From Bordetella petrii (GTDB lineage: Bacteria > Pseudomonadota > Gammaproteobacteria > Burkholderiales > Burkholderiaceae_B): 64,000 bases of DNA. How positions within the stretch are numbered: position 1 is the stretch's first letter; every line of letters begins with the position of its first letter. The stretch lies in assembly GCA_017745595.1 (NCBI GenBank), contig WMBV01000020.1:1-64000 (forward strand), in the 5' to 3' direction. The translations under genes were made by a program, and so were the position numbers. Under the pieces are notes generated by a model. It was given only the letters and a program-made list of their open reading frames with translations. It was not told where the DNA came from and ran no database searches. Of the stretch, positions 1 to 64,000 are shown piece after piece.

Positions 1-128
1 GCGCACGTCCGTCGGGCTCGGGCGCATCCAGGCGCCCTCGGCCTGCTGCGCAGGCTGCCCCGCCGGCCAACGCGCCGCCTCCGCCCGCCCGGACGGCGCG
101 CAACGGGGGCACAGTAGATCCGCCGCTC
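1..128. other. left-edge sequence, no gene assigned
   Basis: GC-rich sequence left of the tyrB terminator. Short open frames run in from the left edge on the plus strand (one stops at a TAG near base 115) but their translations are Arg/Pro/Ala-rich and resemble no family I recognise. It could be the tail of a gene lying outside the window or simply intergenic DNA. Confidence 0.3.
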
Positions 129-160
129 CAAAAGAAAAGGCCCGCTCTGGCGAACGGGCC
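129..160 (-). terminator. intrinsic terminator of tyrB
   Basis: Read on the minus strand, a 6-bp GGCCCG/CGGGCC stem with a 10-base loop is followed by a T-rich tract (TTTTCTTTT). It lies about 30 bases after the tyrB stop codon, where an operon end is expected. Confidence 0.8.
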
Positions 161-191
161 CGGGTACGCGGTAACGTACTGGCTACGGCGC

Positions 192-1397
192 TTATTGCTT
201 GATGACGGCCGCGATGGCGCGGGCCACGGCGTCGATGTTGCGGCTGTTGAGCGCCGCCACGCAGATGCGGCCGCTGGCCACGGCGTAGATGCCGTGCTGT
301 TCGCGCAGCACGTCGACCTGGGCGGGGGTCAGGCCGGAATAGGAGAACATGCCGCGCTGCTGCAGCACGAAACTGAAGTCTTGCGTGACCCCGGCCGCCT
401 TGATTTTTTCGACCAGTTGCTGGCGCATCAGGCGGATGCGGTCGCGCATGCCGGCCAGTTCTTGTTCCCACAGCGCGTACAGCTCGGGCGTATTGAGTAC
501 CGTGGAAACCACCGTGCCGCCATGCGTGGGCGGGTTGGAATAGTTGGTGCGGATGACGCGCTTGAGCTGGCTGAGCACGCGCTTCGCTTCGTCTTGGTTG
601 CCCGCGACCACGGTCAGCGCGCCCACGCGTTCGCCGTACAGCGAGAACGACTTCGAGAACGACGAGCTGATCAGCATCGTCAGGCCCAGGTCGGCGAACA
701 GGCGCACCACGGCGGCGTCTTCTTGCAGGCCGGCACCGAAGCCCTGGTAGGCGATGTCGAGGAACGGCACCAGGTTGCGGGCCTTGACCACCTGGGCGAT
801 CTGCTGCCACTGTTCGGCGGTGGGATCGACGCCCGTGGGGTTGTGGCAGCAGGCGTGCAGCACCACGATGGTTTGTTCGGGGGCGGCCTGCAGCGAGGCC
901 AGCATGCCCTGGAAGTCCAGCCCATGGGTGGCGGCGTCGTAGTACGCGTAGGTATCGACCGGGAAGCCGGCGCGTTCGAACAGGGCGCGGTGGTTTTCCC
1001 AGCTGGGGTTGCTGATCAGCACCTTCGACTGGGGCAGCAGCTGGCGCAGGAAGTCGGCGCCGATCTTCAGGGCGCCGGTGCCGCCCAGCGCTTGGGCGGT
1101 CAGGACGCGGCCTTCGGCGGCCAGCGGCGAATCGGCCCCCAGCAGCAGGGCCTGGGCGCCCTTGTTGTATCCAGCGATGCCCTCGATGGGCAGGTAGCCG
1201 CGCGCGGCGGCGGCTTCGACGCGGGCAATTTCTGCCTTGCGCACGGCCGTCAGCAGCGGGATGCGGCCCTCGTCGTCGTAATACACGCCCACGCCCAGGT
1301 TGACTTTACCGGGACGGGTATCGGCATTGTATTGTTCGTTCAGCCCCAGAATGGGGTCGCGCGGCGCAAGTTCGACGGAATCGAAAAGAGAGCTCAT
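192..1397 (-). CDS. tyrB: aromatic amino acid aminotransferase (TyrB/AspC family)
   Basis: PLP-dependent class I aminotransferase of the aspartate/aromatic type, expected to act in the cytosol on tyrosine, phenylalanine and aspartate with 2-oxoglutarate. The 401-residue product is the usual family length. Visible motifs are NPTG (about 186-189), the cofactor-contacting Asp near 214 and Tyr near 217, the Schiff-base lysine near 249 within SSSFSKSFSLYGERVG, and a C-terminal SGRICVA segment carrying the substrate-carboxylate arginine. I chose the ATG that begins MSSLFDSVEL; the frame is open 26 codons further upstream, but those residues look like untranslated promoter DNA. TyrB versus AspC specificity cannot be settled by eye. 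It diverges from uvrB across about 76 bases. Confidence 0.92.
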   Translation of the reverse strand: MSSLFDSVELAPRDPILGLNEQYNADTRPGKVNLGVGVYYDDEGRIPLLTAVRKAEIARVEAAAARGYLPIEGIAGYNKGAQALLLGADSPLAAEGRVLTAQALGGTGALKIGADFLRQLLPQSKVLISNPSWENHRALFERAGFPVDTYAYYDAATHGLDFQGMLASLQAAPEQTIVVLHACCHNPTGVDPTAEQWQQIAQVVKARNLVPFLDIAYQGFGAGLQEDAAVVRLFADLGLTMLISSSFSKSFSLYGERVGALTVVAGNQDEAKRVLSQLKRVIRTNYSNPPTHGGTVVSTVLNTPELYALWEQELAGMRDRIRLMRQQLVEKIKAAGVTQDFSFVLQQRGMFSYSGLTPAQVDVLREQHGIYAVASGRICVAALNSRNIDAVARAIAAVIKQ

Positions 1398-1473
1398 GGG
1401 GGTTCGGTAAGGGTATGTGGACGCGGGGGGGCGTGCTGTGGATAATGGGGGGTTTACCCTGAGACAGTCTAGC

Positions 1474-3501
<2,028 letters not shown>

Positions 3502-3685
3502 GGGTGCCCGAAGCGCGTGCGCGGGGCAGGGCGGCGCGCCGCGAAACGCGGCCTGCTGCATTGCGGCCAAATCCCCGGGTTTGTTACGATTTCGCCGAAA
3601 AATAGCTTAAGTAAAGTCTGCAATTATTGTTTTAACCTATTGAACTAATAGAGAAAAATAATTCCTTTCGCGCGTTGCCCGATAC

Positions 3686-3716
3686 TTGCGCAATTGCAAA
3701 AAAAACTTGCTATATT
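3686..3716 (+). promoter_or_regulatory. putative promoter of the phosphatase gene
   Basis: The 240-base gap after uvrB turns strikingly AT-rich in its second half. A TATATT hexamer at 3711-3716 preceded by TGC forms an extended -10; the best -35 candidate is TTGCGC at 3686-3691, with a long 19-base spacer. The start codon follows about 27 bases later. Confidence 0.4.
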
Positions 3717-3742
3717 CCGGGTTTTCCCTCAGACTTATGCCC

Positions 3743-4234
3743 ATGATGACCAAGGTACTTTTCGTTTGCATGGGCAATATCTGTCGCTCGCCGAGCGCAG
3801 AGGGCGTTTTTCGCCATTTGGTGAACGATGCCGGTTTGAGCGATGTCGTGCGTGTGGATTCCGCCGGCACCCATGCCTATCATATTGGCGAGGCCCCCGA
3901 CGCCCGGGCCCAGGCTGCCGCCCGCAAGCGTGGCTACGAGATCAACCACTGCGAGGCGCGTCAGGTCACGGCCGACGACTTCCGCGATTTCGATCTCATC
4001 CTGGCCATGGACTGGGACAATCTTTCGGCTCTGCAGCAGCAATGCCCGAAGGCGTATCAGCACAAGCTGATGCTGCTGATGCGCTTTGCCAACGAGTTCG
4101 AAGAAGCCACCGTGCCCGACCCGTACTATGGCGGCCCCGAAGGTTTCGGCAAAGTGCTCGATTACCTCGAAGATGCCTGTCAAGGCGTGCTGGAACTGGT
4201 CCGCAAGCGGGCCACACAGTACCAGGCTGCCTGA
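3743..4234 (+). CDS. low molecular weight protein-tyrosine phosphatase
   Basis: Cytosolic LMW-PTP family enzyme that hydrolyses phosphotyrosine. The P-loop CMGNICRS (CX5R, Cys 9 to Arg 15) is intact at the N terminus, and the general-acid loop DPYYGG is present near residue 128. Length (163 aa) fits the family. Three ATGs lie close together (3737, 3743, 3746); none has a strong ribosome binding site and the middle one is chosen. The gene sits alone between uvrB and iscR, not with capsule or kinase genes as Wzb/Ptp proteins often do, so its substrate is unknown. It ends in its own terminator. Confidence 0.88.
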   Translation: MMTKVLFVCMGNICRSPSAEGVFRHLVNDAGLSDVVRVDSAGTHAYHIGEAPDARAQAAARKRGYEINHCEARQVTADDFRDFDLILAMDWDNLSALQQQCPKAYQHKLMLLMRFANEFEEATVPDPYYGGPEGFGKVLDYLEDACQGVLELVRKRATQYQAA

Positions 4235-4257
4235 TCCGCCGGCAAGCCGGCTTCAAG

Positions 4258-4281
4258 AACCGCGCCCTGGCGCGGTTTTTT
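4258..4281 (+). terminator. intrinsic terminator after the phosphatase gene
   Basis: AACCGCGC and GCGCGGTT arms (8 bp, perfect) around a CCTG loop, running into a T tract. It separates the phosphatase from the isc promoter 30 bases on. Confidence 0.9.
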
Positions 4282-4290
4282 GTGACTGCG

Positions 4291-4345
4291 ATGGCTTACC
4301 AAATTACTCGGGAATTTGCTATACTTGAGGTAATTACTCGGGTAT
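4291..4345 (+). promoter_or_regulatory. iscR promoter with two IscR type 1-like operators
   Basis: A TTACCA -35 (4296-4301), 18-base spacer and extended -10 TGC-TATACT (4317-4325) form a plausible promoter. Two 25-base sites match the known IscR type 1 consensus (ATASYYGACTRWWWYAGTCRRSTAT): 4321-4345 at about 21 of 25 positions and 4291-4315 at about 19 of 25, sharing the core AAATTACTCGGG or TAATTACTCGGG. The first covers the -35 and the second the -10 and start region, so [2Fe-2S]-IscR would repress its own operon. Site calls are by eye; autorepression is established for E. coli iscR. Confidence 0.7.
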
Positions 4346-4390
4346 TGGTTGCCCCCCTTGGGCGGCCTGCCGGTTTTACAGGAATCCACC

Positions 4391-4924
4391 ATGCGGCTTA
4401 CTACGAAAGGGCGTTTCGCGGTCACCGCGATGATCGACCTGGCCATGCGGCAGCACAGCGGTCCGGTGACTCTCGCGGCAATTAGCCAGCGTCAGAATAT
4501 TTCGCTTTCTTACCTGGAACAATTGTTCGGCAAATTGCGCCGGCACGAACTGGTCGACAGCGTACGCGGCCCTGGCGGCGGCTACTCGCTGGCCCGGCTG
4601 GCGCGCAACGTGACCGTGGCCGACATCATTTTCGCGGTCGACGAACCGCTGGACGCCACCAATTGCGGCGGCAAGCACGATTGCACCAGCGGCAAGGACG
4701 GCAAGTCGGGCAAATGCATGACGCACGAGCTCTGGACCACCCTGAACCGCAAAATGGTTGACTACCTGGACTCCGTGTCCTTGCAAGACCTGGTCGACCA
4801 GCAAAGGCTGCGCCAGTTGCAAGAGGCCACCCAGGCGGCCCAGAGCTGCGCGGCCGTGCGAGTCGAGCGTAGCGCCGCCGGCTCGCCCGCGGCCTCTGCC
4901 ATTGCCGCCGGCGCCACCGTATAA
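4391..4924 (+). CDS. iscR: Fe-S cluster assembly transcriptional regulator IscR
   Basis: Rrf2-family winged-helix repressor that senses cellular Fe-S status. The 177-residue protein starts MRLTTKGRFAVTAM as in E. coli, with the DNA-recognition helix around residues 28-60 and the wing RGPGGGYSLAR. Cluster ligands are Cys92, Cys98, Cys109 and His112; the loop between the second and third cysteines is five residues longer than in E. coli (Cys104, His107) and is Gly/Lys-rich. The C terminus is an Ala-rich tail. It heads the isc operon, 20 bases before iscS. Confidence 0.95.
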   Translation: MRLTTKGRFAVTAMIDLAMRQHSGPVTLAAISQRQNISLSYLEQLFGKLRRHELVDSVRGPGGGYSLARLARNVTVADIIFAVDEPLDATNCGGKHDCTSGKDGKSGKCMTHELWTTLNRKMVDYLDSVSLQDLVDQQRLRQLQEATQAAQSCAAVRVERSAAGSPAASAIAAGATV

Positions 4925-4944
4925 GAATGCAGGAGTAGCAATCC

Positions 4945-6156
4945 ATGACCACCCGCCCGATTTATCTTGATTATTCCGCCACGACGCCGGTCGATCCGCG
5001 CGTGGTCGAGAAAATGGTGCCCTGGCTGTACGACAACTTCGGCAACCCTGCCTCGCGCAGCCACGCGTTCGGCTGGGAAGCCGAAGAGGCCGTCGAAAAC
5101 GCGCGCCAGGAAGTCGCCACGCTGGTCAATGCCGACCCGCGCGAAATCATCTGGACCTCCGGCGCCACGGAATCCGACAACCTGGCCATCAAGGGCGCCG
5201 CGAATTTCTACGCCGAGCGCGGCAAGCACATCATTACGGTCAAGACCGAACACAAGGCCGTGCTGGACACCTGTCGTGAACTCGAACGCCAGGGCTTCGA
5301 GGTTACGTACCTGAATGTGCGCGACGACGGCCTGATCGACCTGGATGCCTTCAAGGCGGCCTGGCGGCCCGACACCATCCTGGTGTCGGTGATGATGGTG
5401 AACAACGAAATCGGCGTCATCCAGGACATCGAAACCCTGGGTGAAATCTGCCGCGAGAAGGGCATCGTGTTCCATGTGGACGCGGCCCAGGCCACCGGCA
5501 AGGTCGAGATCGACCTGCAGAAGCTCAAGGTCGACCTGATGTCGTTCTCGGCGCACAAAACCTATGGCCCCAAGGGCATCGGCGCGCTGTACGTGCGCCG
5601 CAAGCCGCGGGTGCGCATCGAAGCGCAGATGCATGGCGGCGGCCACGAGCGCGGTTTCCGCTCGGGCACGCTGGCCACGCACCAGATCGTCGGCATGGGC
5701 GAATCCTTCCGGCTGGCCCGCGAGGAAATGGGCACCGAGAACGAGCGCATCCGCATGCTGCGCGACCGCCTGTGGGCCGGCCTGTCGCAAATCGAGGAAA
5801 CCTACCTGAACGGCAGCCTCGAACAGCGCGTGCCGCATAACCTGAACGTCAGCTTCAACTATGTAGAAGGCGAATCGCTGATCATGGCCATCAAAGAGCT
5901 GGCCGTTTCCAGCGGCTCGGCCTGCACCTCGGCCAGCCTCGAGCCTTCGTACGTATTGCGGGCCCTGGGGCGCAACGACGAGCTGGCGCACAGCTCGATC
6001 CGTTTCACCCTGGGCCGGTTCACCACCGAACAAGAAATCGACTACACGATCGAACTGATCAAGAGCCGCGTGGGCAAGTTGCGCGACATGTCGCCGCTGT
6101 GGGAAATGGCCCAGGCGGGCATCGACCTGAACACCGTGCAGTGGGCCGCCCACTGA
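4945..6156 (+). CDS. iscS: cysteine desulfurase IscS
   Basis: PLP enzyme that takes sulfur from L-cysteine and passes the persulfide to IscU and other acceptors. It is 403 residues, with the PLP lysine at 205 ([10 protein letters not shown]) and the catalytic loop cysteine at 327 (SSGSACTSA), within one residue of E. coli numbering. An AGGAG ribosome binding site stands 9 bases before the ATG. It follows iscR and precedes iscU in the conserved order. Confidence 0.97.
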
Positions 6157-6187
6157 GCGCCCACGCGACCGACACAGGAGAACCATC

Positions 6188-6610
6188 ATGGCATACAGCA
6201 CCAAAGTTCTGGATCACTACGAAAATCCGCGCAACGTGGGGTCGTTCGACAAGGGCGACGAATCGGTGGGCACCGGCATGGTCGGCGCGCCGGCTTGTGG
6301 CGACGTCATGAAGCTGCAGATCAAGGTCAACGAAACGGGCGTCATCGAAGACGCGCGCTTCAAGACCTACGGCTGCGGCTCGGCCATCGCGTCCAGCTCG
6401 CTGGTGACCGAGTGGGTCAAGGGCAAGACGCTGGACGAAGCGCTCAATATCCGCAATACCCAGATCGCCGAAGAGCTGGCTCTGCCGCCGGTGAAGATCC
6501 ACTGCTCCATCCTGGCCGAAGACGCCATCAAGGCAGCGGTGCAAGACTACAAAGAAAAGCATGCGGCGCCGGCCGAAGCCGATGCCCCGGTGGCTGCCAC
6601 GGCGAACTGA
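6188..6610 (+). CDS. iscU: Fe-S cluster assembly scaffold IscU
   Basis: Scaffold on which [2Fe-2S] clusters are built before HscA/HscB-driven transfer. Conserved ligands Cys37, Asp39, Cys63, His105 and Cys106 are all present, as is the LPPVK peptide (99-103) that HscA binds. Length is 140 residues, slightly longer than E. coli because of an Ala-rich C-terminal tail. A CAGGAG ribosome binding site precedes the ATG. Confidence 0.97.
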
Positions 6611-6611
6611 C

Positions 6612-6935
6612 ATGTCCGTGACCCTGACCCAACAGGCGGCCTCGCATATCGGGCGCTACCTGCAAAAGCGCGGCAAGGGCGTGGGCTTGCGGCTGGGCGT
6701 GCGCACCACCGGCTGCTCGGGCATGGCGTACAAGCTCGAGTACGTGGATGATCCGGCGGCCGAAGACATGGTGTTCGAAAGCTTCGGGGTCAAGGTGTTC
6801 GTCGACCCCAAAAGCTACGCCTACCTGGACGGCACCGAACTCGACTACGCGCGCGAAGGCTTGAACGAGGGTTTCAAGTTCCGCAATCCCAACGAAAAGG
6901 CGACCTGCGGCTGCGGCGAGTCGTTCACGGTGTAG
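6612..6935 (+). CDS. iscA: A-type Fe-S carrier IscA
   Basis: A-type carrier that receives clusters or iron and delivers them to apo-targets. The 107-residue protein has the three invariant cysteines at 35, 99 and 101 (TTGCSGMAY and CGCGESF). The ATG lies one base after the iscU stop, so translation is probably coupled. An in-frame upstream start inside iscU is rejected because homologs begin MSVTLT. Confidence 0.96.
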
Positions 6936-6938
6936 GTT

Positions 6939-7448
6939 TTGGCCGCGGACGACCATTTCAGCCTGTTCGGCTTGCCCGCGCAGTTCGACATCGATGCCCA
7001 GGCGCTCGAACGCGCCTGGCGTGCCGTGGCCGCGCAGGTGCATCCCGACCGCTATGCCACCGCCAGCCCGGCCGAGCGCCGGGTGGCTATGCAGTGGTCG
7101 GCGCGCGCCAACGAAGCCTATCGGCAATTGCGCGACCCATTGTTGCGGGCGCGCTACTTGTGCGAACAGGCGGGCGTGGACCTGCAGACCGAAAGCAACA
7201 CCGCGATGGACCCGGCGTTCTTGATGCAGCAGATGCAGTGGCGCGAAATGCTCGATGACGCCCGCGATGATCCCGCCGTGTTCGCCGAACTCGAAACCGA
7301 ACTGGACCGGGCCCGGCGCCAGATGCGCGCCACGCTCGCCACGCTGCTGGACGAGCGCCGCGACTACGCCGCCGCGGGCACCAAAGTGCGCGAGTGGATG
7401 TTCGTCGAAAAACTGGCGCAAGAGCTGGCTGGCGCCCGGCCGGGCTAG
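6939..7448 (+). CDS. hscB: co-chaperone HscB
   Basis: J-domain co-chaperone that brings IscU to HscA and stimulates its ATPase. The HPD tripeptide is at residues 35-37 and the C-terminal helical IscU-binding domain occupies about 95-169. The start is a TTG, read as Met-Ala-Ala-Asp-Asp-His-Phe, four bases after the iscA stop; no ATG exists in a usable position. Length (169 aa) is typical. Confidence 0.93.
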   Translation: MAADDHFSLFGLPAQFDIDAQALERAWRAVAAQVHPDRYATASPAERRVAMQWSARANEAYRQLRDPLLRARYLCEQAGVDLQTESNTAMDPAFLMQQMQWREMLDDARDDPAVFAELETELDRARRQMRATLATLLDERRDYAAAGTKVREWMFVEKLAQELAGARPG

Positions 7449-7509
7449 GCCGGCCCCGTGTCGCGCCCGCCGCGCCCCGCTATTCCGCTTTCCGACCTGA
7501 AGCACAATC

Positions 7510-9372
7510 ATGGCCTTATTGCAGATTTCCGAGCCCGGCGAATCGCCCGCCCCGCACCAGCGCAAGCTGGCGGTGGGCATCGACCTGGGCACGACCAACT
7601 CCCTGGTTGCCGCGGTGCGCAGCAGCACGCCCGAAGTGCTGCCCGATGCCGACGGACAGGCGCTGCTGCCGTCCGCGGTGCGCTACTTTGCCGACGGCGG
7701 GGTGGCCATCGGACGGCAGGCGCTGGCCCAGCAGGCCGCCGATCCTTTCAATACCGTGGTCTCGGTCAAGCGCTTCATGGGGCGCTCGATCGACGATGCG
7801 CGCGCCAGCGGGGCGCCGTATGAATTCGTCGATGCGCCGGGCATGGTGCGCCTTCACACCGTGCAGGGCGACCTGAGCCCGGTCGAAGTATCGGCCCAGA
7901 TACTGGCCACGTTGCGCCAGCGCGCCGAAGACGTGCTGGGCGACGACCTGGTGGGCGCGGTCATTACCGTGCCCGCGTATTTCGACGACGCGCAGCGCCA
8001 GGCCACGCGCGATGCCGCGCGCCTGGCCGGCCTGAACGTGCTGCGCCTGCTCAACGAGCCCACGGCGGCCGCCATTGCCTATGGGCTGGACCAGGCGGCC
8101 GAGGGCACGTACGCGGTGTACGACCTGGGCGGCGGCACGTTCGATATCTCCATTCTGCGCCTGACCAAGGGCGTGTTCGAGGTCGTGTCCACGGGCGGCG
8201 ACACGGCCCTGGGCGGCGACGACTTCGACTGGGCCATCAGCGAGTTCGCGCGCGCCGCGCTGGGCGACGCGCCGCTGGCGCCGGCCGACCGGCGCACGCT
8301 GCTGGTGGCGGCCCGCGCGGCGCGCGAGGCCTTGTCGCAGGCCGACGCGGCGCCGCTGCAGACGGACCTGCAAGACGGCCGCCGGCTGGACCTGACCCTG
8401 ACGCGCGAGCAATTCGAACAATTGGCCCAGCCGCTGGTGGGCCGCACCCTCGAGCGGGCGCGGGCCGCGCTGCGCGATGCCGGCCTGGCCGTGGCCGACG
8501 TCAAGGGCGTGGTGATGGTGGGCGGCGCGACCCGCATGCCCGTGATCCGCCGCGCCGTGGGCGAACTGTTCGGCACCGAGCCGCTGATCGACCTCGACCC
8601 CGACCAGGTGGTGGCGCTGGGCGCGGCGCTGCAGGCCAACCTGCTGGCGGGCAACCGCCTGCCCGGCGAAGACTGGCTGCTGCTCGACGTGATTCCCCTG
8701 TCCCTGGGGCTGGAGACCATGGGGGGCCTGGTCGAACGCATTATTCCGCGCAACAGCACCATTCCGGTGGCGCGCGCGCAGGAATTCACCACCTTCAAAG
8801 ACGGCCAGGGCGCCATGAGCGTGCACGTCGTACAGGGCGAGCGCGAGCTGGTATCCGATTGCCGTTCGCTGGCGCGCTTCGAGCTGCGCGGCATTCCGCC
8901 GATGGTGGCCGGCGCGGCACGCATCCGCGTGACGTTCCAGGTAGACGCCGACGGCCTGCTCAGCGTCACCGCGCGCGAACAGAGCACCGGCGTCGAGGCC
9001 GCCGTGTCGGTCAAGCCCTCGTATGGGCTGTCCGACGATGAAATCACCCGTATGCTGTCCGACAGCGTGGCCCAGGCCGATAGCGATGCCCAGGCCCGCA
9101 TGCTGCGCGAACAGCAGGTCGAGGCGCGGCGCCTGGTCGAGTCGGTGCGGGCGGCCCTGGCCGCCGACGGCGACTTGCTGGATGCCGACGAACGCAACCT
9201 GGTCGATGCGCGCCTGCAGGCGGCCGCCGCCGCCCAGGACGCGGACGACGCCGACGCCGTGCGGGCCGCCGTGCAGGCCCTGTCGGATGCCACCGAAGAC
9301 TTCGCCGCGCGCCGCATGGACCGCGGCATCCGGGCCGCGCTGGCCGGCCGTAAACTCGACGAAATCGCCTGA
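7510..9372 (+). CDS. hscA: Fe-S cluster assembly chaperone HscA
   Basis: Specialised Hsp70 that drives cluster release from IscU using ATP. The 620-residue protein shows the Hsp70 phosphate loops [12 protein letters not shown] near the N terminus and [10 protein letters not shown] around 205, then the substrate-binding domain with the [11 protein letters not shown] region and an Ala/Asp-rich lid. Its place between hscB and fdx distinguishes it from DnaK. The 61-base gap to hscB shows no terminator. Confidence 0.96.
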
Positions 9373-9390
9373 CCCGAATCGCCCGAACGT

Positions 9391-9732
9391 ATGCCCAAAC
9401 TGACCGTACTGCCTCATCCGGATGTGTGTCCCGAGGGCGCCGTCATTGAAGACGCGCCGCGGGGCACGTCTATCTGCCGCGTGCTGCTCGACAACCATAT
9501 CGAAATCGAGCACGCCTGCGAACTGTCGTGCGCCTGCACCACCTGTCACGTCATCGTGCGCGAGGGTTTCGCTTCGCTGGACGACGCTTCCGACGATGAA
9601 GAAGATCTGCTGGACAAGGCCTGGGGCCTGAGTTCGACCTCGCGCCTGTCGTGCCAGGCGCTGGTGGCCGACGCCGACCTGACGGTCGAGATTCCCAAAT
9701 ACACGATCAATCACGCCAAAGAGGAACACTGA
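9391..9732 (+). CDS. fdx: ISC-type [2Fe-2S] ferredoxin
   Basis: Adrenodoxin-type ferredoxin that supplies electrons during cluster assembly. Ligands Cys43, Cys49, Cys52 and Cys88 follow the C-x5-C-x2-C...C pattern. The protein is 113 residues, as in E. coli. Its TGA overlaps the iscX start (ATGA arrangement). Confidence 0.95.
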   Translation: MPKLTVLPHPDVCPEGAVIEDAPRGTSICRVLLDNHIEIEHACELSCACTTCHVIVREGFASLDDASDDEEDLLDKAWGLSSTSRLSCQALVADADLTVEIPKYTINHAKEEH

Positions 9733-9926
9733 TGAAGTGGGTCGATACTTACGATATCGCGGTGGCGCTGGCTGATACGCATCCCGACGTCGATCCCAAT
9801 ACCGTGCGGTTCACGCAGCTGCGCGAATGGGTCATCGCCTTGCCCGGATTCGACGACGAGCCGGGCCACAGCGGCGAAAAAATCCTCGAGGCCATACAGA
9901 TGGCCTGGATCGACGAGGCGGCCTGA
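9732..9926 (+). CDS. iscX: Fe-S assembly protein IscX
   Basis: Small acidic protein (64 aa) that binds IscS and iron and modulates desulfurase activity. The start MKWVDTYDIA and the FTQLREWV and ILEAIQMAWIDE segments are characteristic. It overlaps the fdx stop by one base and is the last gene of the isc operon. Confidence 0.93.
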   Translation: MKWVDTYDIAVALADTHPDVDPNTVRFTQLREWVIALPGFDDEPGHSGEKILEAIQMAWIDEAA

Positions 9927-9948
9927 CCGCCGCGCGGTGTGTCTTGCC

Positions 9949-9980
9949 CTGCGCGCCCTCGGGGCGCGCAGCTTTCCTTT
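9949..9980 (+). terminator. intrinsic terminator of the isc operon
   Basis: Ten-base arms CTGCGCGCCC and GGGCGCGCAG around a TCG loop, followed by CTTTCCTTT. The T tract is interrupted, so efficiency may be moderate. Confidence 0.65.
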
Positions 9981-9997
9981 GACCAGCCTGGATTGCC

Positions 9998-10885
9998 ATG
10001 ACCGCCTTGCGCTTCGGCCTTGCCGCCAACCGCCTGCATCACGAAACCCCCGACGCCGCGCTGTTTGACTGGCTGCGCGCCAGTTCGCAGGCCATACGCG
10101 AACTGGGCGTCCAGTTGCATACGGTGGGGCGCACGCACGACGCCATCGTGCGCGAGGGCATGCTGCAGGGCTACGCCGGCCTGATCCGCTACCCCTACGG
10201 GCGCGAGGGCGGCTTGATGAAGCTGGTGGCGCGGGTCACCGAAGGCCGCGATGGCGATGCCCCGTTCGACGGGGCCATTTACCTGATCGACCCGGTCGAT
10301 CCTTCTTCCATTTTTCCCGAGGCCCTGGCGCTGAAGCGCCAGTGCATCACGCATGGGCGGCCGTTCATTTCGACGCAGGCGGGCGCCATCGAGTGGATGG
10401 AAGTCGAACGCCTGCATGCCGGCTTGCCGGCCGATCGGTCGCTGCAGCGGCTGTTCGATTTCGGCCAGCAGACGCTGGCGCTGATTTCGCACGATGCGCT
10501 CAAAGACCAGATGGTGGCGTTCGCGTCGGATCATTTCGATCTGCTGTCGCGGTTTGCACGGCGCGTGGCCACCGGCACGACCGGGGCCCGCCTGAACGAA
10601 CTGGCGTGGTCGCGCGGCTGGCCGGCGGATCGCCCGTGGGTACAGCGCTACCTTAGCGGCCCGCTGGGGGGCGACGCCCAGATTGCCGAACTGGTGCTCG
10701 AACACCAGTGCCAGCGCGTGATTTTCTTCGAAGATCCGCACGTGGCGCGCCAGCATGAAGCCGATATCCAGTTGCTGGAGCGCGCGGTGCGGGTGGTTAC
10801 CGAAACGGCGGTGTGCGCGACCTCGCCATCGGTGGCGCGCCGTTGGGCCCAGGCCATGGAGCGGCGGGGCACGCCCGGTGTCTGA
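9998..10885 (+). CDS. two-domain methylglyoxal synthase-like protein
   Basis: The C-terminal half (about 160-290) is a methylglyoxal synthase domain: HDALK (165-169), TGTTG (192-196), GPLGGD (221-226, with the catalytic Asp226), FFEDP (243-247) and H253/D256 correspond to the E. coli MgsA active site, which converts dihydroxyacetone phosphate to methylglyoxal. The N-terminal half (about 1-135) appears by eye to be a second, degenerate copy: LRFGLAANRLHH, LHTVGRTHDAIV, YPYGREGGLM and YLIDPVDPSSIFPEA fall in the same order and spacing, but TGTTG and GGD are lost. The protein is 295 residues, about twice normal MgsA. Its last codons and stop lie inside a palindromic repeat. Whether it is active or regulatory is unknown. 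Confidence 0.78.
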   Translation: MTALRFGLAANRLHHETPDAALFDWLRASSQAIRELGVQLHTVGRTHDAIVREGMLQGYAGLIRYPYGREGGLMKLVARVTEGRDGDAPFDGAIYLIDPVDPSSIFPEALALKRQCITHGRPFISTQAGAIEWMEVERLHAGLPADRSLQRLFDFGQQTLALISHDALKDQMVAFASDHFDLLSRFARRVATGTTGARLNELAWSRGWPADRPWVQRYLSGPLGGDAQIAELVLEHQCQRVIFFEDPHVARQHEADIQLLERAVRVVTETAVCATSPSVARRWAQAMERRGTPGV

Positions 10886-11006
10886 CACCCTGCGGGGGTC
10901 AGACACCTGGAGCTGTCAGGTATCAGGCTCCCGCAGGGTGCCTGATACCGTTGTGGGTTGCGAATCCGGGCAGCGGTGTCTGACACCCCTCGGGGGTCAG
11001 ACACTT
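10877..11006. repeat. palindromic repeat cluster 1 (three elements)
   Basis: Elements at 10877-10908, 10918-10949 and 10975-11006. Outer ones have arms GGTGTCTGAC/GTCAGACACC (the last ends TT); the middle one reads GGTATCAGGC/GCCTGATACC in the opposite orientation. The first supplies the final GGT GTC TGA of the upstream gene. The cluster fills a convergent junction. Confidence 0.93.
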
Positions 11007-11016
11007 GGAACGCGCC

Positions 11017-11325
11017 TCAGCGCGGCCGCTTGATTAGCGCGGCGATCGCGCACACGATCGACAGCAACAGCAGCAGGGCGGCGATGCGCAGCAGGCCGGT
11101 GCCGCCCAGTACGTCGCCGCCGCCCACCACCGTGTCGGACACGCCGCCCACCCAGAGCAGCGCACAGAACAATGCCAGAATGAACAGCAGCACGGCCGCG
11201 CTGGCCAGCAGTGTCAGCATCAGCCGGCCGGCGCGCGGCGGCGGTGCCGGCGCGCGGCGCCTGGGCAGTACCGCGTACAGCAGCAGGACGATGAAGACCG
11301 CGATGACCAGCAGCTTGACGAGCAT
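11017..11325 (-). CDS. small three-helix membrane protein
   Basis: A 102-residue hydrophobic protein, ATG start 14 bases after the lysS stop. Three probable membrane segments are visible: residues 2-20, 36-60 and 78-97, with a basic Pro-rich loop (PRRRAPAPPPRAGR) between the first two. The frame is open far upstream as a shadow of lysS, which hides this gene in simple ORF scans. I recognise no family. Position suggests co-transcription with lysS. The next DNA downstream is a palindromic repeat cluster. Confidence 0.6.
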   Translation of the reverse strand: MLVKLLVIAVFIVLLLYAVLPRRRAPAPPPRAGRLMLTLLASAAVLLFILALFCALLWVGGVSDTVVGGGDVLGGTGLLRIAALLLLLSIVCAIAALIKRPR

Positions 11326-11339
11326 GGCGGCCGGGCCGG

Positions 11340-12860
11340 TCAGTCTTCGCGCCGCAGGTGCGGGAAGAGGATGACGTCGCGGATGCTGGGGCTGTCGGTG
11401 AGCAGCATGACCAGGCGGTCGATGCCGATGCCGCAGCCGCCCGTGGGCGGCATGCCGTATTCGAGCGCGCGGATGTAGTCGGCGTCGAAATACATGGCTT
11501 CTTCGTCGCCCGCATCCTTGGCCTCGACCTGGGCGCGGAAGCGCTCGGCCTGGTCTTCGGGATCGTTCAGCTCGGAAAAGCCGTTGGCGATTTCGCGGCC
11601 GGTCATGAAGAGCTCGAAGCGCTCGGTGATGCCGGGGCGGGTGTCGGAAGCGCGGGCCAGCGGCGATACCTCGACCGGGTAGTCGATGATGTAGGTGGGG
11701 TTCCAGAGCTGCGCTTCGGCGGTTTCTTCGAACAGCGCCAGTTGCAGCGCGCCCAGCCCGGCGCGCGACAGCACCGGGCCGGCCACGTCGGCGCCCAGTT
11801 TCTTCAGTTCGGCGCGCACGAATTCGGCATCGTCGAGCTGGGCCTGGGTGTAGCCGGGGGCGTACTTCAGGATGGCTTCGCAGATGGTCAGGCGGTCGAA
11901 CGGCCGGGACAGGTCGAGTTCGCGTTCCTGGTAGGTGAGCACCGCGCTGCCGGTGGCGGCGATGGCCGCCTGGCGCAGGACGTGTTCGGTGAAGTCCATC
12001 AGCCAGCGGTAGTCGGCGTAGGCGGCGTAGAACTCCATCATGGTGAATTCGGGATTGTGCCGCGGACTGACTCCTTCGTTGCGGAAGTTGCGGTTGATCT
12101 CGAAGACCCGTTCGAAGCCGCCCACGATCAGCCGCTTCAGATAGAGTTCGGGCGCGATGCGCAGGAACATTTCCATGTCGAGCGCATTGTGGTGGGTGAC
12201 GAAGGGCTTGGCCGCCGCGCCACCGGGAATGGGGTGCAGCATGGGCGTTTCGACTTCGAGGAAGCCGGCATCGAGCATGACCTGCCGGATGCTGCCCACC
12301 GCCTTGCTGCGCGCTTCGAAGGTGCGGCGCGTGGCTTCGGTCATGATGAGGTCGACATAGCGCTGGCGATAGCGCAGTTCCTGGTCGGCCACGCCGTGGA
12401 ACTTGTCGGGCAGCGGCCGCAGCGACTTCGACAGCAGGCGCGCCGTGGCGGCATGCACCGACAGTTCGCCCTTGTTGGTCTTGAACACCGACCCTTCGAC
12501 GGCGATGATGTCGCCGATATCCCATTGCTTGAACGCGGCGTAAGCGTCGTCGCCCAGCGTGCCGCGGTCGAGATAGATCTGGATGCGGCCGCTGCCGTCT
12601 TGCACGGTGGCGAAGCTGGCCTTGCCCATGACGCGCTTGAGCATCATGCGGCCCGCGACCTTGACCTGCACGCCGGCGGCGGCCAGGGCTTCCTGGTCTT
12701 GCTCGCCATACTGGCGGTGCAGGTCGGCGGCGTGCGCGTCCGGAACGAAATCGTTGGGATACGCGATGCCGGTTTCGCGCAGTTTGGACAGCTTGGCGCG
12801 CCGTTCGGCGATCAAGCGGTTTTCATCCTGGGCAGCCGGGGCGGGCGAGTGGTCGGTCAT
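11340..12860 (-). CDS. lysS: lysyl-tRNA synthetase, class II
   Basis: Charges tRNA-Lys with lysine. The 506-residue protein has an N-terminal OB-fold anticodon-binding domain (about 60-160), class II motif 2 ([20 protein letters not shown]) and motif 3 ([10 protein letters not shown]). It lies in a leftward run with the SDR gene 6 bases upstream and prfB beyond, the same lysS-prfB neighbourhood found in many proteobacteria. Confidence 0.97.
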
Positions 12861-12866
12861 GGTGGG

Positions 12867-13622
12867 TCAGTCGTAATTGCGGATATCGTCGATTTCGGTA
12901 TTGCCGAAATCGTCGCGGTCGAGATAGGCCAGAATGCGGGCGGCCACGTCGGCGGGCGCGGCCAGCTTGCCGGTGGCGTGGAATTCCTGGAACTTGGCCA
13001 GCGCGGGGAAGCTGGCGGGGTCGCTGGCGCGGATGGTTTCCTGCATGCCGGTGTCGACGATGCCCGGCGCCAGGGCGACGGCGCGCACGCCGGCGGCGCC
13101 TTGCTCTTGGTTGAGCACGCGGGTGTACATGTCGAGCGCGGCCTTGGTGGCGCAGTACACGCCCCAGCCGGCATTGGGATTGCGGCCCGCGCCGGACGAG
13201 ATGTTCAGCACCCGGCGCGGGGCCTGCAGGCCCTGCACGGCCGCCACGAACCGGGCGGTCAGCAGCATCACGGCGGACACGTTCAGGTTGAACGCGGCGG
13301 CGATGGCCGGGCCGTCGGTCAGCCCGGCGGCGGCGGCCACCGGCTGCACCGTGCCGGCGTTGTTGATCAGCAGATAGCGCCCGGCGTCGCGCGGCAGGGC
13401 CGCGGCGATGCGTTCGGCGGTTTGGGCGGCCGCCTGCAGATCGGACAGGTCGACCTGGATCTGTTCGAGCGTTGCGCCCCGGGCCTGCGCATGCGCGGCC
13501 AGGTCGGGATCGGCGCGGCGCGCCAGGGTGACCAGCCGGGTGCCCGGCCGGGCCAGGCCGCGCGCCAGGGCGGCGCCGATGCCGCGCGAGGCGCCGGTCA
13601 GGATTGCGATCGTGTCGGTCAT
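12867..13622 (-). CDS. short-chain dehydrogenase/reductase
   Basis: NAD(P)-dependent oxidoreductase of the SDR family. It has the cofactor loop TGASRGIG (9-16), NNAG (87-90), the catalytic serine in NISSGAG (142-143) and YCATK (Tyr156, Lys160). The order and the PGIVDTGMQ segment resemble sepiapterin/benzil-reductase-like (YueD-type) SDRs, but the substrate cannot be told. It is inserted between prfB and lysS, 6 bases from lysS, so is probably co-transcribed. Confidence 0.85.
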   Translation of the reverse strand: MTDTIAILTGASRGIGAALARGLARPGTRLVTLARRADPDLAAHAQARGATLEQIQVDLSDLQAAAQTAERIAAALPRDAGRYLLINNAGTVQPVAAAAGLTDGPAIAAAFNLNVSAVMLLTARFVAAVQGLQAPRRVLNISSGAGRNPNAGWGVYCATKAALDMYTRVLNQEQGAAGVRAVALAPGIVDTGMQETIRASDPASFPALAKFQEFHATGKLAAPADVAARILAYLDRDDFGNTEIDDIRNYD

Positions 13623-13679
13623 GCGCTTGCCTCTTCGGATTTCAGTTTCGGTGAAGGCGCCCCGGGGGACGCCGCGGGA

Positions 13680-14784
13680 TCACACGCCTTGTTTCAGGCT
13701 GGCCTGGATGAAGGGATCGAGGTCGCCGTCGAGGACTTTCTGGGTGTTGGAGATTTCGACGTTGGTGCGCAGGTCTTTGATGCGGCTCTGGTCGAGGACG
13801 TACGAGCGAATCTGGTGGCCCCAGCCCACGTCGGTCTTGGAGTCTTCGAGCTTTTGCTGTTCGGCCATGCGGTTGCGCATTTCGAGTTCGTACAGCTTGG
13901 ATTTGAGCATCTGCATGGCTTCGGCGCGGTTGCGATGCTGCGAGCGGTCGTTCTGGCACTGCACCACGATGCCGGTGGGCAGGTGGGTCAGGCGCACGGC
14001 CGAGTCGGTCTTGTTGATGTGCTGCCCGCCCGCGCCGCTGGCGCGGTAGGTGTCGACGCGCAGGTCGGCCGGATTGACCTCGATTTCGAACGAGTCGTCG
14101 ACCTCGGGGTAGACGAACACGCTGGCGAACGACGTATGGCGGCCGCCGGAAGAGTCGAACGGGCTTTTGCGCACCAGGCGGTGCACGCCGGTTTCGGTGC
14201 GCAGGTAGCCGAAGGCATATTCGCCTTCGAGCTTGATGGTGGCCGACTTGAGGCCCGCGACTTCGCCTTCGGATTCTTCCAGGACCTCGGCCTTGAAGCC
14301 CTTGCGTTCGGCGTATTTCAAGTACTGGCGCAGCAGCATCGAGGCCCAGTCTTGCGCTTCGGTGCCGCCGGCGCCGGCCTGGATATCGAGGAAGCAGTTC
14401 AAGGGATCGGCCGGGTTCGAGAACATGCGGCGGAATTCGAGGCCTTCGAGCTGCCGCTGGAAGCCGTCGGCGTCGCCTTCGATGGATTCGAGCGTGGCGT
14501 CGTCGTCATCGGCCGAGGCCAGTTCGAAGAGTTCCTGCGCGTCGGCGATGCCGCTGTGCAGCGCGGCGAGGGTTTCGACGACGTCTTCCAGGGATTTTTT
14601 TTCACGGCCCAGGTCCTGGGCGTGCTTGGGATCATTCCAGACGGCCGGGTCTTCGAGCTCGGCGTTGACGACCTGTAGGCGTTCGGCCTTCAGATCGTAG
14701 TCAAAGATACCCCCGTAGCGACTGCTCGCGCTGCGCGTAGTCTTCGAGGCGGGCGGCGAGCTGGTTCTGGCGTTCGGCTTCCAT
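13680..14784 (-). CDS. prfB: peptide chain release factor 2, with programmed +1 frameshift
   Basis: Class I release factor for UGA and UAA stops. Translation starts [12 protein letters not shown] and meets an in-frame TGA at codon 28 (14701-14703). The site reads GGGGGTATCTTTGACTAC on the coding strand, the same slippery CTT-TGA-C with upstream Shine-Dalgarno-like G run as E. coli prfB. After the +1 shift the frame continues for 340 codons to give 367 residues. The SPF anticodon-like tripeptide (about 207-209) and GGQ (about 252-254) are present. RF2 thus autoregulates: low RF2 favours the shift. Coordinates span both segments (14704-14784 and 13680-14702). Confidence 0.95.
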
Positions 14785-14834
14785 GGTGCTTCCTGGTGGC
14801 TATATTGGTGCGAAACCCAGCATTTTAACGTGGA

Positions 14835-16535
14835 TTATTCGGCATGCTCGACGACGAGCTGCGCCGACACCATGCCGTTCCAGACGTTGGGTTCCAGGCG
14901 ATAGGCCACCCGCACGTGTTCGGGCAGCGACTGGTCATGCCCGAACCAGATGGCGTCGAAGCGCTGGTGGCCGCGCTCCAGCGACAGTTTCAGGTGTTTT
15001 TCGCCCACCAGGCGCTGGTTGCGCACGATGAATTCGTCCAGGAACAAGGGCGGCGCGAAGCCGGCGCCCCATACCTGTTGCTGCAGCAGGATGGCCACGT
15101 CGGCGTTCGCATAGCCGGATTCCAGCGATCCGTCGGTTTCGAGCAGCGGTTCGAACGCATCGCGGCCGGTGAGCTCGCGCACGGCGGCGTCGAAGGCCGG
15201 GCCGAAGGCCGGGAAGTCGTGGCGCCCCAGGGTCAGGCCGGCCGCCATGGCGTGGCCGCCGAACTTGCGTATCAACCCCGGGTGGCGCTTGGAAACGAGG
15301 TCGAGCACGTCGCGCAGGTGCACGTCGGGGATCGAGCGGCCGGAACCGCGGATTTCGTCGTCGCCGGCGGGCGCGAAGGCCAGGGTGGGGCGCCAGAATT
15401 TTTCTTTCAGGCGCGAGGCAACCAGGCCGACCACGCCCTGGTGCCAGCCCGGGTCGAAGACGCACACGGTGGCGCCCGCCGTATCGCCGGCGGCTTCCAT
15501 GGCCGCCAGCGCCTGCTCGCGCATCTCGGCCTCGATGCCGCGCCGTTCGCGGTTGATCTGGTCGAGCTGGCGGGCCATGTCGAGCGCCTGGGCCTCGTCG
15601 TCGGTCGTCAGGCAGGCGATCCCCAGGCTCATGTCGGCCAGCCGGCCGGCCGCGTTGATGCGCGGACCCAGCGCGAATCCAAGGTCGAAGCCGCTGGCGC
15701 TGCGCGGCTCGCGCGCGGCGACCGCGAACAGGGCCCGCACGCCGGGCTGCATGCGGCCGCCGCGCATGCGTTGCAGGCCCTGCGTGACCAGCAGGCGGTT
15801 GTTGCCGTCCAGCTTGACCACGTCGGCCACCGTGCCCAGCGCGACGAGATCGGCCAGCGCGTCCAGGCGCGGCCCGCCATCGGGCGGGTAGGCGCCGCGG
15901 CGGCGCAGTTCGGCGCGCAGGGCCAGCATCAGGTAAAAAATCACGCCCACGCCGGCCAGGTTCTTGGACGGGAAGCCGCAGCCCGGCTGGTTCGGATTGA
16001 CGATGGCCAGGGCGTCGGGCAGCGTGTCGCCGGGCAAGTGGTGGTCGGTGACCACGACGCCGATGCCCGCCGCGTTGGCGGCGGCCACCCCGTCGACGCT
16101 GGCGATGCCGTTGTCCACGGTGATGATCAGGTCGGGCTTGCCGTTGCGGTGGGCGCAGGCCAGGTCGATCACGGCGGGCGACAGCCCGTAGCCGGTTTCG
16201 AAGCGGTTGGGCACCAGGAAGTCGACGTCGGCGCCGAAGGCCCGCAGCGCCCGCAGGCCCACGGCACAGGCGGTGGCGCCGTCGCAATCGTAGTCGGCCA
16301 CGATCAGCAGCCGCTGGCCCCGGGCAATGGCGTCGGCCAGGATGCGCGCGGCATGGTCGACGTGGGTCAGGCCCGCCGGGGGCAGCAGCGCGGGCCAGGC
16401 CAGACGGGTCTGGTCGGGATGGCTGACGCCGCGCGCGGCCCACAGCCGGGCCAGCAGCGGATGGATGCCCGCGGCTTCCAGAATGCGGCAGGCATCGAGA
16501 TTGGACGAACGGACTGTCAGACGGGGCGAGACCAC
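14835..16535 (-). CDS. recJ: single-stranded-DNA-specific exonuclease RecJ
   Basis: 5'-3' single-strand exonuclease used in RecF-pathway recombination and mismatch repair. DHH-family motifs DYDCDG (81-86), TVDNG (139-143) and TDHHLPGD (DHH at 164-166) are intact, followed by the DHHA1 and OB-fold region with GGHAMAAGLTL. I start at a GTG giving 566 residues and a near-family length; it overlaps the 3' end of the rpfE-like gene by 19 bases, implying coupling. The frame remains open upstream, but only as a shadow. Confidence 0.93.
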   Translation of the reverse strand: MVSPRLTVRSSNLDACRILEAAGIHPLLARLWAARGVSHPDQTRLAWPALLPPAGLTHVDHAARILADAIARGQRLLIVADYDCDGATACAVGLRALRAFGADVDFLVPNRFETGYGLSPAVIDLACAHRNGKPDLIITVDNGIASVDGVAAANAAGIGVVVTDHHLPGDTLPDALAIVNPNQPGCGFPSKNLAGVGVIFYLMLALRAELRRRGAYPPDGGPRLDALADLVALGTVADVVKLDGNNRLLVTQGLQRMRGGRMQPGVRALFAVAAREPRSASGFDLGFALGPRINAAGRLADMSLGIACLTTDDEAQALDMARQLDQINRERRGIEAEMREQALAAMEAAGDTAGATVCVFDPGWHQGVVGLVASRLKEKFWRPTLAFAPAGDDEIRGSGRSIPDVHLRDVLDLVSKRHPGLIRKFGGHAMAAGLTLGRHDFPAFGPAFDAAVRELTGRDAFEPLLETDGSLESGYANADVAILLQQQVWGAGFAPPLFLDEFIVRNQRLVGEKHLKLSLERGHQRFDAIWFGHDQSLPEHVRVAYRLEPNVWNGMVSAQLVVEHAE

Positions 16536-17461
16536 CAGGTATTCCAGTTTTTCTTGGGCGCGGGCAGCCAGGACAGCAGGCGGCCGCGCGGTTGCAGGGA
16601 CAGGCGGGCGCGCCGGTCGGCGCCCAGCAGGATTAATTGCACGGGCTGGGCCGGCAGCCGCGCGGCTCCCGCCAGCGGCTGCAGATAGCGCCGGTCGAGG
16701 TCGGCCAGGGCGTCGAGCCAGGCCGCCCAGTCGGCGGCCCGGTGCGGCGCGTCGAGTTCCGTCAGCACCCGCGCGGGCGCGGGCGCCGCGGCCGGCCAGG
16801 CGGTCGCGCCGCCATACAGCCATAGCGCGTTGACGGGAGGCGCGCCGCGCGCGGCGCGCTCGGCGTTGGCCGGATGTTCGTGCCACGCCATCTGGATTTC
16901 GTTGAGCAGGCGGCGCCATGGCCGCATGGCGGGATCCTGGCCCCACCAGTCGCGCAGCGGATGGCCGGCCACGGCGGCGGGGCTGGCCGTGGGGGGCTCC
17001 AGGCCCTTGGGCAGGCGCAGGCGCCAGCGCTGCGGCGCCAGGGGCTGCACCGTGAAGCCGGCGGCTTCGATGCTGGGCCGCGCCGTGTGCAGCAGTGCCT
17101 CGCTTTCGTCGGCGCGCACGTCCATCAGGTCGGGGTCGAGCAGGGTGACCTGGTCGGTGCCCAGCGCCAGGTGGGCCAGTTCGGCCAGCCAGACCGGCTC
17201 GCCGTCGTCGGCCGCCGCGCCGGCACGCAGCGGCCCCAGGCCGCCGCCGATCGGTGCGCCCGCCGGCGGGCGGTAGCCGGCCTGTTCGAGCTGCCAGGCT
17301 TCGTACGGCGTGCAGCCGAGCGCGCGCGGGTCGCAGGGCTCGACACGCGCGGCGGCGGCCTGCAGCCAGGTGTGCAGCACGGGGGCACGCTGCGGCAGCA
17401 GGCGCGCCAGTTCGGCGGCGACGGGCAGGGCAGGCAAGGCGCCCGGGATAGCGATGAGCAT
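16517..17461 (-). CDS. RpfE-like / phosphoglycerate-mutase-related conserved protein
   Basis: A 314-residue soluble protein starting MLIAIPGALPALP. It contains SxxWRR-like and LLDPDLMDV segments and a NALWLYGGATAWPA motif typical of a proteobacterial family found next to recJ, named RpfE in Xanthomonas and often annotated as a cofactor-independent phosphoglycerate mutase-like protein. No full catalytic motif is recognised, so the biochemical role is open. The recJ-prfB-lysS neighbourhood matches the flank of the Xanthomonas rpf cluster, although rpfB, rpfF, rpfC and rpfG are absent here. It diverges from lolF across 63 bases. Confidence 0.6.
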   Translation of the reverse strand: MLIAIPGALPALPVAAELARLLPQRAPVLHTWLQAAAARVEPCDPRALGCTPYEAWQLEQAGYRPPAGAPIGGGLGPLRAGAAADDGEPVWLAELAHLALGTDQVTLLDPDLMDVRADESEALLHTARPSIEAAGFTVQPLAPQRWRLRLPKGLEPPTASPAAVAGHPLRDWWGQDPAMRPWRRLLNEIQMAWHEHPANAERAARGAPPVNALWLYGGATAWPAAAPAPARVLTELDAPHRAADWAAWLDALADLDRRYLQPLAGAARLPAQPVQLILLGADRRARLSLQPRGRLLSWLPAPKKNWNTWWSRPV

Positions 17462-17524
17462 GGCGCCGATTGTAGTCGCAGGCCGGCGGCTGGCCGAGGC
17501 GGCGGTTAATGCCATAATGCCCGG

Positions 17525-18805
17525 GTGCTGAAAATACCTTACGAACTCTGGATCGGCGCCCGCTATGCGGGCATGGCTCGTATCCGCCAGCGACGCGGCC
17601 GCCGCGATCGCTTTATTTCGTTCATCGCCGCCACCTCGATGGCGGGCATCGCGCTGGGCGTGGCGGCCCTGATCGTCGTGCTGTCGGTCATGAACGGCTT
17701 CCAGAAAGAAGTGCGCGACCGCATGCTGTCGGTGCTGCCGCACATCGAGCTGTACATACCCGGCGCCGTGCCCGAACGGGTGCTCGAGCAATGGCGGCAG
17801 TTCGCCGACGCCGCCCAGCGCAATCCCGAGGTCAAGGGAGCCGCGCCGTTCGTAGCCGCGCAGGCCATGCTTGCGCGCGGCCAGGCGCTGCGCGGCGTGC
17901 AAGTGCGCGGCATCGATCCGGCCATCGAGGGCCAGGTATCCGATATTCCGGGCCAGATGTCGTCCGGCAAGTTGTCCGACCTGAAAGCGGGCGGCTTCGG
18001 CGTGGTGCTGGGCAGCGACCTGGCCGACGGACTGGGCGTGAAGGTGGGCGACACGCTGCTGATGCTGGCCCCGCAAGGGTCGATCAGCCCGGCCGGATTT
18101 ACGCCGCGCATGCGGCAATTCACGGTGGTGGGCACGTTCACGTCCGGCCACTACGAATACGATTCCAGCCTGGCTTTCGTCGACGCCCAGGACGCGGCGC
18201 GGGTCTTCCGCGACAGCGGCACCGCGGGCGTGCGCCTGCGCGTGCAAGACATGCAGCGCGCGCCGCAGGTGGCGGCCGAACTGGCCAAGGTGCTGCCGCC
18301 CTACGTGATGGCCAGCGATTGGTCGCGCAACAACCGTACCTGGTTCGCGGCCGTGCAAACGGAAAAGCGCATGATGTTCCTGATCCTGGCGCTGATCGTG
18401 GCGGTGGCGGCGTTCAACCTGCTGTCGTCGCTGGTCATGGCCGTCAAAGACAAGCAGTCGGATATTGCCATCTTGCGCACGCTGGGCGCGGGGCCCGGCG
18501 AAGTGGCCCGCATCTTCCTGGTGCAGGGCGCGCTGATCGGCGTGGTGGGCACCCTGGTCGGGGTGCTGGGCGGCATGCTCATCGCCTATAACGTCGACGT
18601 CATCGTGCCGTTCATCGAAGGCCTGCTGGGCGTGCACTTCCTGCCGCGCGAAATCTACTTCATCAGCGAGCTGCCGTCCGACCCGCAATCGGGCGACATC
18701 ATCACGATCGGCGTGACGTCGCTGGTGCTGTCGTTGCTGGCCACTTTGTATCCCAGCTGGCGTGCGTCGCGCCTGCAGCCCGCCCAGGTACTGCGCCATG
18801 ACTGA
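17525..18805 (+). CDS. lipoprotein-releasing ABC transporter permease (LolC/E/F type)
   Basis: Inner-membrane permease of the Lol system that releases outer-membrane lipoproteins to LolA. The 426-residue protein has the MacB/FtsX-like layout: an N-terminal helix (about 33-60), a large periplasmic domain (60-270) and three C-terminal helices (about 275-300, 320-350, 385-415). The start is GTG. Only one permease gene lies before lolD, which fits the LolDF arrangement (a homodimeric permease) rather than the LolCDE of enterobacteria; a second permease elsewhere cannot be excluded. It overlaps lolD by 8 bases. Confidence 0.88.
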   Translation: MLKIPYELWIGARYAGMARIRQRRGRRDRFISFIAATSMAGIALGVAALIVVLSVMNGFQKEVRDRMLSVLPHIELYIPGAVPERVLEQWRQFADAAQRNPEVKGAAPFVAAQAMLARGQALRGVQVRGIDPAIEGQVSDIPGQMSSGKLSDLKAGGFGVVLGSDLADGLGVKVGDTLLMLAPQGSISPAGFTPRMRQFTVVGTFTSGHYEYDSSLAFVDAQDAARVFRDSGTAGVRLRVQDMQRAPQVAAELAKVLPPYVMASDWSRNNRTWFAAVQTEKRMMFLILALIVAVAAFNLLSSLVMAVKDKQSDIAILRTLGAGPGEVARIFLVQGALIGVVGTLVGVLGGMLIAYNVDVIVPFIEGLLGVHFLPREIYFISELPSDPQSGDIITIGVTSLVLSLLATLYPSWRASRLQPAQVLRHD

Positions 18806-19505
18806 TGCATCGATGAACCGCGCCGGCGAAAGCCCGGCCCTGCAGGCCAGCAACCTGGTGAAAGTCTACGACGAAGGCCCGGCGCGCATCCAGGTGCTCG
18901 ACGACGTCAGCCTGACCGTCGCGCGCGGCGAAATGGTGGCCATCGTGGGGGCGTCGGGTTCGGGCAAGAGCACGCTGCTGCACATTCTGGGCCTGCTCGA
19001 CGTGCCGACCACGGGGCAGGTCACGGTCGATGGCGTTGCCGCGGCCGGGCTGTCCGAAGGGCAGAAAAGCGCGCTGCGCAACCGCAGCCTGGGGTTCGTC
19101 TATCAGTTCCACCACCTGCTGCCCGAGTTTTCCGCGCTGGACAACGTCGCCATGCCCCTGATCGTGCGCCGCGAGCGCCGCGAGACGGCGCGCGCCGCCG
19201 CGCGCAAGGTGCTGGCGCTGGTGGGGCTGGCGCAGCGCGAACATCATTTTCCGGGCCAGCTGTCGGGCGGCGAACGCCAGCGGGTGGCGCTGGCGCGCGC
19301 GCTTGTCACCCGGCCCGCCTGCGTGCTGGCCGACGAGCCCACCGGCAATCTCGACCGCGGCACGGCGCACAAGATGTTCGAATTGCTGACCCAGGTGAAC
19401 CGCGAATCCGGCACGGCGTTTGCTATCGTCACCCACGATGCCGAACTGGCCGCGCTGGCCGACCGCCAATTGCTGATGGAACGCGGGCAACTGGTTTCCG
19501 GATAG
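18798..19505 (+). CDS. lolD: lipoprotein-releasing system ATP-binding protein LolD
   Basis: ABC ATPase that powers lipoprotein release through the adjacent permease. It has Walker A GASGSGKS (51-58), signature LSGGERQRVALARAL and Walker B CVLADEPTGNLD. I use the ATG at MTDASMNRAG (235 aa), which overlaps the permease stop; a second ATG five codons on is possible. Confidence 0.95.
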   Translation: MTDASMNRAGESPALQASNLVKVYDEGPARIQVLDDVSLTVARGEMVAIVGASGSGKSTLLHILGLLDVPTTGQVTVDGVAAAGLSEGQKSALRNRSLGFVYQFHHLLPEFSALDNVAMPLIVRRERRETARAAARKVLALVGLAQREHHFPGQLSGGERQRVALARALVTRPACVLADEPTGNLDRGTAHKMFELLTQVNRESGTAFAIVTHDAELAALADRQLLMERGQLVSG

Positions 19506-19530
19506 CGCGGCGCGGCGCGCCGAGCCTGCC

Positions 19531-20331
19531 ATGTTGATCGACACGCACTGCCACCTCGATGCCGACGAATTCGCCGCCGACCGCCTGCAGGTAGCGCGCA
19601 GCGCGCACGCGGCCGGCGTACGGGCCATCGTGATCCCGGCGGTCGAGCGCGGCAATTTCGCGGTGGTGCGCGACCTGGCCCGCCAGATCGACGGCGGCGC
19701 CTATGCGCTGGGGATCCATCCGCTGTATGTGGAGCGCGCGCACGAGGGCGACCTGGACCTGCTGCGCGAGGCGGTCGTCGCGGCGCTGGACGATCCCCGT
19801 TTCGTGGCCATCGGCGAAATCGGCCTGGACTTCTTCGTGCCCGAGATCGCCGCGGGCGAGCCGCGCGCGCGTCAGGAATACTTCTACGATGCGCAACTGG
19901 CGCTGGCGGCTGAGTTCGACCTGCCGGTGCTGCTGCACGTGCGGCGGTCGCAGGACATCGTGCTGAAGTACCTGCGGCGCCGCGCCGGCGTGCGCGGCGG
20001 CATCGCGCACGCGTTCAATGGCAGCGCGCAGCAGGCCCGGAGTTTCGTCGAGCGCGGTTTCGCGCTGGGCCTGGGGGGCGCCATGACCTACCCGCGCGCC
20101 CTGCAGATACGCCGCCACGCCACCGATATCGCGCTGGACAGCCTGGTGCTGGAAACCGACGCGCCGGACATTCCGCCGGCATGGCTGCATGCGCCCATGC
20201 GGCGCAACGACCCGGCGCAGTTGCCGCGCATCGCCCAGGTGCTGGCCGAATTGCGCGGCCTGGACGCCGCCGCCATCGCCCAGGCCACGACGGCGGCGGC
20301 GCGGCGCGTGCTGCCGCGCCTGCGGCCATAA
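19531..20331 (+). CDS. TatD family metal-dependent hydrolase
   Basis: TIM-barrel hydrolase of the TatD family; characterised members are metal-dependent 3'-5' exonucleases or D-aminoacyl-tRNA deacylases. The 266-residue protein shows the metal motif DTHCHLD (4-10), GEIGLDFF, a VLLHVR segment and ETDAPDIPP near the C terminus. It lies 25 bases after lolD, ahead of comEC, and is likely in the same transcript. The subgroup (TatD, YcfH or YjjV) is unsettled. Confidence 0.88.
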   Translation: MLIDTHCHLDADEFAADRLQVARSAHAAGVRAIVIPAVERGNFAVVRDLARQIDGGAYALGIHPLYVERAHEGDLDLLREAVVAALDDPRFVAIGEIGLDFFVPEIAAGEPRARQEYFYDAQLALAAEFDLPVLLHVRRSQDIVLKYLRRRAGVRGGIAHAFNGSAQQARSFVERGFALGLGGAMTYPRALQIRRHATDIALDSLVLETDAPDIPPAWLHAPMRRNDPAQLPRIAQVLAELRGLDAAAIAQATTAAARRVLPRLRP

Positions 20332-20365
20332 CGCACGGACATTTTCGTTCGCTGCCCGGCCTGCC

Positions 20366-22828
20366 GTGCGCGCCACGGCCTACGCTGTGCGCTTTGCGGA
20401 GGCGAAGATCGTCGGGCGTCTGTTCCTGCTGGGCCTGGTGGCCGGCACTGCCGTGGTGCAGCACTTGCCGGCCCTGCCGCAGGCGGGCTGGCCATGGGCG
20501 GCTTTACTGCCCTGTGGCGCGGTAGCCGCCTGGCACCGGCGGCGCGGGCCGGCCCGCGGCCTGGCCGCCGCCCTGCTGGGCCTGGGTCTGGGCGCGGCAT
20601 GGGCCATCTGGCAGGGCCAGGCCCGCCTCGACGATGGCCTGGATCCCGTCCATCACGATGCGGTCACCCGCCTGGTGGTGCGCATCGCCGACTTGCCCCA
20701 GGGCGACGCCGGCGGCAGCCGGTTCATGGCGGAAACCGCGGCCGGCCGCCCCGCCGGCATTCCCGCGCGCATCGCCGTGTCGTGGCATGCGGCGGCCGGC
20801 GCGCGCTTGCCCGAACTGCTGCCGGGGCAATGGTGGCGCATGGCACTGGTGCTGCGGCACCCGCATGGCGTGCGCAATCCGCATGGACATGATGCCGAGG
20901 GCCGGCTGTTCGCCCTGGGTATCCGCGCCACCGCCACGGTGCGCGGCGTGCCCAGGCTGCTGGGCGACGAGCCGTGGTCCGATGCCGGCGTGGCCATCGA
21001 GCGGGTGCGCCATCATGTGCGCCGGGGTATGCGGCAGGCGCTGGGCGAGCGCCGCTATGCCCCCGTGCTGATCGCCCTGGCCATGGGCGACCAGGCCGGC
21101 GTGGCGCGCGACGATTGGCAGATCTTCAACCGCAGCGGCATTACGCATCTGGTGTCGATCAGCGGCATGCACGTGACGCTGATCGCGGGCCTGGGCGGCG
21201 CCTTGGCGGCGTTCGCCTGGCGGCGGGGCCGCTGGCGGGGCGCCGGCCTGCCGGAGTGGCTGCCGGCGCAGGTGGCCGGCGCGGCGGCGGCCTTGGGGGT
21301 GGCGCTGCTGTACTGCCTGCTGGCGGGATGGGGCGTGCCGGCGCGCCGCACCTTCTTCATGCTGGCGGTGGTGGCCCTGGCGGCCATGGCGCGCCTGCCG
21401 CTGTCGCCCTCGCGCATTCTGCTGCTGGCCGCCGGGGCGGTCGTCGTGTTCGATCCCTGGGCCACCCTGGCGCCGGGGTTCTGGCTGTCGTTCGGCGCGG
21501 TGGCGATTCTGCTGCGCGTGGCGGTCGCGGCGGGCGGCCCGCGGCCCCCAACCTGGCGCGCCCGCGTGGCGGCGCTGCTGCGCGAATTCGGCCACGTCCA
21601 AATGGCCGTCACGCTGGGCCTGGTCCCGCTGTTGGCGCACCTGATGCAGCAGGTGTCGCTGGGGTCGCCGCTGGCCAATGTGTTCGCGATTCCCATCGTC
21701 ACTTTCCTGGTGACGCCCTTGGCGTTGCTGTGCGCCGCGTTCGGCGCGGTGCCCTGGCTGGCATTGCCGGCCCGCGTCTGCGGCATTGCGGGCCACGCCA
21801 TTTTCGACTGGACCATGGCGCCGGTGGCCTGGATAGGCGCGTCGCGCTGGGCGGTGCTGGACGTGCCCGCCGCGCCCGCGGCGCTGCTGGTGCTGGCGCT
21901 GGCGGGCGTGGCGTGGGCTTTGCAGCCGCCGGGCTGGCCCGCCCGCGCGGCCGGCTGGCTGCTGTTGTTGCCCATGCTGTGCTGGCGGCCCGAGCGGCCG
22001 GCGCCCGGGTATTGGACGATCACCGCGCTCGACGTGGGGCAGGGCAGCGCGCTGGTGATCGAAACCGCCAGCCAGGCCTGGCTGTTCGATACCGGGCCGC
22101 GCCAGGGCGAGGCCATGGATGCGGGTGCCCGCGTCGTGGCGCCATTCCTGCGCGCCCGCGGGCACCGGCGCCTGGCGGGCCTGGTGGTGTCGCACGCCGA
22201 CCTGGACCATGCCGGCGGGCTGGGCAGTGTGCTGGCCGCCATTCCGGTAGAACAAGCCTATGCGTCGTTCGACCTGCCCGCGTTCCTGCGCACCCAGGCC
22301 GATGGGGCGAGCCGCGCGGCCCAGGCGCATTTGCCGTCCGGGGCGCGGCGCTGCCAGGCCGGGCAGGCGTGGCAGGTGGACGGCGTGGAATTCCGCTTCC
22401 TGCACCCGCCGCGGCCGGCGCAGGCGCGTCCGGGGCAGGGCAATGTGCACAGTTGCGTGCTGTGGGTGCGCGGGCATGCGCATGCGGCCCTGCTGCCGGG
22501 GGACATCGGCGCGGCACAGGAACGCGAATTGGCGCCCGGCTTGCCGCGCGCCGACCTGGTGGTGGCGCCTCACCATGGCTCGGCCACGTCGTCCAGCCCC
22601 GCGCTGATCGGGGCGGCGGCCGCCACGCACGTGATTGCGCAGGCCGGCTATCTGAATCGCTTCCGCCACCCGGCGCCGCCGGTGCAGGCTCGCTGGCAGC
22701 GCGCCGGGGCGATGTTCTGGCGCACCGACCGCCACGGCGCGGTCGCGGTCATGTCCAGCGCGACGGGCCTGGCCGCGCGGGCCGAGTCGCTGGCCGCCCG
22801 GCGCTATTGGCATCTCGCCGCCCCTTGA
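20366..22828 (+). CDS. DNA internalization protein ComEC/Rec2
   Basis: Inner-membrane channel protein for uptake of single-stranded DNA in natural transformation. About 820 residues: an N-terminal region with membrane helices and a DUF4131-like soluble domain, a central multi-helix competence domain (around GITHLVSISGMHVTLIAG), and a C-terminal metallo-beta-lactamase-like domain (LDVGQGSALVIET, VVSHADLDHAGG, LLPGDIG, VAPHHGSATSS). There is no suitable ATG; GTG at 20366 is chosen, with a second GTG seven codons later as alternative. No other competence genes are nearby, so function in transformation is inference. Confidence 0.88.
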   Translation: MRATAYAVRFAEAKIVGRLFLLGLVAGTAVVQHLPALPQAGWPWAALLPCGAVAAWHRRRGPARGLAAALLGLGLGAAWAIWQGQARLDDGLDPVHHDAVTRLVVRIADLPQGDAGGSRFMAETAAGRPAGIPARIAVSWHAAAGARLPELLPGQWWRMALVLRHPHGVRNPHGHDAEGRLFALGIRATATVRGVPRLLGDEPWSDAGVAIERVRHHVRRGMRQALGERRYAPVLIALAMGDQAGVARDDWQIFNRSGITHLVSISGMHVTLIAGLGGALAAFAWRRGRWRGAGLPEWLPAQVAGAAAALGVALLYCLLAGWGVPARRTFFMLAVVALAAMARLPLSPSRILLLAAGAVVVFDPWATLAPGFWLSFGAVAILLRVAVAAGGPRPPTWRARVAALLREFGHVQMAVTLGLVPLLAHLMQQVSLGSPLANVFAIPIVTFLVTPLALLCAAFGAVPWLALPARVCGIAGHAIFDWTMAPVAWIGASRWAVLDVPAAPAALLVLALAGVAWALQPPGWPARAAGWLLLLPMLCWRPERPAPGYWTITALDVGQGSALVIETASQAWLFDTGPRQGEAMDAGARVVAPFLRARGHRRLAGLVVSHADLDHAGGLGSVLAAIPVEQAYASFDLPAFLRTQADGASRAAQAHLPSGARRCQAGQAWQVDGVEFRFLHPPRPAQARPGQGNVHSCVLWVRGHAHAALLPGDIGAAQERELAPGLPRADLVVAPHHGSATSSSPALIGAAAATHVIAQAGYLNRFRHPAPPVQARWQRAGAMFWRTDRHGAVAVMSSATGLAARAESLAARRYWHLAAP

Positions 22829-22878
22829 ACGGGCTGCTATAAGATGGTCTTTTTTTGCGCGCAGCGGCCGGAGCCTTC

Positions 22879-23814
22879 ATGCTGGAACCTCGATTCGATT
22901 TCGTCACTTGTGCCAGCCCGGCAGGCTTGCACCGCATGGCCTACGCCGAATGGGGCGATCCCGGCAACGACAGAGTGCTGCTGTGCGTGCATGGCCTGAC
23001 GCGCACCGGGCGCGATTTCGATTCCCTGGCCCGGCGGCTGGCCGGCGACTTCCGCGTGGTGTGCCCCGACGTGGTAGGCCGTGGCCGCTCCGACTGGCTG
23101 ACCGCCCCGGCGTTCTATACCGTGCCGCAGTACGTCTCCGACATGGTGACCCTGATCGCGCGCCTGCGGCCGGCCTCGCTGGCCTGGGTGGGCACGTCGA
23201 TGGGCGGGCTGATCGGCCTGGCGCTGGCGGGCGCGGCCGCCTATGCGCGCCTGGCGCGCGGCGCGCAGCCCAACGGCCGGGCCTGGCCCGATCATCCCGA
23301 CATACGCCTGGACCACATGGTGCTCAATGACGTGGGGCCCAGGCTCGAGCCCGCCGCGCTGGGCCGCATCGGCCAGTATGTCGGCGAACCCGGCCAGTTC
23401 GATTCCTTCGCGCAGGCCGTCGATGCCGTGCGCCAGGTGTCGGCGCCGTTCGGGCCGCATTCCGATGCGCAATGGGAAACCCTGGCGCGCCACGTTTATG
23501 TCGAGCGCGACGGCAAGTGGGTCAAGCACTACGACTTGAACCTGGCCCAGCCGCTGGCGGCGCAGACCGCCGATGCGTATGCGGCGGGCGAACAGATACT
23601 GTGGCGCTCATACGAGACGCTGGAGTGTCCGGTGCTGATCCTGCGTGGCGCGCAATCCGACCTGCTGACGACAGACACGGCGGCGGAAATGCTGGCGCGC
23701 AACCGGCACGCCCGCCTGATCGAGGTGAACGGGGTAGGGCATGCGCCCACCCTCATGGACGAGGCCCAGATCGAGCCGGTGGCGCGCTTTCTGCTGGAGC
23801 GCCCGCAGGCCTGA
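22879..23814 (+). CDS. alpha/beta hydrolase
   Basis: A 311-residue alpha/beta-fold hydrolase. It shows the oxyanion segment CVHGLTRTG, the nucleophile elbow GTSMGG, an acidic residue in the ILRGAQSDLL strand and a catalytic His in GVGHAPTLMD. The ATG at MLEPRFDFV is preferred over a TTG eight codons upstream. It sits 50 bases after comEC and 31 before the rnm-like gene. The substrate is unknown; it resembles esterase or hydrolase entries with a large lid rather than a defined pathway enzyme. Confidence 0.82.
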   Translation: MLEPRFDFVTCASPAGLHRMAYAEWGDPGNDRVLLCVHGLTRTGRDFDSLARRLAGDFRVVCPDVVGRGRSDWLTAPAFYTVPQYVSDMVTLIARLRPASLAWVGTSMGGLIGLALAGAAAYARLARGAQPNGRAWPDHPDIRLDHMVLNDVGPRLEPAALGRIGQYVGEPGQFDSFAQAVDAVRQVSAPFGPHSDAQWETLARHVYVERDGKWVKHYDLNLAQPLAAQTADAYAAGEQILWRSYETLECPVLILRGAQSDLLTTDTAAEMLARNRHARLIEVNGVGHAPTLMDEAQIEPVARFLLERPQA

Positions 23815-23845
23815 ACAAGGCGGGCCACCGCCGTACAATAAGGGC

Positions 23846-24688
23846 ATGCAAGTTGTTCCGAATGTCGATCTGCACTGCCATTCCACCGTGTCCGACGGCG
23901 TGCTGCCGCCGGCCGAGGTGGCGGCGCGCGCGCACGCCAACGGTGTCGATGCCTGGGCCCTGACCGACCACGACGAAGTGAGTGGCCTGGCGCAGGCCGG
24001 CCGCACGGCCCGCGAGTTGGGTATGCGGTTCATCACCGGCACCGAAATCTCGGTAACCTGGGCCGGGCAAACGGTACATATCGTGGGCCTGGGGTTCGAT
24101 GCCGACAACCCCGACCTGGTGCAAGGCCTGCGGGCCACGCGCGCGGGCCGCGCCGAGCGCGCCCGCCGCATGGGGCAGCGGCTGGCCGACATGGGCATTC
24201 CCGGCGCCTACGAAGGCGCCTTGCCGTTCGCCGGCAATCCCGATCTGGTCAGCCGTACGCATTTCGCGCGCTACCTGGTCCAGGCGGGCTATTGCCCCGA
24301 TGTGCAGACGGTATTCAACAAGTACCTGGGCGACGACCGTCCCGGCCACGTGCCCATGCAATGGGCCGCGCTGGCCGATGCCGTGGGCTGGATCCGCGCG
24401 GCGGGCGGGCGCGCCGTCATCGCGCATCCGGGCCGCTACAAATATTCGACGCTGCAGTTCGGCGCGCTGTTCGACGAGTTCCTGCAGTGCGGCGGCGTCG
24501 GCATCGAGGTCACCACCGGCAGCCATACCGCCGACGAGGCCCGGCATTACGCGGGCGTGGCGCGGCGCTATGGTTTCCTGGCCTCGCGCGGATCCGATTT
24601 CCACAGTCCGCGCGAAAGCCGCGTCGACCTCGGCTCGCTGCCGCCGCTGCCCGACGACTTGAAGCCGGTCTGGCACGACTGGTTCTGA
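23846..24688 (+). CDS. rnm: PHP-domain 5'-3' exoribonuclease (RNase AM / YciV family)
   Basis: Polymerase-and-histidinol-phosphatase (PHP) domain enzyme with the metal ligands DLHCHST (8-14) and TDHDE (40-44), HPGRYK around 194 and SRGSDFHSP near 250. The order of segments, including HIVGLGFD, SRTHFARYLV and KYLGDDRPGHVP, matches E. coli YciV/RNase AM, which trims the 5' end of 23S rRNA and degrades short RNAs. Length is 280 residues. It precedes greB by 7 bases. Confidence 0.87.
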   Translation: MQVVPNVDLHCHSTVSDGVLPPAEVAARAHANGVDAWALTDHDEVSGLAQAGRTARELGMRFITGTEISVTWAGQTVHIVGLGFDADNPDLVQGLRATRAGRAERARRMGQRLADMGIPGAYEGALPFAGNPDLVSRTHFARYLVQAGYCPDVQTVFNKYLGDDRPGHVPMQWAALADAVGWIRAAGGRAVIAHPGRYKYSTLQFGALFDEFLQCGGVGIEVTTGSHTADEARHYAGVARRYGFLASRGSDFHSPRESRVDLGSLPPLPDDLKPVWHDWF

Positions 24689-24695
24689 GGCTGCC

Positions 24696-25253
24696 ATGAA
24701 CAAGGCTTTTGTCAAAGAGTCGGACCGCGACGACGACGATGACCTGCCCGAAGCGCAGGCATTGCCCGCCGGCACCCGCAACTACATGACGCCCGCCGGC
24801 TATGCGCGCCTGCGCGACGAGCTGGCGCAACTGATGAATGTCGAGCGCCCGGCCGTGGTGCAGGTGGTGTCCTGGGCCGCGTCCAATGGCGACCGTTCCG
24901 AGAACGGCGACTACCTGTACGGCAAGAAGCGCCTGCGGGAGATCGACCGGCGCATGCGCTTCCTGACCAAGCGGCTCGACATCGCCGAGGTCGTCGATCC
25001 TTCGGTGCAGCCCAACCGCGACCAGGTGTTCTTCGGCGCCACGGTCACGTACCTGGACAAGGCCGGCGAAACCCATGCCGTGACCATCGTGGGCGTCGAC
25101 GAGGCCGAGCCCCTGGCCGGCAAGATCAGCTGGATCTCGCCCGTGGCGCGCGCGCTGATCAAGGCGCGCGAAGGCGACACCGTCGTCTTGCGCACCCCCG
25201 GCGGAGTCGAAGAACTGGACATCCTGGAAGTTCGGTATCCGGACCCGGCCTGA
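24696..25253 (+). CDS. greB: transcription elongation factor GreB
   Basis: Rescues backtracked RNA polymerase by stimulating transcript cleavage through the secondary channel. The 185-residue protein has an acidic N-terminal extension (residues 8-17, mostly Asp), the coiled coil with the NGDRSENGDYLYGKKRLREI segment at its tip, and a C-terminal FKBP-like domain (GATVTYLD to LEVRY). The YGKKRLREID run separates GreB from GreA. It ends this rightward run. Confidence 0.95.
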   Translation: MNKAFVKESDRDDDDDLPEAQALPAGTRNYMTPAGYARLRDELAQLMNVERPAVVQVVSWAASNGDRSENGDYLYGKKRLREIDRRMRFLTKRLDIAEVVDPSVQPNRDQVFFGATVTYLDKAGETHAVTIVGVDEAEPLAGKISWISPVARALIKAREGDTVVLRTPGGVEELDILEVRYPDPA

Positions 25254-25281
25254 TCGCGCGCGTGTCGCCGCCAGTGTCGCC

Positions 25282-25392
25282 AGGTGTCAGGCTCCGCAGG
25301 TGCCTGACACCGCCGTGTTGGGGATGCCACGGCCTAGGTCGGTGTCTGACACCCTTCGGGAGTCAGACACCTTGTATCCTGAGTCAGACACC
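25282..25392. repeat. palindromic repeat cluster 2
   Basis: A 30-base element at 25282-25311 (arms GGTGTCAGGC/GCCTGACACC) faces an inverted-type 32-base element at 25341-25372 (GGTGTCTGAC/GTCAGACACC), followed by a half element GAGTCAGACACC at 25381-25392. It lies between the convergent greB and dctP. Confidence 0.93.
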
Positions 25393-25437
25393 CGCAATGC
25401 CGCGGCCCAGGCCGGTGCCTGGCGCGTCGCGTTGCCC

Positions 25438-25470
25438 AAAAAAACACGGACGCCGATGCCGGCGTCCGTG
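25438..25470 (-). terminator. intrinsic terminator of the dctQMP operon
   Basis: Ten-base perfect arms CACGGACGCC and GGCGTCCGTG around a six-base loop. On the minus strand the hairpin runs straight into seven T residues. It lies about 70 bases after the dctP stop. Confidence 0.93.
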
Positions 25471-25540
25471 CTGGAGGCGGGATTCTGGTGCCCGTCCTTC
25501 CGTTGGCGGCGGGTGCCGCCGTTCTCCCCTGGGCTGCTGC

Positions 25541-26569
25541 TTATTTCTTGCGGGCCGCGATCGATTTTTCGGCCAGGTCGACCAGTTCGTTGCCGACGCG
25601 CGGCTTCCACTTGTCATAGACCGGCTTGGTGGCTTTCACGAAGGCCGCGTGCTGTGCTTCGGTCAGCGAAGTCACGGTCACGCCATGGCCTTCGATTTCT
25701 TTCAGCAGCGACGGGTCTTCGGGCGTGACGCCCTTGCGCGCGATGGCGATTTCTTTCTTGCCGGCTTCCAGCGCGGCTTCGCGCACGATCTTGCGGTCGG
25801 CCTCCGACCACGATTCCCAGACTTCGCGATTCACCACGAACACCAGCGGATCGGCCACGTAGTTCCACAACGTCAGGTATTTCTGGGCCACGTCATACAG
25901 CTTGGCGCCGGTATAGATGGACAAGGGGTTTTCCTGCCCGTCGACCGCGCCGCTGGCCAGCGCCGGCTGCGCGTCGGCCCAGCTCATCTGGGTGGGGTTG
26001 GCGCCCAGCGCGGTGAAGGTGTCGATGTACAGCGGCGAGCCCACCACCCGCAGCTTCAGGCCTTTCAGGTCTTCGGGCTTGGATACGACGTGGCGCGAAT
26101 TGCTGAGCTGGCGATAGCCGTTTTCGCCCCAGGCCAGCGGCACCACGCCGGCTTTCTCGATGATCTTGAACATCTCTTTGCCGACCTCGCCCTGCACCAG
26201 CGCGTCGATGGCGGCGTAGTCGGGCATCAGGAAAGGCAGCGAGAACAGGTTCAGCTGCTTCACCTGAGGCGACCAGTTGATGGTAGAGCCCACCGCCATG
26301 TCGATCACGCCCTGGCGGATGGCGGTGAATTCGCGCGTCTGGTCGCCCTGGACCAGCGACGTGCCCGGGTACACCTTGATGTTGATGCGGCCATCGGTGC
26401 GTTCGCGCACCAGGTCCGACCACATCTGCGCGCCCTGGCCCCACGGGAAGGTCGTGCCCACCACGATGGACAGCTTGTATTCCGGCTTGTAGTTCTGCGC
26501 CAGGGCCGGCGCCATGGCCAGCGTGGCGGCCGCGCAGAGTGCGGCGCCGATCATGTTGCGTAGCTTCAT
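25541..26569 (-). CDS. TRAP transporter substrate-binding protein (DctP family)
   Basis: Periplasmic solute receptor of a tripartite ATP-independent periplasmic transporter. An Ala-rich signal peptide ending ALA (residues 23-25) is followed by the mature domain with TREFTAIRQGVIDMAVGS, LKGLKLRVVGSPLY (carrying the carboxylate-binding arginine) and SWADAQPALASGAVDGQENP, hallmarks of DctP proteins. It is 342 residues. It is last in the dctQ-dctM-dctP order, 51 bases after dctM. The ligand is probably a carboxylic acid but cannot be named. Confidence 0.9.
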   Translation of the reverse strand: MKLRNMIGAALCAAATLAMAPALAQNYKPEYKLSIVVGTTFPWGQGAQMWSDLVRERTDGRINIKVYPGTSLVQGDQTREFTAIRQGVIDMAVGSTINWSPQVKQLNLFSLPFLMPDYAAIDALVQGEVGKEMFKIIEKAGVVPLAWGENGYRQLSNSRHVVSKPEDLKGLKLRVVGSPLYIDTFTALGANPTQMSWADAQPALASGAVDGQENPLSIYTGAKLYDVAQKYLTLWNYVADPLVFVVNREVWESWSEADRKIVREAALEAGKKEIAIARKGVTPEDPSLLKEIEGHGVTVTSLTEAQHAAFVKATKPVYDKWKPRVGNELVDLAEKSIAARKK

Positions 26570-26620
26570 TGAGTTCTCCTCGCGATATGGCGTTTGTTGA
26601 TTATGAAGACGGGCCGTGCG

Positions 26621-27919
26621 TCAGTAGCCCAGATGATGCGGCAGCCACAGGGCCAGTTGCGGAAACACCAGCACCGCGACCAGCACCAGGAACATCGCGC
26701 CCAGCAGCCACAGGACCCACGGAATGGTCGATTCCATGGGCACGCGGGCAATGCGGCAGGACACCATCAGATTGACGGCCAGGGGCGGCGTGAACTGGCC
26801 CAGCGCTACCTTCAGCGTCAGGATCACGCCGAACCAGACCGGGTCCCAGCCGTAGGCGTCGGCGATGGGCATGAGCAGCGGCACGAAGATCAGGAAGATC
26901 GAGATGCCGTCCAGGAACATGCCCATGGTCATCAACAGCACGATCAGCAGCGCCAGCACGCCCCATTCGCCCAGGCCCGAATTGACGATGGCGTGGGTGA
27001 TGGGGTCGATGATGCTGAGTGTGGACAGGGCCCAGGCGAAGATGCCGGCCAGCGCCACGACCATCATGATCACCGCCGACAGCTCGGCCGCCTCGCGCAG
27101 GATGATGAACAGGTCGCGCACCTTGATGGTGCGGTGGATGCACATGCCGACGAACAATCCGTAGAACACGGCGACCACGGCGGCTTCGGTGGGCGTGAAC
27201 CAGCCCAGCCGCATGCCGCCCAGGATCAGCACCGGCGCGGCCAGGCCCCAGCTGGCCTCGCGCAGGCAGGCCCAGAAGGGCGGGCGCGGCAGGTGCGCCT
27301 CGAGCATGCCCAGCTTGTGCTTGCGCGCCAGCCAGACGGCCGGCACGATCAGGGCGATGCCGGCCAGCACGCCCGGCACCATGCCCGCCGCGAACAATGC
27401 CGGCACCGACGCGCCGGGCACCAGCACCGAATAAATGATGAAAGCAATCGACGGCGGAATCAGGATGTCGGTGGCCGCGCCGGCGGCCACCACCGAGGCC
27501 GAGAACGGGCCCGGGTAGCCGGCGCGCGACATTGCGGTGATCATGACCGCGCCCACCGCGGCCGCGCAGGCCGGCCCCGAGCCGGAAATCCCGCCCAGGA
27601 ACATGGCCACGGCGATGGCGACCAGCGGCAGCATGCCCGGCCCGCGCCCCACGATGGCGATCGCCAGGTCGACCAGGCGCTTGGCCACGCCGGAACGGTC
27701 GAAGATCGAGCCCACCAGCACGAACATGGGTATGGCCAGCAATGGGTATTTGGCCAGGCCGGCGTAGAAGTTCTGCGGCACCGCCAGCAGGCCGAACCAG
27801 GCGACGTCCTGGTTGGACATGACGATCGCCAGGGTGCCGGCCACGCCCAGCGCCACGCACACGGGCACGCCGATGACCATCAGCAGCGCGAACACCACGA
27901 AGAGCAGGGTAGCGATCAT
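26621..27919 (-). CDS. TRAP transporter large permease (DctM family)
   Basis: Twelve-helix integral membrane subunit that couples sodium flow to substrate movement. The 432-residue product is hydrophobic throughout and includes GGISGSGPACAAAVG and DILIPPSIAFI, conserved DctM segments, and the FTPPLAVNLMVS motif near the end. The ATG at MIATLLFVVF overlaps the dctQ stop by four bases (ATGA), so the frame open upstream is not used. Confidence 0.93.
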   Translation of the reverse strand: MIATLLFVVFALLMVIGVPVCVALGVAGTLAIVMSNQDVAWFGLLAVPQNFYAGLAKYPLLAIPMFVLVGSIFDRSGVAKRLVDLAIAIVGRGPGMLPLVAIAVAMFLGGISGSGPACAAAVGAVMITAMSRAGYPGPFSASVVAAGAATDILIPPSIAFIIYSVLVPGASVPALFAAGMVPGVLAGIALIVPAVWLARKHKLGMLEAHLPRPPFWACLREASWGLAAPVLILGGMRLGWFTPTEAAVVAVFYGLFVGMCIHRTIKVRDLFIILREAAELSAVIMMVVALAGIFAWALSTLSIIDPITHAIVNSGLGEWGVLALLIVLLMTMGMFLDGISIFLIFVPLLMPIADAYGWDPVWFGVILTLKVALGQFTPPLAVNLMVSCRIARVPMESTIPWVLWLLGAMFLVLVAVLVFPQLALWLPHHLGY

Positions 27920-28452
27920 CGGGTGCCGCTCCGCAGGCGGCGCAAAGTGCCCAGGGTACGCAGCGCGATCGCCGCGGCCATGATGGGCAGCCAGATCGAA
28001 TACCACCAGGTGGGCACGCCGATCGCCGGCGAAGTTTCTTCGTACACGTATTCGTCGATGACCAGGCGCACCGACAGTACGGTCAGCAGGATAAAGAACA
28101 ACAGCACTACGGTATGGGCCGCCAGGGCCAGCCGCCGCTGGCGCGCGGGCGTGCCGGCGTCGGCCACGGCCTCGATGCGGATATGGTGGTTGCGCACGAA
28201 AGCGGTGCTGCCGCCGGCCATGGTCAGCACGATGAGCAGGAACACCGAGATCTCTTCCGTCCAGGCGAACGACTGGTCGGTGAAGTAGCGCACCAGCACA
28301 TTGATAAAGGTGATCAGCGCCAGCACCGCCAGGACACCGACGGCCAGCCAGTCTTCGACGGCCAGCGGCACTTTTACGGCGGGATCTTGTTCTGCGGGGA
28401 TGATGGGTTCAACCGGCTCGGCCGGTTCGACGGGGACGTCAGGGCGGGACAT
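27916..28452 (-). CDS. TRAP transporter small permease (DctQ family)
   Basis: Four-helix small membrane subunit; hydrophobic stretches lie at about 35-55, 70-90, 110-130 and 150-168 of 178 residues. FAWTEEISVFLLI is the conserved DctQ segment. A Pro/Glu/Val-rich N-terminal tail (VPVEPAEPVEPIIPAEQ) of about 30 residues is unusual. The ATG at MSRPDVPVEP is preferred over upstream TTG codons. It is the first gene of the dctQMP operon. Confidence 0.85.
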   Translation of the reverse strand: MSRPDVPVEPAEPVEPIIPAEQDPAVKVPLAVEDWLAVGVLAVLALITFINVLVRYFTDQSFAWTEEISVFLLIVLTMAGGSTAFVRNHHIRIEAVADAGTPARQRRLALAAHTVVLLFFILLTVLSVRLVIDEYVYEETSPAIGVPTWWYSIWLPIMAAAIALRTLGTLRRLRSGTR

Positions 28453-28810
28453 TGGCAACAACGGCAAGGCGGGCAAGTCAGGATCGCAGCATCCTACCGT
28501 CGGGGCGGCGGGGCGTTAGTGCGTGTTTTCCCGTGGATGCGGGGGTTTTGCAACATGCTGCGATGCCGCAAAAATGCCAATTGCCGTGCCGAGGCATAGC
28601 CCACGGCCAAGGCTTAGCACCTGTGAAACACTGTTTTTGCTGCAATGCACTAAATTAAGGGCCAACGCAGATGAATTATTTTGTAACGCGACGGACGCGG
28701 GCTACGCGCGCGGCCGACGCGGGCCTAACGGGAGCCGGCCTTCGGGGAAATCCCTGAAAAGGTAAAATCCCTGTTTTGCTTCTTTCTTACCTTCAAACGG
28801 CGCCCGCATC
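28453..28810. other. divergent intergenic region between dctQ and purL
   Basis: About 360 bases without a convincing gene. The part nearest dctQ is GC-rich; the middle (about 28570-28690) is AT-richer and probably holds the dctQ promoter, but no clear hexamer pair stood out. Short plus-strand frames here lack a ribosome binding site or any recognisable protein character. The right end carries the possible purL promoter. Confidence 0.5.
28741..28768 (+). promoter_or_regulatory. possible purL promoter
   Basis: TTCGGG at 28741-28746 and TAAAAT at 28763-28768, separated by 16 bases. This places a start about 36 bases before the purL GTG. The -35 is weak and no PurR-like operator was seen. Confidence 0.3.
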
Positions 28811-31800
28811 GTGTCTCTCGTCCAGCATTTGCCCGGTTCATCCGTCCTTTCCGCCTTCCGCCGCGAGCGATTGCTGGCGCAGCTACGCGAAGCCGGTCTG
28901 CCCATCGCCGACGTCGCCGCGCACTACGAGCATTTCGTCTGCACCGACACCGCCCTGGACGAAGGCCAGCAACAGCACCTGGCGCAACTGCTCGACTACG
29001 GCACCCAGCCCGCCGGCGAGGCCCCGCCCAAAAGCCTGGCGCTGCTGGTCATTCCGCGGCTGGGCACCATATCGCCGTGGGCCAGCAAGGCCACCGACAT
29101 CGCCCACAACTGCGGCCTGGCGGCGGTGCGCCGCATCGAACGCGGCATACGGTATTTCCTGGTGCCCGAGCGCGGCCTGCTGGGCGCCAAGGCGCTCGAC
29201 GACGCCATGCTGGCGCGCGCGGCCGATTGCCTGCACGACCGCATGACCGAAACCGTGGTGGGCGGCGATTTCGACGGCCAGGCGCTGTTCCAGGCGCTGG
29301 CCGGCAAGCCCATGCGCACCGTGGCGGTGCAGGCAGAGGGCCGCGCGGCGCTGGTCGAAGCCAACACCACGCTGGGCCTGGCGCTGTCCGAAGACGAAAT
29401 CGACTACCTGGCGCAATCGTTCACCAGCCTCGGCCGCGATCCCACCGACGTCGAGCTGATGATGTTCGCGCAAGCCAACAGCGAACACTGCCGCCACAAG
29501 ATCTTCAATGCGCAGTGGGTCATCGACGGCCAGCCGCAGTCCGACACCCTGTTCGGCATGATCCGCGCCACCCACAAGGCGCAGCCGGCCGGCACCGTGG
29601 TGGCGTATTCCGACAACGCCGCCGTCATGGAAGGCGGCGCCGCCCAGCGCTTCCAGGCCGGACTGCCGCAGGCCGGCGGGGCGGATGGCGAGGCCGCGCG
29701 CTACGTGCGCCGCGACGCTACCGTGCACACGCTGATGAAGGTCGAGACCCACAACCACCCCACGGCCATCGCGCCGTTTCCCGGCGCGTCCACGGGCGCG
29801 GGGGGCGAGATCCGCGACGAAGGCGCGACCGGGCGCGGTTCCAAGCCCAAGGCCGGCCTGACCGGCTTCACGGTGTCGCACCTGCGTTTTCCCGATGCCC
29901 CGCAACCCTGGGAAGCCGACCATCACGGCCTGCCGGCGCGCATTGCCTCGCCGCTGTCCATCATGATCGACGGCCCCATCGGCGGCGCCGCGTTCAACAA
30001 CGAATTTGGACGCCCCAATCTGCTGGGCTACTTCCGCACCTACGAACAAAGCGCCGGCGACACGCGCTGGGGCTACCACAAGCCCATCATGATCGCCGGC
30101 GGCCTGGGCAGCATCGACGCCGAACTCACGCACAAAGAAACCATTCCGCCCGGCGCCTTGCTGATCCAGCTGGGCGGTCCGGGCTTTCGCATCGGCATGG
30201 GCGGCGGCGCCGCCTCGAGCATCAGCATGGGCAGCAACTCGGCCGAACTCGATTTCGATTCCGTGCAGCGTGGCAACCCCGAAATCGAGCGCCGCGCGCA
30301 AGAGGTCATCGACCGCTGCTGGCAGCAGGGGCGGAACAACCCCATCCTGGCCATCCACGACGTGGGCGCCGGCGGCCTGTCCAACGCCTTTCCCGAACTG
30401 GTCAACGATGCCGGGCGCGGCGCCGTGTTCGACCTCAAGCGCGTGCCGGTCGAAGAGTCCGGCCTGTCGCCGGCCGAGATCTGGAGCAACGAGTCCCAAG
30501 AACGCTACGTGCTGGCCATTTTGCCGCAAGACCTCGACCGCTTCGACGCCATCGCGCGGCGCGAGCGCTGCCCGTATGCCGTGGTGGGCGTGGCAACCGA
30601 GTCGCGCCAGCTGCGCGTGGTCGACGGCGAGGGCCTGCCCGGCCTGGACCCCGAAGCGCCCGCGGGCGGCGCCGGCACGCGTCCGGTCGACGTGCCCATC
30701 GACGTCATCCTGGGCAAGCCGCCGCGCATGACGCGCGACGTGCAGCGCCGGCCCGGCGTCTCGCAGCCGCTCGACCTGGTCGGCATCGACCTCACCGAGG
30801 CCGCCTATCGCGTGCTGCGCCATCCCACCGTGGCCAACAAATCGTTTCTTATCACCATTGGCGACCGCACCGTGGGCGGGCTGTCCAGCCGCGACCAGAT
30901 GGTCGGGCCCTGGCAGGTGCCGGTGGCCGACTGCGCCGTCACCCTGGCCGACTACGAAGGCTTCCGGGGCGAGGCCATGGCCATGGGCGAGCGTACGCCC
31001 CTGGCGGTGCTCGATGCGCCGGCGTCGGGCCGCATGGCCGTGGCCGAGGCCCTGACCAACCTGGCCGCCGCCGATGTCTCCCGCCTGGAAGACATCAAGC
31101 TGTCGGCCAACTGGATGGCGGCCTGCGGCGTCGAAGGCCAGGACGCGGCCCTGTACGATACCGTGGCCGCGGTCAGCGCGCTGTGCCAGGCCACCGGCCT
31201 GGCCATCCCCGTGGGCAAGGATTCGCTGTCCATGAAAACCACTTGGGACCACGATGGCGAAACCCGCCAGGTGGTGGCGCCCGTGTCGCTCATCGTGACC
31301 GCCTTCGCGCCGGTGGGCGACGCGCGCGCCAGCCTGACGCCGCAGTTGCGCACCGATGCCGGCGACAGCGTGCTGATCGTCATCGACCTCGGCCGCGGCC
31401 GCCATCGCATGGGCGGCTCGATCCTGGCGCAGGCCTATAACCAGGTGGGCGTCAGCGTGCCCGACATCGACGCGCCGCAAGACCTGCGCGCCTTCTTCGT
31501 CACCATACGCACGCTGGCCGAAGCCGGCGTGCTGCTGGCCTATCACGATCGTTCCGATGGCGGCCTGTTCGCCACGCTGTGCGAAATGGCGTTCGCCGGC
31601 CATACCGGTATTTCGGTCAACCTCGACATGCTGACCTTCGATCCGAACGCGGCCGATTGGGGCGACTACAAGATCCGCCCCGACCAGGTGGCGGTGCAGC
31701 GCGACGAACTGACGCTCAAGGCCCTGTTCACGGAAGAGGCCGGCGCGGTGATCCAGGTGCCGGCGGCGCAGCGCGACGCGGTGATGCAGGTGCTGCGCGG

Positions 31801-32860
31801 CGCGGGCCTGTCGGCCCACTCGCACGTGATCGGCGGGCTCAACGATGCCGACACCGTCGAATTCTTCCGCGATGGCAAGAAGGTCTGGAGCCAGCCGCGC
31901 GCCGACCTGGGCCGCGCCTGGAGCGAAGTCAGCTATCGCATCATGGCGCGCCGCGACAACCCGGCCTGCGCGCAGGCCGAGCTCGATACCTGGAACGACG
32001 CCGCCGACCCCGGCCTGGCGCCGCGCGTGGCCTTCGATCCCCAGGAAGACGTCGCCGCGCCCTTCATTGCCACCGGCAAGCGGCCGCGCGTGGCCGTCCT
32101 GCGCGAGCAGGGCTGCAACAGCCAGGTCGAAATGGCCTGGGCTTTCGACACCGCCGGCTTCGACGCCGTCGACGTCCACATGACCGACCTGCTGGCCGGC
32201 CGCATCGACCTCAGCGCCATGCAGGGCCTGGTGGCCGTGGGCGGCTTCAGCTATGGCGACGTGCTGGGCGCCGGCGAAGGCTGGGCGCGCACCATCCGCT
32301 TCAACAGCCGGCTGTCCGACCAGTTCGCCGCCTATTTCGCCCGTTCCGACACCTTCGCGCTGGGGGTGTGCAATGGCTGCCAGATGATGGCCGCCCTGGC
32401 GCCCATGATTCCCGGCGCCCAGCACTGGCCGCGCTTCACGCGCAACCAGTCCGAAAAATACGAGGCGCGCCTGTCGCTGGTGGAAATCGCCGCGTCGCCC
32501 TCGATTTTCTTCGCGGGCATGGAAGGCACGCGCGTGCCGGTGGCCGTGGCGCACGGCGAAGGCTATGCCGACTACGCGCTGCAGGGCGATGCCGGCAAGG
32601 TGCTGGTGGCCGCGCGCTATATCGACAACCGCGGCCAGGCGACCGAGGCCTATCCGTTCAACCCCAACGGCAGTCCCGGCGGCCAGACCTCGGTGACCAC
32701 CGCCGACGGCCGTTTCACCGTCATCATGCCGCACCCCGAGCGCGTCACCCGCAATGTCATGATGTCGTGGGCGCCGCCGCAATGGGGCGCGGCCGACCGC
32801 GGGGGCGCCTACAGCCCCTGGATGCGCATGTTCCGCAACGCGCGCGTCTGGGTGGGCTAG
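28811..32860 (+). CDS. purL: phosphoribosylformylglycinamidine synthase
   Basis: Large single-chain FGAM synthase (1349 aa) for the fourth step of purine synthesis, converting FGAR with glutamine and ATP to FGAM. Visible parts are the N-terminal domain, the linker and first AIRS half ([30 protein letters not shown]), the second AIRS half ([15 protein letters not shown]) and a C-terminal class I glutamine amidotransferase with nucleophile cysteine in [12 protein letters not shown] and the HPERVTR histidine. The start is GTG with a weak ribosome binding site. It is monocistronic and ends in a hairpin. Confidence 0.97.
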
Positions 32861-32886
32861 GCCGGGCCAGAGGCGGCAGGCGGGGT

Positions 32887-32913
32887 GGGGCGGCGCGCGG
32901 CCGCCCCATTTTC
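32887..32913 (+). terminator. intrinsic terminator of purL
   Basis: GGGGCGGC and GCCGCCCC arms with a five-base loop, followed by ATTTTC, 26 bases after the purL stop. Confidence 0.65.
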
Positions 32914-32966
32914 ATGGCCGCGGGCATAAAATCGAAGTTCCGCTCCACCCTCGACAGGACCGTGCC

Positions 32967-34436
32967 ATGAACGCCCGTATCCCCGACGACGCACTGCCGC
33001 CCATCCTCGATCCCGATGCCCTGCAGGCGTTCGTCGATCGGCAATGGGACGACGAAATCATCCCGGCCCTGACCGACTACATCGCCGTGCCGGCCAAAAG
33101 CCCGGCCTTCGATGCCGACTGGGAAAAGAACGCCTACATCGAACGCGTGGTGCGCGACGCGGCGCAATGGGTCGAGTCGCGCAAGGTAGCGGGCCTGACG
33201 CTCGAAGTGGTCCGCCTGCCGGGCCGCACGCCGGTCATCTTCTTCGATGCGCCCGCCACGCGCGCCGACAGCGGCGATACCGTGCTGCTGTACGGCCACC
33301 TGGACAAGCAGCCCGAATTCTCGGGCTGGCGCTCCGACCTGGGGCCCTGGACGCCCAAGTACGAAGACGGCAAGCTGTACGGACGCGGCGGCGCCGACGA
33401 CGGCTACGCCATCTACGCGTCGCTCACCGCCATCATGGCGCTCGATGCGCAGGGCATTCCGCGCCCGCGTTGCGTGGGCATCGTCGAAACCTGTGAAGAA
33501 TCGGGCAGCTACGACCTGCTGCCCTATGTCGATGCGCTGCGCGGCCGCCTGGGCAACGTCGCGCTGGTCATCTGCCTGGACTCGGGCGCCGGCAACTATG
33601 ACCAGCTCTGGATGACCACCTCGCTGCGCGGCATGGTGGCCGGCACGCTCGAAGTGCAAGTGCTCGACGAAGGTGTGCATTCGGGCGATTCCAGCGGCGT
33701 GGTGCCGTCCAGTTTCCGTATCTTGCGGCACCTGCTCGATCGCCTGGAAGACAGCTCCACCGGCCGCCTGCTGCCGCAAAGCCTGCATTGCGAGATTCCC
33801 GCCGAACGGCGCGAACAGGTGCGCGAAACGGCCCGTGTCCTGGGCGACGAAGTCTGGCGGCGCTTCCCCTGGAGCTGCGGCGCCGACGGCAGTTTCGTGC
33901 TGCCCATGACCACGCATCCCGAAGAAGCGCTGCTCAACCGCACCTGGCGGCCCACCTTGTCGGTAACGGGCGCGGAAGGCCTGCCGCCGCTGTCCAGCGC
34001 CGGCAACGTGCTGCGCCCGCGCACCGCCTTCAAGCTGTCGCTGCGCCTGCCGCCGCTGGTCGATGCGGTGGCCGCTTCGCAGGAAATCAAGCAATTGCTG
34101 GAAGCCGATACGCCCTACAACGCCAAGGTCATTTTCCATGCCAACCAGGGCGCCGCCACGGGCTGGAACGCGCCCGAGTCGGCCGCCTGGCTGACCCAGG
34201 CGCTGGACGCCGCCTCGCGCCAGTATTACGACGCCCCGTGCGGCTACATCGGGCAGGGCGGCACCATTCCCCTGATGAGCCTGCTGCAGCAGGGCTTTCC
34301 CAAGGCGCAATTCATGGTCTGCGGGGTGCTGGGGCCGCGATCCAACGCGCACGGCCCCAACGAATTCCTGCACGTGCCCTACGGCAAACGGCTGACGGCG
34401 GCCGTGGCGCAAACCATGGCGGCCATGCCGGCCTGA
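32967..34436 (+). CDS. M20 family metallopeptidase
   Basis: Zinc-dependent dipeptidase or amidohydrolase of the M20 family. The 489-residue protein has LYGHLDKQPE (first metal His and catalytic Asp), GRGGADDGYA (bridging Asp), VETCEESGS (catalytic and metal Glu) and a late HGPNEF histidine. The dimerisation domain lies in the middle (about 230-390). The DKQPE and GADDGYA forms resemble the cytosolic nonspecific dipeptidase/carnosinase-type subgroup. It is followed 10 bases later by the DUF1415 gene, so the two are probably co-transcribed. Confidence 0.88.
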   Translation: MNARIPDDALPPILDPDALQAFVDRQWDDEIIPALTDYIAVPAKSPAFDADWEKNAYIERVVRDAAQWVESRKVAGLTLEVVRLPGRTPVIFFDAPATRADSGDTVLLYGHLDKQPEFSGWRSDLGPWTPKYEDGKLYGRGGADDGYAIYASLTAIMALDAQGIPRPRCVGIVETCEESGSYDLLPYVDALRGRLGNVALVICLDSGAGNYDQLWMTTSLRGMVAGTLEVQVLDEGVHSGDSSGVVPSSFRILRHLLDRLEDSSTGRLLPQSLHCEIPAERREQVRETARVLGDEVWRRFPWSCGADGSFVLPMTTHPEEALLNRTWRPTLSVTGAEGLPPLSSAGNVLRPRTAFKLSLRLPPLVDAVAASQEIKQLLEADTPYNAKVIFHANQGAATGWNAPESAAWLTQALDAASRQYYDAPCGYIGQGGTIPLMSLLQQGFPKAQFMVCGVLGPRSNAHGPNEFLHVPYGKRLTAAVAQTMAAMPA

Positions 34437-34446
34437 ACGAGTCCGC

Positions 34447-35001
34447 ATGATCCATACCGACGGCGCTTACCAGCGCATCATCGACGATACCCGCTCGTGG
34501 GTCGAACGGGCCGTCATCGGCCTGAACCTGTGCCCGTTCGCCAAGGCGGTGCAAGTCAAGCAGCAGATCCGCTACGCCGCCAGCGACGCTACCGACGCCG
34601 AAGGCGTGCTGGCCGACCTGGAAGACGAACTGCTGCTGTTGTCGCAGACCGATGCCGCCCAGGTCGACACCACGCTGCTGATCGTGCCCGACGCCCTGGA
34701 CGACTTCTACGAGTTCAACGATTTCGCCGACCTGTCCGACCGCCTGCTCAAGCGCCTGCGGCTGGTGGGCACGCTGCAGGTGGCCACCTTCCATCCGGCG
34801 TTCCAGTTTGCCGAAACCGCGCCCGACGACATCGAAAACTGCACCAACCGGTCGCCGCATCCCATCTTGCATCTGCTGCGCGAAGACAGCATCGACCGCG
34901 CGGTCGAGGCCTATGCCGACCCTGCCGAAATCTACGAAAAAAATATCGAGACCCTGCGGCGCCTGGGATGGGAAGGCTGGCGCAAGCTGATGGCCGGCTG
35001 A
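34447..35001 (+). CDS. DUF1415 family protein
   Basis: A 184-residue cytosolic protein of the DUF1415 family, whose function is not known. Characteristic segments are VIGLNLCPFAK near residue 24-34, TTLLIVPDALDDFYEFNDF around 75-95, ATFHPAFQFA (113-122) and NRSPHPILHLLREDS (132-148). The conserved CPFAK and HP-containing motifs suggest a metal or cofactor site, but that is only inference. It partners with the M20 peptidase upstream. Confidence 0.8.
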   Translation: MIHTDGAYQRIIDDTRSWVERAVIGLNLCPFAKAVQVKQQIRYAASDATDAEGVLADLEDELLLLSQTDAAQVDTTLLIVPDALDDFYEFNDFADLSDRLLKRLRLVGTLQVATFHPAFQFAETAPDDIENCTNRSPHPILHLLREDSIDRAVEAYADPAEIYEKNIETLRRLGWEGWRKLMAG

Positions 35002-35031
35002 CCGTGGCGCGAGCAGGGTGCCGGGAGCGTC

Positions 35032-35121
35032 AGGTGTCAGGCTCCGGAGGTGCCTGACACCGCCGTGCGAGAAGTTTCCTGCCCACTTCGGTGTCTGGCA
35101 CCCTCCGGGAGTCAGACACCT
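35032..35121. repeat. palindromic repeat cluster 3
   Basis: Elements at 35032-35061 (GGTGTCAGGC/GCCTGACACC) and 35090-35121 (GGTGTCTGGC/GTCAGACACC, one G-T mismatch in the arms) in inverted arrangement, between the convergent DUF1415 and SBF-like genes. Confidence 0.92.
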
Positions 35122-35135
35122 TATTCACCGGATAT

Positions 35136-36104
35136 TCAATGCGGCCGCTTGGCGTAGCGCGCCGCCAATACCGCGCACACCATCAGCTGGATCTGGTGGA
35201 ACAGCATCAGCGGCAGCACGATGGCGCCGACCGCCTGGCCGGCGAAGATGACCTGCGCCATGGGAATACCGCTGGCCAGGCTTTTCTTCGAGCCGCCGAA
35301 CAGCAGCGTAATGCGGTCTTCCAGGTTGAACTTGAAGGCGCGCCCCAGGGCCACGCAGCCCAGCAGCGCCAGCGCCAGCAGCACGACGCAGGCCAGCAGC
35401 AGCCCCAGCAGGGCGGGCACCGGCGTATCGTGCCACAGGCCTTCATTGACGGCCTCTGAAAAGGCCGTGTACACCACCAGCAAGATCGATCCCTGGTCGA
35501 CGAACTTCAGCAGGGCCTTGCGCTGGTACACCCAGGCGCCTATCCAGGGGCGCATGAGCTGGCCCAGCACGAACGGCAGCAGCAATTGCAGCATGATCTT
35601 GCCCACGGCATCGAACGAGATCGGCGCGCTGGCGCTGGTGGCCACCACGATGCCCACCAGCAGCGGCGTCAGGAAGATGCCCAGCAGGCTCGATGCCGAG
35701 GCGCTGCACACCGCCGCCGGCACATTGCCGCGCGCCATCGACGTGAAGGCGATGGCCGACTGCACGGTGGCCGGCAGGCAGCACAGGAACAGCACGCCGG
35801 TGTAGAGCTCGGGTGTCATCAGGGGCTGCAGCACCGGCTTGAGCAGCACGCCCAAGAGCGGAAACATGATGAAGGTGGCCGAGAAGATCGTCAGGTGCAG
35901 CCGCCAGTGGGTGATGCCGGCCACGATGGCCTCGCGCGGCAGGCGCGCGCCGTGCAGGAAAAACAGCAGGGCGATGGCGATGTTGGTGATCCATTCGAAC
36001 GCCACGATACCCTTGCCATGGGCGGGCAGTACGCTGGCGATGACGACGGTGATGATGAGGAACGACGTGAAGCGGTCGGGCAGAAAGCGGACGTAGCGGG
36101 ACAT
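35136..36104 (-). CDS. bile acid:sodium symporter family protein (SBF-like, YfeH type)
   Basis: Integral membrane transporter, 322 residues with about nine or ten hydrophobic segments. ALLFFLHGARLPREAI, LPATVQSAIAFTSMARGN and LLFGGSKKSLASGIPMAQ are the SBF-like signature regions, the last with polar residues in a broken helix as in ASBT-fold transporters. The ATG at MSRYVRFLPDRFTSF is chosen because the 14 codons upstream look non-coding. The substrate is unknown. A repeat cluster lies upstream, between it and pdxA. Confidence 0.85.
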   Translation of the reverse strand: MSRYVRFLPDRFTSFLIITVVIASVLPAHGKGIVAFEWITNIAIALLFFLHGARLPREAIVAGITHWRLHLTIFSATFIMFPLLGVLLKPVLQPLMTPELYTGVLFLCCLPATVQSAIAFTSMARGNVPAAVCSASASSLLGIFLTPLLVGIVVATSASAPISFDAVGKIMLQLLLPFVLGQLMRPWIGAWVYQRKALLKFVDQGSILLVVYTAFSEAVNEGLWHDTPVPALLGLLLACVVLLALALLGCVALGRAFKFNLEDRITLLFGGSKKSLASGIPMAQVIFAGQAVGAIVLPLMLFHQIQLMVCAVLAARYAKRPH

Positions 36105-36242
36105 GGAAGGCGGTGGCGGAACGACGGGGCCGGCGAGAGCGGCCAAAGGGCGCTATTGTAGACGGGCCGGGACGGGGCCGGCGTTCAGGAATTTGTAGGG
36201 TTCGAGCCTGGGGTGTCGGGCTTCGCAGATACCTCGAGAACC

Positions 36243-36304
36243 AGGTGTCAGGCTCCCGGCAGGGTGCCTGACACCATAGGTGCAGACGCCGGTGTCTGAC
36301 ACCT
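36243..36304. repeat. palindromic repeat cluster 4
   Basis: A 33-base element at 36243-36275 (GGTGTCAGGC/GCCTGACACC arms) and a collapsed element GGTGTCTGACACCT at 36291-36304, where the central part and second arm are missing. This cluster sits between two leftward genes (pdxA end, SBF-like start). Confidence 0.9.
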
Positions 36305-36317
36305 GATTCCGGCCCGC

Positions 36318-37307
36318 CTACGGCGTCATGGCCAGCGCCAGGTCGAACGCCGCCACCAGCGACGAATGATCGGCCATGCCTTTCCAGGCGATATCGAACG
36401 CGGTGCCGTGGTCGACGCTGGTGCGCACGAAGGGCAGGCCCACGGTGACGTTGACGCCCTGGTCCACGCCCAGGTACTTCACGGGTATCAGCCCCTGGTC
36501 GTGGTACTGCGCCACCACGATGTCGAACTCGCCGCGGCGGGCGCGCATGAATATGGTGTCGCCCGGCCAGGGGCCGGACACGTCCAGGCCGGCGGCGCGG
36601 GCCTCGGCGATGGCGGGGCCGATGATATCGAGGTCTTCGCGCCCGAACTTGCCGTCTTCGCCGGCATGCGGGTTCAGGCCCGCCACCGCGATACGAGGCT
36701 GCGCGATGCCCATCTGGCGGCAGGCCCGGTCGGCCAGCCGGATCGCGCGGGCCTCTGCCTGCGGCGTGATGGCCGCGGGCACCTGCGCCAGCGCCATGTG
36801 TATGGTGACCAGCAACACGCGTAATTCGTCGTTGGCCAGCATCATGGCGAAATCGGCCGTGTGCGAGCGCTCGGCCAGGATTTCGGTGTGGCCCGGCTGG
36901 TCGATGCCGGCCAGGTGCATCGAATGCTTGCTCAGCGGCGCGGTGACGATGGCGCGGATGTGGCCGGCCTGCGCGTCGTCGATGGCCGCGCACAGGTAGT
37001 CGTAGGCCGCCTGGCCCGCGGGCGCGCTGGCGCGGCCGATGGGCAGGTCGGCGGGCAGGGGCGCGGCGCAGGCAACGACTTCGATGGTGCCCGGCCCGCC
37101 GCGGGCCTGCGCCGCCGAGGCGATTTCCACGATGTTCAGCCGCGCGCCCAGCAGCGCCGCGGCGCGCCGCATGGTGTCGGCATCGCCATAGACCAGCGCG
37201 GGCGCCTTCAGCCCCTGGGCGCAGGCCTTGACGACGATCTCGGGGCCGATGCCGGCGGCATCGCCCATGGTGATGCCGACCGGTGCCCGCTCGTGCGCGT
37301 CAGGCAT
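36318..37307 (-). CDS. pdxA: 4-hydroxythreonine-4-phosphate dehydrogenase PdxA
   Basis: NAD-dependent oxidative decarboxylase of the DXP-dependent pyridoxal phosphate pathway. The 329-residue protein begins with VGITMGDAAGIGPEI, and has TAPLSKHSMHLAGIDQPGHTE and NPHAGEDGKFGREDLD (metal-binding histidines) and VAQYHDQGLIPVKYLG. The start codon overlaps the PhoH-type stop in a TAATG arrangement, so expression is translationally coupled to the upstream ATPase gene. Some PdxA paralogs (PdxA2/DtnK-linked) act on sugar acids, but the neighbourhood gives no hint of that. Confidence 0.9.
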   Translation of the reverse strand: MPDAHERAPVGITMGDAAGIGPEIVVKACAQGLKAPALVYGDADTMRRAAALLGARLNIVEIASAAQARGGPGTIEVVACAAPLPADLPIGRASAPAGQAAYDYLCAAIDDAQAGHIRAIVTAPLSKHSMHLAGIDQPGHTEILAERSHTADFAMMLANDELRVLLVTIHMALAQVPAAITPQAEARAIRLADRACRQMGIAQPRIAVAGLNPHAGEDGKFGREDLDIIGPAIAEARAAGLDVSGPWPGDTIFMRARRGEFDIVVAQYHDQGLIPVKYLGVDQGVNVTVGLPFVRTSVDHGTAFDIAWKGMADHSSLVAAFDLALAMTP

Positions 37308-38980
37308 TACAGGACGTCACCCGCGTAGTCGGCCAGGCGCGAGCGCTCGCCGCGCTGCAGCGTCACGTGGCCGGCGTGCGGCCAGCCCTTGAAGCGGTCG
37401 ACCACGAAGGTCAGCCCCGAGCTGCCTTCGGTCAGGTAGGGGGTGTCGATCTGCGCGATGTTGCCCAGGCACACGACCTTGGTGCCCGGACCCGCCCGGG
37501 TGACGAGGGTTTTCATCTGCTTGGGCGTCAGGTTCTGGGCTTCGTCGATGATCAGGTACTTGTTCAGGAACGTGCGGCCGCGCATGAAATTCAGCGACTT
37601 CACCTTGATGCGCGAACGGATCAGGTCCATGGTGGCCGCGCGGCCCCAGTCTCCGCCGTCGGCGTCGCCCATGTTGAGCACGTCCAGGTTGTCTTCCAGC
37701 GCGCCCATCCAGGGCAGCATTTTCTCTTCTTCGGTGCCGGGCAGGAAGCCGATGTCTTCGCCCACCGGCACCGTGACGCGGGTCATGATGATCTCGGTGT
37801 AGCGCTTGGTTTCCAGCACCTGCGTGATGCCGGCCGCCAGGGCCAGCAGGGTTTTGCCGGTGCCGGCCTGCCCCAGCAGCGACACGAAGTCGCAATCGGG
37901 GTTCATCAGCAGGTTCAGCGCGAAGTTCTGCTCGCGGTTGCGCGCGGTGATGCCCCACACGTTGTTCTTGCCGTGGGTGTAGTCGCGCAGCGTGGCCAGT
38001 ACGGCCGTCTTGCCGCTGACTTCGCGCACCTGCGCGTACAGCGGCATCTGGCCTTCGAAATACACGAACTGGTTCACCATGAACTGCGCGCACAGCGGGC
38101 CGTGCACGCGGTAGAAGGTCGTGCCGCCCTGTTGCCACGATTCCACGTCTTTGCCGTGGCGGTTCCAGAAGTCTTCGGGCAACTGCATCACGCCCGAATA
38201 CATCAGGTCGGTGTCTTCCAGGACGTGGTCGTTGTAGTAGTCTTCGGCCGCCATGCCCAGCGTGCGCGCCTTCAGGCGCATGTTGATGTCCTTGGACACC
38301 AGCACGACTTCGCGCTGCGGGAATTTTTCTTGCAGGGCCCGCACCACGCCCAGGATCTGGTTGTCGGCCTTGCCCATCGGCAGGTCGGCGGGCAGGGTGC
38401 TGTGGATGGCCGTGGTCTGGAACATCAGGCGGCCGGTGGCGTCTTTGTTGCCCAGCGCGCTCAGTTCCAGGCCCTCGTCGAGCTGCTTGGCGTCGTGCAC
38501 CAGCGCGTCCAGCGAACGGCTGACCTGGCGCGCGTTGCGCGCCACTTCCGACATGCCTTTTTTCTGGTGGTCGAGCTCTTCCAGCGTCATCATGGGCAGG
38601 AAGATGTCGTGCTCTTCGAAGCGGAACAGCGAACTGGGGTCGTGCAGCAATACGTTGGTATCCAGCACGAACAGCTTGCGGTCGGCCGTGCGGGCGCGCG
38701 CCTTGGGCTTGCGCGCCGGGGTGGCCGCGGGGGTCGCCGCCGGCGTGGCCGCGGGCGCGCGGCGGGCCGTGGCGGGGGCCGCGGCGGTCGCCGCCGGGGC
38801 CTGCGTCTTCAGGCCGTCGAGTTCGGGCTGTACCGACAGCGGCTTGGCGGCGGCCCGGATGGGTTCGGCGGGTTCGGCCGGCTCGGCGTGCTTGGCCGGC
38901 CGGGTCTTGCTGCGGGCGGCTTCGCCCGAGGGGAATGTCAGGATGGCTGCGGGTCGAGAGGGCAACTTCGGTAGCGGCAT
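37307..38980 (-). CDS. PIN domain-PhoH family ATPase
   Basis: A 557-residue protein joining an N-terminal PIN-type nuclease domain (about 103-240, starting KLFVLDTNVLLHDP) to a C-terminal PhoH-like ATPase (about 340-550) with Walker A GQAGTGKT (370-377) and Walker B LIIDEAQN. PIN-PhoH proteins are unwinding RNases in characterised bacteria. Residues 20-100 are a low-complexity Ala/Pro linker with repeats of AEP and ATPA, poorly conserved in general. An AGGAG site stands before the ATG. It is coupled to pdxA downstream. Confidence 0.9.
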   Translation of the reverse strand: MPLPKLPSRPAAILTFPSGEAARSKTRPAKHAEPAEPAEPIRAAAKPLSVQPELDGLKTQAPAATAAAPATARRAPAATPAATPAATPARKPKARARTADRKLFVLDTNVLLHDPSSLFRFEEHDIFLPMMTLEELDHQKKGMSEVARNARQVSRSLDALVHDAKQLDEGLELSALGNKDATGRLMFQTTAIHSTLPADLPMGKADNQILGVVRALQEKFPQREVVLVSKDINMRLKARTLGMAAEDYYNDHVLEDTDLMYSGVMQLPEDFWNRHGKDVESWQQGGTTFYRVHGPLCAQFMVNQFVYFEGQMPLYAQVREVSGKTAVLATLRDYTHGKNNVWGITARNREQNFALNLLMNPDCDFVSLLGQAGTGKTLLALAAGITQVLETKRYTEIIMTRVTVPVGEDIGFLPGTEEEKMLPWMGALEDNLDVLNMGDADGGDWGRAATMDLIRSRIKVKSLNFMRGRTFLNKYLIIDEAQNLTPKQMKTLVTRAGPGTKVVCLGNIAQIDTPYLTEGSSGLTFVVDRFKGWPHAGHVTLQRGERSRLADYAGDVL

Positions 38981-39037
38981 ATAGGTGATTCTCCTGGGGG
39001 GCCGGCTATAGCGCCTGACAATGATTCTGGTACGGAC

Positions 39038-39502
39038 TCAACCGATACTGCGGGCGGCCTGCAGGACTTCGCTGGCGTGATTGGGCACCTTGACCCCGCG
39101 CCATTCCTGCACCAGCCGGCCGTAGGCATCGATCAGAAACGTGCTGCGCTCGATGCCGCGTACCTGTTTACCGTACATATTCTTCTGCTTGATGACGCCG
39201 TACAGATTGCACACGGTTTCGTCGGCGTCGGAGATGAGGGGGAAGGGCAATTGATGCTTGGCCTGGAAATTCTGGTGCGATTTCAGCGAATCGCGCGACA
39301 CGCCCACCACGACCGCGCCGGCCTGCAGGAAATCGGCATGCAGGTCGCGGAAGTCCTGGCTTTCGGTGGTGCAGCCCGGGGTGTTGTCTTTGGGATAGAA
39401 ATACAGCACCACGGCCCGGCCCTGGCATTGTTCGAGGCTGAGGGGGCCGATGGTGCTTTCGGCCGTGAACGGGGGGGCGGGCTTGCCTATTTGCGGCGTC
39501 AT
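39038..39502 (-). CDS. bcp: thioredoxin-dependent peroxiredoxin, BCP/PrxQ type
   Basis: Thiol peroxidase of the AhpC/TSA superfamily. The peroxidatic cysteine is Cys44 in YPKDNTPGCTTE. The resolving cysteine five residues on in E. coli BCP is Gln49 here (CTTESQ), so the enzyme must use another cysteine (for example Cys97 in ETVCNLYG) or an external thiol. Length is 154 residues. Its ATG overlaps the stop of the Mth938-like gene (ATGA). Confidence 0.92.
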   Translation of the reverse strand: MTPQIGKPAPPFTAESTIGPLSLEQCQGRAVVLYFYPKDNTPGCTTESQDFRDLHADFLQAGAVVVGVSRDSLKSHQNFQAKHQLPFPLISDADETVCNLYGVIKQKNMYGKQVRGIERSTFLIDAYGRLVQEWRGVKVPNHASEVLQAARSIG

Positions 39503-39957
39503 GCGGGGGAATCTCCTTGGGGAGGCAGCAGGGCGACGACGACGCGCCGGCCTTCCGCCATCAGGATGTTATAGGTACGGGCGGCGGCCTGGGTGTCCAT
39601 GACTTCGACGCCGATGCCGGCCGCCAGCAGGGGGCGCAAGATCTCGCCGGACAGCAGGCGCTGGCGGCTGCCGGTACCCACCAGCAGCACTTCCGGGCCT
39701 TGCCCGGTGGCCGGGGCGGCGGATTCGGGGGCGTCCAGGAAGGCCAGCGGGTCGCGCGGCGCCTCGGACAGGCCGGCGGCCTGTTGCAGCAGCGCTGAGG
39801 TGATGTCGGTGGCGGCCCGGACCGGCCATTCGGCGACGGTGCCTTCGGGGCCGAAGGCGACCGCGTGGGAAAATCGTACCTGGTTGACCTCGATATAGTC
39901 GTCACCGTAGGCGGTAACGGTATTCAGGGCCGATGCAGGGTCGGTGTGCAGCTTCAA
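39499..39957 (-). CDS. Mth938-like domain protein
   Basis: A 152-residue protein of the Mth938/DUF498 (NDUFAF3-like) family of unknown bacterial function. LKLHTDPASALNTVTAYGDDYIEVNQVRFSH-like start and the PEVLLVGTGSRQRLLSGE core are characteristic. I start at a TTG because a GGAG sequence stands six bases before it and homologs begin KLH; an ATG ten codons upstream has no ribosome binding site. It overlaps bcp by four bases and diverges from alaC. Confidence 0.8.
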   Translation of the reverse strand: MKLHTDPASALNTVTAYGDDYIEVNQVRFSHAVAFGPEGTVAEWPVRAATDITSALLQQAAGLSEAPRDPLAFLDAPESAAPATGQGPEVLLVGTGSRQRLLSGEILRPLLAAGIGVEVMDTQAAARTYNILMAEGRRVVVALLPPQGDSPA

Positions 39958-40049
39958 TAAGAACTCCGGCTTTATGATTCCGATCATAGCGCATCGGAAT
40001 GCGGCCATGTTGCAGGGTATCCACGGGCAAAGGGGACGGAATATCCCAT

Positions 40050-40078
40050 TTGCCGCCCGGGCCCGCATGCGCTAGATT
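40050..40078 (+). promoter_or_regulatory. putative alaC promoter
   Basis: TTGCCG (40050-40055) and TAGATT (40073-40078) with a 17-base spacer, placing a start site about 55 bases before the alaC ATG in the divergent gap with the Mth938-like gene. Confidence 0.45.
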
Positions 40079-40142
40079 ACTGAGTTTTGCTGCACCGCAA
40101 ACCCCCTTGTCATTCCCCGCCTTAACCAAGGAATCATTCCCC

Positions 40143-41330
40143 ATGAGGAAGTTCTCCCGCATCGAGCGCCTGCCTCCGTACGTGTTCAACATCACCGGCG
40201 AGCTCAAGATGGCCGCACGGCGGCGCGGAGAGGACATCATCGACATGTCCATGGGCAACCCCGACGGCCCCACGCCCAAGCATATCGTCGACAAGCTGGT
40301 CGAGGCGTCCACCCGGCCCACCACGCACGGCTATTCGGTGTCCAAGGGCATTCCGCGCCTGCGCAAGGCCATCTGCGACTGGTACCAGCGCCGCTACGCG
40401 GTCGAATTCGACCCCGACAGCGAAGCCATCGTCACGATCGGCTCGAAAGAAGGCCTGGCGCACCTGATGCTGGCCACGCTCGACCGCGGCGATACCGTGC
40501 TGGTGCCCAACCCCAGCTATCCCATCCATATTTACGGCGCCGTCATCGCCGGCGCCAACATCCGTTCGGTGCGCATGACGCCGGGCGTCGATTTCTTCGA
40601 AGAACTCGAGCGCGCGGTGCGCGAATCGATTCCCAAGCCCAAGATGATGATCCTGGGATTCCCCAGCAATCCCACGGCCCAATGCGTCGACCTGTCGTTC
40701 TTCGAGCGGGTGGTGGCGCTGGCCAAGGAACACGACATCCTGGTGGTGCACGACCTGGCCTATGCCGACATCTGTTTCGACGGCTACGTGGCGCCGTCCA
40801 TCATGCAGGTGCCGGGCGCGCGCGACGTGGCGGTGGAATTCTTCACCATGAGCAAAAGCTACAACATGGCCGGCTGGCGCATCGGCTACATGGTGGGCAA
40901 CCGCGAACTGGTCAATGCGCTGGCGCGCATCAAAAGCTACCACGACTACGGCACTTTCACGCCCATCCAGGTGGCGTCCATCGCCGCGCTCGACGGCCCG
41001 CAAGACTGCGTCAGCGAAGTCGTCGAGCAATACCGCAGCCGCCGCGACGTGCTGGCGCGCGGCCTGCACGAAGCCGGCTGGAACGTCGAGGTGCCCAAGG
41101 CGTCCATGTATATCTGGGCGCACATTCCCGAACCCTACCGCGCCATGGGCTCGCTGGAATTCTCCAAGCGCGTGCTGTCCGACGCCAAGGTCGCGGTGTC
41201 GCCGGGCATCGGTTTCGGCGAATACGGCGACGAATACGTGCGCTTCGCCCTCATCGAAAACGAGCAGCGCACGCGCCAGGCCGTGCGAGGCATCAAAGAC
41301 ATGTTCCGCAAGGACGGCCTGTTGAAGTAA
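40143..41330 (+). CDS. alaC: alanine-synthesising transaminase AlaC
   Basis: PLP-dependent class I/II aminotransferase making alanine from pyruvate and glutamate. The 395-residue protein matches E. coli AlaC closely by eye: [46 protein letters not shown] and the PLP lysine (about 238) in [14 protein letters not shown]. The ATG at [10 protein letters not shown] is used; the longer open frame upstream is not protein-like. It precedes hom, but a repeat cluster lies between. Confidence 0.92.
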
Positions 41331-41336
41331 TAGGCC

Positions 41337-41454
41337 AGGTGTCCGATTCCCGCAGGGTGTCGGACACCGTCATGTACGGGCGCCCTGGCCATTTCGGTGT
41401 CTGACACCTTCGGAGTCAGACACTTGGCGAAAGCGCCACGGAGGCTGACACCTC
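41337..41454. repeat. palindromic repeat cluster 5
   Basis: Elements at 41337-41368 (GGTGTCCGAT/GTCGGACACC, both arms changed together) and 41396-41425 (GGTGTCTGAC/GTCAGACACT), plus a half element GAGGCTGACACCTC at 41441-41454. It separates the co-directional alaC and hom. Confidence 0.92.
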
Positions 41455-41475
41455 TGCTGTATCTGGAAACCTGAT

Positions 41476-42834
41476 ATGACGAATTCTGTAAGTACGCCGC
41501 CCGCCGAGGCCCCCCGGCCGGGCGCTGAAATCAAGCCCATCAAGATCGGCCTGCTGGGCCTGGGCGTGGTGGGCGGCGGCACCTGGAGCGTGCTGGCCCG
41601 CAACGCCGAAGAAATCGGCCGGCGCGCCGGCCGGCGCATCGAAATCAGCCGCGTCGCCGTGCGCGATGTGGCCAAGGCGCGCAGCCGGGTCGGCGATGCC
41701 GTGGCGGTGGACACCGACGTGCACGGGCTGGTGCGCGACCCCGAAGTCGATATCGTGGTGGAACTCATCGGCGGCGATACCCTGGCGCGCGAGCTGGTGC
41801 TGGAAGCCATCGCCCACCGCAAGCATGTAGTCACCGCCAACAAGGCGCTGCTGGCCAAGCACGGCAACGAGATCTTCGCCGCCGCGTCCACGCAGGGCGT
41901 CATGGTGGCCTTCGAAGGGGCCGTGGCGGGCGGCGTTCCCATCATCAAGGCCATCCGCGAAGGCCTGACCGCCAATCGCATCGAATGGGTGGCCGGCATC
42001 ATCAACGGCACCACCAACTTCATTTTGTCCGAAATGCGCGCGCGCGGCCTGCCGTTCGCCGATGTGCTGGCCGAAGCGCAGCGCCTGGGCTATGCCGAAG
42101 CCGATCCCACCTTCGACGTCGAGGGCGTGGACGCCGCGCACAAGCTCACGCTGCTGGCCTCGCTGGCGTTCGGCGTGCCGGTGCAGTTCGACAAGGCCCA
42201 CATCGAAGGCATCGCCCAACTGGCCCAGGAAGACATCGCACACGCCGAACGGCTGGGCTACCGCATCAAGCTGCTGGGCATCACCAAGCGGCGCGCCGAC
42301 GGCATCGAGCTGCGCGTGCACCCGGCGCTCGTGCCGGCCGAACGCCTGCTGGCCAATGTCGAAGGCGCCATGAACGCGGTGCTGGTGCGCGGCGACGCCG
42401 TGGGCCCCACGCTGTACTACGGGCAGGGCGCCGGCGAAGAGCCCACCGCGTCGGCCGTGGTGGCCGACCTGGTCGACGTCACCCGCCTGCACACGGCCGA
42501 CCCCGGCAACCGCGTGCCGCACCTGGCTTTCCAGCCCGACGCCTTGTCCGACCTGGCCATTCTGCCCATCGAGAAAGTCAGCACCTCGTATTACCTGCGC
42601 CTGCGGGTCGACGACCAGCCCGGCGTGCTGGCCGACATCGCCCGCATACTCGCCGAGCACCGCATTTCCATCGGCTCGATGATCCAGCAGCCTTCGCATA
42701 TCGGCGGCGCCGACATCATCTTCCTGACGCATCAGGCGGTCGAGGGCGATGTCGACCAGGCCATCCGCAGCATCGAACAATTGTCGTTCGTGCGTTCCAG
42801 CGTCACGCGCCTGCGTGTCGAGACACTGACATGA
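41476..42834 (+). CDS. hom: homoserine dehydrogenase
   Basis: Reduces aspartate semialdehyde to homoserine for threonine and methionine. The 452-residue protein has the nucleotide motif GLLGLGVVGGG (26-35), TANKALLAKHG, the catalytic region GIINGTTNFIL and DPTFDVEGVDAAHKL, and a C-terminal ACT domain (about 370-450, RVDDQPGVLADIARIL) expected to bind threonine for feedback control. The 20-residue N-terminal tail is Pro/Ala-rich. Its stop overlaps thrC by four bases (ATGA). Confidence 0.96.
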   Translation: MTNSVSTPPAEAPRPGAEIKPIKIGLLGLGVVGGGTWSVLARNAEEIGRRAGRRIEISRVAVRDVAKARSRVGDAVAVDTDVHGLVRDPEVDIVVELIGGDTLARELVLEAIAHRKHVVTANKALLAKHGNEIFAAASTQGVMVAFEGAVAGGVPIIKAIREGLTANRIEWVAGIINGTTNFILSEMRARGLPFADVLAEAQRLGYAEADPTFDVEGVDAAHKLTLLASLAFGVPVQFDKAHIEGIAQLAQEDIAHAERLGYRIKLLGITKRRADGIELRVHPALVPAERLLANVEGAMNAVLVRGDAVGPTLYYGQGAGEEPTASAVVADLVDVTRLHTADPGNRVPHLAFQPDALSDLAILPIEKVSTSYYLRLRVDDQPGVLADIARILAEHRISIGSMIQQPSHIGGADIIFLTHQAVEGDVDQAIRSIEQLSFVRSSVTRLRVETLT

Positions 42835-44240
42835 AATACATTTCCACGCGCGGCGGCATGGCCCCGCAAGCATTCAGCGACATCCTGCTGGAAGGCCTGG
42901 CCCCCGACGGCGGCCTGGCCGTCCCCGAAACCTTGCCGCAAGTGTCGGCGGACACGCTCGAAAGCTGGCGGGGCCTGTCGTATGCCGATCTGGCATTCGA
43001 AGTGCTGTCGCGCTTCGTCACCGACATCCCGGCCGACGATCTGCGCGGCCTGACACGCGCCGCGTACCGGCAGGGCGTGTTCAGCAGCGAAGACATCGTG
43101 CCGCTGCGCCCGCTCGACGGCGGGCTGCAGTTGCTGGGCCTGTCCGAAGGCCCGACCCTGGCGTTCAAGGACATGGCCATGCAGTTCCTGGGCCAGGTCT
43201 TCGAGTACGTGCTCGCCAAGCGCGGCGCCACGCTCAATATCCTGGGCGCCACGTCGGGCGATACCGGCTCCGCGGCCGAATACGCGCTGCGCGGCAAGCG
43301 GGGCGTGGCGGTGTTCATGCTGTCGCCGCACGGCCGCATGAGCGCGTTCCAGCGCGCGCAGATGTATTCGCTGCAAGACGACAACATCCACAATATCGCC
43401 GTGCGCGGGGTGTTCGACGAAGCGCAGGATATCGTCAAGGCGCTGGCGGGCGACCTCGACTTCAAGAGCCGCTACCGCATCGGCGCGGTGAATTCCATCA
43501 ACTGGGCGCGCATCGCGGCGCAGGTGGTGTATTACTTCCATGGCTGGCTGCGCGCCACGTCCGGCCCGGGGCAGCAGGTATCGTTCGCCGTGCCCTCGGG
43601 CAACTTCGGCAACATCCTGTCGGGCCACATCGCCCGCGCCATGGGCCTGCCGGTGCGCCGGCTGGTGCTGGCCACCAACGAAAACAACGTGCTGGAAGAA
43701 TTCTTCCGCACCGGCATATACCGTCCGCGCGGCGCCGAGCAAACCTTCGCGACCTCCAGTCCCTCCATGGACATCTCGCGCGCGTCGAATTTCGAACGCT
43801 TCGTCTTCGACCTGACCGGCCGCGATCCGCGGCGCGTGCAGGCATTGTGGAGCGACCTGGCGCGCGACGGCTACTTCGACCTGTCGGCGCTGAAGTCCGA
43901 ATTCGAATCGCGATATGGCTTCGTGGCGGGCACCAGCACGCATGCCGACCGCTTGTCCGTCATCCGGTCCACCTACGATGCCAGCGGCGTGCTGGTCGAT
44001 CCGCACACCGCCGATGGCGTGAAAGTGGCGCGCGAATTCGTCGAGCCCGGCGTGCCCATGCTGGTGCTGGAAACGGCCTTGCCCGCCAAGTTCTCAGACA
44101 CCATCGAAGCCGCGCTGGGCCGGCCGGTAACGCCGCCGCCCGCCTTGGCCGGGCTGGAATCGCTGCCGCAGCGCGTCACGGTCATGGATTGCGACGCGCA
44201 GTTGGTTCGGCGCTACATCGAGGACCACGCCAAAGTGTAA
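42831..44240 (+). CDS. thrC: threonine synthase
   Basis: PLP enzyme converting O-phosphohomoserine to threonine. The 469-residue protein shows the PLP lysine at 113 in PTLAFKDMAMQFLG, the GATSGDTGSAAEYA phosphate loop and VPSGNFGNILSGH. The longer frame open through hom is a shadow; the ATG overlapping the hom stop begins MKYISTRGG as in homologs. The operon has no thrB here, so homoserine kinase must be encoded elsewhere. Confidence 0.96.
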   Translation: MKYISTRGGMAPQAFSDILLEGLAPDGGLAVPETLPQVSADTLESWRGLSYADLAFEVLSRFVTDIPADDLRGLTRAAYRQGVFSSEDIVPLRPLDGGLQLLGLSEGPTLAFKDMAMQFLGQVFEYVLAKRGATLNILGATSGDTGSAAEYALRGKRGVAVFMLSPHGRMSAFQRAQMYSLQDDNIHNIAVRGVFDEAQDIVKALAGDLDFKSRYRIGAVNSINWARIAAQVVYYFHGWLRATSGPGQQVSFAVPSGNFGNILSGHIARAMGLPVRRLVLATNENNVLEEFFRTGIYRPRGAEQTFATSSPSMDISRASNFERFVFDLTGRDPRRVQALWSDLARDGYFDLSALKSEFESRYGFVAGTSTHADRLSVIRSTYDASGVLVDPHTADGVKVAREFVEPGVPMLVLETALPAKFSDTIEAALGRPVTPPPALAGLESLPQRVTVMDCDAQLVRRYIEDHAKV

Positions 44241-44267
44241 GGGGGTTTGGTCGCTGTGTAATATTGC

Positions 44268-44298
44268 AACCCCGGCCCGGGCAAGGCCGGGGTTTTTT
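44268..44298 (+). terminator. intrinsic terminator of hom-thrC
   Basis: Ten-base perfect arms AACCCCGGCC and GGCCGGGGTT with a seven-base loop, followed by T residues. Confidence 0.95.
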
Positions 44299-44409
44299 AT
44301 GGGCGCCGTCATTACAGACTTACGCATTTTCCAGACATCCCGTCACGGTATGCGCGGGGGCATGGGCCTACAGTGAAAATTCGTTTAAGACCTGACGGAG
44401 ATATGCCCC

Positions 44410-44631
44410 ATGAATCTGAAGACCACGACGCTCGCCTTGATCCTGACCGGAGTCGGCGTACTGGCGGGTTGCTCGTCGCCCTCGGTGGTGCACACCCGCG
44501 ACGGCAGCCAAGTCGTCACCCCTGACGAGCCCGAGTACAACGACAACACCGGCTTCTACGAATACGACAAAGACGGCCACAAAGTCCAGATGAACAAGGA
44601 CGATGTGAAGACGATAGAAGAAGTGAAGTAG
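44410..44631 (+). CDS. YgdI/YgdR-like small lipoprotein
   Basis: A 73-residue lipoprotein. The signal peptide ends in the lipobox LAGC with lipidated Cys21, followed by the short YgdI/YgdR-type (DUF903) beta domain: VVHTRDGSQVVTPDEPEY, TGFYEYDKDGHKVQMNKDDV. Ser22-Ser23 after the cysteine predict outer-membrane sorting. Function is unknown. It stands alone between the thrC terminator and a repeat cluster. Confidence 0.88.
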   Translation: MNLKTTTLALILTGVGVLAGCSSPSVVHTRDGSQVVTPDEPEYNDNTGFYEYDKDGHKVQMNKDDVKTIEEVK

Positions 44632-44649
44632 AGGCGCGCGATATTGTGA

Positions 44650-44734
44650 AGGTGTCTGACTCCCGCAGGGCGTCAGACACCGGCGTCTGCGAGTCCTCAT
44701 CGGTGTCTGACACCCTGTCGGGAGTCAGACACCC
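44650..44734. repeat. palindromic repeat cluster 6
   Basis: Elements at 44650-44681 (GGTGTCTGAC/GTCAGACACC) and 44702-44734 (same arms), in opposite orientation judged by their CCCGCAGGG and CCCTGTCGGG centres. It fills the convergent junction between the small lipoprotein gene and fbp. Confidence 0.92.
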
Positions 44735-44771
44735 AGCCAGATAAAGCTCGACCACGTGGCCGCGCAATCAC

Positions 44772-45806
<1,035 letters not shown>

Positions 45807-45843
45807 GAGCGATCTCCGTAAGCAGCGAGTGAAAGCGTGGAAT

Positions 45844-48552
45844 TCAAGCGGCGAATTCCAGCGCCTTGGATACGATTTCGAGGGTGTTGCGCGATAGTCC
45901 GGCGTGGTCGCGCACGCGCTGCAGCGCCGCTTGCATGGGCCCGCGCAGCGCCGGCACGAAGCGGCTCCAGTTGTCGAGCGCGCGCGCCAGGCGGGCGGCC
46001 ACCTCGGGGTTCAGCGCATCGAGCGCCAGGACTTGTTCGGCCCAATAGGCATAGCCCGCGCCGTCGGCCCGGTGCAGGCCGCGCGCGTTGTTCAGGCAGA
46101 ACTGGAATACCAGGGCGCGTGCCCGGTTGGGGTTGCGCAGGGTAAAGGCCGGATGCCGCATCAGTGCCCGCACCGCCGCGACGTCGGTGCCGCGCGCCGT
46201 GGCCTGCAGCGTGAACCATTTGTCGATCACCAGCGGGTCGTCTTGCCAGCGCGCATAAAACGCGTCCAGCGCCTGTGCCGCCGCTTCGGGCTGCCCGTAG
46301 TTCACCAGGGCGGACAGGGCGGCCAGGCTGTCGGTCATGTTGCCGGCCTGGTCGAATTGCGCCTGGGCCAGCGCCTGCGCGCCGTTGGCGCCGGCGGCCA
46401 GCAGATGGCCCAGGGCCTGGTTTTTCAGTGCGCGCCGGCCGGCCGGGCCGGGGGCCGGGCTGTAGGCGCCGGGTGTCTGGCTGCCATCGAAGGCGGCGCG
46501 CCATTCGGCGGCCAGCGCGCGGCCCAGCTCGGTGCGCAGGAAATCGCGCGCGGCGGACAGGGCGGGCGGGTCGATGGCGTCCATGCGCTCAGCCAGGGTT
46601 TTTTCCGACGGCAGGGCCAGCGCGCGCGCCCGATAACCGGCATCGAGCGCCGGGTCGGTGAGCAGGGCGCGCCAGGCCTGGATGAAGGCCGGGTTGGCCT
46701 GCAGGGGCGTGCCGGCCTGGTGCTGCGCCGCCAGCGCCAGGATCTGGCGCGTGGCGAGTTCCTGGCCGGCCTCCCAGCGCGCGAACGGGTCGCTGTCATG
46801 GGCCGACAGCAGCGCCAGTTCCGCGTCGGTCCAGTCGTATTCGACGATGACCGGCGCGGAAAAGCCGCGCAGCAACGACGGCACCGGCCGGGCGGGAATG
46901 TCTTCGAACACCCATTGCTGGGTTTCCTGGGTGAGTTCAAGCAAGGCCGTCTGTTGCGGCGCGTCCTTGCCCAGCCGCAGCGGCAGGGCGTTTCCGCTCG
47001 GGTCGAGCAGGCCCAGCGCGAAAGGAATGTGCAGCGGCCCCTTGACGTAGCCGTCGCCGGCGCGCCTTTCCACGCCCACCGGCGGGCAGCGCTGTGCCAG
47101 CGTGACGGTGCAGCGCTGGGCGGCGGCGTCGTAGTCGAGCGTGACGGCCACGCGGGGCGTGCCGGCCTGGCGGTACCAGCGGCGGAACACCGCGAGGTCG
47201 CGGCCCGGGTGCTGGCGCGCGTAGACCGATTCCATCGCAGCCACGAAATCGTCGCAGGTGACGGCCTGGCCATCGTGGCGGCGGAAGTATTCGTCGATGC
47301 CGGCGCGAAAGCCTTCGGCGCCCAGCAGCGTGTGCTGCATGCGGATGACTTCGGCGCCTTTCTCGTACACCGTGGCGGTGTAGAAGTTGCCGATTTCCTG
47401 ATAGCTTTCGGGCCGGATCGGGTGGGCCATCGGGCCGGCGTCTTCGGGATACTGCGCTGCCCGCAGCGTGACGACGTCGTCGATGCGCTTGACGGCGCGC
47501 GCGCTGGCGGCGGCATCGGCGTCGAGTTCGCGCGCCATCATGTCGGCGGTGAATTCCTGGTCGCGAAACACCGTCAGCCCTTCTTTCAGGCTGAGCTGGA
47601 ACCAGTCGCGGCAGGTGACGCGGTTGCCGGTCCAGTTGTGGAAGTATTCATGGCCGATCACGGCCTCGATACCTTCGTAGTTGGCGTCGGTGGCGGTCTG
47701 GGGGTCGGCCAGCACATACGCGGCATTGAAGATGTTCAACCCCTTGTTTTCCATGGCCCCCATGTTGAAGTCGCGCACCGCCACCACCATGAAGCGGTCC
47801 AGGTCGAGTTCCAGGCCAAAACGGGTTTCGTCCCAGCGCAGCGCCCGCACCAGCGATTGCAGCGCCCATTCGGTACGGTCTTCCGAGCCGGGGTCGCTAT
47901 AAACCTGCAGCAGCACGTCGCGGCCCGAGGCCGTCTGCACGGTGGTTTCGCGATGGGTAAGGCGGCCGGCCACCAGGGCGAACAGGTAGCAGGGCTTGGG
48001 GAAGGGATCTTCCCATTGGGCTTCCTGGCGGCCGTCGGGCAGCGCGTGCGTGGCCAGCAGATTGCCGTTGGACAACAATACCGGGTAGTCGGCGCCCGCG
48101 CGCAGCGTGACGCGGTAGCGCGACATGACGTCGGGCCGGTCGGCGAACCAGGTAATGCGGCGAAAGCCCTCGGCTTCGCACTGGGTGAAAAAATTGCCGC
48201 CCGATACATACAGGCCCATCAGCGTGGAATTGGCGGCGGGCCGGCAGCGGCTGACGACATCCAGGGTGGCGCGGGCCGGCAGCCCCGCCAGGACCAGGGT
48301 GTGTTCATCCAGCGTATAGCGGTCCGCGGGCCAGGCCTGGCCATCGACCTGCAGCGACACCAATTGCAGGTCGGTGCCGTCCAGCACCAGGGGGGCGTCG
48401 GCGGGCGCATCGGCCTTGCGCTCGATGCGCAGCGTGCTGTGGACCTGGGTAGATTCGGGATCCAGGTCGAACGCCAGCGCCACTTCCGGAATGGCATAAG
48501 GATAGGGCCGATAATCCTTGCGATATACGGTTACAGGCGTTTCGGTGCGCAT
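45844..48552 (-). CDS. pepN: aminopeptidase N (M1 family)
   Basis: Zinc aminopeptidase that completes cytosolic peptide breakdown. The 902-residue protein has GAMEN (265-269) and the zinc motif [25 protein letters not shown] (HEXXH at 301-305, third ligand Glu about 18 residues on), then the long helical C-terminal domain typical of the PepN (gammaproteobacterial-type) subgroup. The ATG at [15 protein letters not shown] is used. It is the first gene of the pepN-fbp pair. Confidence 0.96.
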
Positions 48553-48691
48553 GCTTCGACCAGTTCAAAATAGATAAAGGCGTATTGTAGTAGGACCCCG
48601 CCGGGCATTTACCGGCGGAAATATCCGGTTGAAAACTTTCGTTCACCGGCACGGTCGAAACCTGCCTATGATGGCGCCGTTGGAGAAGCTC

Positions 48692-49330
48692 ATGTTTTCA
48701 TCAAAAATCGGGTCTCGCAGGTGGCGATGGGTTGCCATCGCAGTGGCGTTGTCGGCGGGGCTGCTGAACGGCTGCGCGACGCCCACGGTACAGGCACGGG
48801 TAACCTCGTTCCAGCAATGGCCGGCCGACGTGGTGGGGCAGGCCTACCGGTTCGTCGATGCCGGGCCGGACCAGGCCGGCAACCTGGAATACCAGGCCTA
48901 CCAGGACGTCATGCGCGCCGGTATCGGCCCCACCGGCCTGGTCGAGGCCCAGGCCGGGCAGCCGGCCCGGTTCAAGGTGTCGTTCACGTACGGAAGCGCG
49001 CAAACCCAGGTCATGGTGCGCCGCGCCTACGATCCGTACTTCTATGGCGGCTTCGGCGGCTTTTATGGCCCGCGCTGGTGGGGCGGCGGCATGGGATATT
49101 GGGGGCCCGACTGGGTCGACGTGCCCACGGTGGCCTACCGCAACCGCCTCGATGTGCAGATTCACGATTCCGCGCGCGGCGGGGCCGAGGTATACCGGGC
49201 GTCGGCCTATATTGTTACCGACCGGGAAGACCTGGTGCGCACCATGCCGTATCTGGTGCAAGCGATATTTGATAATTTCCCGGGGAATAATGGCTCGGAA
49301 CGCGAGGTTGAATATCCGGTCGGGCGTTGA
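48692..49330 (+). CDS. DUF4136 domain lipoprotein
   Basis: A 212-residue predicted lipoprotein. A basic N terminus (RRWRW) and hydrophobic core lead to the lipobox LLNGC with Cys28. The mature part fits DUF4136: FQQWPADVVGQAYRFVDAG near the start, a Gly/Tyr/Trp-rich stretch (FYGGFGGFYGPRWWGGGMGYWG, about 129-151) and the late TMPYLVQAIFDNFPGNNG. A GGAG lies seven bases before this ATG; two in-frame upstream ATGs are rejected. Function is unknown. Confidence 0.82.
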   Translation: MFSSKIGSRRWRWVAIAVALSAGLLNGCATPTVQARVTSFQQWPADVVGQAYRFVDAGPDQAGNLEYQAYQDVMRAGIGPTGLVEAQAGQPARFKVSFTYGSAQTQVMVRRAYDPYFYGGFGGFYGPRWWGGGMGYWGPDWVDVPTVAYRNRLDVQIHDSARGGAEVYRASAYIVTDREDLVRTMPYLVQAIFDNFPGNNGSEREVEYPVGR

Positions 49331-49396
49331 AGGCTTATATGGCGGGCAGGGCGCGGTGGCCGATTTCAGCGCCGGCCCGCTCGTCCGCATTAATAG

Positions 49397-49422
49397 CGGC
49401 CCTCGTCCGGACGAGGGCCGCG
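49397..49422. terminator. 26-base perfect palindrome, possible bidirectional terminator
   Basis: GCGGCCCTCGTCC followed directly by its reverse complement, in the convergent junction of the DUF4136 and H-NS-like genes, 4 bases from the latter's stop. Neither side has a true T run (TATTAAT leftward, GGGCATTATT rightward), so terminator activity is inferred mainly from position. It is unrelated in sequence to the repeat family at the other convergent junctions. Confidence 0.5.
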
Positions 49423-49426
49423 GGCA

Positions 49427-49789
49427 TTATTCGCCGATCAAGAAGCTCTCGCGGCTGTTGCCCTGGGCTTCTTCGGCGGTGAGCCAGCGCGGCGCTTTGC
49501 CGCGGCCGCTCCAGGTTTCGCCGGTTTTGGGATGGCGGTACTTGGGCGCTACCTGCCGTTTGGCCGCTGGCGCGGCTTTGCGGCCGGCGCCGGCGCGCGA
49601 CGTTTTCCCCGATCCGCCCAGGGCGGCGGCGATTTCCTCGGGGGTAATATTGTATTCGCGCATTGAAGCCACAATGGATGCAATAACCGGCTTGCGGCGT
49701 TTGGTTTGCAGGGCTTCAGCCTTTTTTTGCAATTTGTTTATTTCTTTTTCTATTTTCGCCTGGAGCGCAGAGTAGTTTTCACGGGGCAT
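49427..49789 (-). CDS. H-NS family nucleoid-associated protein
   Basis: A 120-residue H-NS-like protein. The N-terminal coiled coil (about 5-35, KIEKEINKLQKKAEALQ) mediates oligomerisation, and the C-terminal DNA-binding domain has KYRHPKTGETWSGRGKAPRWL (about 83-103), the betaproteobacterial H-NS/BpH3 signature. Between them is an Ala/Gly/Lys linker. The ATG preceded by AGGA is chosen over a TTG two codons upstream. The promoter region shared with the nitrilase gene is AT-rich, which would suit self-silencing. Confidence 0.9.
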   Translation of the reverse strand: MPRENYSALQAKIEKEINKLQKKAEALQTKRRKPVIASIVASMREYNITPEEIAAALGGSGKTSRAGAGRKAAPAAKRQVAPKYRHPKTGETWSGRGKAPRWLTAEEAQGNSRESFLIGE

Positions 49790-49926
49790 GGGCAAGTCCT
49801 GATAATAATAAACGCGGTCTGGTGCGGTAATTTGGCCAATAGATGGCCGTGCTTGTCATAATACATAAATTGCCCAGCCGATTCATTATTTTGAGCGAAA
49901 TTTGTCACTTTCAAAAAGGTCGAAAA
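49790..49926. promoter_or_regulatory. AT-rich divergent promoter region (H-NS-like / nitrilase genes)
   Basis: About 137 bases with much higher A+T than the surroundings. TATTAT on the minus strand and CATAAT (49856-49861) on the plus strand are candidate -10 hexamers; a TTGGCC lies 19 bases before the latter. H-NS-type proteins prefer such DNA, so autoregulation is plausible but unproven. Confidence 0.4.
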
Positions 49927-50745
49927 ATGGCTATTTCCGGGCCGTATTCAGTGCCAGTGGCGGCGATCCAGATGATCTCCAGCCCCGATCTCCACGATAA
50001 TCTGCGGCAGGCCGGCGAATTAATCGAGAAAGCGGCCGCCGCCGGCGCGCGGCTGGTTTCCCTGCCGGAATATTTTTGTTTTATGGGGCAGAGCGACCGC
50101 CAGAAACTCGAAATAAAAGAACGGCCCGGCCAGGGGCCGATCCAGGAATTCCTGGCCGGCCAGGCAAAACGCCACCAGATCTGGCTGGCCGGCGGCACGC
50201 TGCCGCTGGCCTGTCCCGATCCCCAGCGGGTATTCAATACGGCGTTCGTCTATGGACCGGATGGACAGCCGGCGGCGCGGTACGACAAGATCCATTTATT
50301 CAATTTCCAGCGCGGGGCCGAGGCGTACGATGAATCGATCGCCATCCGCCCCGGCGAATCGGTCCGGGCCTTCGATACGCCGTGGGGCAGGGTGGGGCTG
50401 TCGGTATGCTACGACCTGCGCTTTCCCGAGCTGTACCGCGCCCTGGGCCAGGTGGACTTGATTTTGGTGCCGGCCGCCTTCACCTACACTACGGGCAAGG
50501 CTCACTGGGAACTGCTGCTGCGGGCCCGCGCCATCGAAAACCAGTGCTATGTACTGGCGGCCGCGCAGGGCGGGCATCACCTCAACGGCAGGCGCACCTG
50601 GGGCCATTCGATGCTGATCGACCCCTGGGGCGAAATTCTCGACGTATTGCCCGAAGGGCCGGGCGTCGTCAGCGGTACCATAGAGTCTGAGCGCCTGGCG
50701 CAAGTGCGGGCATCGTTGCCGGCGCTGCGCCATCGAGTCCTGTAA
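49927..50745 (+). CDS. nitrilase-superfamily carbon-nitrogen hydrolase
   Basis: Amidase of the nitrilase superfamily (Nit1/YbeM-like branch), 272 residues. The catalytic Glu48 (LPEYF), Lys121 (YDKIHLF) and Cys161 ([13 protein letters not shown]) are all present. The relative E. coli/mammalian enzymes include deaminated-glutathione amidase, but substrate here is not certain. The ATG at [10 protein letters not shown] follows an AAGG site; a longer frame upstream runs through AT-rich promoter DNA. It is 13 bases from tldD. Confidence 0.9.
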
Positions 50746-50758
50746 AGACAGAAATTTC

Positions 50759-52219
50759 ATGAACCTGATCGATCCCGATATTCAATCGCTGGCCACGGCC
50801 AAATCGCTGCTGCTCGACCCCTGGGGCCTGACCGAAGCCGACATGGCTCGCGCGCTGGGCGAAATCTTCACCCACAAGGTCGATTACGCCGACCTGTATT
50901 TCCAGTACACGCGCAGCGAGGGCTGGAGCCTCGAAGAAGGCATCGTCAAGACCGGCAGTTTTTCTATCGGGCAGGGCGTGGGGGTGCGCGCCATCAGCGG
51001 CGAAAAAACCGCCTTCGCCTATTCCGATTCGCTTTCGCCCGAGGCGCTGTTGTCGTCGGCGCACGCGGTGCGCGGCATTGCGCGCCGGGGCGCGGGCAAG
51101 GTCAAAGTGGCGGCCCAGGTGCCGCCCGAGGCCGGCCGCAGCCTGTATGCCGACCTCGATCCGCTGGCCACGCTGAGCGCGCCCGAAAAAGTCGCCCTGC
51201 TCGAACGGCTCGAACGCATGGCGCGGGCGCGCGATCCGCATGTCATCCAGGTCATGGCTGGCCTGGGCGCCGAGTACGACGTCGTGCTGGTGGCGGGCAG
51301 CGACGGCCGCCTGGCAGCCGACGTGCGCCCGCTGGTGCGCCTGTCGCTCACCGTCATCGCCGAGCGCAACGGGCGCCGCGAAATGGGCCACGCGGGCGGC
51401 GGCGGCCGCCTGGGGCTGGCGTATTTTTCGGACGAGATGCTGCAAGGCTACGTCGAGCGGGCCGTGCACGAGGCCATGGTGAATCTCGACGCCCGGCCGG
51501 CGCCGGCGGGCGAAATGACCGTGGTGCTGGGCTCGGGCTGGCCCGGCATCCTGTTGCACGAAGCCGTGGGCCACGGCCTGGAAGGCGACTTCAACCGCAA
51601 GGGGTCCAGCGTATTTTCCGGCCGCATGGGCGAGCGCGTCGCCTCCAAGGGCGTTACCGTCATCGACGATGGCACGCTGCCCGACCGCCGCGGCTCGCTG
51701 AACATCGACGACGAGGGCAATGCCACGCAGCGCAACGTGCTGATCGAAGACGGCATCCTGCGCGGCTACATGCAAGACACGCTCAATGCGCGCCTGATGA
51801 AAACCGCCGCCACCGGCAACGGACGGCGCGAATCCTTTGCCCATCTGCCCATGCCGCGCATGACCAACACTTATATGCTGGCGGGGCAGACGCCGCCCGA
51901 AGAAATCATCGCTTCGGTCAAGCATGGCCTTTACGCGGCCAACTTCGGCGGCGGCCAGGTCGACATCACCAACGGCAAGTTCGTGTTTTCGGCCTCCGAG
52001 GCCTACATGATCGAAAACGGCAAGATCACTTACCCGGTCAAGGGAGCCACGCTCATCGGCAACGGCCCCGATGCCATGAACCGCGTCAGCCTGATCGGCA
52101 ACGACCTGCAGCTCGATTCGGGCGTGGGCACCTGCGGCAAAGACGGGCAAAGCGTGCCGGTGGGCGTAGGCATGCCGACGGTGCGCATGGACGGGCTGAC
52201 CGTCGGCGGCACAGCCTGA
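50759..52219 (+). CDS. tldD: metalloprotease TldD
   Basis: Subunit of the TldD/TldE (PmbA) heterodimeric metalloprotease that degrades unfolded peptides and matures some modified peptides such as microcin B17. The metal-binding HEAVGH (267-272) that marks TldD is present, with the [21 protein letters not shown] context. Length is 486 residues. The partner pmbA is not in the window. Nitrilase-tldD adjacency is common in betaproteobacteria. Confidence 0.95.
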
Positions 52220-52225
52220 TTGGCC

Positions 52226-52333
52226 AGGTGTCAGGCTCCGCAGGTGCCTGACACCGTTGCGTACGAACGGCAGAGCATCGGTGTCTGACACCCTGCGGGA
52301 GCCAGACACCTGCAAAATCGAAGCCGGACACCT
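52226..52333. repeat. palindromic repeat cluster 7
   Basis: Elements at 52226-52255 (GGTGTCAGGC/GCCTGACACC) and 52280-52311 (GGTGTCTGAC/GCCAGACACC, one mismatch), plus a half element CCGGACACCT at 52324-52333. It lies between tldD and the aroG attenuator, two co-directional units. Confidence 0.92.
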
Positions 52334-52384
52334 GAAAATCTGCTTCAGGCGGCCGAGACCCGCTGCGCGGCAAGAAAGTTCGCC

Positions 52385-52413
52385 TTGGCGGCCGTGTTGT
52401 TTTGTGCTAGAGT
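52385..52413 (+). promoter_or_regulatory. putative aroG promoter
   Basis: TTGGCG (52385-52390), 17-base spacer, and TAGAGT (52408-52413) preceded by TGC (extended -10). A start seven bases later would fall at the leader ATG itself (52422), so the leader could be translated from a leaderless or nearly leaderless mRNA; no good ribosome binding site precedes that ATG. Confidence 0.5.
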
Positions 52414-52421
52414 TTCTCGTC

Positions 52422-52505
52422 ATGAAATTCGCGTCCCCCGCTTTTTATTTTTATTTTTTTGGTTTTCTGAAGCCGCTGGCGGAGGAAGGGACGCGCTCAA
52501 TCTGA
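52422..52505 (+). CDS. aroG leader peptide (Phe/Tyr-rich)
   Basis: A 27-codon ORF reading MKFASPAFYFYFFGFLKPLA then EEGTRSI. Six Phe and two Tyr codons occur in residues 3-15, including FYFYFF at 8-13, a density seen only in attenuator leaders such as PheL. It ends 21 bases before a strong terminator and 89 bases before the aroG start codon. Its role would be to sense charged tRNA-Phe and tRNA-Tyr by ribosome stalling; the peptide itself is probably not functional. Confidence 0.85.
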   Translation: MKFASPAFYFYFFGFLKPLAEEGTRSI

Positions 52506-52556
52506 AGTTAGTACAGAATCCCTCGAAAAAGCCGCCAGCCCCCTGGCGGCTTTTTT
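52430..52556 (+). promoter_or_regulatory. aromatic amino acid attenuator of aroG
   Basis: Alternative helices are visible. A protector pairs 52430-52437 (CGCGTCCC) with 52488-52495 (GGGACGCG), enclosing the aromatic codons. An antiterminator pairs 52475-52482 (GCTGGCGG) with 52532-52539 (CCGCCAGC). The terminator pairs 52531-52538 (GCCGCCAG) with 52543-52550 (CTGGCGGC), loop CCCC, then six T. Antiterminator and terminator are mutually exclusive. A ribosome stalled on the FYFYFF codons would block the protector and leave 52475-52482 free, letting aroG be read. Confidence 0.82.
52526..52556 (+). terminator. attenuator terminator upstream of aroG
   Basis: Perfect stem AAAAAGCCGCCAG with CTGGCGGCTTTTTT, four-base loop, T run. 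Because it lies between a promoter and the aroG start with no completed gene before it other than the leader, it is a regulated terminator. Confidence 0.93.
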
Positions 52557-52593
52557 GTGCCGTCAGCCTGGCGGGCAACCCAGGAGCTACACC

Positions 52594-53667
52594 GTGTCGC
52601 ACAATACCGACGACCTTCGCATCCGCGAAATCAAAGAACTGAACCCGCCTTCGCATGTGATGCGCGAATTCCCGTGCACCCAGCAGGCATCCGAAACCGT
52701 ATTCGCCGCGCGCCAGGGCATGCATCGCATCCTGCATGGCATGGACGACCGCCTGATCGTGATCATCGGGCCGTGTTCCATCCACGACACCAAGGCCGCC
52801 CTGGAATACGCCACCCGCCTCAAGCCGGTGCGCGAACGCCTGCAAGGCGAGCTCGAAATCGTGATGCGGGTGTACTTCGAGAAGCCGCGCACCACGGTGG
52901 GCTGGAAGGGATTGATCAACGATCCCGGGCTCGACGGCAGCTTCGACATCAACCGCGGCATCCGCGTGGCGCGCGAACTGCTGCTCGACATCAACAGCCA
53001 GGGGCTGCCGGCCGGCTGCGAGTTCCTGGACATGATCACCCCCCAATACATCGCCGACCTGGTTTCCTGGGGAGCCATCGGGGCGCGCACGACCGAAAGC
53101 CAGGTTCACCGCGAGCTGGCTTCCGGGCTGTCGTGCCCGGTCGGCTTCAAGAACGGCACCGACGGCAACGTCAAGATCGCCGTCGATGCCATCAAGGCGG
53201 CTTCGCAGCCCCATCATTTCTTGTCGGTGACCAAGGGCGGGCATTCCGCCATCGTGTCCACGGCCGGCAACGAAGACTGCCACGTGATCCTGCGCGGCGG
53301 CAAGGCGCCCAACTATGACGCCGCCAGCGTGTCGGCCGCCTGCCAGGACATGGCCAAGTCGGGCCTGGCGCAGCGCGTCATGATCGACGCCAGCCACGCC
53401 AACAGCAGCAAGAAGCCCGAGAACCAGCCGCTGGTAATCGACGACGTGGCGCGCCAGATCGAGGCCGGCGATGCGCGCATCGTGGGCGTCATGGTCGAAA
53501 GCCACCTGCTGGGCGGGCGCCAGGACATGGTGCCGGGCGAGCCGCTGGTATACGGGCAGAGCATCACCGATGGATGTATCGACTGGGACGCCTCGGTGCA
53601 GGTGCTCGAGCGCCTGGCGCGGGCCATCAAAGAACGCCGCCGCGCGGCCGCGACGGCGGGAAAGTAG
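52594..53667 (+). CDS. aroG: 3-deoxy-7-phosphoheptulonate (DAHP) synthase, class I
   Basis: First step of the shikimate pathway, joining phosphoenolpyruvate and erythrose 4-phosphate. The 357-residue protein is of the AroF/AroG/AroH type I-alpha class: IGPCSIHD (metal-binding Cys), VYFEKPRTTVGWKGLINDP, GARTTESQ, and IDASHANSSK with its metal ligands. The start is GTG (VSHNTDDLRIREIKEL) behind a CAGGAG site. Transcription is probably controlled by the upstream Phe/Tyr attenuator, consistent with a Phe- or Tyr-regulated isozyme. Confidence 0.95.
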   Translation: MSHNTDDLRIREIKELNPPSHVMREFPCTQQASETVFAARQGMHRILHGMDDRLIVIIGPCSIHDTKAALEYATRLKPVRERLQGELEIVMRVYFEKPRTTVGWKGLINDPGLDGSFDINRGIRVARELLLDINSQGLPAGCEFLDMITPQYIADLVSWGAIGARTTESQVHRELASGLSCPVGFKNGTDGNVKIAVDAIKAASQPHHFLSVTKGGHSAIVSTAGNEDCHVILRGGKAPNYDAASVSAACQDMAKSGLAQRVMIDASHANSSKKPENQPLVIDDVARQIEAGDARIVGVMVESHLLGGRQDMVPGEPLVYGQSITDGCIDWDASVQVLERLARAIKERRRAAATAGK

Positions 53668-53777
53668 CGGGCGGCGCCGGGCGGGCCGGACCTCATTGTC
53701 CATCACGCCCGGGGCCGGCTTTCGGGCCGCCGCGGGCGTAGAATGGCAGATTCCCGTCTTCGTTTTCCTACGCCGCC

Positions 53778-55187
53778 ATGAATGCTCCCGCCACCGCCGA
53801 ATCCCTGCGCCGTCCGGTACCCGCCGCCTGCCTGGACGCCCTGCGCGCGCAGTTCGCCGACCGCCTGTCCGTGTCCGAGGCCGTGCGCGAACATCACGGC
53901 CGCGACGAATCCCCGTATCCGCCGATGCTGCCCGACGCCGTGGTGTTCGCCCAAAGCACCGACGAGGTCGCGGCGGTGGCGCGGCTGTGCAACGAACATC
54001 GCGTGCCGCTGATTCCCTACGGTGCCGGGTCGTCGCTTGAAGGCCACTTGCTGGCCATCCAGGGCGGCATCAGCCTCGATTTGTCGCAAATGAACCGTCT
54101 GCTGGCGGTCAATGCCGAAGACCTGACCGCCACCGTGCAGGCCGGCGTCACCCGCAAGCAGCTCAACGAAGAAATCCGCGATACCGGGCTGTTCTTTCCC
54201 ATCGATCCGGGCGCCGATGCCAGCCTGGGCGGCATGGCCGCCACGCGCGCCTCGGGCACCAACGCGGTGCGCTACGGCACCATGCGCGAAAACGTGGTGT
54301 CGCTGACCGTGGTTACCGCCGACGGCCGCGTCGTGCGCACGGCGGGCCGGGCGCGCAAGTCGTCGGCCGGCTACGACCTGACCCGCATCTTCGTGGGCAG
54401 CGAAGGCACGCTGGGCATCATTACCGAAGTCACCGTGCGGCTGTACCCGCAGCCCGAGGCCGTGTCGGCCGCCGTGTGCAATTTTTCCACGCTCGACGAC
54501 GCCGTCCAGAGCGTGATCGAGATCATCCAGATGGGCGTGCCCGTGGCGCGCGTCGAATTCATGGACGCCGCCGCGGTGCGCGCGGTCAACCTGCACAGCA
54601 AGCTGACGTTGCGCGAGACACCCATGCTGGTGTTCGAATTCCACGGCAGCCCGGCCGGCGTGAAAGAGCAGGCCGAAACCGTGCAGAGCATCACGGCCGA
54701 ACACGGCGGCATGGATTTCGAATGGGCCGAACGCCCCGAAGACCGCAGCCGCCTCTGGACGGCGCGGCACAACGCCTACTTTGCCGGGCTGCAGCTGCGG
54801 CCGGGCTGCCGCGCCAGCACCACCGATGTCTGCGTGCCGATTTCGCGCCTGGCCGATTGCGTGCGCGTAACGGTCGACGAACTCGACCGCGCCAGCTTTC
54901 CGTACACCATCGTGGGCCATGTCGGCGACGGCAATTTCCACGTGCTGATGTTGCTGGATGCCGACAATGAGGCGGAATGGCAAGAATCCGAAACGATTAA
55001 TCACAATTTGGTGCGACGCGCCATTGCCGCCGATGGCACCTGCACCGGCGAGCACGGCGTCGGGTTGCACAAGATGCAATTCATGGCCGACGAGCACGGC
55101 GCGGATGCGCTGGCGCTCATGCGCAGCCTGAAGCACGCGTTCGACCCGAACAACATCCTCAATCCCGGCAAGATCATCAGCTGGTAA
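53778..55187 (+). CDS. FAD-binding oxidoreductase, D-lactate dehydrogenase (cytochrome)-like
   Basis: A 469-residue flavoprotein of the vanillyl-alcohol-oxidase/GlcD family. The PCMH FAD-binding domain (about 45-225) has VPLIPYGAGSSLEGH, GADASLGGMAATRASGTNAVRYGTM and IFVGSEGTLGIITE. The C-terminal domain carries the metal-binding HVGDGNFH and GEHGVGLHK histidines. It resembles eukaryotic and bacterial cytochrome-linked D-lactate dehydrogenases more than GlcD. It lies 91 bases before glcD and could share its promoter. Confidence 0.88.
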   Translation: MNAPATAESLRRPVPAACLDALRAQFADRLSVSEAVREHHGRDESPYPPMLPDAVVFAQSTDEVAAVARLCNEHRVPLIPYGAGSSLEGHLLAIQGGISLDLSQMNRLLAVNAEDLTATVQAGVTRKQLNEEIRDTGLFFPIDPGADASLGGMAATRASGTNAVRYGTMRENVVSLTVVTADGRVVRTAGRARKSSAGYDLTRIFVGSEGTLGIITEVTVRLYPQPEAVSAAVCNFSTLDDAVQSVIEIIQMGVPVARVEFMDAAAVRAVNLHSKLTLRETPMLVFEFHGSPAGVKEQAETVQSITAEHGGMDFEWAERPEDRSRLWTARHNAYFAGLQLRPGCRASTTDVCVPISRLADCVRVTVDELDRASFPYTIVGHVGDGNFHVLMLLDADNEAEWQESETINHNLVRRAIAADGTCTGEHGVGLHKMQFMADEHGADALALMRSLKHAFDPNNILNPGKIISW

Positions 55188-55277
55188 AGCGCAGGCCCGC
55201 CAGGGCGTGCCCGGGGCCGGCGGGTGCGGGTAAATCCGCCCTGCCGGGAAAGATAGGCACGCGCTATTGTTGCGCTC

Positions 55278-56777
55278 ATGAATTCACTGGTCGAACCGAA
55301 CTTCAGTCTCGCCGAGCAGCCTTTTTCCGCCAGCCAGGTCGTCGGCGCACTTCACGGGGTGCTGCCCGGACACTGCGTGCTGCACCGCGAAGAAGACACC
55401 CGTCCGTACGAATGCGACGGCCTGTCCTTGTATCGCGCGTTGCCGCCCGTGGTGGTCCTGCCCGAAACCGAAGAGCAGGTGGTGGCGGTCATGCGGCTGT
55501 GCAAGCGCCTGAACGTGCCGCTGGTGGCGCGCGGCGCCGGCACCGGCTTGTCGGGCGGCGCCATGCCGCACCCGCAGGGCGTGCTGATGGGCCTGGCCAA
55601 GTTCAATCGCATCCGGCGCATCGATACCGAGGGCGGCACGGCGGTGGTCGAGCCCGGCGTGCGCAATCTGGCCATTTCCGAGGCCGCCGCGCCTTACGGC
55701 CTGTACTATGCGCCCGACCCCTCCAGCCAGATCGCCTGTTCCATCGGCGGCAATGTCGCCGAGAACTCCGGCGGCGTGCACTGCCTGAAGTACGGGCTGA
55801 CGGTCCATAACGTATTGCGCGTGCGCGTGGTCACCAGCGACGGCGACATCGTCGAGCTCGGCTCCGATGCTCCCGATGCGCCGGGGCTGGACCTGCTGGC
55901 CTTGTTCATCGGCTCCGAGGGCATGCTGGGCGTGGTCACCGAGATCACGGTCAAGCTGATTCCCAAGCCGGCCTGCGCGCAAGTGATCATGGCCAGCTTT
56001 TCCAGCGTCGAGGCGGCCGGCCAGGCCGTTACCAACATCATCGCGGCGGGCATCATCCCGGCGGGCCTCGAAATGATGGACCGCCAGGCGGTGCAGATGG
56101 TCGAGCCCTTCGTGAACGCGGGCTACGACGTTGCGGCGCAGGCCATTCTGCTGTGCGAGTCCGATGGCACGGCCGAAGAGGTCGCACACGAAATCGAACG
56201 CATGGTCGAGGTCTTTCGCCTGGCCGGGGCGACGCGCCTGCAGGTGTCGCGCGACGAGGCCGAGCGGCTCAGGTTCTGGGCCGGGCGCAAGAACGCCTTT
56301 CCGGCCGCCGGGCGCGTGTCGCCCGATTACTACTGCATGGACGGCACGATTCCGCGCCGCCACCTTGCGCGCGTGCTGGGAGCCATCGAGCAGATGGAAG
56401 ACGAATTCGGCCTGCGCTGCGCCAACGTGTTCCATGCCGGCGACGGCAACCTGCATCCCTTGATTCTGTTTGATTCGAACAAGCCCGACGAAGTCGAGCG
56501 GGCGGAAAAATTCGGCGCAGCGATTCTCGAGCTGTGTGTCCAAGTCGGAGGCACCCTGACCGGCGAGCACGGGGTGGGTATGGAGAAAATAAATCAAATG
56601 TGTGTGCAATTTTCGCGCGATGAACTGGACGCGTTTCTTGCCGTCAAAAGGGCGTTCGATCCGCCCGGCCTGCTGAATCCCGAAAAGGTGATTCCCACCC
56701 TGGCGCGCTGTGCCGAATACGGCAAGATGCATGTCCACGCCGGAGAACTGAGTTTTCCCGATCTGGCACGCTTCTAG
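55278..56777 (+). CDS. glcD: glycolate oxidase subunit GlcD
   Basis: FAD-containing catalytic subunit of glycolate oxidase, which turns glycolate into glyoxylate. The 499-residue protein has VPLVARGAGTGLSGGA, CSIGGNVAENSGGVHCLKYG, FIGSEGMLGVVTE, and the metal-site histidines in FHAGDGNLHP and GEHGVGMEK. It heads glcDEF with an 11-base gap to glcE. No glcC regulator, glcG or malate synthase is next to it. Confidence 0.94.
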   Translation: MNSLVEPNFSLAEQPFSASQVVGALHGVLPGHCVLHREEDTRPYECDGLSLYRALPPVVVLPETEEQVVAVMRLCKRLNVPLVARGAGTGLSGGAMPHPQGVLMGLAKFNRIRRIDTEGGTAVVEPGVRNLAISEAAAPYGLYYAPDPSSQIACSIGGNVAENSGGVHCLKYGLTVHNVLRVRVVTSDGDIVELGSDAPDAPGLDLLALFIGSEGMLGVVTEITVKLIPKPACAQVIMASFSSVEAAGQAVTNIIAAGIIPAGLEMMDRQAVQMVEPFVNAGYDVAAQAILLCESDGTAEEVAHEIERMVEVFRLAGATRLQVSRDEAERLRFWAGRKNAFPAAGRVSPDYYCMDGTIPRRHLARVLGAIEQMEDEFGLRCANVFHAGDGNLHPLILFDSNKPDEVERAEKFGAAILELCVQVGGTLTGEHGVGMEKINQMCVQFSRDELDAFLAVKRAFDPPGLLNPEKVIPTLARCAEYGKMHVHAGELSFPDLARF

Positions 56778-56788
56778 GGCGGCGCCAC

Positions 56789-57898
56789 ATGGAATTCGTC
56801 CTGTCGGAGCTGTGCGACCAGGTCATGACGGCGCGCGCCGGCCACAAGCCGTTGTTCGTCATGGGTAGCGGCAGCAAATCTTTTTATGGAAACTACCGGC
56901 CGGTCACGCCGCAGGATGGCCACTGCCTGCTCGACATGACCCCCTACAGCGGCATCGTCAGCTACCAGCCGGCCGAACTGGTGGTAACGGTGCGTGCCGG
57001 CACGCCCTTGGCCACGCTGGAAGCGGCGCTGGCCGAGCACGGCCAGATGCTGGCGTTCGAGCCGCCGCATTTCGGCGCCGCGGCCACCGTGGGCGGCTGC
57101 GTGGCGGCGGGCCTGGCCGGCCCGCGCCGCATGGCCGCCGGCGCCGTGCGCGACTACGTGCTGGGTGCGCGCCTGCTCGACTCGCAGGGCCGCATCCTGT
57201 CGTTCGGTGGAGAAGTCATGAAAAACGTGGCGGGCTACGACGTCTCGCGCCTGCTGGCGGGGTCGCACGGCATTTTCGGCGCGATCCTCGAGGTGTCGCT
57301 GAAAGTCGCGCCGCGCCCCTACGAAGAACGCACGGTGCGCTACCCGGCCACGCAACAGCAGGCGCTGGCGCAATTCACCGAATGGCGCGGCCGGCCCCTG
57401 GCGGTCTCGGCCAGCTGCTGGAGCCCCGCCGACGACGGCGCAGGCGGCTACGTCACGGTACGCCTGTCCGGCGCGCCGCCCGCGGTGCGCGCGGCGGCGG
57501 CCCACATCGGCGGCGACGAACTGGACGCCGGGCCTGCCGAGCAGTGGTGGGCATCGCTGCGCGAACATACTCATCCGTTTTTCGGCGGCGGCCAGCCGCT
57601 GTGGCGGCTGGCGTTGCCGCCCGCCGCGCCGGCGCTGCAGCTCGATTGGCCGGTACTGGTGGAATGGGGCGGCGGCCAACGCTGGATCAGCGGCAACGCC
57701 GACGCGCGCGCCGTGCGCGAACTGGCCCAGCAACTGGGCGGCCATGCCACCTTGTTCCGTCCGGCCGGCGGGCCCATCCCCGCCGACGGGGTGTTCCATC
57801 CTTTGTCGCCGGGGGTGGCGGCGATCACCCGGCGCCTGAAACAAGAACTGGACCCGGCCGGCCTGTTCAACCCGGGCCGCCTGGTCCTGGAGCTATAG
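56789..57898 (+). CDS. glcE: glycolate oxidase subunit GlcE
   Basis: FAD-binding partner of GlcD. The 369-residue protein contains only the PCMH FAD-binding domain plus a short cap: MGSGSKSFYG near residue 30, AAATVGGCVAAGLAGPRRMAAG around 95-115, MKNVAGYDVSRLLAGSHGIFG, and DPAGLFNPGRL at the end. It lacks the GEHG metal histidines, as GlcE does. It lies 6 bases before glcF. Confidence 0.93.
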   Translation: MEFVLSELCDQVMTARAGHKPLFVMGSGSKSFYGNYRPVTPQDGHCLLDMTPYSGIVSYQPAELVVTVRAGTPLATLEAALAEHGQMLAFEPPHFGAAATVGGCVAAGLAGPRRMAAGAVRDYVLGARLLDSQGRILSFGGEVMKNVAGYDVSRLLAGSHGIFGAILEVSLKVAPRPYEERTVRYPATQQQALAQFTEWRGRPLAVSASCWSPADDGAGGYVTVRLSGAPPAVRAAAAHIGGDELDAGPAEQWWASLREHTHPFFGGGQPLWRLALPPAAPALQLDWPVLVEWGGGQRWISGNADARAVRELAQQLGGHATLFRPAGGPIPADGVFHPLSPGVAAITRRLKQELDPAGLFNPGRLVLEL

Positions 57899-57904
57899 CA
57901 CAGC

Positions 57905-59128
57905 ATGCAGACCAATCTTGCTTCCTGGGCGCGCGATACCGACTATGGCCGCGAGGCGGATGCCATTCTGCGCCGCTGCGTGCATTGCGGATTCTGCACG
58001 GCCACCTGTCCCACTTACCAGGTGCTGGGCGACGAGCTCGACAGCCCGCGCGGGCGCATCTACCTGATCAAGCAGATGCTGGAAGGAGCCGAGCCGACGC
58101 TGGCGACGCAGCAGCACCTGGACCGCTGCCTGACCTGCCGCAATTGCGAAACCACTTGCCCGTCGGGGGTGCAGTATGGCCACCTGGTCGATATCGGGCG
58201 CAAGGTGGTCGACCAGAAGGTGCAGCGTCCGTGGCGCGACCGCCTGCGCCGCGCGCTGCTGCGCAAGGGCCTGAATTCCGCGCTGTTCGCGCCCGCCATG
58301 CGGGGCGGCCAGATGCTGCGCGGGCTGCTGCCCGCCGCGCTGAAACGCAAGGTGCCCGCGTGGCGCAGCCCGGGCCTGCTGCCCGACGCCTCGCGGCACA
58401 CGCGCCAGGTGCTGGTGCCGATCGGCTGTGTGCAGCCGGCCATGATGCCGACCATCGATGCCGCCACCATCCGCGTCCTGGATGCCATCGGCATCGGCGC
58501 GCGATTGGCCCACGGGGCAGGGTGCTGCGGCGCGGTGAATTTCCACCTGGACGCGCAGGCACAGGCACTGGACCAGATGCGCGCCAACATCGATGCGTGG
58601 TGGCCAGCGGTCGAGCGCGGCGAGATCGAGGCCATCGTCATGAACGCATCGGGCTGCGGCGCCATGGTGAAGGAATACGCCCATCATTTGCGGGGCGACC
58701 CGCGCTATGCCGAGCGCGCCGAGCGCGTCGTCGCGCTGGTGAAAGATGTGGCCGAAATCGTGGCCCCGCATGCGCAGGCCTTGCGGGCCCGCCTCGCGCC
58801 GGGCGGGCGGGCGGCGTTTCATCCGCCCTGCACGCTGCAGCACTGGCAGGGGCTGCGCCCCCTGAGCGAACGGGTGTTGGCCGAACTGGGATTCGAACTG
58901 CAGCCCTTTGCCGATGCGCATTTATGCTGCGGCTCGGCCGGCGCCTATTCGGTGCTGAATCCCGCCATGGCGCTGGAGCTGCGCGACCGCAAGCTGGCGT
59001 CGATGGCGCCGCACGCCCCGCCGGTGATCCTGTCGTCGAACGTCGGCTGCGTCGCGCACTTGCAAAGCGGCACCGATACGCCCGTGCGGCACTGGATCGA
59101 GGCGGTCGACGAGCGCCTGGGGCATTAG
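57905..59128 (+). CDS. glcF: glycolate oxidase iron-sulfur subunit GlcF
   Basis: Membrane-associated electron-transfer subunit. The 407-residue protein has two N-terminal 4Fe-4S motifs, Cys25/28/31/35 (CVHCGFCTATCP) and Cys75/78/81/85 (CLTCRNCETTCP), then two CCG-type cysteine domains (GAGCCGAVNFH near 205 and LCCGSAGAYS near 340). It completes the glcDEF operon. A repeat cluster follows within 32 bases. Confidence 0.95.
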   Translation: MQTNLASWARDTDYGREADAILRRCVHCGFCTATCPTYQVLGDELDSPRGRIYLIKQMLEGAEPTLATQQHLDRCLTCRNCETTCPSGVQYGHLVDIGRKVVDQKVQRPWRDRLRRALLRKGLNSALFAPAMRGGQMLRGLLPAALKRKVPAWRSPGLLPDASRHTRQVLVPIGCVQPAMMPTIDAATIRVLDAIGIGARLAHGAGCCGAVNFHLDAQAQALDQMRANIDAWWPAVERGEIEAIVMNASGCGAMVKEYAHHLRGDPRYAERAERVVALVKDVAEIVAPHAQALRARLAPGGRAAFHPPCTLQHWQGLRPLSERVLAELGFELQPFADAHLCCGSAGAYSVLNPAMALELRDRKLASMAPHAPPVILSSNVGCVAHLQSGTDTPVRHWIEAVDERLGH

Positions 59129-59159
59129 GCGCAGCCCAGGTGTTTGCTCAGGCAGCAGC

Positions 59160-59334
59160 AGGTATCCGGCTCCGCCAGGTGCCGGACACCGAAGCCGACG
59201 ACAACCGTTTCAGCGTAGCGCGGTGTCTGACACCCTGCCGGGAGTCAGACACCTGATGGAAAGCGGAAGTCAGACACCTGATGCCTGATGGAAAGCCGAT
59301 GGCGGGTGTCTGGCTCCGTCAGGTGCCGGACACC
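59160..59334. repeat. palindromic repeat cluster 8 (three elements and a half)
   Basis: Elements at 59160-59190 (GGTATCCGGC/GCCGGACACC), 59222-59254 (GGTGTCTGAC/GTCAGACACC) and 59305-59334 (GGTGTCTGGC/GCCGGACACC), with a duplicated half CAGACACCTGATG at 59271-59283. A short flanking unit TGATGGAAAGC is also repeated (59254-59264 and 59286-59296). It separates the convergent glcF and pntB. Confidence 0.92.
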
Positions 59335-59372
59335 GAAGTGCGCCTCGATCGCTCCGACCGAGGCGCGGCGGG

Positions 59373-60812
59373 TTATTCCACCGCCTTGACCATGTCTTCG
59401 AGCACTTTCTTGGCGTCGCCGAACACCATCATCGTGCGGTCCATGTAGAACAGCTCGTTGTCCAGGCCGGCATAGCCGGCCGCCATCGAGCGCTTGTTCA
59501 CGATCACGGTGCGCGCCTTGTAGGCTTCCAGGATGGGCATGCCGGCGATCGGGGAAGCGGGATCGTTCTTGGCGGCGGGATTGACCACGTCGTTGGCGCC
59601 CAGCACCAGCACCACGTCGGTCTGGCCGAATTCGCCGTTGATGTCTTCCATCTCGAACACCTGATCGTAGGGCACTTCGGCCTCGGCCAGCAGCACGTTC
59701 ATGTGGCCCGGCATGCGGCCCGCCACCGGATGGATGGCGTACTTCACCGTCACGCCCTTTTCGCCCAGCTTCTCGGCCAGTTCTTTCAGGGCATGCTGGG
59801 CGCGCGCCACCGCCAGGCCGTAGCCGGGCACGATGGTGACGGTCTCGGCGTTGGTCATCAGGAATGCCGCATCATCGGCGCTGCCCGACTTCACGCTGCG
59901 CTGCTGGCCATCGCCGGCCGCGGCGCTGGCCGCGCCCTGGCCGCCGAAACCGCCCAGGATCACGTTGAAGAACGAACGGTTCATCGCCTTGCACATGATG
60001 TACGACAGGATCGCGCCCGATGAGCCCACCAGCGAGCCGGCGATGATCAGCATGGGGTTGTTCAGCGAAAAGCCGATGCCCGCCGCCGCCCAGCCCGAAT
60101 AGCTGTTCAGCATCGACACCACCACCGGCATGTCGGCGCCGCCGATGGGGATGATGATCAGCACGCCCAGCACGAAGGCGATGGCCGTCATGATGATGAA
60201 TGGCGTCCAGGCCTGCGTGGCCATGAACCAGAAGCCGCAGCCCAGCATGGCCAGGGCCAGCACGAGGTTCAGCATGTGCTGGCCGCCGAACACCACCGGC
60301 GCGCCCTGGAACAGGCGGAACTTGTACTTGCCCGACAGTTTGCCGAAGGCGATGACCGAGCCCGAAAACGTGATGGCGCCGACAAAGGTGCCGATGAACA
60401 GTTCCAGGCGGTTGCCCACCGGCAGGGGCGCGCCCACCGCGGCGATGCCGAACGCGTGCGGCTCGGCCACCACCGCCACGGCGATGGCGACGGCGGCCAG
60501 GCCGATCATGCTGTGCATGAAAGCCACCAGTTCGGGCATCTTGGTCATCTCGACGCGCTTGGCCATCAGCGTGCCGATGGATCCCCCGACCAGCAGGCCC
60601 AGCAGCACCCAGCCCAGGCCGATGCCGGCGCTGCCGGCGCGGGCCAGCTGCACGATCAGCGCGGCGGTGGTCAGCACGGCGATGGCCATGCCGACCATGC
60701 CGAACGCATTGCCCAGGCGCGACGTAGTAGGGTGCGACAGCCCCTTCAGGGCCTGGATGAAGCAGACCGATGCCACCAGGTACAGCAGGGTCACCAGGTT
60801 CAGCGAGATCAT
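59373..60812 (-). CDS. pntB: NAD(P) transhydrogenase subunit beta
   Basis: Proton-translocating transhydrogenase beta subunit, 479 residues: about nine membrane helices up to residue 280, a flexible stretch ([19 protein letters not shown]), then the NADP(H)-binding domain III with [33 protein letters not shown] and [15 protein letters not shown]. It passes hydride from NADH to NADP using the proton gradient. Its ATG overlaps the pntAB stop (ATGA). Confidence 0.96.
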
Positions 60813-61126
60813 GAGCGGTTCTCCTGCGCGGTTTTCTTGTCTTTTTTCTTGAACATCTCGAGCATGCGGCGCGTGACCAGGAAGCCGCCGAAGACGTTCA
60901 CGGCGGCCAGGGCCACGGCGAACACGCCCATGCCGCGCGCCAGGCCGCCTTCGGTCAGGGCGGCGGCCAGCATGGCGCCGACGATGATGATGGCCGAGAT
61001 GGCGTTAGTGACGGCCATCAGCGGGGTGTGCAGGGCAGGGGTGACGTTCCAGACGACGTGGTAGCCGACGTAGATGGCCAGCACGAAGATGATCAGGTTG
61101 ACGAGCGTGGGATTGATTGCTTCCAT
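60809..61126 (-). CDS. pntAB: NAD(P) transhydrogenase alpha subunit, membrane part
   Basis: A 105-residue protein with three hydrophobic helices (about 8-25, 34-62, 64-88) corresponding to the C-terminal membrane domain of E. coli PntA. Segments [25 protein letters not shown] and [16 protein letters not shown] are characteristic. The alpha subunit is thus split in two genes, as in Rhodospirillum. It starts three bases after the pntAA stop. Confidence 0.94.
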
Positions 61127-61129
61127 GGC

Positions 61130-62251
61130 CTAGCCCTTTTTCTGGATGACATTGCCGCCCTCGCACATCAGGCACGCGGCGACGATTTCGTCGTCGCGGC
61201 GGATGGCCAGCGCGCCTTCGGCGTCGGTGATGAGCTTGAGGAAATCGAGCAGGTTGCGCGCGTACAGCGCGGATGCGTCGGTGGCCACCAGGCCCGGCAG
61301 GTTGGTCAGCCCGACCAGGGTGACGCCGTGCTTTTCCACGACCTTGCCCGCTTCGGAAAGCGGGCAGTTGCCGCCGCGCTCGACCGCCAGATCGACCACG
61401 ACCGAGCCCGGCTTCATGGCCTGCACGGTCTCGGCCGACAGCAGGGTGGGCGCCGGCCGGCCCGGAATCAGGGCGGTGGTAATGATGATGTCGGCCTGCT
61501 TGCAGCGCTCGGACACCAGGGCCGCCTGGCGCTCCATCCAGGCCGGCGGCATGGCGCGCGCGTAGCCGCCGGTGCCTTCGGCGATCTGGCGTTCCTCGTC
61601 GGTTTCGAACGGCACGTCGATGAACTTGGCGCCCAGCGATTCGATCTGTTCTTTGGCGGCGGGCCGCACGTCGGAGGCCTCGACCACGGCGCCCAGGCGC
61701 TTGGCCGTGGCGATGGCCTGCAGGCCGGCCACGCCGGCGCCCAGCACGACCGCGCGCGCGGCCTTCAGCGTGCCGGCGGCGGTCATCATCATGGGGAACA
61801 GCCGTCCGTAATAGTGGGCGGCCAGCAGCACGGCCTTGTAGCCGGCCAGGTTGGCCTGCGACGACAGCACGTCCAGGCTTTGCGCGCGGGTGATGCGCGG
61901 CGCCGCCTCGAGCGCGAAGCCGGTCAGCCCCGTGGCCGCCAGGGCCGCCAGGCCTTCGGCGTTGAAGGGGTCGAGCATGCCGGCCACCACCGCGCCGGCC
62001 CGCATGTGCGGCAGTTCGTCGGCCGACGGCGCGCGGACTTTCAATACCAGTGGGCAGCCCAGTGCTTCCTGGGCGCTGCCCAGCGTGGCCCCCGCCGCGG
62101 CGTAGGCCTCGTCGGGATAGCGCGCCGCCTGGCCCGCCCCTCGTTCGACCACCACGGTGTGTTTGCCGCCGATGTATTTCTTGACCGTTTCCGGCGTTGC
62201 TGCGACGCGAGTCTCGCCCTCGCGGGTCTCTCGCGGTATCCCGATCTGCAT
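61130..62251 (-). CDS. pntAA: NAD(P) transhydrogenase alpha subunit, NAD-binding part
   Basis: Soluble NAD(H)-binding domain I, 373 residues, related to alanine dehydrogenase. It has IGIPRETREGETRVAATP at the start, VLGAGVAGLQAIATAKRLGA (nucleotide fold, about 170-190), the mobile-loop region near 225-240 and GGNCPLSEAGKVV. A very strong GGAGGAG site before the ATG at MQIGIPRE decides the start over an upstream ATG. It heads the pntAA-pntAB-pntB operon. Confidence 0.95.
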   Translation of the reverse strand: MQIGIPRETREGETRVAATPETVKKYIGGKHTVVVERGAGQAARYPDEAYAAAGATLGSAQEALGCPLVLKVRAPSADELPHMRAGAVVAGMLDPFNAEGLAALAATGLTGFALEAAPRITRAQSLDVLSSQANLAGYKAVLLAAHYYGRLFPMMMTAAGTLKAARAVVLGAGVAGLQAIATAKRLGAVVEASDVRPAAKEQIESLGAKFIDVPFETDEERQIAEGTGGYARAMPPAWMERQAALVSERCKQADIIITTALIPGRPAPTLLSAETVQAMKPGSVVVDLAVERGGNCPLSEAGKVVEKHGVTLVGLTNLPGLVATDASALYARNLLDFLKLITDAEGALAIRRDDEIVAACLMCEGGNVIQKKG

Positions 62252-62330
62252 CGCTACTCCTCCCTGAGTTCGCGTAGTTATACACGAATCGGCAGGCGGG
62301 GCGGGTGCGGACCCCGGTTGTGGCGTCTTC

Positions 62331-62358
62331 AAAAAAAACGCCCTGCAGAGCAGGGCGT
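62331..62358 (-). terminator. intrinsic terminator of the formylglutamate amidohydrolase gene
   Basis: Nine-base perfect arms ACGCCCTGC and GCAGGGCGT with a three-base loop; on the minus strand a run of seven or more T follows. It lies 50 bases after the stop and insulates the pnt promoter. Confidence 0.93.
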
Positions 62359-62407
62359 CCGGAAAGGCTGGCGCGGGGCGCCAGCCACGGCGTGCAAACG
62401 TCCGGCG

Positions 62408-63277
62408 TCAGGCCGTTTGCGCGCGCGTCCAGTCGAGCAGGGCGGCGGTCAGGTCGCGCAGGTCGGCCTTCAGCTTGCCGTAGCCGGCCGAGGGCCGCAG
62501 CGTGACTTCATCCATGTACAGCTTGCGGTTGATTTCCACCTGCAGGCTGTGGCGGCCTTCGGCCGGGCGGCCGAAGGCGCGCACCAGTTCCACGCCCTTG
62601 TAGGGATCATTGACGGAGACGTGGTAGCCCCGCTCGCGCAGCCAGGCGGCCACGAATTCGCGGAAAGCGGGATCGCTGGTCGAGCCGTCGCGGTCGCCCA
62701 GCACGAAATCGGGATGCACCAGGCCGGGCTTGTCGGTGGCGAACGCGCCGGCCACGCTGGGCATCGAATGGCAGTTGATGTGCCAGACCTTGCCATGGCG
62801 GGCGTGGGCCGCGTCGAGCAGGCGCGCCACCTGTGCGTGATAAGGCTTCCAGCAGGCATCGATGCGGTGGCGCACCTCGTCCAGGCTGAGCTTGCGGTCG
62901 TACAGCGGCGTGCCGTCGTCGAGCATGCGCCAGATCAGGCCCTTGCCCAGCTTGACCTTGGGCGAATCGGGCAGCGGCTCGGGCCAGGGCTGGTCGAGCA
63001 GCTGCGAGTCGATTTCGTCGAGGGAGCGATTGGCATCGATATAGGCGCGCGGAAACGCCGCGGCGATCAGGGGCACGCCCATGCCGACCGCGTCGTTCCA
63101 CAGGTCATCGACCCACGTGTCTTCCGCCGTGCGCAGCGTGGCGATGGGCACCGACGAGGCGAAGTCCGGCGGATAGGTGGTGCCGCTGTGCGGCGAATCC
63201 AGCACCAGCGCAGCCGAGGCTTCGGGATAGCGGGCCGGCAGAGCCAGGCGATAAGACAGGGGGTCGTTGATAAGCAT
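62408..63277 (-). CDS. N-formylglutamate amidohydrolase family protein
   Basis: Zinc-dependent hydrolase of the N-formylglutamate deformylase family (histidine degradation or related). About 289 residues, with the active-site segments LVLDSPHSGTTYP, DANRSLDEID, HINCHSMPSV and LQVEINRKLYMDE. The exact start is uncertain: ATG codons at 63277 and 63295 both lack a clear ribosome binding site. No hut genes lie next to it; its neighbour is a Bug receptor, so the substrate may be another acyl-amino acid. Confidence 0.85.
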   Translation of the reverse strand: MLINDPLSYRLALPARYPEASAALVLDSPHSGTTYPPDFASSVPIATLRTAEDTWVDDLWNDAVGMGVPLIAAAFPRAYIDANRSLDEIDSQLLDQPWPEPLPDSPKVKLGKGLIWRMLDDGTPLYDRKLSLDEVRHRIDACWKPYHAQVARLLDAAHARHGKVWHINCHSMPSVAGAFATDKPGLVHPDFVLGDRDGSTSDPAFREFVAAWLRERGYHVSVNDPYKGVELVRAFGRPAEGRHSLQVEINRKLYMDEVTLRPSAGYGKLKADLRDLTAALLDWTRAQTA

Positions 63278-63307
63278 GGGAAATCGATACGGCATCAAGG
63301 CGGGAAA

Positions 63308-63330
63308 CGGCCCCCGCAGGGCGGGGGCCG
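63308..63330 (-). terminator. possible terminator of the Bug receptor gene
   Basis: A very stable CGGCCCCCGC/GCGGGGGCCG hairpin with an AGG loop, 8 bases after the stop. On the minus strand only TTTCCC follows, so termination may be partial and read-through into the next gene possible. Confidence 0.5.
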
Positions 63331-63337
63331 GGATCGA

Positions 63338-64000
63338 TCAGTCGATCTTCACGTTGGCTTCTTTGGCGATACGCTTGTTCTTGGCGATCTCGGCCGAGAT
63401 CTGCTGAGCGTATTCTTCCGGCGTGTTGGCCACCGGCGCGGCACCCAGGCTTTCCAGGCGTTGCACCACGGCCGGGTCGGCGCTGACCTTCACCACGGCG
63501 GCATGCAGCTTCTCGAGCACGGGCTTGGGCAGGTTGGCCGGGCCCACCAGGCCGAACCACGACGAATCGTTGACGGCTTGCAGGCCGGCTTCGGCGAAGG
63601 TCGGAACGTCGGGCAGCGCGGCCACGCGCTTGGGCGCGGCAACCGCCAACGCGACCAGCTTGCCGGCCTGTACGTGCGGCAGCGACGATGGCAGGTTGTC
63701 GTACAGCACGTCGACCTGGCCGGCCAGCGCGTCGTTCAGGGCCGGGCCCACGCCACGGTAGGGCACGTGCATCAGGTCGGTGCCCGAGGCCATCTTGAAC
63801 AGCTCGCCCATCATGTGCGACACCGAGCCGTTGCCGGCCGAGGCGTACGCCAGCTTGCCCGGCTCTTTCTTGGCCAGGGCGATGAATTCGCTGATATTCT
63901 TGGCCGGCACCTTGGGGTTGATCACCATGATGTTCGGCACGGAAGCCAGGTTCGAGATCGGCGTGAAGTCTTTTTCGGCGTCGAACGGCAGGTTGTGGTA
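63338..64000 (-). CDS. Bug-type tripartite tricarboxylate transporter receptor (partial)
   Basis: C-terminal 220 residues of a periplasmic solute receptor of the TctC/Bug family, very numerous in Bordetella. The N terminus and signal peptide lie beyond the right edge. Visible signatures are LPFDAEKDFTPISNLASVPN, ASAGNGSVSHMMGELFKMASG, HVPYRGVGPALNDALAGQVD and LPDVPTFAEAG. The ligand, usually a small carboxylate or amide, cannot be told. No tctA/tctB membrane genes are seen; orphan receptors are common in this group. Confidence 0.9.
   Translation of the reverse strand, partial: YHNLPFDAEKDFTPISNLASVPNIMVINPKVPAKNISEFIALAKKEPGKLAYASAGNGSVSHMMGELFKMASGTDLMHVPYRGVGPALNDALAGQVDVLYDNLPSSLPHVQAGKLVALAVAAPKRVAALPDVPTFAEAGLQAVNDSSWFGLVGPANLPKPVLEKLHAAVVKVSADPAVVQRLESLGAAPVANTPEEYAQQISAEIAKNKRIAKEANVKID

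What the first reader, a model, noticed from the sequence alone, without database searches (positions are those of the whole stretch)
52385..52594. Complete Phe/Tyr leader-peptide attenuator in front of DAHP synthase (aroG)
A 27-codon ORF with six Phe and two Tyr codons in residues 3-15 is followed by a perfect GCCGCCAG/CTGGCGGC terminator with a T6 tail, and then by aroG. An 8-base antiterminator partner (52475-52482 with 52532-52539) and an 8-base protector helix (52430-52437 with 52488-52495) are perfect complements. This is the architecture of classical ribosome-mediated attenuation, here applied to the entry step of aromatic synthesis rather than to pheA or trpE. E. coli aroG is controlled by TyrR instead, so this is a different regulatory solution.
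Basis: partly seen in the sequence, partly recalled or inferred. Interest (0 to 1): 0.8.

Follow-up and report, generated by a model that had tools for sequence, protein, structure and literature searches.

The report
Aromatic-sensing leader switch before aroG
Just before the gene for the first enzyme of aromatic amino acid synthesis lies a tiny phenylalanine- and tyrosine-rich gene plus an RNA stop signal that together should raise the enzyme when those amino acids run short, and related bacteria of several groups keep the same device.

Summary
Window 52422-52505 encodes MKFASPAFYFYFFGFLKPLAEEGTRSI; a terminator (52531-52550, T6) follows, then aroG (GTG 52594). A Phe/Tyr(/Trp)-rich ATG leader plus terminator precedes aroG in 103 of 114 loci of the same family and 58 of 80 named loci, among them Burkholderiaceae, Oxalobacteraceae, Xanthomonadales and rhizobia. 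The detector fires on 160 of 193 upstreams, 2 of 193 reverse complements, 1 of 193 aroG 5' ends. Protector, antiterminator and terminator arms fit their own mates better than swapped ones within the family (n=56, 0 of 5000 permutations); in the small alpha and Xanthomonadales sets the first two helices show no significant signal.

Not unprecedented: C. glutamicum aroR-aroF is a reported Phe-responsive attenuator at a DAHP synthase, and others are predicted (Acholeplasma, Vibrio, Shewanella). New member of a known kind; no expression data.

The parts
52385..52390 (+). Weak -35-like hexamer TTGGCG, 17 nt before the -10
   Evidence: Sequence; 4 of 6 to the recalled consensus; the consensus scanner reported no promoter here, so low confidence
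52405..52413 (+). Extended -10 element TGC-TAGAGT, ending 8 nt before the leader ATG; suggests transcription start at about 52419-52422 (leaderless or nearly so)
   Evidence: Best -10-like hexamer ends 5-10 nt before the leader ATG in 86 of 95 distinct family leaders, 8 of 9 Xanthomonadales, 11 of 14 alpha (shuffles 13-15%), 0 of 12 Burkholderiaceae-type, 0 of 12 Oxalobacteraceae. The start site itself is inferred
52422..52505 (+). Leader peptide ORF, MKFASPAFYFYFFGFLKPLAEEGTRSI
   Evidence: leader plus terminator in 103 of 114 family loci; frame kept
52443..52466 (+). Control codons: Phe 8, Tyr 9, Phe 10, Tyr 11, Phe 12, Phe 13, Gly 14, Phe 15
   Evidence: Sequence; in 95 non-redundant relatives 517 of 570 codons of the best 6-codon block are Phe, Tyr or Trp
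52430..52442 (+). Segment 1, 5' arm of the protector helix
   Evidence: Minimum-energy fold; partner swaps; pair 52433-52492 seen as GC 14, TA 3, AT 2, broken 2
52475..52495 (+). Segment 2: antiterminator arm 52475-52482 and protector arm 52478-52482 plus 52488-52495
   Evidence: partner swaps; segment 3 keeps bases that fit segment 2 but not segment 4 in 32 of 85 loci
52531..52539 (+). Segment 3: shared by antiterminator (52532-52539) and terminator (52531-52538)
   Evidence: CCGCC invariant in the 46 aligned leaders
52543..52556 (+). Segment 4 of the terminator, CTGGCGGC, and T6 tail (52551-52556)
   Evidence: hairpin -24.1 kcal/mol
52582..52586 (+). Shine-Dalgarno AGGAG of aroG
   Evidence: Sequence; SD-like 4-mer within 20 nt of the aroG start in 95 of 95 family loci examined
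52594..53667 (+). aroG, DAHP synthase (3-deoxy-7-phosphoheptulonate synthase), GTG start
   Evidence: NCBIfam NF006723 AroG 591.9 bits over cut-off 568, TIGR00034 543.7 over 173.2; Phe-regulated DAHP synthase chains among the best PDB sequence matches

Best explanation
A ribosome-mediated transcription attenuator that sets aroG expression by the supply of charged Phe- and Tyr-tRNA. Shown by comparison: a conserved aromatic-codon ORF, competing RNA helices and an intrinsic terminator before this DAHP synthase gene (loci were gathered by aroG; in the own genome a model of the leader finds no second full copy). Inferred: transcription starts within about 3 nt of the leader AUG and ribosomes read the leader without a Shine-Dalgarno. 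With enough Phe and Tyr the ribosome keeps up; segment 2 is covered by it or re-paired with segment 1, the terminator (3:4) forms and an RNA of about 135 nt ends near 52556. When Phe or Tyr is short the ribosome waits around codons 8-13 and covers segment 1, segment 2 pairs with segment 3, and RNA polymerase goes on into aroG. A ribosome that never starts leaves 1:2 intact and termination on. In other lineages Trp codons are part of the block, so all three end products may be read.
For: Leader plus terminator before aroG in 103 of 114 family loci and 58 of 80 named loci; detector on 193 reverse complements 2, on 193 aroG 5' ends 1. Reading frame: the ATG-to-segment-2 distance falls in one frame in 75 of 95 while the stop-to-terminator distance is even over frames, 34/32/29; 91% of block codons are aromatic in frame 0 against 37% and 33% in the others (block picked in frame 0). 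Partner swaps, 56 non-redundant family leaders: z -11.2 (1:2), -6.2 (2:3), -9.1 (3:4), 0 of 5000 permutations each. Antiterminator better than shuffles in 68 of 95. Compensatory pair 52433-52492. In 32 of 85 loci two bases of segment 3 fit segment 2 but not segment 4, the reverse in 5: the antiterminator seems kept for its own sake. Phe is TTT in 80% of family leader Phe codons against 29% in aroG of the same loci. The 58%-identical aroG paralogue in the same genome lacks the leader.
Against: No expression data. Partner-swap signal for 1:2 and 2:3 is not significant in the small alpha (n=9: 1058 and 2533 of 5000) and Xanthomonadales (n=7: 421 and 1084 of 5000) sets. RNAalifold on the 46-row cross-class alignment finds only the terminator, with one compensatory pair. 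The protector beats shuffles at 5% in only 28 of 95. The window's own antiterminator is borderline. Many of the 32 loci are kin, so few independent events. The slide control favours a structure taken from one of its rows. Variable codon positions in the closest group do not favour third positions. Geometry: with a recalled footprint of about 15 nt each side, a ribosome at the stop codon would not cover 52475-52482, so the termination state must rely on ribosomes still in codons 18-24 or on helix 1:2.
Confidence: 0.9

Rival explanations
1. An ordinary intergenic terminator after tldD, with a chance U-rich ORF in front of it.
For: tldD ends at 52219 on the same strand, so a terminator here would not be odd.
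Against: The terminator lies 312 nt past tldD, behind a promoter-like stretch; aromatic ORF in 159 of 193 upstreams against 11 of 965 shuffles; frame and partner conservation.
Confidence: 0.03
2. A nascent-peptide arrest switch: the peptide itself (FYFYFF...PLAEEG) stalls the ribosome in response to a ligand, rather than empty codons doing so.
For: A PLAEEG-like tail recurs in many lineages.
Against: The tail differs between lineages (SNSNPKAVE, PLADREG, SSLAAGGSRSI) while its RNA mostly keeps GGCGG or GGTGG complementary to segment 3; Phe, Tyr and Trp replace each other within the block.
Confidence: 0.04
3. Constitutive premature termination: terminator used, leader translated, but no real response to Phe or Tyr because other controls (enzyme feedback) dominate.
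For: No expression data exist here; AroG-type enzymes are feedback inhibited (recalled).
Against: Aromatic codons are kept through Phe/Tyr/Trp exchange and segment 3 keeps bases for the antiterminator that the terminator does not use.
Confidence: 0.04
4. In addition to attenuation, the terminated leader RNA or its peptide acts in trans, as rnTrpL and peTrpL do in Sinorhizobium meliloti. (Not exclusive of the best explanation.)
For: Same short, apparently leaderless attenuator RNA layout as rnTrpL (passage in PMC10117765); strong sequence conservation of the terminator core.
Against: The conservation can be explained by segment 3 having two partners; no target was sought here.
Confidence: 0.08

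Closest known systems
aroR-aroF attenuator of Corynebacterium glutamicum (Neshat et al. 2014, seen only as described in passages of PMC11802643; prediction in passages of PMC4046766)
   Same: Leader peptide with Phe-Tyr-Phe before a DAHP synthase gene; expression rises on Phe limitation; ribosome stalling model.
   Different: Actinobacterial, operon containing aroF; three neighbouring aromatic residues are named; Tyr availability had no effect there. No sequence comparison with it was made here.
uORFC-13-1 motif before aroF in Acholeplasma (PMC8632094, one section read whole)
   Same: Predicted Phe-reading uORF next to a terminator before a DAHP synthase gene.
   Different: Found only in Acholeplasma and sequences of unknown organisms; consensus has an RBS; another phylum.
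Putative attenuators at other proteobacterial DAHP synthase operons: aroAI-alpha_Y-tyrA in Vibrio (PMC1173090 Table 7, passages) and aroF in Shewanella and E. coli (PMC2659441, passages; hypothesis credited there to Camakaris 1980)
   Same: Attenuation proposed at a DAHP synthase gene in gammaproteobacteria.
   Different: Other paralogue, in operon with tyrA; Tyr-reading proposed; Vibrionaceae and enterobacterial rows here (L066, L073, L070, L076) did not show this leader plus terminator.
Phe_leader, Rfam RF01859 (pheL-pheA attenuator of enterobacteria, target recalled)
   Same: Phe leader peptide with attenuator; highest-scoring Rfam model in bits over the region (23.2).
   Different: Far below its gathering score of 55; by E-value another chance match (RF00223, 0.0016) ranks first.
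trp attenuator rnTrpL of Sinorhizobium meliloti (passages in PMC10117765)
   Same: Leaderless attenuator mRNA starting at the AUG of the leader.
   Different: Trp codons (recalled), trpE target.
trpE leader in the same genome (L208 1213-1287, ...SWRWWRLSSGWR, with a terminator-like hairpin and T run)
   Same: Same genome also seems to use a codon-reading leader for the Trp branch.
   Different: Three Trp in the core, no Phe or Tyr block; so Trp and Phe/Tyr appear to be read at different genes here.

Membership tests
Ribosome-mediated transcription attenuator | Short translated leader ORF with codons for the pathway's product | tested here: met
   6 Phe, 2 Tyr of 27; conserved in frame in relatives. 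Translation itself not shown
Ribosome-mediated transcription attenuator | Intrinsic terminator between leader and gene | tested here: met
   with leader in 103 of 114 family loci. Termination itself not shown
Ribosome-mediated transcription attenuator | Antiterminator exclusive with the terminator | tested here: met
   Shared segment 3; swaps and segment-3 asymmetry; not significant in alpha and Xanthomonadales subsets
Ribosome-mediated transcription attenuator | Protector helix exclusive with the antiterminator | tested here: met
   weak outside the family
Ribosome-mediated transcription attenuator | Expression depends on amino acid supply and leader translation | not testable with these tools
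   No expression data
Rfam RF01859 Phe_leader | Score at or above the gathering threshold (55 bits) | tested here: not met
   23.2 bits, E 0.12; nothing at gathering threshold in the window
AroG-type DAHP synthase | NCBIfam equivalog cut-off | tested here: met
   NF006723 591.9 bits against 568
Leaderless attenuator mRNA (as rnTrpL) | Transcription start at the leader AUG | tested here: inconclusive
   -10 spacing fits (86 of 95 family leaders against 14% in shuffles) and the window has no SD-like 4-mer before the ATG; 37 of 95 family leaders have one, 34 of them overlapping the -10 hexamer; no start-site mapping

The most novel reading that the evidence does not exclude
A single ancient or mobile 'aroG plus attenuator' cassette, read by leaderless ribosomes in most lineages, was passed between beta-, gamma- (Xanthomonadales) and alpha-proteobacteria as one unit and retuned by swapping Phe, Tyr and Trp codons, so that the codon mix of the leader records which end products the pathway's first enzyme listens to in each lineage.
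Probability: 0.45. Interest if true: 0.6.

Novelty: new member of a known kind. Interest (0 to 1): 0.45.

Why it matters
If true, it gives a concrete, testable rule for how many proteobacteria, among them Bordetella, Burkholderia, Xanthomonas and Bradyrhizobium relatives, control the first step of aromatic synthesis (TyrR-type repressors were not searched for here). Leaders differ in Trp codons between lineages, which predicts which end product derepresses aroG in each. It is also a well-populated natural data set for how an RNA with one segment shared by two helices evolves.

Tried and rejected
Rfam at gathering threshold: nothing in the window. Consensus promoter and terminator scanner: nothing in 52200-52620; the -10 here is 4 of 6 with an extended TG. 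RNAalifold on the cross-class alignment A1 recovered only the terminator; the variable protector region is not well aligned across classes, so helices were tested by partner swaps and on gap-free 27-codon leaders (23 loci, 21 distinct sequences, one of them a Xanthomonas row added by name). Covariance model R1: one full match in the own genome (E 6e-28) and three terminator-only matches (E 0.005-0.02); in 369 genomes of the class 9 matched, the own included, but only 9 candidates per genome were scored and the sample is spread over many families, so this is not used as a frequency. Codon-position test in the closest group (16 leaders) was uninformative: 4, 6 and 7 variable sites at positions 1, 2, 3. 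The F-rich ORF at 49727-49861 overlaps, on the other strand, a lysine-rich ORF (49427-49795) that looks H-NS-like (recalled, no family search) and was set aside. pheA locus in the own genome: no ORF with 5 aromatic in 10 codons.

Rows dropped: L120 (divergent leader with RFYKYGY and terminator) was removed by hand before and so from the swap tests, but counts as positive; rows whose chosen ORF starts with GTG or TTG, rows without a terminator, and exact duplicates were removed (160 rows, 151 distinct; 95 non-redundant). Of 113 family genomes with an aroG match (of 121 searched) three were not fetched (G020, G041, G078). A1 used 46 of the 95. By eye two 'negatives' look like leaders the detector missed (L036, L069) and one like a frameshifted leader (L007); L076 (Entomohabitans) has an aromatic-rich ORF but no terminator found; L063 is too short to judge. 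One search skipped 10 of 95 rows. The -10 scan had no control; one search added one.

Literature: all ten searches used, in a library of open-licence papers only. Passages seen: PMC11802643, PMC4046766, PMC8632094 (and one section whole), PMC1173090, PMC2659441, PMC4448311, PMC10117765, PMC4833913, PMC3110155 (a reference only), PMC12235514. Term look-ups without any hit: PMC2965389, PMC3521395, PMC4035088. In what I saw of these, none names a leader before aroG in the groups studied here; supplements were not open. Lopatovskaya et al. 2010, Vitreschak et al. 2004 and Neshat et al. 2014 were seen as references or second-hand only, so an earlier prediction there is not excluded. PMC1173090 Table 7 (from a database of Merino) lists an attenuator in Bordetella parapertussis before the gyrA-serC-pheA-tyrA cluster; that table covers tyrA-linked operons only.

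Full report
What is there. The window (Bordetella-like: its AroG is 94% identical to that of Bordetella genomosp. 2; own genome 6.1 Mb) carries tldD, then this region, then aroG and two genes that match GlcD models below their cut-offs. The fold of the full leader RNA is protector plus terminator, -49.2 kcal/mol, z -3.05. The protector is larger than described: 52430-52437 with 52488-52495 and 52438-52442 with 52478-52482, so segment 1 directly covers part of the antiterminator arm. If the RNA is cut off before segment 4, the antiterminator 52475-52482 with 52532-52539 forms instead, though those truncated folds are no better than shuffles.

Conservation. With one detector (ORF of 9-45 codons with at least 4 Phe/Tyr/Trp in 10, ATG start, terminator after it) 103 of 114 family loci and 58 of 80 named loci are positive; over the 193 loci with 300 nt or more upstream 160, against 2 reverse complements and 1 aroG 5' end. 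With at least 5 aromatic codons in 10 and no terminator requirement, 159 of 193 against 11 of 965 dinucleotide shuffles. The family negatives are 11 loci, several of them AT-rich; L184 looks like a leader remnant. Negative named rows include those of Rhodocyclales, Ferrovum, Vibrionaceae and enterobacteria, L076 with an aromatic ORF but no terminator found.

Coding and not just U-rich RNA. In 95 non-redundant leaders 517 of 570 codons of the best six-codon block are Phe, Tyr or Trp, where overall base frequencies of the block give 287 and position-specific ones 435 (the block was chosen for aromatic density). Independent of that choice, the distance from ATG to the end of segment 2 stays in one frame in 75 of 95, whereas the distance from stop to terminator is spread evenly over the frames, 34/32/29. 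Phe is written TTT in 418 of 525 family leader codons against 196 of 677 in aroG of the same loci.

Helices. Swapping partners among non-redundant leaders weakens all three helices: all 95, z -10.9, -6.1, -13.2; family only, n=56, z -11.2, -6.2, -9.1, none of 5000 permutations as good. Among the 39 others the signal is weaker (15, 71 and 0 of 5000), and in Xanthomonadales (n=7) and alpha (n=9) it is not significant for 1:2 and 2:3. Swaps do not remove relatedness. On gap-free 27-codon leaders (21 distinct) the protector pairs hold in 237 of 273 cells, against 95 to 139 when the partner is slid by 1 to 3 bases (the structure comes from one of these rows, which favours it), and pair 52433-52492 appears as GC 14, TA 3, AT 2, broken 2. 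Segment 3 keeps two bases that fit segment 2 but not segment 4 in 32 of 85 loci, the reverse in 5, both in 36, neither in 12: this separates antiterminator from terminator, though many of the 32 are kin.

Start of the RNA. The best -10-like hexamer in the 45 nt before the leader ATG ends 5-10 nt from it in 86 of 95 family leaders, 8 of 9 Xanthomonadales and 11 of 14 alpha, against 14%, 13% and 15% in shuffles of the same stretches. It lies 35-39 nt away in 12 Burkholderiaceae-type leaders and at varied distances in 12 Oxalobacteraceae. In the window it is TGC-TAGAGT ending 8 nt before ATG. No SD-like 4-mer precedes the ATG in the Xanthomonadales, alpha, Burkholderiaceae-type or Oxalobacteraceae rows (0 of 9, 14, 12, 12) nor in the window; 37 of 95 family rows have one, and 34 of these overlap the -10 hexamer. 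aroG itself has one in 95 of 95 family rows. So the leader mRNA is probably leaderless in the window's lineage. This is inference from sequence, with rnTrpL of S. meliloti as precedent (passage).

Which amino acids. All 95 distinct family leaders counted contain Phe and Tyr, 14 also Trp; of 56 leaders from elsewhere 40 contain Trp. The window's own genome has a separate Trp leader (SWRWWR) followed by a terminator-like hairpin before trpE, no aromatic-rich ORF at the pheA locus, and no leader at the second DAHP synthase gene. So in the window the entry enzyme seems to listen to Phe and Tyr, and the Trp branch has its own device (inference).

Descent. A quick aroG tree of 93 rows (LG+G4, midpoint root, 31 of 90 inner branches open) puts the 16 alpha rows, 7 of the Xanthomonadales rows and L060 in one branch (SH-aLRT 98) inside a larger group that also holds the Alcaligenaceae rows (86); one Lysobacterales row with a leader (L077) falls elsewhere, next to a long branch. 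Leader presence needs nine changes by parsimony (L036 and L007 are scored there as lacking it). This fits gene and attenuator travelling together, but does not show it.

Mechanism and geometry. Stalling around codons 8-12 covers segment 1 and frees segment 2; that fits. A ribosome at the stop codon sits too far down to mask 52475-52482 by a recalled 15-nt half footprint, so the off state needs either a ribosome still in codons 18-24 when segment 3 emerges or helix 1:2 re-formed behind it. In five Oxalobacteraceae rows the stop lies 4 nt behind segment 2, closer to the trp layout.

Novelty. Attenuation at a DAHP synthase is reported in Corynebacterium glutamicum (aroR; PMC11802643, PMC4046766 passages), predicted in Acholeplasma (PMC8632094), and listed or hypothesised for Vibrio, Shewanella and E. 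coli DAHP synthase genes of another kind (PMC1173090, PMC2659441 passages). No Rfam family takes the window at threshold. The ten paper searches listed in Tried and rejected turned up no description of this aroG leader, but key subscription papers could not be read. I file it as a new member of a known kind with a broad and deep distribution.

Noticed in passing
L208:1213-1287 (own genome, G000 contig C66): Trp leader ORF (...MRNASWRWWRLSSGWR) and a GC-rich hairpin with T run before trpE: probably a second codon-reading attenuator in the same genome.
   Followed up: partly
window 52481-52490: GGAGGAAGGG, a Shine-Dalgarno-like run inside the leader just after the antiterminator arm, recurs in many relatives; could slow the ribosome over segment 2.
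   Followed up: no
L007 (Candidatus Burkholderia humilis): The leader reading frame looks shifted just after the FYFYF block compared with relatives: the switch may be broken there.
   Followed up: no
L165, L180, L181, L184, L186, L187, L190: AT-rich family members in which the detector finds no leader plus terminator; L184 holds what looks like a remnant (MKHALFKQLFFYNQAQYI).
   Followed up: no
L036: Segments 2, 3 and 4 seem changed together to CCGGCGG/CCGCCGG; the detector missed this leader because of a weak T tail.
   Followed up: partly
window 49727-49861: F-rich plus-strand ORF overlapping a lysine-rich, H-NS-like (recalled) minus-strand ORF at 49427-49795; looks like chance.
   Followed up: partly
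G000:C16:5778-5809 (L198, L199): Terminator with a similar core matched by model R1 on both strands elsewhere in the genome, without the leader part.
   Followed up: no
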